From: a virus
Direction: 5' to 3' (one strand)
Length of the DNA stretch: 27,065 nucleotides
Virus record (IMG/VR): IMGVR_UViG_3300005584_000030
Location: 1 to 27,065 of that record
The stretch's first letter is position 1; each line of letters opens with the position of its first letter. The notes beneath the pieces were generated by a model. The model was not told the origin of the DNA and did not search any database. It was given only the letters and a program-made list of their open reading frames with translations. Position numbers and translations under genes: made by a program. Below are positions 1 to 27,065 of the stretch, piece by piece.

Positions 1-45
1 CGTTATGTGGATTATAGTCAGCCACTAACTTGGGTACAAGGTTAA
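1..45 (+). CDS. 3' end of an unidentified CDS (partial)
   Basis: Frame 1 is open from the window edge for 14 codons (RYVDYSQPLTWVQG) and stops with TAA at 43-45. The other two forward frames close within the first 27 bases. The next gene starts ten bases downstream on the same strand, the tight packing seen through the rest of the window. Too little is visible to name a product. Confidence 0.5.
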   Translation, partial: RYVDYSQPLTWVQG

Positions 46-54
46 TAACATTAT

Positions 55-516
55 ATGAGAGCAACTGAGTTTATTACGGAACTATTTCGCCCCGGTAATC
101 AAAACTGGAAGTGGAATCGACAATCCGAGGAAGAGGCAGTTGCAAATTTTACTGTGGGCGAAAGAAAGTATGTATGGTCAGCCTACAGTCATCACCGAGA
201 TGATAAGCCAGAAACATGGGAAATACAATTTCGTTTAATTAGAGACTTATTCGATCCTGAAAAATTATCACTATTTGGCACAACAGGTACAGGTAACTCA
301 GCAGAAGTAATGTCAATTGTAGTAGACATATTTCGTGAATTTTTACAAGACTACGGTGATAATGTGCAAAAAATTATATTTGATGCAAAAGAAACCAGTC
401 GCATAGCATTATACACAAAAATGGTTAATCGTTTAATACCCAATTGGGATTTGGAACAAGAATATAGTCCGGATTTGGGATTAAGATTTATATTAACTAA
501 TCCAAAACAAAGGTAA
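55..516 (+). CDS. Candidate capsid-targeted internal protein, function unknown
   Basis: A 153-residue protein of unknown function. Its N terminus, MRATEFITE, resembles the capsid-targeting peptide of T4 internal protein III (MKTYQEFIAE) and contains I-T-E, which fits the T4 prohead protease gp21 consensus (L/I)-x-E. In T4 such peptides direct proteins into the prohead core and are then cut off. If this applies here, the mature protein would begin near residue 10 and be packaged in the head; that is inference. Leucine after the cut is less usual than Ala, Gly or Ser. The C-terminal part (IIFDAKETSRIALYTKMVNR and a beta-like end) is faintly reminiscent of the end of compact acetyltransferase folds, but I would not assign that. 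Shine-Dalgarno support is weak (AAGG at 38-41). Confidence 0.75.
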   Translation: MRATEFITELFRPGNQNWKWNRQSEEEAVANFTVGERKYVWSAYSHHRDDKPETWEIQFRLIRDLFDPEKLSLFGTTGTGNSAEVMSIVVDIFREFLQDYGDNVQKIIFDAKETSRIALYTKMVNRLIPNWDLEQEYSPDLGLRFILTNPKQR

Positions 517-524
517 CCTAATAC

Positions 525-554
525 TTTACTTTTGTCACACTCCTGTAGTATAAT
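525..554 (+). promoter_or_regulatory. Early-type promoter of the dNMP kinase gene
   Basis: A perfect -10 TATAAT lies at 549-554. Its surroundings, TAGTATAATATG (546-557), are identical over 12 bases to the clear sigma70-like promoter at 21208-21219, which argues for a shared early -10 context. The -35 is poor: TTTACT at 525-530 gives an 18-base spacer. Initiation about seven bases after the -10 would begin near 561 and leave a leader of about 15 bases containing the Shine-Dalgarno AGGAG (562-566). Confidence 0.6.
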
Positions 555-567
555 ATGCTATAGGAGT
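539..567 (+). promoter_or_regulatory. SD-masking hairpin over the dNMP kinase promoter
   Basis: ACTCCTGTAG (539-548) pairs with CTATAGGAGT (558-567): ten pairs including one G-U, with a nine-base loop TATAATATG that is the -10 element itself. The right arm holds the Shine-Dalgarno AGGAG. RNA reading through from upstream would form the stem and mask the ribosome site, while RNA started at the internal promoter lacks the left arm. This is the same logic as in T4 genes e and soc. The pairing is seen; the regulatory role is inferred. Confidence 0.6.
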
Positions 568-575
568 TTTGTTTT

Positions 576-1211
576 ATGATTATAGGTATTACAGGGTTTA
601 TTGGTAGCGGCAAAGACACTATTGCTGACTATCTAACTACATTTCACGGATATAAACGAATTAGTTTTGCAGGCACTCTTAAGGATGCTTGTGCTTCTGT
701 GTTTGGATGGGACCGCGATCTGCTAGAAGGTACTACAAAATCTAGTAGAGAATGGCGTGAGCAAGTAGATCCATGGTGGAGTGAACGATTGGGTATACCT
801 GAACTTACTCCTAGATGGGTGTTACAACAGTGGGGCACAGAGGTATGTCGTGAAGGTTTTCATAATGACATCTGGGTAGCAAGCGTTGAAAATCAACTAC
901 GAAAAGCTAAGGATAATATTGTAATTACAGATTGTCGTTTTGATAATGAAGTAAATGCTATTAAAAATGCAGGTGGTATCACGATGAGAGTTGAGCGAGG
1001 AGAAAGACCCAAGTGGTATGATTCCGCGGTTAATTATAATAAAGGACCAAATAGTAATGCATTGTGGTCAATAAGTAAATCAAAATTAGACAGACTGAAA
1101 GTACATGCAAGTGAATATAGTAGCGTGGGTCTAGACTATGATTTCTATATAGATAATAATGATACCATTGACAAATTACATAAACAAATAGAAGATTTAA
1201 TCAACTTGTAA
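576..1211 (+). CDS. 1: Deoxynucleoside monophosphate kinase (T4 gp1-like)
   Basis: A 211-residue kinase that phosphorylates dNMPs to dNDPs for phage DNA synthesis. A P-loop, GFIGSGKDT, is at residues 7-15 with lysine at 13. The mid region (TPRWVLQQWGTEVCREGF) and the strand-Asp segment IVITDCRFDNEV are typical of phage dNMP kinases, and the length is close to that of T4 gp1 (about 240). The ATG at 576 is preceded by AGGAG at 562-566 with nine-base spacing. The gene has its own early-type promoter and a hairpin that could silence read-through translation. It converges with the minus-strand zinc protein and their 3' ends overlap by 15 bases. Confident in family; the exact nucleotide specificity cannot be told. 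Confidence 0.93.
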   Translation: MIIGITGFIGSGKDTIADYLTTFHGYKRISFAGTLKDACASVFGWDRDLLEGTTKSSREWREQVDPWWSERLGIPELTPRWVLQQWGTEVCREGFHNDIWVASVENQLRKAKDNIVITDCRFDNEVNAIKNAGGITMRVERGERPKWYDSAVNYNKGPNSNALWSISKSKLDRLKVHASEYSSVGLDYDFYIDNNDTIDKLHKQIEDLINL

Positions 1212-1538
1212 ATCTCCTCTTTTCCAATTTACCTGAGTCTTTTTCACAACTTCAACACAATTTAAGCATATGGTTCTTAAATTAGAAAAATTAACATTTT
1301 CTAAGCTACCATCTATATGATAGACAGTGGTCTGACTAGGATACAGACTTTTAAAACCACATAAGTCACATGTGGTTTTTTTCTTATATGAACTTTTTTG
1401 CCAAGTAGCTGTTCTTGGTTTTAACTTCTTTTTCTTTCTACCGCATTCATCACAACTACCGCGATAATGTGTAGTATCATTGCGTTTGTAGTTTATCGCA
1501 CAATAATTCTTATTACAAATTTTACACACAGGTCTCAT
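1197..1538 (-). CDS. HNH-like zinc-binding phage protein
   Basis: A 113-residue basic protein with paired cysteines: CKIC near residue 5, CDECGRK, then CDLCGF and a closing CLNC. The last pair flanks YHIDG...NLRTIC, which has the spacing of an HNH nuclease core (His-Asn-Asn plus zinc-ribbon cysteines). I recognise this as a widespread T4-type phage family, but nuclease activity is unproven and the first catalytic histidine is uncertain. It is the only minus-strand gene in this part. The ATG at 1538 is chosen over an in-frame GTG at 1571, because the GTG lies inside a forward terminator hairpin and the ATG starts just before the first cysteine pair. There is no Shine-Dalgarno. A CTAAATA element lies exactly five bases before the ATG, suggesting leaderless expression. 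It could be a free-standing homing-type nuclease or a DNA-binding regulator. Confidence 0.8.
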   Translation of the reverse strand: MRPVCKICNKNYCAINYKRNDTTHYRGSCDECGRKKKKLKPRTATWQKSSYKKKTTCDLCGFKSLYPSQTTVYHIDGSLENVNFSNLRTICLNCVEVVKKTQVNWKRGDLQVD

Positions 1539-1550
1539 GTGTTTATTTAG
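1539..1550 (-). promoter_or_regulatory. Candidate late -10 element, CTAAATA five bases before ATG
   Basis: On the minus strand ACTAAATA is followed by AACAC and the ATG of the HNH-like gene. T4 late promoters (TATAAATA) start RNA about six bases after the element, here the A of the ATG. The same spacing recurs at 1601 and 20321. Confidence 0.4.
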
Positions 1551-1564
1551 TACAGAAACCTTCG

Positions 1565-1590
1565 AAGGCACGGTTATTCGTGCCTTTTTT
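1565..1590 (+). terminator. Rho-independent terminator, plus strand
   Basis: AAGGCACG (1565-1572) pairs perfectly with CGTGCCTT (1579-1586) around a six-base loop, and a run of six T ends at 1590. The T run is on the plus strand, so it stops transcription coming through the dNMP kinase and antisense to the HNH-like gene. It separates the early-type unit from the late sheath promoter just downstream. Confidence 0.85.
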
Positions 1591-1599
1591 AGTATATTC

Positions 1600-1636
1600 G
1601 CTAAATATAACTATGATAGGTCTTAAAGCCTTATAA
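1600..1636 (+). promoter_or_regulatory. Late promoter of the sheath gene with possible leader micro-ORF
   Basis: GCTAAATA (1600-1607) matches the T4-type late -10. The predicted start near 1613 coincides with an ATG that opens a seven-codon frame (MIGLKAL, stop at 1634-1636). The sheath ATG is 46 bases further on, with its own AAAGGA at 1646-1651. Two CTTAAAG direct repeats (1622-1628, 1643-1649) flank the 12-base palindrome TTATAATTATAA (1631-1642). The promoter is plausible; the micro-ORF and the repeats have no demonstrated role. Confidence 0.5.
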
Positions 1637-1658
1637 TTATAACTTAAAGGAAAACAAC

Positions 1659-4600
1659 ATGGCACTAAGTTCACCAGGCGTAGAAGTAACAATCATTGAC
1701 CAAAGTCAATATTTACCAGCTGCCTCAAATTCAGTCCCCCTAATATTAATAGCAACAGCAAATAATAAAGCTGATGCCGCTGGTACTGGTACTGCTATTG
1801 CAACAATAGCATCAAATGCTAATAAATTATATCAGGTAACAAGTCAGCGTGATTTGATTAATTTATACGGTAGTCCATTCTTCTATAAAACAACGAATGG
1901 AACAAGTATTCATGGTTACGAATTAAACGAATATGGATTATTGGCTGCGTATTCATTATTGGGTACTACCAATCGTGCTTACGTTTTACGTGCTGATATT
2001 GATTTAGGAAGTTTAGTAGGTCAGTTATCACGCCCACTTGGTCCACCGGATGATGGTACATATTGGTTAGATACAATAAATTCATTATGGGGTATCTATG
2101 AATTTAATAGTACCTTAAATAAATTTGTCAATAAAGAACCAATGGTAATAGTTGATAGTGTTAATATTCTTGACGACATGCCAAGAGACAGAATTGGCAA
2201 CATCGGTGATTACGCAGTAATTCCAGGACAAACAATTTATGGTCAATTGTACAATAGCACTTTCTTTTATAAAACAAAAGATAATCAGTGGGTTCCGGTT
2301 GGATCTAGAGAATGGAAAATATCAAACCCTACAGTAACTGCTACTCTAACACCACAACAATTAAATGTGGGAGACTCATTTACCATTAACGCAGACGGAG
2401 ACTATCTAATTAGTATTGTTGTTCCTTCTTCTCCAAATAACACAGTTACAGGTATTGCTAATTTGATTAATAGCAAGGGTGCATCAGATTTGTATGCTAC
2501 TTCATCTGGTAATATTTTGAAGATTTATTATGGTGAATATGGAATTGAAAAATCAATTACATTGAACATTGGTGCTGGTACTGTCTTAGATGCATTAGGT
2601 ATTGATGCAGGTAGATATTTTAGCCCAGAAGTAGTATTTGGTACAAGCGCCCAAATGCCATTATGGACAACTAGTCAAGATAATCCTCGTCCAACCGGAT
2701 CACTTTGGATCAAAACGAGCGCGGCTGGTAATGGTATGGATTTTGCTTTGTCTAAGTATTCAGCAAGAACAGCATCATTCAATACAGTAAACGTAGGGAA
2801 ATATTCTAATGAATTACATGCTACATACGATTTAGATTCCTCTGGTGGAAAATCTATTCCTACTGATACGGTGATTGCTTTAGTAGGCACAGGTACTCCT
2901 GAGTCAGCAGTAATGTTCTATAGAAGATTGACAACTGGACCTACAGTTGTAACTAGTTCATTAACAAATCCAACAATAACACAAAATTCTACTTTAAAAG
3001 TTGGTGTTTCTTTACCGGGAACAAATGCATCTAGTAACGCATATATTATTTCAATGACCGGTACTACCGCATCTAGTTTTGTATTAGATTGGGCGGCTGC
3101 TCAAATCCCTTATACAACTGCAATGGTTACATCTGACGGAGCAATTCAGCTAACTCATACATTGGGTGGTGAACTTGTAATGAATGATTTAAACGCTGCC
3201 GGTCAAAGTAATGGTTTGATTAATCAATTAGGATTTACGCATACTATTACAGTTGGTGCTAGAAGAGGTAGTTTAGACACATATGCAAATTCATCATTAA
3301 ATCAAGATGCTACTAGTGGAAGTGGTACTGGTGCTATATTCAGTATCAGAAATTCTAGAGGTCATTACTATATTGATGGCGCTAACGGTGGAACAGGCTA
3401 CGTAGCAGGTGATGAAATTACAATTATTGGTAGTAAGTTAGGCGGAACAACTCCAGCTAATAACTTAAAACTTACTGTAGTTCAAGTTACTTCAGGTGGT
3501 ATTACATCAGTAGCATTCAAGTCAGGAACTGCATATACACTTTATTTTACAACATTATCAAATTGGGTAGATTTAGAGTATACTGCTAACGAAGGTGCAC
3601 CAAGTGCATTGCCGTTAACTGGCGCTAAGTGGTTCTATAGTACTGGTACAGAAATTGATATTATGGTCAAAAAGGGTACAACATGGGTAGGATACAAAAC
3701 TACAAACTATGATAGTTTAGGAAATCCTACTAACGCGGGTACAAACGCTACTGATCCAACTGGTATAATTTTACAAACTACAAAACCTTCACAACAGACA
3801 GACGGTACTCCATTAGTTTATGGTGATTTGTGGTTAGATGCTAGTGATTTAGAAAATTACCCTGCATTAAGTCGCTGGGAAGAAATTGACGGTGTGGATC
3901 AATGGCTAGCTATTGACAACACTGACCAAACAAGTAATAATGGTATATTATTTGCTGACGCACGTTGGGCAACTAATAATTATACTGACCCGGTAAATGA
4001 TCCTATCCCAAGTATTAGCAGTCTATCACTGAGCAATTATGTTGATTTAGATTGTCCTAACCCAGCATTGTATCCACAAGGTATGATATTATTCAATACA
4101 CGCCGTTCAGGATATAATGTAAAAGAGTTTAGAAGAAGTTACTTTACACAAGCTAACTATCCAGGTGCTAGCTTACCAACTCATCCTTATACATGGGTAT
4201 CAGTAAGTGGATTGAAGGAAGACGGCGCGGCATATATGGGTCGTAAGGCACAACGTAACATGGTTGTACAATCATTGAAGGCAGCAATCGGTACTAATAT
4301 GAGTATCCGTGAAGAAGATTCATTTATGAATCTAATGGCTACCCCGGGATATCCAGAACTAATGCCTGATATGGTTACATTAAACAATGACCGTAATAAT
4401 ACTGCATACATCGTCGGTGATACACCGTTGCGTTTAGCAGACCAAGCAACTGATATTTTAGCATGGGCTAATAACACTATAGGTGCAACAAGTTCAGGTG
4501 AAGATGCTATGGTAACACGTGATACATATCTTGGTGTATTCTATCCAAGCGGTATTACAACAGACTTAACAGGTGCTTCTGTTGTAGTTCCGGCAAGTCA

Positions 4601-5177
4601 CATGATGTTACGCACATTCTTACGTAATGATACTGTTGCTTATCCTTGGCTAGCGGCAGCCGGTGTACGTAGAGGTACAATTGACAATGCTACAAATATT
4701 GGATACTTAGATTCAATTACTGGTGAATTCAAAACTGTTAAGAATCGTATGAGTATTCGTGATGTATTGTACACTAATCAAATCAATCCATTAGCATTCT
4801 TCACAGGCGTAGGCTTGTTGAATTATGGTAATAAGAATACATTTGATTCACAAAGTGCGTTAGACAGAACAAACGTATCACGTTTAGTATGCTACATTCG
4901 TGAAAGACTACAGATTGCGGCTCGTCCGTTCGTATTCGAACCTAACGATTCACTAACACGTAGTCAATTGACCGGTGTAGTACAATCATTATTCATTGAC
5001 CTAGTTGCAAAACGCGGTTTATATGACTATTTGGTTGTTTGTGACGAGAGTAACAATACACCCGCAAGAATTGATAGAAACGAACTATGGGTAGACGTTG
5101 CAGTGGAGCCAGTTAAGGCTGCTGAATTCATCTATATTCCGGTACGTATTATGAATACTGGCGAGATAAATGGATAA
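1659..5177 (+). CDS. 18: Tail sheath protein (gp18-like), greatly enlarged
   Basis: Contractile tail sheath subunit. The N terminus (MALSSPGVEVTIIDQS) and the C terminus from about residue 845 (SIREEDSFMNLMATPGYPEL, then NELWVDVAVEPVKAAEFIYI) are classic gp18. At 1172 residues it is far longer than T4 gp18 (659). The extra material lies roughly between residues 125 and 800, is Ser/Thr/Gly-rich and beta-like, and carries several copies of a fibre-type G-D-x-W motif: DGTYWLD near 132, TGSLWIK near 347, TGAKWFY near 653 and YGDLWLD near 719. The insertion probably decorates the outer surface of the tail, as the T4 gp18 variable domains do. Good start context: AAAGGA seven bases before the ATG. 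The tube gene follows. Family certain, insertion function unknown. Confidence 0.97.
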   Translation: MALSSPGVEVTIIDQSQYLPAASNSVPLILIATANNKADAAGTGTAIATIASNANKLYQVTSQRDLINLYGSPFFYKTTNGTSIHGYELNEYGLLAAYSLLGTTNRAYVLRADIDLGSLVGQLSRPLGPPDDGTYWLDTINSLWGIYEFNSTLNKFVNKEPMVIVDSVNILDDMPRDRIGNIGDYAVIPGQTIYGQLYNSTFFYKTKDNQWVPVGSREWKISNPTVTATLTPQQLNVGDSFTINADGDYLISIVVPSSPNNTVTGIANLINSKGASDLYATSSGNILKIYYGEYGIEKSITLNIGAGTVLDALGIDAGRYFSPEVVFGTSAQMPLWTTSQDNPRPTGSLWIKTSAAGNGMDFALSKYSARTASFNTVNVGKYSNELHATYDLDSSGGKSIPTDTVIALVGTGTPESAVMFYRRLTTGPTVVTSSLTNPTITQNSTLKVGVSLPGTNASSNAYIISMTGTTASSFVLDWAAAQIPYTTAMVTSDGAIQLTHTLGGELVMNDLNAAGQSNGLINQLGFTHTITVGARRGSLDTYANSSLNQDATSGSGTGAIFSIRNSRGHYYIDGANGGTGYVAGDEITIIGSKLGGTTPANNLKLTVVQVTSGGITSVAFKSGTAYTLYFTTLSNWVDLEYTANEGAPSALPLTGAKWFYSTGTEIDIMVKKGTTWVGYKTTNYDSLGNPTNAGTNATDPTGIILQTTKPSQQTDGTPLVYGDLWLDASDLENYPALSRWEEIDGVDQWLAIDNTDQTSNNGILFADARWATNNYTDPVNDPIPSISSLSLSNYVDLDCPNPALYPQGMILFNTRRSGYNVKEFRRSYFTQANYPGASLPTHPYTWVSVSGLKEDGAAYMGRKAQRNMVVQSLKAAIGTNMSIREEDSFMNLMATPGYPELMPDMVTLNNDRNNTAYIVGDTPLRLADQATDILAWANNTIGATSSGEDAMVTRDTYLGVFYPSGITTDLTGASVVVPASHMMLRTFLRNDTVAYPWLAAAGVRRGTIDNATNIGYLDSITGEFKTVKNRMSIRDVLYTNQINPLAFFTGVGLLNYGNKNTFDSQSALDRTNVSRLVCYIRERLQIAARPFVFEPNDSLTRSQLTGVVQSLFIDLVAKRGLYDYLVVCDESNNTPARIDRNELWVDVAVEPVKAAEFIYIPVRIMNTGEING

Positions 5178-5181
5178 AAAT

Positions 5182-5203
5182 AAGTCCCCGGCAACGGGGA
5201 TTT
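5182..5203 (+). terminator. Hairpin after the sheath gene (weak terminator or RNA end)
   Basis: AAGTCCCCG (5182-5190) pairs with CGGGGATTT (5195-5203), with one G-U, around a GCAA tetraloop. Only a short, interrupted T run follows, so it is a weak terminator or a stabilising 3' end. It separates the sheath mRNA from the tube promoter. Confidence 0.55.
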
Positions 5204-5209
5204 ATTATA

Positions 5210-5230
5210 GATAAATAATAATATAGGAGA
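5210..5230 (+). promoter_or_regulatory. Late promoter and RBS of the tail tube gene
   Basis: GATAAATA (5210-5217) is a T4-type late -10. AGGAGA at 5225-5230 is a strong Shine-Dalgarno eight bases before the ATG at 5239. The -10 lies between arms of a 7-bp A/T inverted repeat (5202-5208, 5215-5221), which does not cover the Shine-Dalgarno. Confidence 0.7.
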
Positions 5231-5238
5231 AACACAAA

Positions 5239-5874
5239 ATGGCAACAGCCTCAAATTCACTGTTTAATATGACAGTAGGTTCAGATAACACCCCTAGTTC
5301 TCAGGGTTTGTTAATGCCTAAATTACAATATCGTTTCAGAGCATTGTTCCTAAATTTCGGTGTTGGTGGTTCTACACAAGAATTAACAAAACAAGTAATG
5401 GACATTCAAAGACCCAACGTGTCATTTGAAGAAGTTACACTAGACATTTATAACAGCAAAGTATATCTAGCTGGTAAACATGCATGGCAAGAGACACAAA
5501 TTAACTTGCGTGATGATGCGGCAGGAAACGTCAGTAAACTAGTTGGTCAACAATTACAAAAGCAATTTGACTTTGTTGAACAAGCAAGTGCGGCAACAGG
5601 ACAAGATTATAAATTTCAAATTAATTATGAAATATTAGACGGTGGTAATGGTGTATTGGTTCCAAACGTTTTAGAAGCATGGGAATTGTATGGCTGCTTT
5701 ATTAAATCTGCAAACTACAATAACTTAGATTATAAGAGCAATGAACCAGCAACAATTCAGTTAAGTATTCGTTTTGATAATGCAATACAAAGCCCATTGA
5801 GTTCGGGTCTTGGTGTACAAGTTGGTCGTGCATTTGGTGGCGGATCGGTAACTGGTATCGGCTCATCAAGATAA
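5239..5874 (+). CDS. 19: Tail tube protein (gp19-like)
   Basis: A 211-residue subunit of the inner tail tube, through which DNA passes when the sheath contracts. PKLQYRFRALFLNFG (residues 27-41), the DIQRPNVSFEEVTLDIYNSK segment (55-74) and the C-terminal NEPATIQLSIRFDNA are hallmarks of the T4 gp19 family, though it is somewhat longer than T4 gp19 (163). It directly follows the sheath gene, as in T4. It has its own late promoter and a strong Shine-Dalgarno, fitting a protein needed in many copies. The next gene starts three bases after its stop and encodes a protein with matching sequence landmarks, so the two are probably paralogous. Confidence 0.95.
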   Translation: MATASNSLFNMTVGSDNTPSSQGLLMPKLQYRFRALFLNFGVGGSTQELTKQVMDIQRPNVSFEEVTLDIYNSKVYLAGKHAWQETQINLRDDAAGNVSKLVGQQLQKQFDFVEQASAATGQDYKFQINYEILDGGNGVLVPNVLEAWELYGCFIKSANYNNLDYKSNEPATIQLSIRFDNAIQSPLSSGLGVQVGRAFGGGSVTGIGSSR

Positions 5875-5877
5875 TAA

Positions 5878-7074
5878 ATGGCAAACGGCTTCGTTGAAAA
5901 TCTATTAACCGACGCCGTAAAGGGATTTTTCGGTAATGATTACTTGCGTGATTACACTCACGCAAGTAAAACCTTTCTACCAGACACACAAGCATATTCC
6001 CCTAGATTTAAATTTTTATTTCATGTATATTTTGATATAAATGACGGAATCAGTAGCGCAAATGTTCCAAACATTCCAGAAGATCATAACTATGGTCTAG
6101 CAGTAAAAACAGTACAACTTCCTAAATACAGTTTTGATGTACACACTATGAATCAATACAATCGTAAACGTATTGTTCAAACTAAAATAAAATATGATCC
6201 AGTTAATATAACAATGCATGACACTAATAGTGGATTGATTACTAAGTTATGGCATGCGTATTATACATATTATTATAAAGATGGTGTTCAGCCTGACCCA
6301 TTAAATGCTCAAAAGAAAGCTAGTTTCGTAGGCGCAAGATCCCCTGCAAATAGAAACGGCGTGAATAATATTGATATAAACAAACGCAATTTATATCAAA
6401 AAGATATATCTAATAGTGACGATTGGGGTTATGTCGGTGAACCTCAAAGTCTAACGCAAGGCGAAGAATACAAAGTTCCGTTCTTTAGAGCAATAAACAT
6501 ATATGGTTTTAATAATCACAATTTTACATTGTACAGACTGATAAATCCTATAATTGAAAGTTTCACACATGATACTTACAATTATGCTGAAGGTAGTGGT
6601 GTCATGGAAAATACAATGACATTACAATATGAAACTGTACAATATTATACTGGTGCAGTAGATGGTAAGAAACCAGAAGAGATTGTTAAAGAATTTGGTT
6701 CATTAGGGCATTATGACAAAACGGTAAGTCCTATTGCTGCCGCAGGTAGTAATGGTAGTATTCTTGGTCAAGGTGGATTACTTGATGGTGCCGGTGGAGT
6801 AATGGATAAACTTGCTAGCGGTGATTATATTGGTGCTATTAAACAAACAGGACAATTAACAAAGACATTCGCACAACCCGGTGCAATAGTTAATGCTATT
6901 AAGGGTGATGCATTTGGTGCGGCTAGTGATTATTTAAAAGGTACGCCTAATAGGAATGTCAATTTTGGCTTCCCATCACCTAGCTCATTAATAAATAATG
7001 CACAAACCAGTCTGACACAAGGTATAGGCAAATCAACCGGATACTATCCAAAAGACTACACAGGACCAAGATAA
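5878..7074 (+). CDS. Tail-tube-like structural protein, possible tube initiator
   Basis: A 398-residue protein whose first 135 residues line up by eye with the gp19-like neighbour: SPRFKFLFHVYFD (41-53) against its YRFRALFLNF, and AVKTVQLPKYSFDVHTMNQY (75-94) against its QVMDIQRPNVSFEEVTLDIY. Both then continue into an alternating strand and an aromatic helix (LWHAYYTYYY). This suggests a tail-tube fold. T4 baseplate tube initiator gp54 and gp48 are known relatives of gp19 with similar lengths (320 and 364), so this may be the tube initiator or another baseplate-tube protein. The C-terminal 150 residues are Gly/Ala/Ser-rich (GQGGLLDGAGGV). The start lies just after the gp19 stop and is probably translationally coupled. 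Structural role likely, exact role inferred. Confidence 0.85.
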   Translation: MANGFVENLLTDAVKGFFGNDYLRDYTHASKTFLPDTQAYSPRFKFLFHVYFDINDGISSANVPNIPEDHNYGLAVKTVQLPKYSFDVHTMNQYNRKRIVQTKIKYDPVNITMHDTNSGLITKLWHAYYTYYYKDGVQPDPLNAQKKASFVGARSPANRNGVNNIDINKRNLYQKDISNSDDWGYVGEPQSLTQGEEYKVPFFRAINIYGFNNHNFTLYRLINPIIESFTHDTYNYAEGSGVMENTMTLQYETVQYYTGAVDGKKPEEIVKEFGSLGHYDKTVSPIAAAGSNGSILGQGGLLDGAGGVMDKLASGDYIGAIKQTGQLTKTFAQPGAIVNAIKGDAFGAASDYLKGTPNRNVNFGFPSPSSLINNAQTSLTQGIGKSTGYYPKDYTGPR

Positions 7075-7075
7075 T

Positions 7076-7444
7076 ATGGGTAATACATTAGATGCACCAA
7101 AGTCAATATTAGACAACACTGTTAAAATATTTGATAGTTATTATAATTCTGATATAGTCATAGATGCTAACCAGTATGAGATAGTAAAGAGTTATTTTTT
7201 TGACGTTAGCAAAAGTGAAAATATTTCTAGTAATTTTGCATCAATGATTTTCAGAATATCAAATATTACCGGTGATAATCCCTTAGACTTAATTGAGTAT
7301 ATGAAGGGTAATGCAAAGACTAAAATAGAAGCCAATGCTACGATGATATTTTATCTAAATGCTATAAAAAGCAAAACAGCATTGTATGGTATAAGTGTAG
7401 TACCACAACCCAATGATAACGTTCAACGTAACGTTTTAATTTAA
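7076..7444 (+). CDS. Conserved-type phage protein, function unknown
   Basis: A 122-residue, mostly helical soluble protein with no recognisable catalytic motif, signal peptide or membrane segment. It starts one base after the stop of the tube-like gene, and its stop overlaps the ATG of the head completion gene (TAATG). It therefore belongs to a translationally coupled structural unit and is probably a tail or head assembly factor or minor virion protein. The middle (NPLDLIEYMKGNAKTKIEAN) looks like a small helical domain. I do not recognise a named family. Confidence 0.8.
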   Translation: MGNTLDAPKSILDNTVKIFDSYYNSDIVIDANQYEIVKSYFFDVSKSENISSNFASMIFRISNITGDNPLDLIEYMKGNAKTKIEANATMIFYLNAIKSKTALYGISVVPQPNDNVQRNVLI

Positions 7445-7881
7445 TGGCTAACTATGCACAGGGTATATTCATACCCACAAATCTCGAAAAATATATAGGT
7501 AAACATCGCCCTAAATATCGAAGTGGTTGGGAATTAACTTTCATGCAATTTTGTGATAAAAATAAAAATGTATTAAAGTGGGCAAGTGAAGCTATAACTA
7601 TCCCCTATCGCCACCCGCTAACAGGTAAAATGGCTAACTATATCCCTGATTTTTTTATAGTTTATGAAAATAAATTTGGAAAGCAACAGGCTGAGGTTGT
7701 TGAAATTAAACCTAAAAAACAAAGTTTAATTGAAAGTAAGGTAGCAAATGCCCGTGACAGGGCCGTAGTAGCAGTAAATCATGCTAAGTGGGCAAGTGCT
7801 AAAGCATATTGTGCCCACAACAAGTTTGTATTCAGAGTTATCACAGAAGAAGATTTGTTTAGAAACGGTTCACGCAAGTAA
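7444..7881 (+). CDS. 4: Head completion protein (gp4-like), nuclease fold
   Basis: A 145-residue protein resembling T4 gp4, which acts after DNA packaging so that heads can join tails. It shows a PD-(D/E)xK nuclease pattern: SGWE near residue 27-30, IPDFF with Asp69, and EVVEIKPK with Glu87 and Lys89. The RPKYRSGWELTFMQFCDKN segment is typical of the family. Such folds are related to TnsA-type endonucleases, and trimming of DNA ends is a plausible but unproven activity. Its ATG overlaps the previous stop (TAATG). The next gene has its own late promoter. The length matches T4 gp4 (150). Confidence 0.88.
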   Translation: MANYAQGIFIPTNLEKYIGKHRPKYRSGWELTFMQFCDKNKNVLKWASEAITIPYRHPLTGKMANYIPDFFIVYENKFGKQQAEVVEIKPKKQSLIESKVANARDRAVVAVNHAKWASAKAYCAHNKFVFRVITEEDLFRNGSRK

Positions 7882-7907
7882 TAAATACTACTATTATAGG
7901 ATAGTAG
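7880..7907 (+). promoter_or_regulatory. Late promoter fused to SD-loop hairpin (terminase small subunit)
   Basis: AATAAATA (7880-7887) followed by CTACTATT closely matches the T4 late consensus TATAAATACTATT. Immediately after it, CTACTAT (7888-7894) pairs perfectly with ATAGTAG (7901-7907) around the loop TATAGG, which carries the AGGA Shine-Dalgarno (7898-7901). The ATG at 7909 is one base past the stem. Initiation near 7893 would delete nearly all of the left arm. Confidence 0.7.
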
Positions 7908-7908
7908 A

Positions 7909-8391
7909 ATGACAAAAAAGTTAGAAGAATTATTTGAACTACCGAAAGACGAAAGTGAGGTCAACGATGATTTCATTGAAAACGCAGAAATTCAAACATA
8001 TACACAAGAAGCCTATAGTAATTTAGAAAAAATTGAGAACGCATTACCACAAGTGCGTGGACTAGAAGCCAGCGATACTGAAATGGATGAACTAGCGGAA
8101 TTAGCTAAGAACAGCTATAAAGACTTGATGGATTTGGGAATGCAAGTCGATAGTCGTTTTGCTAGTGAAATATTTAATAGTGCTGGTACAATGTTGGGTC
8201 ATGCTATTACTGCTAAGACAGCTAAAATCAATAAGAAATTAAAAATGATTGATTTGCAGATGAAAAAAGCACAATTAGACCATAAAATATCTAGTAAAAC
8301 TGAAGAAATTGAAAATACCCCATTGGGCGAAGGCAATTTATTAGATAGAAATGAATTACTAAGATCCATATTGGCAAGCAAAAAAACGTAA
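7909..8391 (+). CDS. 16: Probable terminase small subunit (gp16-like)
   Basis: A 160-residue, almost wholly helical acidic protein, the same size as T4 gp16 (164). The central segment from about residue 76 (GMQVDSRFASEIFNSAGTML, GHAITAK, then a basic coiled-coil-like KINKKLKMIDLQMKKAQLDHK) matches the pattern of the gp16 oligomerisation helices (RHMEVFATLMGQ...NREILKLHKDMKD in T4). The small subunit recognises phage DNA and stimulates the large terminase; the large subunit is not in the window. It sits between head completion and internal-head genes, which fits packaging. It has its own late promoter with a Shine-Dalgarno hairpin. Moderately confident, because gp16 proteins diverge strongly. 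Confidence 0.72.
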   Translation: MTKKLEELFELPKDESEVNDDFIENAEIQTYTQEAYSNLEKIENALPQVRGLEASDTEMDELAELAKNSYKDLMDLGMQVDSRFASEIFNSAGTMLGHAITAKTAKINKKLKMIDLQMKKAQLDHKISSKTEEIENTPLGEGNLLDRNELLRSILASKKT

Positions 8392-8395
8392 TAAA

Positions 8396-8419
8396 GATAA
8401 ATATTATATAGGAATAATA
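8396..8419 (+). promoter_or_regulatory. Late promoter fused to SD-loop hairpin (capsid-targeted protein)
   Basis: GATAAATA (8396-8403) is a late -10. TATTAT (8402-8407) pairs with ATAATA (8414-8419) around the loop ATAGGA, which contains the AGGA Shine-Dalgarno (8410-8413). The ATG is two bases past the stem at 8422. The stem is A/T only and weak alone, but it repeats the layout seen at 7880 and 11994. Initiation near 8409 would remove the whole left arm. Confidence 0.6.
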
Positions 8420-8421
8420 CA

Positions 8422-9021
8422 ATGAAAAGCCTTCGTCATTACCTAACAGAAAGTGTTAGAACTTACAATTATACTATCAAAATCGCCGGCGATGTTGATA
8501 AAAACTTCTTTGACATGTTCACTTACAATCTAAGTAAATTTGATCCCGTCAAGATTGAAGATCCAAAGACGACTCCGATTCAAAAAGATCCATATGGATT
8601 TCCTGAATTAGAGAATCAGATGATTCATATTATTAAAGCTGAATTCAAATATCCTGCAACTGAACCAATGATTCAACAAGTTGCACAACAATTAGGATGC
8701 AATATAAACAATGTCAGAGTTACGACAACTGATTATAATGATAGCATTAATGCAGAGAATGACAGATATTCCAATGAAGATAGAAGCGACAAACCGTTAT
8801 TGACAAATCCAGAATTACTTGATGACGGTAAGCAAGCTAATAAAGATTATGCAAATCAATACTTGGACAAGGTATTACCTAAGAGACCAAGTATTGATAT
8901 TCCATATGAGGGCAAGAAAACTCCAACAGCTCCTAACAAGAGTAAAGAAGGAATGCAAACACAAAGCCCCATGAGTAAAATTAATCTTCCACCAAAACCA
9001 GCAACAGGAGCACGTAAATGA
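8422..9021 (+). CDS. Candidate internal head protein with capsid-targeting N terminus
   Basis: A 199-residue protein with an N terminus MKSLRHYLTE followed by Ser, closely matching T4 internal-protein targeting peptides and the gp21 cleavage rule (L-T-E, then a small residue). Residues 15-115 look folded (RTYNYTIKIAGDVD, then IIKAEFKYPATEPMIQQVAQ), and the last 80 are disordered and Lys/Pro/Asn-rich. The predicted mature protein would be packaged in the head or act in the prohead core; that is inferred from the peptide and the neighbours. Its stop overlaps the next start (ATGA). It has its own late promoter. I do not recognise a named function. Confidence 0.82.
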   Translation: MKSLRHYLTESVRTYNYTIKIAGDVDKNFFDMFTYNLSKFDPVKIEDPKTTPIQKDPYGFPELENQMIHIIKAEFKYPATEPMIQQVAQQLGCNINNVRVTTTDYNDSINAENDRYSNEDRSDKPLLTNPELLDDGKQANKDYANQYLDKVLPKRPSIDIPYEGKKTPTAPNKSKEGMQTQSPMSKINLPPKPATGARK

Positions 9022-9239
9022 TTGACTTTAATTCTAGCCAACTAACATGGATTTTAATTGGCGCTTGTAGTATGGGCGGTACAGGGTATTTAACGATGGA
9101 CAGTAAAATTGCAGAGTTAGATACTAAAGTTGAAGTAAATAGTGCAAAAATGGATGATATGAAAACAACGTTTGCTGAACTACAAAAACAACTGACTCGC
9201 ATGGAAGATAAATTAGATAGAAAACAAGGATTAAAATAA
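9018..9239 (+). CDS. Small membrane-anchored coiled-coil protein
   Basis: A 73-residue protein with one hydrophobic segment at about residues 9-28 (LTWILIGACSMGGTGYLTM), then a charged helix to the end with heptad spacing of Ile, Leu and Val (IAELDTKVEVNSAKMDDM). Likely an inner-membrane protein with a cytoplasmic or periplasmic coiled coil. It overlaps both neighbours (ATGA upstream, TAATG downstream), so it is translated in step with two capsid-targeted proteins. This small single-pass shape fits a prohead-to-membrane anchor, a holin-like protein or a spanin-like component. The position between head genes favours the first and the absence of a lysis cassette argues against the others, but none is shown. 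Confidence 0.78.
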   Translation: MIDFNSSQLTWILIGACSMGGTGYLTMDSKIAELDTKVEVNSAKMDDMKTTFAELQKQLTRMEDKLDRKQGLK

Positions 9240-11926
9240 TGAACTTGAGAAGCCTACTACAAACAATGTACACCATTAGTGAGGGTGAAACAAAAGAAAC
9301 TCCTACAGGTCGTGAGCATAAAGGTACTTATGGTTCCAGTCATGGCAAAGAAGATGTCCGTGACCAATATGGACATAAAGTTGGTAAAATAAATAAAGGT
9401 GCGGCAGATAAAAAGAATGATGCTCCTAAAAAGCGTGGACGCCCTACTAAGGCGGCTAAAGATTCTACTGGCGCAGATATCAAACATGACACCTCTGGTA
9501 TCCAAGCGATGCTAGGTAAAAAGCCAAACAATGAAGTTGGTAAAAAATCTGTTAAGCATAGTTTAAAAGATTGGATCGAAGCATCTGAACAAAAATCACT
9601 AAATGAAGATGGTCAGTATGTTACAAAGCCTATCCCACAACAAAATACACAATTACAACAAGTAATTGGTCCAGATGGTAGACCGGCATTAAATCAACCT
9701 ATTCCAACTAGCGCGGCTCTACGTGTTGCTAGTGCATTAAGTTCCGGTGATAGTTCACAGGGTATGACGGAAGAAGGTAAAGGTCTATGGGCTAATATAC
9801 ATGCCAAACGTGAACGTATTAAAAATGGTAGCAGTGAACGTATGCGTAAGCCGGGTAGCAAAGGAGCCCCGACTGCTAGTGCATTGAAAAAATCAGCAAC
9901 AGAAGGGGAAGAAATCAGTCTGTCTAACCCTGGAAAATTTAGCAATCAAGAACATAAAGATAATCTGAATCAACGATACGGACAACCCGACTTGAACACA
10001 TCTCGTATGAATAAACAACATCAGGACTTCTACGATAAAAATCCTAGTTTCAAACAAAGTGGAAAAGAAACTGTTTCCTTAGGTGACCGTCGTCTTGCTT
10101 CAAAAGTTGAGCCAGCAGTGACTGATACAAAAGTAGGACGTATTCCAATGAGTACACCTGGTGGTAGTACAGGTCGTGGCGGCGGCACAGGACTTGGTGG
10201 TAGAAGACCAGGCGATGATAATAGATTGAATCCATTAAAGTTGGAAGCCGCAGAAAAGAAAACAATGAGTCGTGCTGCCAAAGGACATGAAAAGTACGGT
10301 AAAGAAGGTATGCAAGCATTAGCTAAAGCAGGACGTGATGGTGCTAGTGAAAAGAAATTAGATACTATCCGTAACAAGTATGACAAGTATGACAATGAAG
10401 TATCAGAAGCAAAAGATTTACCAGGTGATCAAGATAACTTAGATGTTGCACCACCAAAAGGTAAATTAACTAGTGCTGACTTCAAAGCACTACGTACTAA
10501 AAAGAAAGTTAAAGAAAGTTTAAGTTTCAATGAAATGATGGGTGAAACCAATGATGAAATGCAAGATATGTTGGCTGAATTACAACAAGATATTGAGCAT
10601 TTCAATACAACAGGACATTGCAGTGATAAACTTCAAGCATTTTTAAACATACACGGTCATGCTAAAAAGAAAATGACTGATGAAGGTCAGCATACACAGC
10701 ATTATTTAGATGCTAATAAACCAAGTATAGTAAGACAACATGCTGAAATTGCACAAGCACCAAAACAGCATACTCCGTGGAAGGCTGATCCGATCAGTGC
10801 TGCCAGTAATATGGCTACTGATGTAGCCCAATCAATGGGTAAAAAAACTAGTGGTTTCTTAAAAAGTTTAAGTCCATTTAGTATGACAGAAAGTAAAAAT
10901 ATGATAGATATTCAATTAGAAAATTGGGAAAAAGAATTAAATTCTTTATTAAATGAAGGCATTACTGTATCAAGCAGTACTGGTCAACAAGGTAGTCCTG
11001 ATTCAGTAAGTATCAATGCTACTGATGCAGATGCACAAGAACTATTGTCTATTGTTAGACAAGCTGGTCTAGGTGTATTTGGTGGTGATAAACCACAAAG
11101 CAATTACGGTGCACCTATGCATGACAATCCATCAGGTCACGGAACAGAGCCAGAAATGTCTCCTACTGTAGTTGGTGATGATAGTGACATGCTAGCATTG
11201 ATTAAAAAAATGACTGGCATTAGCATAGGTGGTGAAGAAGGTTCTATGGATGGCGGTCATGGTAGTGACTACGAAGATGAAGAAGGTTCCGAAGATACAG
11301 CACTACAACCAGCTGATAGTGATGAAGAACATGATTCAGGTGAAGAGTCTGAAGAAGGTGATGAAGAGGAAGTAGATGAAAATCTAGTACCTGTACCAAA
11401 TCCTAGCGGAGCATCTAGTGCAGATGACGCTAAACGTCTAGGAGGAATGATGCCAAAACCAGCTGGATCTAATAGAGATCCTATATCCGAATTAACAGCG
11501 GAGTATCCAGGTGGTAGCACACCGCTTCCGGAAGATGAAGTTGAAGAAGGTAATGAATTCAGTGGAAATCGTGCTGATGCTATAAAAAACCACCAAGACA
11601 ATTTTGAAGTTGATGGTAAAAAATACCCAGTTAAAGAAGATGAAATAGAAGAAGGTCATGACCATGAAACGTGCAACGAATGCGGGTCAGCAATGTATGA
11701 AGGTCACACATGCGGTGACGAACAAGTAGAAGAAGGATATGCTAATGAGACTGGTCATGAAGAATTAGCGCAATTAAAAGCACTATTGGGTATGGGAAAT
11801 GATATGCATAGACCTAAAAATAGTCAAGCTACAGGTAACGTTCAAAAAGTTACAATGGAAACAAAACTGATGAAACAATCTAGTGATTTATTAGTAGATT
11901 TTAGGAAATTAAGCGGAATAAAATAA
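9239..11926 (+). CDS. Large disordered capsid-targeted protein with repeated protease-type sites
   Basis: An 895-residue, low-complexity, highly charged protein. The N terminus has a targeting-like peptide ending in I-S-E before Gly16 (residues 13-15). Further sites fitting the gp21 rule lie at L121-N-E123, L571-N-E573 before Gly574, and I803-E-E805 before Gly806, with looser V-E-E-G sites nearby. The first 400 residues are Lys/Gly/Ser/Asn-rich (KKRGRPTKAAKD resembles an AT-hook). Residues about 690-800 are extremely acidic (GEESEEGDEEEVDENL). Near 813 a CNECGSAMYEGHTCGDE cluster could bind zinc. Composition and cleavage sites fit a prohead core or internal head protein that is processed into peptides, as in T4 core proteins. 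The stop is followed by a strong terminator. It could also be a scaffold substitute. No enzyme domain seen. Confidence 0.85.
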   Translation: MNLRSLLQTMYTISEGETKETPTGREHKGTYGSSHGKEDVRDQYGHKVGKINKGAADKKNDAPKKRGRPTKAAKDSTGADIKHDTSGIQAMLGKKPNNEVGKKSVKHSLKDWIEASEQKSLNEDGQYVTKPIPQQNTQLQQVIGPDGRPALNQPIPTSAALRVASALSSGDSSQGMTEEGKGLWANIHAKRERIKNGSSERMRKPGSKGAPTASALKKSATEGEEISLSNPGKFSNQEHKDNLNQRYGQPDLNTSRMNKQHQDFYDKNPSFKQSGKETVSLGDRRLASKVEPAVTDTKVGRIPMSTPGGSTGRGGGTGLGGRRPGDDNRLNPLKLEAAEKKTMSRAAKGHEKYGKEGMQALAKAGRDGASEKKLDTIRNKYDKYDNEVSEAKDLPGDQDNLDVAPPKGKLTSADFKALRTKKKVKESLSFNEMMGETNDEMQDMLAELQQDIEHFNTTGHCSDKLQAFLNIHGHAKKKMTDEGQHTQHYLDANKPSIVRQHAEIAQAPKQHTPWKADPISAASNMATDVAQSMGKKTSGFLKSLSPFSMTESKNMIDIQLENWEKELNSLLNEGITVSSSTGQQGSPDSVSINATDADAQELLSIVRQAGLGVFGGDKPQSNYGAPMHDNPSGHGTEPEMSPTVVGDDSDMLALIKKMTGISIGGEEGSMDGGHGSDYEDEEGSEDTALQPADSDEEHDSGEESEEGDEEEVDENLVPVPNPSGASSADDAKRLGGMMPKPAGSNRDPISELTAEYPGGSTPLPEDEVEEGNEFSGNRADAIKNHQDNFEVDGKKYPVKEDEIEEGHDHETCNECGSAMYEGHTCGDEQVEEGYANETGHEELAQLKALLGMGNDMHRPKNSQATGNVQKVTMETKLMKQSSDLLVDFRKLSGIK

Positions 11927-11943
11927 TAAAAATCCGCATTTTT

Positions 11944-11971
11944 AATAACCCGGTTCGCCGGGTTATTTTTT
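11944..11971 (+). terminator. Strong rho-independent terminator
   Basis: AATAACCCGG (11944-11953) pairs perfectly with CCGGGTTATT (11958-11967) around a TTCG tetraloop, and six T end at 11971. It closes the late head/tail unit upstream of the fibre promoter. Confidence 0.93.
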
Positions 11972-11993
11972 GGTTATTGCTATTTAGTTAAAT

Positions 11994-12019
11994 GATAAAT
12001 ACTAGATAAGGTGATATAG
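11994..12019 (+). promoter_or_regulatory. Late promoter fused to SD-loop hairpin (tail fibre)
   Basis: GATAAATA (11994-12001) is a late -10. CTAGAT (12002-12007) pairs with ATATAG (12014-12019), with one internal G-A mismatch, around the loop AAGGTG, which carries the Shine-Dalgarno AAGG (12008-12011). The ATG at 12022 follows two bases later. It has the same order and spacing as the elements at 7880 and 8396. Confidence 0.6.
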
Positions 12020-12021
12020 AT

Positions 12022-15000
12022 ATGGCACAACAAAATATTGATTTTGGTTCTTTCCCAAATGATCCGGGGGCGGATGCGATAAGAACCGCTTTCGAAAAAG
12101 TACAACAAAATTTTACAGACTTATATACAACTACTATTTCGTCAGGTGTAACACAAGTTATTACAGGTCCTGGCCTTGGACAAAATAGACAGACCGGTAC
12201 TATAACGATATCTGCAAACATTCCCAATATTTCGATACAGACAAGTACGAACTTACGTATTGGAGTAGGGGTAGCATCGGGTAATACTGCTACTATTAGT
12301 AGTTGGGCTACACCGTTTGTAATAGATTTATCAAGTAATATAGCAACAGCAAATGCAACAATTGGTAATATAACAGTTGCTAATTTAAACGTAACAAATC
12401 GTGTCACATCAAGTTTAGTTCCCAGTATAGATGTAACATATAATTTAGGTAGTCCAACAAGACGTTGGAAAGATTTGTATCTAAGTGGAAACACAATTGA
12501 TCTGGGCGGTTCATTAATTTCTGCAACAGGTGGTGTTGTAAGTGTGCCGTCATTGACAGCAATAACAGCAATAACTTCACCAAGTGTAATTGCAACTAGC
12601 GTGGTGACTCCTACTATTACTATTGGTAATTTAAACATAACCAATAATGGTTACAATATTATAATGCCAGCACTACAAGTTGGTAATACTGTTTTAAATC
12701 CTAGTGGTCTTACTGTAAGTGGAAACGTAAATGCAGGTAATGTATCTGCCGGCTTTATTCAAGGAGAACTAACTACATCAAGTCAACCGGGTATTACAAC
12801 TGTTGGTATATTAGAAGGATTAACTGTCACTGGTGACATGACTACTGGTAATATGATTATTACTGGTAGTACTACAGTGGACGGTAATGTCTCTGTCACT
12901 GGTGCATTTAGTGCTCCTACTATTACCGGTAACGTTATTATCCCAGCCGGCTCATCATTACAAGCTCCGGGTTCAACCGGACAGATTACATTTAATGATG
13001 GTGGTAACTCTGCGGCGGTTCCCGGATTAACTTTTGATAAGACTAGTAATCTATTAAGTATTTCAGGTAATGTATCAGGTGGAAACTTAGTATCAACCGG
13101 TGCATTAAGTTTAACTAAAGATGCAAACATCGGCGGTAACGTTAAATCAGCTAATTTATTAACAGGTCGTGTTGAAGCGACCAGTATCATATCATCCGGT
13201 GGTAGTAATGTTGTATTAGATCCTGCAGGTACAGTAAGTGCTATTGGTAATATTAGTGGTGGCAATATATCAACCACCGGAACAGTTTCAGCTAACGTAA
13301 TAGGTGTCACTACATTAAATGCTAGTGGTAATGCAACTATTACAGGTAATGCAACGGTAGGCAATATATCAACCACCGGAACAGCTAGTGTTGGATTACT
13401 ATCTAGCGGTAATGCAACTGTCACCGGTAATATATCAGCTGGTAATTTGTCATCTGATGGATTTGCTAGTATTGGCGGAACAATAACTGCTGGTAATTTA
13501 TCAACTGGTGGATTTGCTAGTGTTGGTAGTTTATTAACTAGCGGTACTGCTAACGTTGGATTATTAGTATCTACCGGTGGTGCCAATATAACAGGTACTG
13601 TTACAGCAGGGGCAATCAGTACTGGTAATTTATCTGCGGCTAATCTTACTACCGATGGCAATTTAACTGCTGCCAATGTTAGTGTTGGGCTTGGTACTAT
13701 TGCCGCAGGAAATATTAATACAACCGGTAGACATACTACAAACGAACTTGTTGTTAGTACTAATGCTAATATTCAAGGTACACATCGTGCATTGATAGGA
13801 TTTACTACAGGGACTCATACTGCTGGTAATTTCTTTACATCAGGTGAATCAAATGTTGGTAGTCACAAAGCAGGTAGTAGTATTACTACCGGATTACATA
13901 CTGCAAGCATATTACAAATTGATACTAATGCAACAATCACTGGTAACGGTAGTCTTGGTAATGCAAGTATAGTAGGATTATTAACCAGTCTTAATGCAAA
14001 TATTACCGGAACACACTCTGCAACTACTACAGTAACTAGAGGTACTCATACCGCAAATACATTAACGGTTAACACAAATGCTACCATCACCGGTAATAGT
14101 AGTCACGGTAATATAAACGTTCTTGGGTTACATACTACCGTAGACGCAAACGTAACCGGATTACATAAAGCCGCAACAAGCGAAACAGTAGGTACACATA
14201 CTGCACGTGATTTAAAAATTAACGCTGATGCTGAAATTACTGGTAATAGTACTCACGGTAATGCAAGTGTCATAGGTACATTAACTACTAATGATGCCAA
14301 TGTTACGGGAACTCACTCCTCAACTACTACTATAACTAGAGGTACGCATACCGCAAATACATTAAGTATTAATTTAAATGCATCAGTGGCCGGCACACAC
14401 ACTGTAGGGACTGCAGGTGCTAATGTTGTAATGACTGGCGGTAATTTAACAATGACTGGCAGACATACTACTACCAATGCAAACGTAACCGGCATACATT
14501 TTGTAGGTGATAGTTCTAGTAACGTTGTAATGACTGGTGGTAATTTAACAATGACCGGTCGACATACTACTAGTAATGCTAACGTCACTGGTACACATTA
14601 TGTAGGTAATTCTACTGCTTATACTAGTATGAGTGCAGGTAATCTTAATATGACCGGTACACACACAGCTGGTTATATTGTTATTGACAATGATAGTGAA
14701 ACTAAAGGCAAACATAAGGCATTAAACTTGCAAGTTACAAATAATGCTAACTTTGATGCAAGTATGTTTGTTACAAATGATGCTAACGTTGGTAGTATGA
14801 AAGTCAGAGGAGATCATACTGTAAACGGTAATGTTATTTCAGATAAATTTAGCGGTAACACTGCGACATTTGGTAGTACACCCGGGGCTGCCGGAACTAG
14901 TTTAACAGTTAACGGTGTATTGTCATTGCAAGGTAATGCAAGCATTGGTAATATTACTGCTATTAATAGTGTTACTGGTGGTATTATTTCTCTTACTGGA

Positions 15001-16611
15001 AATGCAACCGGTACTGCACTAGTAGCGGCTGGATTAGTACGTGTGGGCGGAAAACATTCAGTAACACAAGAAATTACAGTCGGGGTATCAGTCTCAGTAT
15101 CACAAGCTACTGCAGCCGGAGGTATAATAACATTAACATTCGCAGACCAAGGTATTGCTCCTTTCTATGTTGGACAAAAAATAGTATTAAAGAGTTTTGT
15201 ACCAATCGGATATAATTTAGAATATACTGTACTAACTTGTAACACAACTACAGTAACAATGGCAGGAACAAATGGTACTATTACAACACTGGGCACGGTA
15301 GAATCAAGCGGTAATGGTTTAGTAGTTAGTGGTAATCTTGTTGGTGGCAGTATGATTCTTGCCGGTAGCCACAATGTTAGTGGTAAAATCACTGGTCAAA
15401 ATGGATTGGATGTAACGTCCGGGGTAGCTAATTTCCAAGGTGGATTAAAATCATTAGATGGTACATTTACAGGTAAAGTAGACATTAACGGGAATACATC
15501 ACTGTATGCTAACGGTGATGTTGCTGGTAAAATATTTACTGCAACATTGTTTACTGGTAATGGTTCAAGTATAACTAATTTGAAGGGGGTAAATATTGAT
15601 AATAGCAGTATTGATGCTACTCTTAAATTAACTAACTTAGCAACTGCTGTTTCTACATTAAGTGTTGCAAGTGCTACTAGTTCAGGTAATATAACAACAG
15701 TTAACGGGTTACCTTCAGGTGTATATACTAATATTACTGGTGTCGGAACATTAGGTAGTTTAACATTGGGTGGTGCATTTAGCAGTAATAGTACTGTTAC
15801 TGCTACTAGCTTTAGTGGTGATGGTGCAAGTTTATCTAACGTAGTTGCAAAAAGTGTCGCAGCCGCAAATATTACCGGACAATCTGGTATGTGGAAATCA
15901 TCACTTCGCCCAGGCGCAACACGATTATATCGTTCCGAGGATAATAGCAATTATAATTTACAAAATTATTGGACAGGTACACATTGGTTCTTGCGTGGAT
16001 ATCAAGGTGATGTAGATGCTACATCAACTACAACTATACATGCTGAGGTGAGAGTAGGTTATGCTGACAGTGCAGGTAGTGCGGGTAGTGCGGGTAGTGT
16101 ACCGTGGACTGGTGTGACAGGTAAACCTACTTCTTTAAGTTCATTTACGAATGAGCCAGGATATTTAACAACACAGTATACTCCACCACAAGCAATTGGC
16201 ACCGGTGCTAGTGTTCAATTTAGTTCTTTGGGCATTGGTACCGCACCCGTGTCAGCCGGACAAATTCATGCTACTAACAATATTACTGCGTATTATTCTG
16301 ATGACAGATTAAAAACTAAACTTGGTAATATTGAAAATGCACTAGATAAGATTGATGAACTAAGTGGTTTCTATTATGAAGAAAATGAATTAGCAGAGTC
16401 ATTAGGGTATACTAAACATCGTCAAGTTGGTGTGTCCGCACAACAAGTTCAAACACAACTTCCTGATTGTGACATAGTTGTACCCGCACCAATTGACAAT
16501 AAATACTGGACTGTACATTATGAAAGATTAATTCCATTATTAATTGAAGGTATCAAAGAACTACGTGCAGAAGTTAAAGAAATAAAAAATACATTGGAAG
16601 GTAAAAAATGA
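12022..16611 (+). CDS. Long repetitive tail fibre with S74 self-cleaving chaperone domain
   Basis: A 1529-residue fibre, probably a receptor-binding or baseplate-attached trimer. The N terminus (FPNDPGADAIRTAFEKVQQN) is the attachment motif seen in many T4-type structural proteins. Residues about 100-1370 are Gly/Asn/Thr-rich beta repeats (units such as NATVTGNISAGNLS), including three 50-residue tandem copies and two 33-residue copies. The C-terminal 104 residues are a peptidase S74 intramolecular chaperone: YYSDDRLKTKLGNIENALDK, then GVSAQQVQ and WTVHYERLIPLLIEGIKEL. The catalytic pair would be Ser1426 and Lys1431, with release of the C-terminal domain after trimer folding. It is followed by an overlapping endolysin gene (ATGA). 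Very confident for the fibre/S74 assignment; the receptor is unknown. Confidence 0.95.
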   Translation: MAQQNIDFGSFPNDPGADAIRTAFEKVQQNFTDLYTTTISSGVTQVITGPGLGQNRQTGTITISANIPNISIQTSTNLRIGVGVASGNTATISSWATPFVIDLSSNIATANATIGNITVANLNVTNRVTSSLVPSIDVTYNLGSPTRRWKDLYLSGNTIDLGGSLISATGGVVSVPSLTAITAITSPSVIATSVVTPTITIGNLNITNNGYNIIMPALQVGNTVLNPSGLTVSGNVNAGNVSAGFIQGELTTSSQPGITTVGILEGLTVTGDMTTGNMIITGSTTVDGNVSVTGAFSAPTITGNVIIPAGSSLQAPGSTGQITFNDGGNSAAVPGLTFDKTSNLLSISGNVSGGNLVSTGALSLTKDANIGGNVKSANLLTGRVEATSIISSGGSNVVLDPAGTVSAIGNISGGNISTTGTVSANVIGVTTLNASGNATITGNATVGNISTTGTASVGLLSSGNATVTGNISAGNLSSDGFASIGGTITAGNLSTGGFASVGSLLTSGTANVGLLVSTGGANITGTVTAGAISTGNLSAANLTTDGNLTAANVSVGLGTIAAGNINTTGRHTTNELVVSTNANIQGTHRALIGFTTGTHTAGNFFTSGESNVGSHKAGSSITTGLHTASILQIDTNATITGNGSLGNASIVGLLTSLNANITGTHSATTTVTRGTHTANTLTVNTNATITGNSSHGNINVLGLHTTVDANVTGLHKAATSETVGTHTARDLKINADAEITGNSTHGNASVIGTLTTNDANVTGTHSSTTTITRGTHTANTLSINLNASVAGTHTVGTAGANVVMTGGNLTMTGRHTTTNANVTGIHFVGDSSSNVVMTGGNLTMTGRHTTSNANVTGTHYVGNSTAYTSMSAGNLNMTGTHTAGYIVIDNDSETKGKHKALNLQVTNNANFDASMFVTNDANVGSMKVRGDHTVNGNVISDKFSGNTATFGSTPGAAGTSLTVNGVLSLQGNASIGNITAINSVTGGIISLTGNATGTALVAAGLVRVGGKHSVTQEITVGVSVSVSQATAAGGIITLTFADQGIAPFYVGQKIVLKSFVPIGYNLEYTVLTCNTTTVTMAGTNGTITTLGTVESSGNGLVVSGNLVGGSMILAGSHNVSGKITGQNGLDVTSGVANFQGGLKSLDGTFTGKVDINGNTSLYANGDVAGKIFTATLFTGNGSSITNLKGVNIDNSSIDATLKLTNLATAVSTLSVASATSSGNITTVNGLPSGVYTNITGVGTLGSLTLGGAFSSNSTVTATSFSGDGASLSNVVAKSVAAANITGQSGMWKSSLRPGATRLYRSEDNSNYNLQNYWTGTHWFLRGYQGDVDATSTTTIHAEVRVGYADSAGSAGSAGSVPWTGVTGKPTSLSSFTNEPGYLTTQYTPPQAIGTGASVQFSSLGIGTAPVSAGQIHATNNITAYYSDDRLKTKLGNIENALDKIDELSGFYYEENELAESLGYTKHRQVGVSAQQVQTQLPDCDIVVPAPIDNKYWTVHYERLIPLLIEGIKELRAEVKEIKNTLEGKK
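13894..14343 (+). repeat. Three tandem 150-bp (50-residue) repeats in the fibre gene
   Basis: Units run 13894-14043, 14044-14193 and 14194-14343, and a fourth begins at 14344. Each has the pattern (T/L)HTA...N-A-x-I-T-G-N...NA(N)(I/V)TG(T/L)H...(T/V)(R/V)G. The middle unit reads THTANTLTVNTNATITGNSS at its start. The units are diverged at DNA level but keep exact length, which fits a beta-repeat shaft under selection for register. Confidence 0.85.
14425..14622 (+). repeat. Two tandem 99-bp (33-residue) repeats in the fibre gene
   Basis: 14425-14523 and 14524-14622 both encode VVMTGGNLTMTGRHTT(T/S)NAN followed by VTG(I/T)H(F/Y)VG. DNA identity is high, so this is a more recent duplication than the 150-bp array upstream. 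Confidence 0.85.
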
Positions 16612-17231
16612 TAACAGTAGAATTATTACAAAAATTGTGCCCAAAGACTAAAAAGTCAGTACTTGAATTATATGCAATACCATTGCATGAGGTAGCAGAA
16701 TATTATGATATGTATGATAACATGCATCGTGCGGCTGCATTCGTTGCACAAACTGCACATGAGTCAGGTGGTTTTAATTTCGTTAAAGAAAATTTAAACT
16801 ACAGTGCTAAGGGTTTGATGGGTACTTTCAAAAAATATTTCCCCACAGAAGAATTCGCAAAACAATATGAACGTAAGCCTGAAAAAATTGCTAATCGTGT
16901 ATATGCCAATCGTATGAGTAACGGTGATGAGGCCTCAGGTGATGGTTATCGTTTCTGTGGACGAGGGTTAATACAACTAACCGGTCGTGCTAATTATACT
17001 AAATTTGCAGAAGATCTGGGTATCAGTATTGAGGAAACAGTCGAATATCTAGAAACTCCCGCAGGTGCAGTATCTAGTGCAGGTTGGTTCTGGGATAATA
17101 ACAATTTAAATAGCATCTGCGATAAAGATGATTTTGTTTTGTTAACTAAACGCATTAACGGCGGTACAATTGGTTTAGAAGATAGAAAACATCATTACCA
17201 TATAGCGTTAGATTTACTAGAAGGACATTAA
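16608..17231 (+). CDS. GH19 endolysin (chitinase-like peptidoglycan hydrolase)
   Basis: A 207-residue glycoside hydrolase family 19 enzyme that would cut the glycan strands of peptidoglycan. AHESGGF places a catalytic Glu at 52, and ENLNYSAKGLMGTFKKYFPT places the second Glu at 61, nine residues later as in characterised phage GH19 endolysins. GYRFCGRGLIQLTGRANY (113-130) is the family signature. There is no signal peptide or membrane segment, so release needs a holin or it is carried on the virion. It overlaps the fibre stop by four bases (ATGA) and sits among tail genes, so a tail-associated lysin role is possible as well as lysis. No holin or spanin pair is obvious in the window. Confidence 0.93.
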   Translation: MITVELLQKLCPKTKKSVLELYAIPLHEVAEYYDMYDNMHRAAAFVAQTAHESGGFNFVKENLNYSAKGLMGTFKKYFPTEEFAKQYERKPEKIANRVYANRMSNGDEASGDGYRFCGRGLIQLTGRANYTKFAEDLGISIEETVEYLETPAGAVSSAGWFWDNNNLNSICDKDDFVLLTKRINGGTIGLEDRKHHYHIALDLLEGH

Positions 17232-17232
17232 T

Positions 17233-19407
17233 ATGTCAGAGCCAACATGGCATACCCCATCCGGAGATTTAGGTAAATATTCTAGTAACCAACCATTAAA
17301 AATACAATTATCTGCATTTCCTGTATCTCCTGCAACACGCATTCATTATGAAGTTGTAAGTGGGTATCTACCTGAAGGTGTTGACACCAAACCAGTACAA
17401 ATTGAATTATATAGTGGTTACTTAACCGGTACTCCAAAAGTTATTGCTACCGAAACTATATTCAACTTCACAGTAAGGGCAATAGACGAATTTAATAATA
17501 TAGCCGATAGAACCTTCTATGTTACTTTAGTAGGATCCGGAGCTCCTAAATTTACTACTAAACCCGGTAAGATATTAGATGTAGTAGATAGTATATTTTT
17601 TGACTATCAAATACAATATCATAATGATATTCCTGAACTTGAAACAGTAATATCATTAGCAGCCGGATCATTGCCCCCGGGCCTACAGCTATTGTCAACT
17701 GGTAGAATATTGGGTTACCCTAGAGCACCTTTATTATTCGATGGCAGTCCCACTACTAGAACGTATACATTCACGTTGCAATTATTCAATTCATTGGGAA
17801 TTGATAATGTAACATACTCTATTGGGGTAAAAAATCACAGATTAAATAATCCACCCAACTCTAGAAATCCGGCAATATTAAATTCAACCCCGTTAGTATA
17901 TCCAATATCAAAAACAGATAGTTACTATAATTATTATTTACCACCCAATGGCATGTTACCAGATTTCACAACAGGTGATTTCTTTTCATTTAAAGTAATA
18001 GGGCATGATTTTGATAATAATCAAATAACGTACAAGTACTTAAAACTTCCACCTGGTTTAACCGGAGATGTAACTACAGGATGGATAACAGGTACGCCAA
18101 CACTGCCAGCAGCCGGTTTAGTAAATTATGAATTTAGTGTAGTAGTACAAAAAGCCACTAACGAATTTATTAATAGCGGGATACACACTTTTAAACTCAC
18201 TGTTATAAATCAAGTTGCCAGAGACATTCAATGGGTTAGTTCAAGTGACTTAGGATCTATCAATAACGGTGCTATAAGTCAGTTATACGTGCAAGCCTCA
18301 TCTAACTATACGTTAAAATATAAAATAGAATATGGTAGTCTACCGTTACATTTAGAATTATTAGACACCGGTGAATTAGTAGGTAGAATAGCAGAACAAC
18401 CTACAACAAAGTTATTATCAGCTGGATCATCAACTAATTATAAATTTGCAATTACTGCATATAGTTCTCAGTACCCGTTGCTTAGATCAACCAAAGAATT
18501 CTTATTGAGTGTTTATCAAAAATATCCTATACCTTTAGAAAACATCTATATAAAGGCTTCAAGTAATATAGCCGGAAAAAGATTAATAAAATCGTTATTA
18601 ACAGATGAAACTGTAATACCCTCACCAGTTTTATATAGACCGAATGACCCTTATTTTGGCAAAGCAACTAGCGTAAATTATATTCATGCTTATGGTATGA
18701 AAGCAACAGATGTGCAAAACTATACAAATGCTATTCAACAAAGTCATTATGAACGTAAGATATTATTGGGAGATTATAAAATTGCTGTTGCAAGAGACAG
18801 TAACTCTAATATTATATATGAAGTTATATACAGTGAAATTATTGATGACCTAGTTAATTCATATGGGGAAAGCATACCGAAAGAAATCAGATGGCCAAAG
18901 TACGTGAGTCTTAAACAAGGCCCATACACAATTAATAATAGAGACTTACACATTAGTTATAGAAATTACAATGTTAATCTTTCTCCGGGAAAAACTAATA
19001 AATTATATCCAGCTAGCCTCCCCAACATGCGTAATGAAGTAACCACTAATATTGGGCAGGATAATGATATTGAATTATTACCAAAGTGGATGACCAGTCA
19101 ACAACTAGACGGCGGGACATTGGGTTATATTCCTGCCTGGGTTATTTGCTATGTAATTCCAGGTTACGGAGAACTAGTTGTAAATAACATCATTAATAGA
19201 TGGGGACATACATTGAATGAGATAGAATTTATTGTTGATAGATATTTGATTGACAAGAGTACTAGTTATAATTGGAACACTAACTTATCTGTTCCGGCAT
19301 GGAACGAATTACCAAGCGCAAACCCTGTACCAAACCCATTAGATAAACATGACATAACTGTTATTTTTCCTAGAAAAACAATTATGCCGGGTAGTTACGA
19401 ACAATAA
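17233..19407 (+). CDS. Tail/baseplate protein with four He_PIG-type Ig-like repeats
   Basis: A 724-residue structural protein. Four segments carry the putative-Ig (He_PIG) pattern, a G-x-LPxGL-like turn, then a TG-x-x-G-x-P turn, then an F-x-V/F-x-x-x-A/D strand: residues about 38-100, 140-200, 265-325 and 365-430. Examples are AGSLPPGLQLLSTGRILGYP and LPPGLTGDVTTGWITGTP. Such domains are common on phage surfaces and bind carbohydrate or stiffen fibres. The C-terminal 290 residues are a distinct fold of unknown type with basic and aromatic character (PRKTIMPGSYEQ end). The start follows the endolysin stop by one base. Likely a tail fibre or baseplate spike component, as it sits between two fibre-type genes. 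Confidence 0.82.
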   Translation: MSEPTWHTPSGDLGKYSSNQPLKIQLSAFPVSPATRIHYEVVSGYLPEGVDTKPVQIELYSGYLTGTPKVIATETIFNFTVRAIDEFNNIADRTFYVTLVGSGAPKFTTKPGKILDVVDSIFFDYQIQYHNDIPELETVISLAAGSLPPGLQLLSTGRILGYPRAPLLFDGSPTTRTYTFTLQLFNSLGIDNVTYSIGVKNHRLNNPPNSRNPAILNSTPLVYPISKTDSYYNYYLPPNGMLPDFTTGDFFSFKVIGHDFDNNQITYKYLKLPPGLTGDVTTGWITGTPTLPAAGLVNYEFSVVVQKATNEFINSGIHTFKLTVINQVARDIQWVSSSDLGSINNGAISQLYVQASSNYTLKYKIEYGSLPLHLELLDTGELVGRIAEQPTTKLLSAGSSTNYKFAITAYSSQYPLLRSTKEFLLSVYQKYPIPLENIYIKASSNIAGKRLIKSLLTDETVIPSPVLYRPNDPYFGKATSVNYIHAYGMKATDVQNYTNAIQQSHYERKILLGDYKIAVARDSNSNIIYEVIYSEIIDDLVNSYGESIPKEIRWPKYVSLKQGPYTINNRDLHISYRNYNVNLSPGKTNKLYPASLPNMRNEVTTNIGQDNDIELLPKWMTSQQLDGGTLGYIPAWVICYVIPGYGELVVNNIINRWGHTLNEIEFIVDRYLIDKSTSYNWNTNLSVPAWNELPSANPVPNPLDKHDITVIFPRKTIMPGSYEQ

Positions 19408-19410
19408 ATA
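19403..19410 (+). promoter_or_regulatory. Possible late promoter before the second fibre-like gene
   Basis: AATAAATA (19403-19410) overlaps the stop of the Ig-like gene. The leader from about 19416 to the ATG at 19428 would be only 12 bases, with AGAG and TTAAAG but no strong Shine-Dalgarno. No hairpin. Tentative. Confidence 0.35.
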
Positions 19411-19427
19411 TAAAAAGAGATTAAAGT

Positions 19428-20297
19428 ATGAGCAACATAAACACAAATTCAATAGATGCAAACTACCCAACCCCGGGCATAAACAACAGTACTCAGGGTT
19501 TTAGGGATAATTTTTCTATTATCAAATCAAATTTAGATACTGCGTCATCTGAACTTTCAGACCTGCAAAACAAAGTAATTCTAAAATCTGCATTAAACGG
19601 TTCTGCGCTCGACAATGATATGGCTAACGTTATTGTTAGTAATATGGCAACTAAGGGTTTTCGCAGTACTAGTTATAATATGGGAGGATCAATGCCAGTT
19701 GATCCAGAAACTATTATTGTAGATGTTAGTAAAGCAGATGTGCATTTTGGAGTGGTTGTGGGCGATACTAACTTTATTCTAGCTGGGTGGAGCCCTAGCC
19801 TCACACTGAGTAGCATTGAATTACGTTTGTTTATTGCTCAACCTACTGCAAAATTAAATTTCCCAAACACTAGTTACAATAGTAGTGGTGATATAACTTT
19901 GGGTTGTACTGGTAGCATACGTTCATGTGAAAATTATAGCAGTAGGTTAATGAACGGTACTCCAATTCAAATAACAGTTGATACTAATGTTGCCCCCGGT
20001 GGAGTAGGAATAGTTCATACCAATACTATCGGTGTGCCTGCAGGCGCCAAAGAAATTCAATTGAGATTGTCTAGTCTAGATTGCGGAGCAACTATTGATG
20101 TACAACCATTAAATAGACCACGTAAAACTAGTTCGATTGAGATTAGAACCCCGACTGGATTGGGTAAACAAGGTGATACCAAAGGTAGTATATGCACCGA
20201 CGGCACACGTATATACGTATGTAGTGCTAACTACGACGGCTCCACAACTATTTGGAAAATGACCGCTGACGGTGCTCTAGTAAACGCACCCACTTAA
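19428..20297 (+). CDS. Fibre-like virion protein with shared attachment N terminus
   Basis: A 289-residue protein. The N terminus (NYPTPGINNSTQGFRDNFSI followed by IKSNLDTASSELSDLQNKVI) has the same layout as the start of the large fibre: a Pro-rich turn, a G/D-x-x-x-x-F segment, then NF and a coiled-coil-like helix. I read this as a common baseplate or fibre attachment module of T4-type phages. The rest is a beta-rich Thr/Ser/Gly domain; the end, GTRIYVCSANYDGSTTIWKM, resembles a fibre-tip hydrophobic beta motif. Probably a short tail fibre or adhesin accessory. No chaperone domain, unlike the long fibre. Confidence 0.8.
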   Translation: MSNINTNSIDANYPTPGINNSTQGFRDNFSIIKSNLDTASSELSDLQNKVILKSALNGSALDNDMANVIVSNMATKGFRSTSYNMGGSMPVDPETIIVDVSKADVHFGVVVGDTNFILAGWSPSLTLSSIELRLFIAQPTAKLNFPNTSYNSSGDITLGCTGSIRSCENYSSRLMNGTPIQITVDTNVAPGGVGIVHTNTIGVPAGAKEIQLRLSSLDCGATIDVQPLNRPRKTSSIEIRTPTGLGKQGDTKGSICTDGTRIYVCSANYDGSTTIWKMTADGALVNAPT

Positions 20298-20319
20298 AAT
20301 TTCGCTGTGCCTATTTGCA

Positions 20320-20332
20320 TCTAAATATTTAC
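20320..20332 (+). promoter_or_regulatory. Late -10 element five bases before ATG (leaderless candidate)
   Basis: TCTAAATA (20320-20327) is followed by TTTAC and the ATG at 20333. A T4-type start about six bases after the element falls on the A of the ATG. No Shine-Dalgarno is present. The spacing is identical to the minus-strand HNH-like gene and to 1601-1615. Confidence 0.45.
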
Positions 20333-20569
20333 ATGCAACATCCGTTTATCAATGATTTATCTCATCTTTCTATAGAAGATTTGCAGGATAAAATTACTGA
20401 CCTAACCAGCAAACTATCCTTTTCATCTAGGATGAATAACCAAGCCATGAATCATCAGATTATAATGGTTTTGGATAGTTATAGAACGGAATACAATAAA
20501 CGAATGGATGATATTTACAAAAAGCAAAACATCCAAAATAAAATTCAAATTCAAAAAGATAAACAATGA
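20333..20569 (+). CDS. Small helical phage protein, function unknown
   Basis: A 78-residue all-helical protein (FINDLSHLSIEDLQDKITDL, then SSRMNNQAMNHQIIMVLDSY) with a basic Lys/Gln-rich tail. I recognise the type as a small protein common in T4-type phages but know no function. The ATG at 20333 is preferred to an in-frame TTG at 20315, because CTAAATA lies between the two and would be inside the coding sequence otherwise. There is no ribosome site for either, so leaderless translation is likely. Its stop overlaps the next ATG (ATGA). Confidence 0.75.
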   Translation: MQHPFINDLSHLSIEDLQDKITDLTSKLSFSSRMNNQAMNHQIIMVLDSYRTEYNKRMDDIYKKQNIQNKIQIQKDKQ

Positions 20570-21183
20570 CAGCAAGAATATATCGTAGCTTTGACCTACA
20601 AATGGGTGTACACTTTACAGGTGAATTTTATATGAATCTATATGATATTGACCTCAATTTTAATGTAGAGACATCATCCATCAAAGAACAAAATATAGCA
20701 TTAGACAGAATAAAATATTATCTAAGCGACTGTTTGGAACATAGTGTACTTGTACATGATGTAGAGACTAAAACGATTGAAAAATATTTAAATGCTGATA
20801 TGAGAGTATGTGTTTTACCTGAAGAACCATATGACCAAATTGTGGGTATTATGCTTTTAGAAAAATTAAACGCAATCACAGAGGGTAGGCTAGTAATCAC
20901 TGACATATCGATTGGTTCTAGGATGAGCGATAATGTTAGTTGCTTACATAGCTTAGAAGACAACACCGGCCCGTTTGCAGTAAAAAGTTGGTGGAATGAT
21001 TCCTCAACCAAAATAAACAATTATACCGTTTCTGGTAAAGGTAATAAGATTGTAAAACTACACAAACCCACTACAGATTGGTATGAAGTCAATTTGGAAT
21101 ACAAAGAAAAAGAACCATTTATAAAGAATACGAGTAGCAGTGAAATTGTATTTGCCAATTTTGATAACAAAACGGACAAATAA
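20566..21183 (+). CDS. Conserved-type phage protein, function unknown
   Basis: A 205-residue acidic protein. The first half alternates strands and helices (HFTGEFYMNLYDIDLNFNVE, then ALDRIKYYLSDCLEHSVLVH) and is weakly suggestive of a tetrahydropterin-synthase-like or other T-fold, but the zinc histidines are not evident, so I do not call it. The second half contains SRMSDNVSCLHSLEDNTGPF and a Lys-rich end. It overlaps the previous gene by four bases, so it is the last member of the fibre-region unit. The sigma70-type promoter of the next operon begins four bases after its stop. Confidence 0.78.
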   Translation: MTARIYRSFDLQMGVHFTGEFYMNLYDIDLNFNVETSSIKEQNIALDRIKYYLSDCLEHSVLVHDVETKTIEKYLNADMRVCVLPEEPYDQIVGIMLLEKLNAITEGRLVITDISIGSRMSDNVSCLHSLEDNTGPFAVKSWWNDSSTKINNYTVSGKGNKIVKLHKPTTDWYEVNLEYKEKEPFIKNTSSSEIVFANFDNKTDK

Positions 21184-21186
21184 AAT

Positions 21187-21216
21187 TTGACAATTCAATG
21201 ATTACTATAGTATAAT
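21187..21216 (+). promoter_or_regulatory. Near-consensus sigma70 (early) promoter
   Basis: A perfect -35 TTGACA (21187-21192) and a perfect -10 TATAAT (21211-21216) are separated by 18 bases. It drives the operon 21222-25261. The ATG of the first gene is only five bases after the -10, so RNA would begin at or inside the start codon. The -10 context is shared with the dNMP kinase promoter. Confidence 0.85.
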
Positions 21217-21221
21217 ATGTT

Positions 21222-21728
21222 ATGCACACTGACATATATGGTAGACAAGTATTAGAAGAAATAGATATTTGTGTAGCCTACCTAAAAAATCCAAACTTGC
21301 AACTATATAATGGGCTTGTCAGTTCATCTATAGATTTTAGCGATGATTTAGAGTTAACAAACAAACCGGTTTTAGAAGTATACAAACCCTTAGATATATC
21401 AATTACAGAATTTGACTGTCATTTGCATGACAATTGGTATATGCCCGATGAATATAAAACTTTAGATATTGCTAAATGGGTATTAGATTTGTGTGTGACA
21501 GAACATGAATTACAACGTGTTGGGCAAGAATTAATAATGTTTCAAGAACGGAACATGTTTTCATTGTTGCGATATTGTAAGTATCTAGTAGATACTATGA
21601 AAACACACAGTGTCGTTTGGGGAGTAGGTAGGGGAAGTAGCGTAAGTAGTTATGTTCTTTACCTATTAGGTATACATAGGATAAATAGTATTCAATATGA
21701 TTTATCCATAGATGAGTTTTTAAAATAA
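21222..21728 (+). CDS. DnaE-like DNA polymerase III alpha palm fragment without catalytic motif
   Basis: A 168-residue protein whose residues about 93-168 match the C-family polymerase (DnaE) segment just before the active-site aspartates. EHELQRVGQELIMFQERNMF parallels the DnaE helix before the palm. WGVGRGSSVSSYVLYLLGIH parallels GPGRGSAAGSLVAYALGIT, and INSIQYDLSIDEFLK parallels DPLKYGLLFERFLN. The protein stops exactly where DnaE would continue into PDxDxDF, so two of three catalytic Asp are absent and it cannot polymerise DNA alone. No N-terminal PHP domain. It could be a decoy, a regulator of host Pol III or a domain that acts in trans. It is first in the early operon that also encodes the clamp loader. 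The similarity is by eye but strong. Confidence 0.8.
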   Translation: MHTDIYGRQVLEEIDICVAYLKNPNLQLYNGLVSSSIDFSDDLELTNKPVLEVYKPLDISITEFDCHLHDNWYMPDEYKTLDIAKWVLDLCVTEHELQRVGQELIMFQERNMFSLLRYCKYLVDTMKTHSVVWGVGRGSSVSSYVLYLLGIHRINSIQYDLSIDEFLK

Positions 21729-21737
21729 GGAGTACAT

Positions 21738-22031
21738 ATGGTTAATAAATCAGCACTAGGAAAATCAATAGATATGGCGTCAATTGCAAGACGCAATGAA
21801 AAAGTAAGAGCCGTCGGTAATATGAATGTTAATGCCCGAGGAGATATTCTAAATAGCAACAATGAAGTAATTACTGATGCTACACAACGGGTTAGACGAA
21901 AATATAATCAGACTGTAATTAATCAGGGCACAAATATCCCAATCGGAGAACATGTACCTATACCCCCAGATGATAGCCTCACTGAGGAAGAAAAAGAATT
22001 ATTTAAAGATGATGAGGATGTAGTAAAGTGA
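21738..22031 (+). CDS. Small disordered phage protein, function unknown
   Basis: A 97-residue protein: a basic, polar N-terminal half (SIARRNEKVRAVGNMNVNAR) and an acidic C-terminal tail (SLTEEEKELFKDDEDVVK). No fold can be assigned and most of it looks disordered. It has a strong Shine-Dalgarno, AAGGAG (21727-21732), five bases before the ATG and overlapping the previous stop. Its stop TGA overlaps the GTG of the GroES-like gene (GTGA), so the two may be coupled. Perhaps an adaptor or RNA/DNA-binding early protein; unproven. Confidence 0.8.
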   Translation: MVNKSALGKSIDMASIARRNEKVRAVGNMNVNARGDILNSNNEVITDATQRVRRKYNQTVINQGTNIPIGEHVPIPPDDSLTEEEKELFKDDEDVVK

Positions 22032-22399
22032 AATTAGCATTCGAACCACACAAATTTAATAGAAGCCAATTCAAACCATTGGGGAAACATATAATTGTAG
22101 CAGATATGCAATTTAGTGAACGTATTACGTCTGCTGGAATTGTATTACTAAACGATGATATGCGTAGTGAAGGCATTAGACCACGTTGGGCACAAGTATA
22201 TGCATTAGGTCCTGAGTTTACGGATAATGACATTGAAGTGGGTAAATGGATTTATATTAGTCATGGACGTTGGACAAGGGGTATAGATATCGAAGATGAA
22301 ACGGGTAAACACACGTTGCGTAGAGTCGATTCTAATGATATACTTCTTATATCAGACGAACCCGTCAATGATTTAACAATGAGTGATAAAGGATTTTAA
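22028..22399 (+). CDS. 31: GroES-type co-chaperonin (gp31-like)
   Basis: A 123-residue co-chaperonin that would cap the host GroEL during folding of the major capsid protein, as T4 gp31 does. The core FKPLGKHIIVADM (15-27) matches the GroES PLxDxVxV start. SERITSAGIVLLNDD (30-44) fits the mobile loop with its hydrophobic anchor. The later segment WAQVYALGPEF...VGKWIYIS and the closing strand DILLISDE fit the GroES beta barrel. About 10 extra N-terminal and 10 extra C-terminal residues exceed the bacterial GroES length. It starts with GTG inside the previous stop; no better start exists before residue 27. Its place in an early operon suits preparation for capsid synthesis. Confidence 0.88.
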   Translation: MKLAFEPHKFNRSQFKPLGKHIIVADMQFSERITSAGIVLLNDDMRSEGIRPRWAQVYALGPEFTDNDIEVGKWIYISHGRWTRGIDIEDETGKHTLRRVDSNDILLISDEPVNDLTMSDKGF

Positions 22400-22400
22400 A

Positions 22401-23114
22401 ATGGCAACATGGAGTGTTAAACCCGAATGGAAGAAATCAATTATTGAGCGTAATTATTTTACCAAAGATAATAACAAACTAATGGTTGAAACTGGCTGGC
22501 GCTGGGGAGAATTTACTGTTTATACAGAAGATGAAAATCCACCTGATATCAGCTCCGGAGTAGATATCTATGACTGTGGATACGAAGCCGAACTAGTTGA
22601 AACTAGCGACGGTTGTTGGGAAGAACAGGACATGGATGAGTGTGATGAAGAAACACAGGCCTGGCTAGAAGAATTCTTTGAAGAAAATTCTTGGCTTGAC
22701 CTAGAAGAACATGGCTGGAGTCAGGATGAATGTGAAATGATTATCGATTGTGATTTGATTATTGAAAATATGGATACGGATGAAGTTGTGGATAGTTCTA
22801 GTGAGGCTGAGGCAAGAGCAATGCTAGAAAAACCCACACAGTGGCCTTGGGGCCCTGAACTTGCGTCTACTGTAGAAACTGCTAAGTGGCCGTTTGATAG
22901 ACCAAAAGAAGGTAAGAAGGAAGAAAAAACAATGACTAAGAAAAAAGTAAAAATAGAACTATACGCAGAAGCACCCTATGCGCAGGGTTATGCATCGGGT
23001 TTAGCAGGTGAGAAGTTTTTTAACCCCTATGCAGACATTGAAGATGCAGAAGCGGATGCAGATGATTATCAACGTGGATATGACAATGCTACAGAAACTA
23101 CAAAGGTTCAGTAA
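22401..23114 (+). CDS. Acidic phage protein with RMF-like C-terminal module
   Basis: A 237-residue, very acidic protein in two parts. The first 125 residues (VKPEWKKSIIERNYF, WRWGEFTVYTE, GCWEEQDMDECDEETQAWLE) form a compact Trp/Glu-rich domain of unknown function. The last 60 are a Lys-rich linker followed by AQGYASGLAGEKFFNPYADI and YQRGYDNAT, which repeats the ribosome modulation factor layout (GYxAGxxG...PY...W/Y-xxG-W/Y). An internal in-frame ATG at 22932 with AAGGA at 22917-22921 could make the 60-residue module alone. The ATG at 22401 is preferred to a GTG at 22383, as AAAGGA (22388-22393) is well placed. Ribosome binding is a hypothesis. Confidence 0.82.
   Translation: MATWSVKPEWKKSIIERNYFTKDNNKLMVETGWRWGEFTVYTEDENPPDISSGVDIYDCGYEAELVETSDGCWEEQDMDECDEETQAWLEEFFEENSWLDLEEHGWSQDECEMIIDCDLIIENMDTDEVVDSSSEAEARAMLEKPTQWPWGPELASTVETAKWPFDRPKEGKKEEKTMTKKKVKIELYAEAPYAQGYASGLAGEKFFNPYADIEDAEADADDYQRGYDNATETTKVQ
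22932..23114 (+). CDS. Possible internal-start product: 60-residue RMF-like protein
   Basis: In-frame ATG at 22932 with AAGGA ten bases upstream. The product begins MTKKKVKIELYAEAPY, contains the whole GYxxGLxG...NPY...GY module and is close to the size of E. coli RMF (55 residues). The start sits at the junction between the acidic domain and the module, where a separate translation start would make sense. It may equally be just part of the longer protein. Confidence 0.35.
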   Translation: MTKKKVKIELYAEAPYAQGYASGLAGEKFFNPYADIEDAEADADDYQRGYDNATETTKVQ

Positions 23115-23386
23115 TGAGATGGTTAAAAAGTAAATTACGTAGTTGGATCTTTGAAGAAGATACGGTAGAGCGATCCAATCGTGTAGTATCAATTATAGAT
23201 AGAGATATTGACAATCATGGTATGAATTTTACCATTATGAATGCAGTTGGTGGCTATGTTATGCAATATAGTCAGTATGATGAAAAGAATGACAGAAGTG
23301 ACCGTAGATTGCATATTATCAACAGTGAGCAAGACTTAGGTCAAAGTATTGCACACATTATAACTTATGAAATGTTAAGGAAATAA
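23114..23386 (+). CDS. Small phage protein, function unknown
   Basis: A 90-residue protein. The basic N terminus (MRWLKSKLRSWIFEED) could be an amphipathic helix. The rest is an alpha/beta domain (NFTIMNAVGGYVMQYSQYDE, then RRLHIINSEQDLGQSIAHII) of a type I associate with conserved T4-like small proteins. Its ATG overlaps the previous stop (TAATG), and the BI-1 gene starts one base after its stop, so it is tightly coupled in the early operon. No function recognised. Confidence 0.8.
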   Translation: MRWLKSKLRSWIFEEDTVERSNRVVSIIDRDIDNHGMNFTIMNAVGGYVMQYSQYDEKNDRSDRRLHIINSEQDLGQSIAHIITYEMLRK

Positions 23387-23387
23387 A

Positions 23388-24074
23388 ATGATTTATGAAA
23401 ATGTATACACAACTACATACCGTTCAGCGGAAGAAATTAACAATGCAATGGGTCGTGTCTATGGACATATGAGCCTAGCAGTTGTTATGTCAATGCTGGT
23501 TAGTTACTGGGTGGGAACTACCCCGGAATTGTTGCAATTCTTTTTCACAGGTGTGACTAAATGGATTGTGATTTTTGCCCCGCTTGTTGCAATATTTGGT
23601 ATTTCTGCGGTACTGGCTAATGATCCTAGTAAAAGCGTAGCACAATTATGTTTACATGGTTTTGCGGCATTGATGGGATTAAGTTTTGCTACTATCTTTG
23701 CAATATTCACTATGGGAAGTATTGTATCGGCATTTATGGGTGCGGCAATATTGTTTGGTGTTATGAGTTTTTATGGATACTTTACCAAACGTAGTTTAGA
23801 TAGTCTAGGCAAGTTTATGTTCGTTGGATTGATTGCAATTGTAATTGCTAGTATCGTTAACATCTTTATTGGCAGCACTGTAATGCAAATGGTAATCTCT
23901 GCAATAGCTATCATTATCTTTTTAGGATTGACAGCGTATGATACACAAAAGATTCGTGAAGAATTAAGTGTAGATGCTACTCCGGTCGCAGAAGTTCGAG
24001 GTGCATTAACTTTGTATATGGATTTTATTAACTTGTTTATTAACTTGTTACAACTTTTTGGTGATAGAAAATAA
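23388..24074 (+). CDS. Bax inhibitor-1 / YccA-family membrane protein
   Basis: A 228-residue polytopic inner-membrane protein with seven hydrophobic segments: about 28-44, 58-77, 86-106, 111-131, 141-161, 165-184 and 207-224. GLTAYDTQKIREE (180-192) and LTLYMDFINLFINLLQLFG (207-225) are the BI-1 (TMBIM) family signature. The two aspartates that form the pH-sensing pair in bacterial BI-1 (B. subtilis YetJ) are kept as Asp185 and Asp212. Bacterial relatives act as calcium leak channels or, like YccA, modulate the FtsH protease. A phage copy may protect the host membrane or FtsH substrates during infection; that is inference. Its stop overlaps the clamp loader start. Confidence 0.92.
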   Translation: MIYENVYTTTYRSAEEINNAMGRVYGHMSLAVVMSMLVSYWVGTTPELLQFFFTGVTKWIVIFAPLVAIFGISAVLANDPSKSVAQLCLHGFAALMGLSFATIFAIFTMGSIVSAFMGAAILFGVMSFYGYFTKRSLDSLGKFMFVGLIAIVIASIVNIFIGSTVMQMVISAIAIIIFLGLTAYDTQKIREELSVDATPVAEVRGALTLYMDFINLFINLLQLFGDRK

Positions 24075-24997
24075 TGAAGAACAATCTTTGGGTAGAAAAG
24101 TATCGCCCAAACACAGTAGAAGATTATGTGTTTGTTGATAGTAGACAACGTGAACAAGTAGTAGGTTGGATTAAAGATGAGTCTATTCCGCATCTATTAT
24201 TGAGCGGTGACCCGGGTACTGGTAAAACTACACTAGCCAAAGTATTGATACATGAACTTGGTATTAACGAATATGACGTATTAGAAATCAATGCTAGTCG
24301 AGAGAATAGTGTTGATATAGTGCGTGACCGTATTGTTGGTTTCGTGCAGACAATGCCTTTTGGTAAATTCAAAGTTGTATTATTGGACGAGGCAGATTAT
24401 CTAACTCCAGCAGGTCAGGCAGCATTGCGTAATGATATGGAAGCATATCATATGACTGCACGTTTTATTCTAACATGTAACTATGGTCATAGAATTATAC
24501 CAGCACTTAAGAGCAGATGCCATGAAGTTCACATAAGTAAAACGGATAAGACAGAATTTACAGCACGTGCGGCTACAGTACTAGTTAATGAGAATGTAGA
24601 GTTTGATTTAGATATACTAGATACATATGTAGGTGCTACGTATCCTGATTTACGTAAGTGTTTAAATCAACTTCAAGTAAATAGTAGTACAGGCAAATTA
24701 TTGCCACCGTTAAGTGCTAGTAATAGCGAAGATGGATTATTAGTAGAAGCTACACAATTGTTCAAGTCTGGTAAAATACTTGAAGGTCGTCAACAACTAA
24801 TGCAATATCTAAGTTTGAATCCAGCAAGAGTAGAAGATATCTATCGCTGGATGTACAATAATTTAGATTTGTGGGGTAAGACAAATGAGAAACGTGATGC
24901 TAGTATCATTATAATTCGTAATGGGTTAGCTAATCTAAGTTTAGTAGGTATACCCGAGATTAACTTAGCGGCTACAATGGTAGAATTGACAAGTTAA
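24074..24997 (+). CDS. 44: Sliding clamp loader ATPase (gp44-like)
   Basis: A 307-residue AAA+ subunit that loads the phage sliding clamp onto primer-template DNA. The N terminus LWVEKYRPNTVEDYV is the clamp-loader signature. Walker A GDPGTGKTT is at 45-53, Walker B VVLLDEAD at 101-108, sensor 1 TCN at 134-136, and SRC with arginine finger Arg148 at 147-149. The length is close to T4 gp44 (319). The T4 partner gp62 is not visible next to it; the following 84-residue gene is too short for it. The start overlaps the previous stop (TAATG). Confidence 0.95.
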   Translation: MKNNLWVEKYRPNTVEDYVFVDSRQREQVVGWIKDESIPHLLLSGDPGTGKTTLAKVLIHELGINEYDVLEINASRENSVDIVRDRIVGFVQTMPFGKFKVVLLDEADYLTPAGQAALRNDMEAYHMTARFILTCNYGHRIIPALKSRCHEVHISKTDKTEFTARAATVLVNENVEFDLDILDTYVGATYPDLRKCLNQLQVNSSTGKLLPPLSASNSEDGLLVEATQLFKSGKILEGRQQLMQYLSLNPARVEDIYRWMYNNLDLWGKTNEKRDASIIIIRNGLANLSLVGIPEINLAATMVELTS

Positions 24998-25006
24998 GGA
25001 TTAACA

Positions 25007-25261
25007 ATGAGATATTTATTTATTACGTATTTGAAGAAGGCTGATGGTAGAATTGATGAACAAGTTGAGTTATCTAATACTCTCAAAGTACGTGACCATC
25101 AAACTGCTAATATTATTTTAGATTTTAAAGAGAAAAAAGTAGAGAAAGCCTACATTGAAGGAAATACTATTCCGCATGAGTGGGAAAAAATCGAAGAATA
25201 CTATCATCAAGTATATCCTGATTTAATTGAAGATTTGCGTAAGCAAAATATCAGCGAATAA
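25007..25261 (+). CDS. Small phage protein, function unknown
   Basis: An 84-residue alpha/beta protein: a beta start (MRYLFITYLKKADGRIDEQV), a strand-rich middle (ANIILDFKEKKVEKAYIEGN) and a helical end (WEKIEEYYHQVYPDLIEDL). I recognise the type from T4-like phages without a known role. AAGGA is ten bases before the ATG. It is the last gene of the early operon and sits where T4 gp62 follows gp44, but it is much shorter (gp62 is 187), so I do not call it a clamp loader subunit. It converges with PhoH across a hairpin. Confidence 0.82.
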   Translation: MRYLFITYLKKADGRIDEQVELSNTLKVRDHQTANIILDFKEKKVEKAYIEGNTIPHEWEKIEEYYHQVYPDLIEDLRKQNISE

Positions 25262-25288
25262 AAGTAGAGGTGTTATGAGCACCTCTAC
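25257..25288 (-). terminator. Terminator of phoH (hairpin shared by convergent genes)
   Basis: GTAGAGGTG (25264-25272) pairs perfectly with CACCTCTAC (25280-25288) around a seven-base loop. On the minus strand the stem is followed by TTTTATT, a usable T run, so it ends the phoH transcript. On the plus strand only AACCCTTTAATT follows, making it a weaker stop for the early operon. Confidence 0.85.
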
Positions 25289-25294
25289 AACCCT

Positions 25295-26068
25295 TTAATT
25301 GTACAAGTTTAGTACATGCTCAATAATTTTATGTCGTTGAACATCTTTTAGTTCAAACTTACATAACTGCAATCCTGGTATCACCCCCTTCCCCAATCGA
25401 TTTTGTAGGTCTAGTAGCCCATTGTCGGCTGTTTTTCTATCGGCTTGTTCAATGTCGCCAGTAATTACAATCTTACTACCAACGCCGATTCTAGTCATAA
25501 TCATTTTGAGTTGACCAGGTGTTGCATTTTGAGCCTCATCTAATACGATATAGCTATGTTTAAAGTTTCGACCTCGACAGAATGCTAGGGGTGCAATTTC
25601 AACTATTTGTTCTTCTAGCATGTGGGCGATTTCCCGTACCGTATAATACTCTCTTAAAACGTCAAGCAATGGTCTCGTCCACGGTTCCATTTTCTGATTT
25701 AAATCACCGGGTAAAAATCCATGCTTCTCATCATCAACTCCAATTGCAGGTCTAGTAAGAATAATACGGTCAACTTCTCTGGCTTTTAGGCTTTTGATAG
25801 CAGCCTGCATTGCCAGATAGGTTTTACCTGTACCCGCTGGACCACTGACCACAACAATATCTGTCTCTTGGTCTAATAATCCTAGTATGTATTTTTCTTG
25901 ATTTACTGACTTAGGTACTAATTGAATAGGTCTATTATTCAGTTTTACCTTAGTTTGGTCAAAGTTGATTGTTTTTGATTCATGTGTGTAAAATGTCTGT
26001 GTGTCTTTTTTTGCGTGTGCGTATCTTGTGTCTTGTTCACGTAATGCGCTAGTTTTGCGTTTGCTCAA
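25295..26068 (-). CDS. phoH: PhoH-like ATPase
   Basis: A 257-residue PhoH-family P-loop ATPase. Walker A SGPAGTGKT (75-83), the family motif GFLPGDLNQKM (117-127), Walker B YIVLDEAQN (173-181) and VITGDIEQAD (201-210) are all present. The family is very common in marine phages; related proteins are RNA-linked ATPases, and a phosphate-stress role is assumed from the name rather than shown. The start codon is TTG at 26068: no ATG occurs until residue 87, and a strong AAGGAG lies six bases upstream. It is transcribed against its neighbours as its own unit. The first 50 residues are a basic, disordered extension. Confidence 0.94.
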   Translation of the reverse strand: MSKRKTSALREQDTRYAHAKKDTQTFYTHESKTINFDQTKVKLNNRPIQLVPKSVNQEKYILGLLDQETDIVVVSGPAGTGKTYLAMQAAIKSLKAREVDRIILTRPAIGVDDEKHGFLPGDLNQKMEPWTRPLLDVLREYYTVREIAHMLEEQIVEIAPLAFCRGRNFKHSYIVLDEAQNATPGQLKMIMTRIGVGSKIVITGDIEQADRKTADNGLLDLQNRLGKGVIPGLQLCKFELKDVQRHKIIEHVLNLYN

Positions 26069-26167
26069 AGTATTCTCCTTTGTAGAGCCTGAGTTCTCAT
26101 AAAACTCATATGTATTTACAGTGATTGACTGCTGGTCAAATAGTACACTTTTTACAGGGTTTTAGGT
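26069..26167 (-). promoter_or_regulatory. phoH leader: RBS, small inverted repeat and possible promoter
   Basis: On the minus strand the AAGGAG ribosome site lies at 26080-26075. A six-base inverted repeat, TGAGTT (26090-26095) with AACTCA (26103-26108), sits just upstream of it. TGTAAATA (26120-26113) is a possible late-type -10 giving a leader of about 37 bases. TTGACC at 26139-26134 is a possible -35, but no good -10 is spaced to it. The promoter call is weak. Confidence 0.35.
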
Positions 26168-26236
26168 GATAAATATTAGGCTAACCTTGAAAAATCTTAT
26201 TGCTCACAATCATTAGGTTAATGATAAATACGTATT
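26168..26236 (+). promoter_or_regulatory. Tandem late promoters upstream of a structural gene
   Basis: GATAAATA occurs at 26168-26175 and again at 26223-26230, each preceded by TTAGGT. ATTAGGCTAA (26175-26184) and ATTAGGTTAA (26212-26221) form a further direct repeat. The upstream copy gives a leader of about 56 bases. The downstream copy is six bases from the ATG at 26237, so its RNA would be essentially leaderless. No Shine-Dalgarno is visible before this ATG. Confidence 0.6.
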
Positions 26237-26851
26237 ATGAGTAAAAATCCTTCTGACGCTTTTTTTAATGATATTGACTTTCCTAGTATTATAGATAATA
26301 TTAAGGGAATATACACCAGTGATGGTACTATGAGCGTATTATTAGATTTTGAACGTGTATTAGATGAGGCTGATTTATATGCATATAAAAATTGGGAATT
26401 GGGAGAAGTTGTCAGTGGCCCAGAGTCAAAGAGATATACAGTAAGTTGTATATTAATGTACCCATACAAATTAATGCCTGATCCACGCGGTGCTAAACGT
26501 CTATTAAGTGTTGGATGCAATATTAAATTCAAAAAGACTATAATAAAAGTTCCAGTTGACATTGAAAGTTCTGAGGATTTTAAACCCGGAACGCATTATC
26601 CGAAATTAGTAGAACGTGATATTTGGTTAGTACGCATAGAAATGCCCAAAGAATTAATGAATGATATCCGTGAGGGAAGTATCGATTTAGCTGGTCAAAC
26701 ACTAGACTTAGATGAGTTGGATAATTCTTACGAAGAAGATTTGGATAAAGAGGGAACTGACACTGACGAGGAACAACAAGGTCAAGATATGACCGGCGGA
26801 ATGGCAGGACCACCCGGAGCAGCTCCTCCACCAATGCCAGGAGCAATGTAA
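26237..26851 (+). CDS. Conserved T4-type structural or head-assembly protein
   Basis: A 204-residue protein. Residues 1-160 form a conserved domain (DAFFNDIDFPSIIDNIKGIY, VLLDFERVLDEADLYAYKNW, PYKLMPDPRGAKRLL, IEMPKELMNDIREGSIDL) that I recognise as a widespread unknown of T4-type phages near head genes. The tail is acidic and then Gly/Pro/Met-rich (MTGGMAGPPGAAPPPMPGAM), probably disordered. It has late promoters but no ribosome site. Its stop overlaps the start of the next gene (TAATG), which carries a prohead-protease-type N terminus, so it is likely a head assembly or virion component. Confidence 0.82.
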   Translation: MSKNPSDAFFNDIDFPSIIDNIKGIYTSDGTMSVLLDFERVLDEADLYAYKNWELGEVVSGPESKRYTVSCILMYPYKLMPDPRGAKRLLSVGCNIKFKKTIIKVPVDIESSEDFKPGTHYPKLVERDIWLVRIEMPKELMNDIREGSIDLAGQTLDLDELDNSYEEDLDKEGTDTDEEQQGQDMTGGMAGPPGAAPPPMPGAM

Positions 26852-27065
26852 TGCGTAAAATTCTTGTTGAAGGTTTTGACTATCACGATTTAGTAAATCA
26901 AATAGAACCCAAAGTTTCTGTAGATGAATATAGTGCTAAAATGGGTGATGATGATGAAATTGTTACATTAGCATTTATAGTTAAGGGAAAACAAGCTAGC
27001 GAAGATTTAGTTGATTGGTTTGAGCGTGGATATGAATGGATATTAGATGCACAGGTAAGTGATGG
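26851..27065 (+). CDS. Partial CDS: capsid-targeted-type protein (5' end only)
   Basis: Opens with ATG at 26851, inside the previous stop, and remains open to the window end (71 codons). It begins MRKILVEGFDYHDLVNQIEP. L-V-E before Gly8 fits the prohead protease rule, though the peptide is shorter than the other three. The continuing VSVDEYSAKMGDDDEIVTLA and LVDWFERGYEWILDAQVSDG look like a well-folded conserved phage protein. I recognise the type as a head-region protein of T4-like phages but not its function. The 3' end is outside the window. Confidence 0.8.
   Translation, partial: MRKILVEGFDYHDLVNQIEPKVSVDEYSAKMGDDDEIVTLAFIVKGKQASEDLVDWFERGYEWILDAQVSD

Follow-up and report, generated by a model that had tools for sequence, protein, structure and literature searches.

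A Bax inhibitor-1 family gene carried as an exchangeable cassette beside the clamp loader gene of T4-supergroup phages

The DNA analysed here (the window) is a virus contig of 27,065 bases from freshwater that carries genes for a tail sheath, a clamp loader and PhoH, and is a fragment of a T4-supergroup phage of the jumbo type. The cultured phages nearest to it in sheath and clamp loader (44–52%) are PA5oct, Paride and MIJ3 of Pseudomonas, Atu_ph07 of Agrobacterium and Phosso of Sinorhizobium, all of them jumbo phages. A gene of the Bax inhibitor-1 (BI-1) family lies in the window immediately 5' of the clamp loader gene. The features of this region are as follows.

21187–21216, plus strand: sigma-70 promoter that matches the consensus perfectly (TTGACA-18-TATAAT), just ahead of the operon's first ORF
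21222–21728, plus strand: DNA polymerase III alpha-related ORF of 168 aa, first of the operon (PF07733, phrog_11127)
22028–22399, plus strand: GroES-like / head-morphogenesis co-chaperone ORF (phrog_931, phrog_3188)
23114–23386, plus strand: preceding ORF 'up90', 90 aa, with no assigned function; left edge of the slot
23377–23381, plus strand: AAGGA ribosome-binding site read from the sequence, 6 nt upstream of BI-1 and inside the final codons of up90
23388–24074, plus strand: BI-1 (PF01027) gene, 228 aa with seven predicted transmembrane (TM) helices; ATG at 23388, stop TAA at 24072–24074
23940–23942, plus strand: codon for Asp185, aligned with the pH sensor Asp171 of YetJ (HMMER and MAFFT alignments)
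24021–24023, plus strand: codon for Asp212, aligned with the pore residue and pH sensor Asp195 of YetJ (HMMER and MAFFT alignments)
24074–24997, plus strand: clamp loader large subunit, T4 gp44-like (phrog_168, E=1.8e-71); right edge of the slot
25295–26068, minus strand: PhoH-like ATPase, facing the operon (PF02562, E=2.9e-68)

A first-pass annotation, made from the sequence alone, had described the gene as part of a replication/chaperone operon in which it shares a TAATG overlap with the clamp loader. The operon description holds because the neighbours are a polymerase III alpha fragment, a GroES-like ORF and the clamp loader, with PhoH on the opposite strand, and the overlap is as described, the last base of the BI-1 stop codon being the first of the clamp loader ATG (24074). 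The polymerase III alpha-related ORF is one small NTPase-domain piece, and its place at the head of the operon is conserved in relatives. Elsewhere in the window, an antisense ORF of 124 aa (1197–1571, minus strand) with several CxxC motifs adjoins the tail sheath gene; it has a weak match to HNH endonucleases (phrog_10822, E 0.006) and is possibly a free-standing homing endonuclease. A repetitive fibre-like ORF of 1529 aa (12022–16611, plus strand) contains many repeats of the TGTH/TGNAT type.

Members of the BI-1 family are seven-helix membrane proteins whose cellular role is calcium/proton leak and membrane protection. The ORF at 23388–24074 is intact, and its residues 19–224 match the Bax1-I profile PF01027 with E=1.4e-53 and 182.2 bits (cut-off 34.1), covering positions 2–207 of the 207 in the profile; the family assignment made in the first-pass annotation is thus far beyond chance. 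The closest solved relative is YetJ of Bacillus subtilis (PDB search, E=2.8e-10). An AlphaFold2 model computed from 49 aligned phage and bacterial sequences has seven long helices (pLDDT 85, pTM 0.82), and its sole strong match in the PDB is again YetJ (Foldseek TM 0.80, E 3e-6). A VIA comparison with YetJ gives a Z score of 23.4 over 199 residues, the next unrelated chain scoring 6.3; across comparisons the predicted model has the seven-helix BI-1 fold with Z of 19–23 and an rmsd of 2.4–3.0 over 181–200 residues. As far as sequence can tell, the predicted seven passes also speak against a location outside the membrane, one of two outcomes that had been named as overturning the assignment. Judged from sequence, the ORF is best placed as a genuine member of the BI-1/TMBIM family, within its di-aspartyl YetJ/BI-1 branch and in a phage-borne clade.

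The two aspartates that define this branch had been recognised from the sequence as pH sensors, and both align exactly with Asp171 and Asp195 of YetJ. Asp185 and Asp212 are invariant in 94 of 94 close phage copies and in 80 of 80 bacterial homologues, so that loss of the pair from close homologues, which would have told against the assignment, was not seen. In a set of 80 viral copies at greater distance, Asp185 again never varies, and Asp212 is replaced by Asn in 21. The viral clade with Asn212 has BI-1 proteins 37–42% identical to that of the window, in the same gene order and beside a clamp loader that is 59–60% identical; copies of this clade near the clamp loader are found at loci L221–L247 (for example L246:3971–4651). 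A single clade formed by the window-type and Asn212 sequences is not rejected (AU p 0.19), which is compatible with one or two captures. The corresponding change in camelpox GAAP, D219N, reportedly abolishes the anti-apoptotic effect. Ca2+ flux through BsYetJ, TMBIM6 and TMBIM1 depends on the equivalent aspartates (PMC9206080), and in a viral channel the second of them belongs to the pore (PMC4416878).

The phage protein shares more than this pair with BsYetJ (PDB 4PGR/6NQ8), a di-aspartyl cation leak channel: the predicted seven-helix fold and a C-terminal DFINLFINLL motif are also common to both. However, overall identity is only about 23–26%, and the phage gene, unlike its Bacillus counterpart, is mobile. 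The closing latch of YetJ also requires Arg60 in TM2. By two aligners, this position is occupied by Asp79 in the window protein and by Asn79 in 87 of the 94 copies, and a conserved Lys82 lies three residues, or one turn, beyond it. Because Arg60 is replaced, the pH gating of YetJ may not apply to the phage protein, and we stop short of calling it an ortholog of YetJ; by its sensor pair it resembles YetJ and possibly works in a similar manner. The fold and the two aspartates fall short of proving conduction.

The label 'YccA-like' that the gene had first been given did not survive comparison. The phage protein scores 43.3 bits against the NCBIfam equivalog model for YccA (PRK10447.1), for which the cut-off is 353, and E. 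coli YccA, an FtsH modulator that according to the literature belongs to the same family and has the same seven-helix layout, aligns Glu and Ser at the two aspartate positions. On both counts the phage protein is not YccA. These results bear on the main rival to an ion-leak function, in which the protein would be a stable competitor that binds FtsH/HflKC as YccA does, and so spares SecY or phage membrane proteins from degradation. YccA is a substrate of FtsH, and the N-terminally shortened variant YccA11 blocks degradation of SecY (PMC7876416). The N-terminal tail of the phage copies is indeed about five residues shorter than that of alphaproteobacterial homologues (modes 25–27 versus 29–32). 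It is, however, as long as the tail of wild-type YccA, so the phage protein is no mimic of YccA11, and a truncated tail of that type was rejected. With the protein outside the YccA subfamily, its aspartate pair different from the residues of YccA, and an HflK/C-type Band_7 gene in only one of 15 phages, we consider such a decoy unlikely.

Related BI-1 genes are common in viral metagenomes. At least 579–597 related stretches are present in IMG/VR, and the best 80 of at least 579 are 84–100% identical to the BI-1 protein of the window. All close relatives are metagenomic contigs, mostly fragments, in which absence of the gene from the fragment is not absence from the phage; carriers include contigs of 250–367 kb. 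No family matching the phage protein was found in PHROGs, BI-1 is undetectable in PA5oct, Paride, MIJ3, Atu_ph07 and Phosso, and the only annotated cultured phage found to carry it is the Salicola jumbo phage SCTP-2 (440 kb). Its gp332 (L355:2084–2755; MF360958.1, 294582–295253), carries the annotation 'hypothetical' but matches PF01027 with 98.7 bits, a membership that had gone unrecognised. It is likewise phage-encoded but very distant from the window protein (30.6% identity over 32% of the query, tblastn E 0.6), and no clamp loader is annotated within the stretch read around it. Nine further matches in the phage collection searched, which are short unannotated fragments of 27–43% identity and possibly of bacterial origin, were left out. 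A literature search that covered sources outside subscription journals found no published account of a phage BI-1.

The closest cellular sequences are alphaproteobacterial: the best 80 matches among 84,980 bacterial and archaeal genomes are 41–47% identical and essentially all from Alphaproteobacteria, including MAG proteins of Rickettsiales and Rhodobacterales. A phylogeny against bacterial sequences, as had been proposed at the outset, resolves viral BI-1 into several clades among these alphaproteobacterial relatives. Phage and alphaproteobacterial proteins share the aspartate pair and an invariant Pro65, Gly97 and Asn158. In contrast, the bacterial proteins are chromosomally encoded, have a longer N-terminal tail and a longer loop between TM6 and TM7, and differ at residues 90, 118, 162 and 202. 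The studied alphaproteobacterial example is BrBI of Brucella, which is not among the MAG proteins compared here; BI-1 of Brucella is cytoprotective for the membrane (PMC7876416). Since the nearest cellular relatives among the best 80 are ordinary alphaproteobacterial BI-1 genes, the phage copy might simply replace or boost a housekeeping function that falls with shut-off of host genes, adding no new activity, an argument also made for poxvirus GAAP (PMC5451544). We regard this as quite doubtful, because the phage sequences form a clade of their own on a long stem, have a shorter loop between TM6 and TM7 and Glu rather than Ala at position 202, and lack a basic residue at the latch position.

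The first-pass annotation also hinted at a pairing with the clamp loader and proposed a survey of the gene next to gp44. We examined 80 relatives chosen by clamp loader similarity (78–86%), a choice independent of BI-1. The order polymerase III alpha fragment, p97, GroES-like ORF, small ORF, clamp loader and PhoH is kept in these relatives. BI-1 adjoins the clamp loader, exactly between it and the small ORF, in 23 of the 80 and is absent from that site in 56. At 50 of the 56 sites lacking BI-1 the small ORF overlaps the start of the clamp loader by 4 nt, forming a clean empty site, and at the remaining six the slot is filled by an endonuclease-like ORF of 210–230 aa (L332, L333, L279, L282, L348, L306). 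Five of these six ORFs are alike, and the two tested match an endonuclease family (phrog_15137, E 3e-5 and 3e-6); the sixth has similarity to homing endonucleases (phrog_314, E=1e-6). A homing-type cassette should leave clean empty sites and share its slot with endonucleases in relatives, and sites of both kinds, the latter with endonuclease-like ORFs, are found here. The filled or empty state changes at least 16 times on the clamp loader tree, and one relative of 348,701 bases has no BI-1 at all. The gene is therefore an accessory cassette in a recurrent slot, repeatedly gained and lost, which is the new aspect of this finding. Given its many gains, losses and exchanges, BI-1 seems to serve these phages as an optional tool.

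Coupling through TAATG is thus not functional pairing, since most relatives lack the gene at this site and it has other neighbours elsewhere. Most of the copies closest to the BI-1 of the window are in other contexts, among them a MazG-like gene, a DNA ligase, an unknown ORF of 399 aa and ClpP. A general functional coupling of BI-1 and clamp loader was rejected on the 50 empty sites and these many contexts. Some phage loci with BI-1 also hold a ClpP protease and a PBP_like_2 phosphate-binding-type protein a few kb away (L023:1719–2309, L061:6962–7966).

The history of BI-1 differs from that of the clamp loader. In phages picked by BI-1 similarity, BI-1 is 85–89% identical to that of the window and the clamp loader 36–85%; where the clamp loader is only 36–60% identical, BI-1 is still 85% identical and lies in unrelated loci. 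Phages sharing the slot, with clamp loaders of 78–85% identity, have BI-1 proteins of 58–86%, mostly 58–82%, and two loci picked by BI-1 (L002 and L004) have BI-1 of 88–90%. An impression that no gene of the phage is better conserved than BI-1 (84–92% versus 36–85% for the clamp loader) was dropped because similarity to BI-1 had guided the choice of those loci, and statements on relative conservation rest instead on the set selected by clamp loader, in which BI-1 in the slot averages 71% and the clamp loader 79%; the discordance between the two genes persists. The clamp loader topology is rejected for BI-1 (AU p 0.003–0.01, protein). BI-1 is thus a cassette that moves horizontally among phages of the T4 supergroup, which are often jumbo phages. 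In the tree, copies found elsewhere form one clade (99/95) adjacent to the copies of the window, L002 and L004, which suggests that BI-1 may have spread outward from a slot copy like that of the window, although monophyly of the copies in the slot is not rejected (AU p 0.38).

Among BI-1 copies pS is 0.53–0.74, near saturation, and pN is 0.07–0.11, which indicates old exchange under strong purifying selection. A recent sweep was rejected on the same near-saturation of synonymous sites. The gene might owe its spread only to its position, as a selfish passenger of a slot targeted by homing endonucleases, which in T4-type phages co-convert flanking sequence (PMC2988022), and six relatives do hold endonuclease-like ORFs in the same slot. 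No endonuclease is fused to BI-1 or directly flanks it in the window. The constraint on the protein and the many copies outside the slot make this explanation very improbable.

A patchy, mobile and constrained gene swapped among distant phages has the pattern of a host-interaction gene. It might act as an anti-suicide or superinfection factor, countering abortive-infection effectors that depolarise the cell or excluding other phages at the inner membrane. BI-1/TMBIM genes are known from poxviruses (PMC6163359), and eukaryotic viruses use such genes against cell death; a PADLOC search gave no match, however, and no known defence partner lies nearby, and we rate this role as unlikely, level with that of an FtsH decoy. 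Structure matches of the phage protein in BFVD are proteins of cytomegalovirus and giant viruses. These, the US12 family of cytomegalovirus and poxvirus vGAAP, a cation channel (PMC4416878), are also virus-borne and share the fold, although their hosts are eukaryotic, identity in the structure matches is 10–24%, and the captures were presumably separate. By analogy, phages might have arrived independently at a 'viral Bax inhibitor' strategy that parallels the one in poxviruses and cytomegaloviruses, in which an ion leak blocks death or depolarisation and the gene spreads at homing-endonuclease slots among distant jumbo phages; this seems slightly less probable again.

The reading that we tentatively prefer, at somewhat less than even confidence, is that phage BI-1 is an ion-leak or homeostasis protein of the host membrane, made early, that keeps the host energised and intact for replication of a large phage. 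It draws on family membership, the fold as predicted, the aspartate pair, occupancy of the slot, and the observed mobility and purifying selection. Its first step would be production from an operon with a host-type promoter. A perfect sigma-70 consensus is expected 0.06 times per window and was found in six of 100 shuffles, and 22 of 70 relatives have a promoter score of at least 10 ahead of the same first ORF, against 40 of 500 random stretches, a weak conservation. The T4 late promoter TATAAATA has zero matches across the window. The promoter would weakly favour expression by host sigma-70, that is, early expression; we infer this timing from one promoter, weakly conserved in relatives. The protein would then insert into the host inner membrane with its seven helices and may act there as a proton-sensitive leak or buffer for cations (Ca2+/H+/K+), damping membrane stress, so that the cell might keep its energy supply and integrity until replication of a large phage is finished. 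Early expression, ion leak or conduction and the benefit to the infected cell are the parts that we infer. The broader idea of host modulation advanced in the first-pass annotation is retained to this extent, as the protein is a membrane protein in an early-type operon with a plausible action on the host, whereas the label 'YccA-like' and the pairing with the clamp loader are given up. Control of FtsH, an ion leak or an effect on the timing of lysis would be candidate roles.

Few membrane protein families are as widely shared as BI-1, yet its role in bacteria is poorly understood. A large clade of uncultured phages keeps a BI-1 gene under strong purifying selection despite repeated gain and loss, which provides natural pairs with and without the gene and suggests a defined benefit during infection. 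With this finding, the capture of death-suppressing TMBIM genes by viruses would reach beyond the viruses of eukaryotes to phages, and phage BI-1 offers a compact way into testing the role of BI-1 in bacteria.
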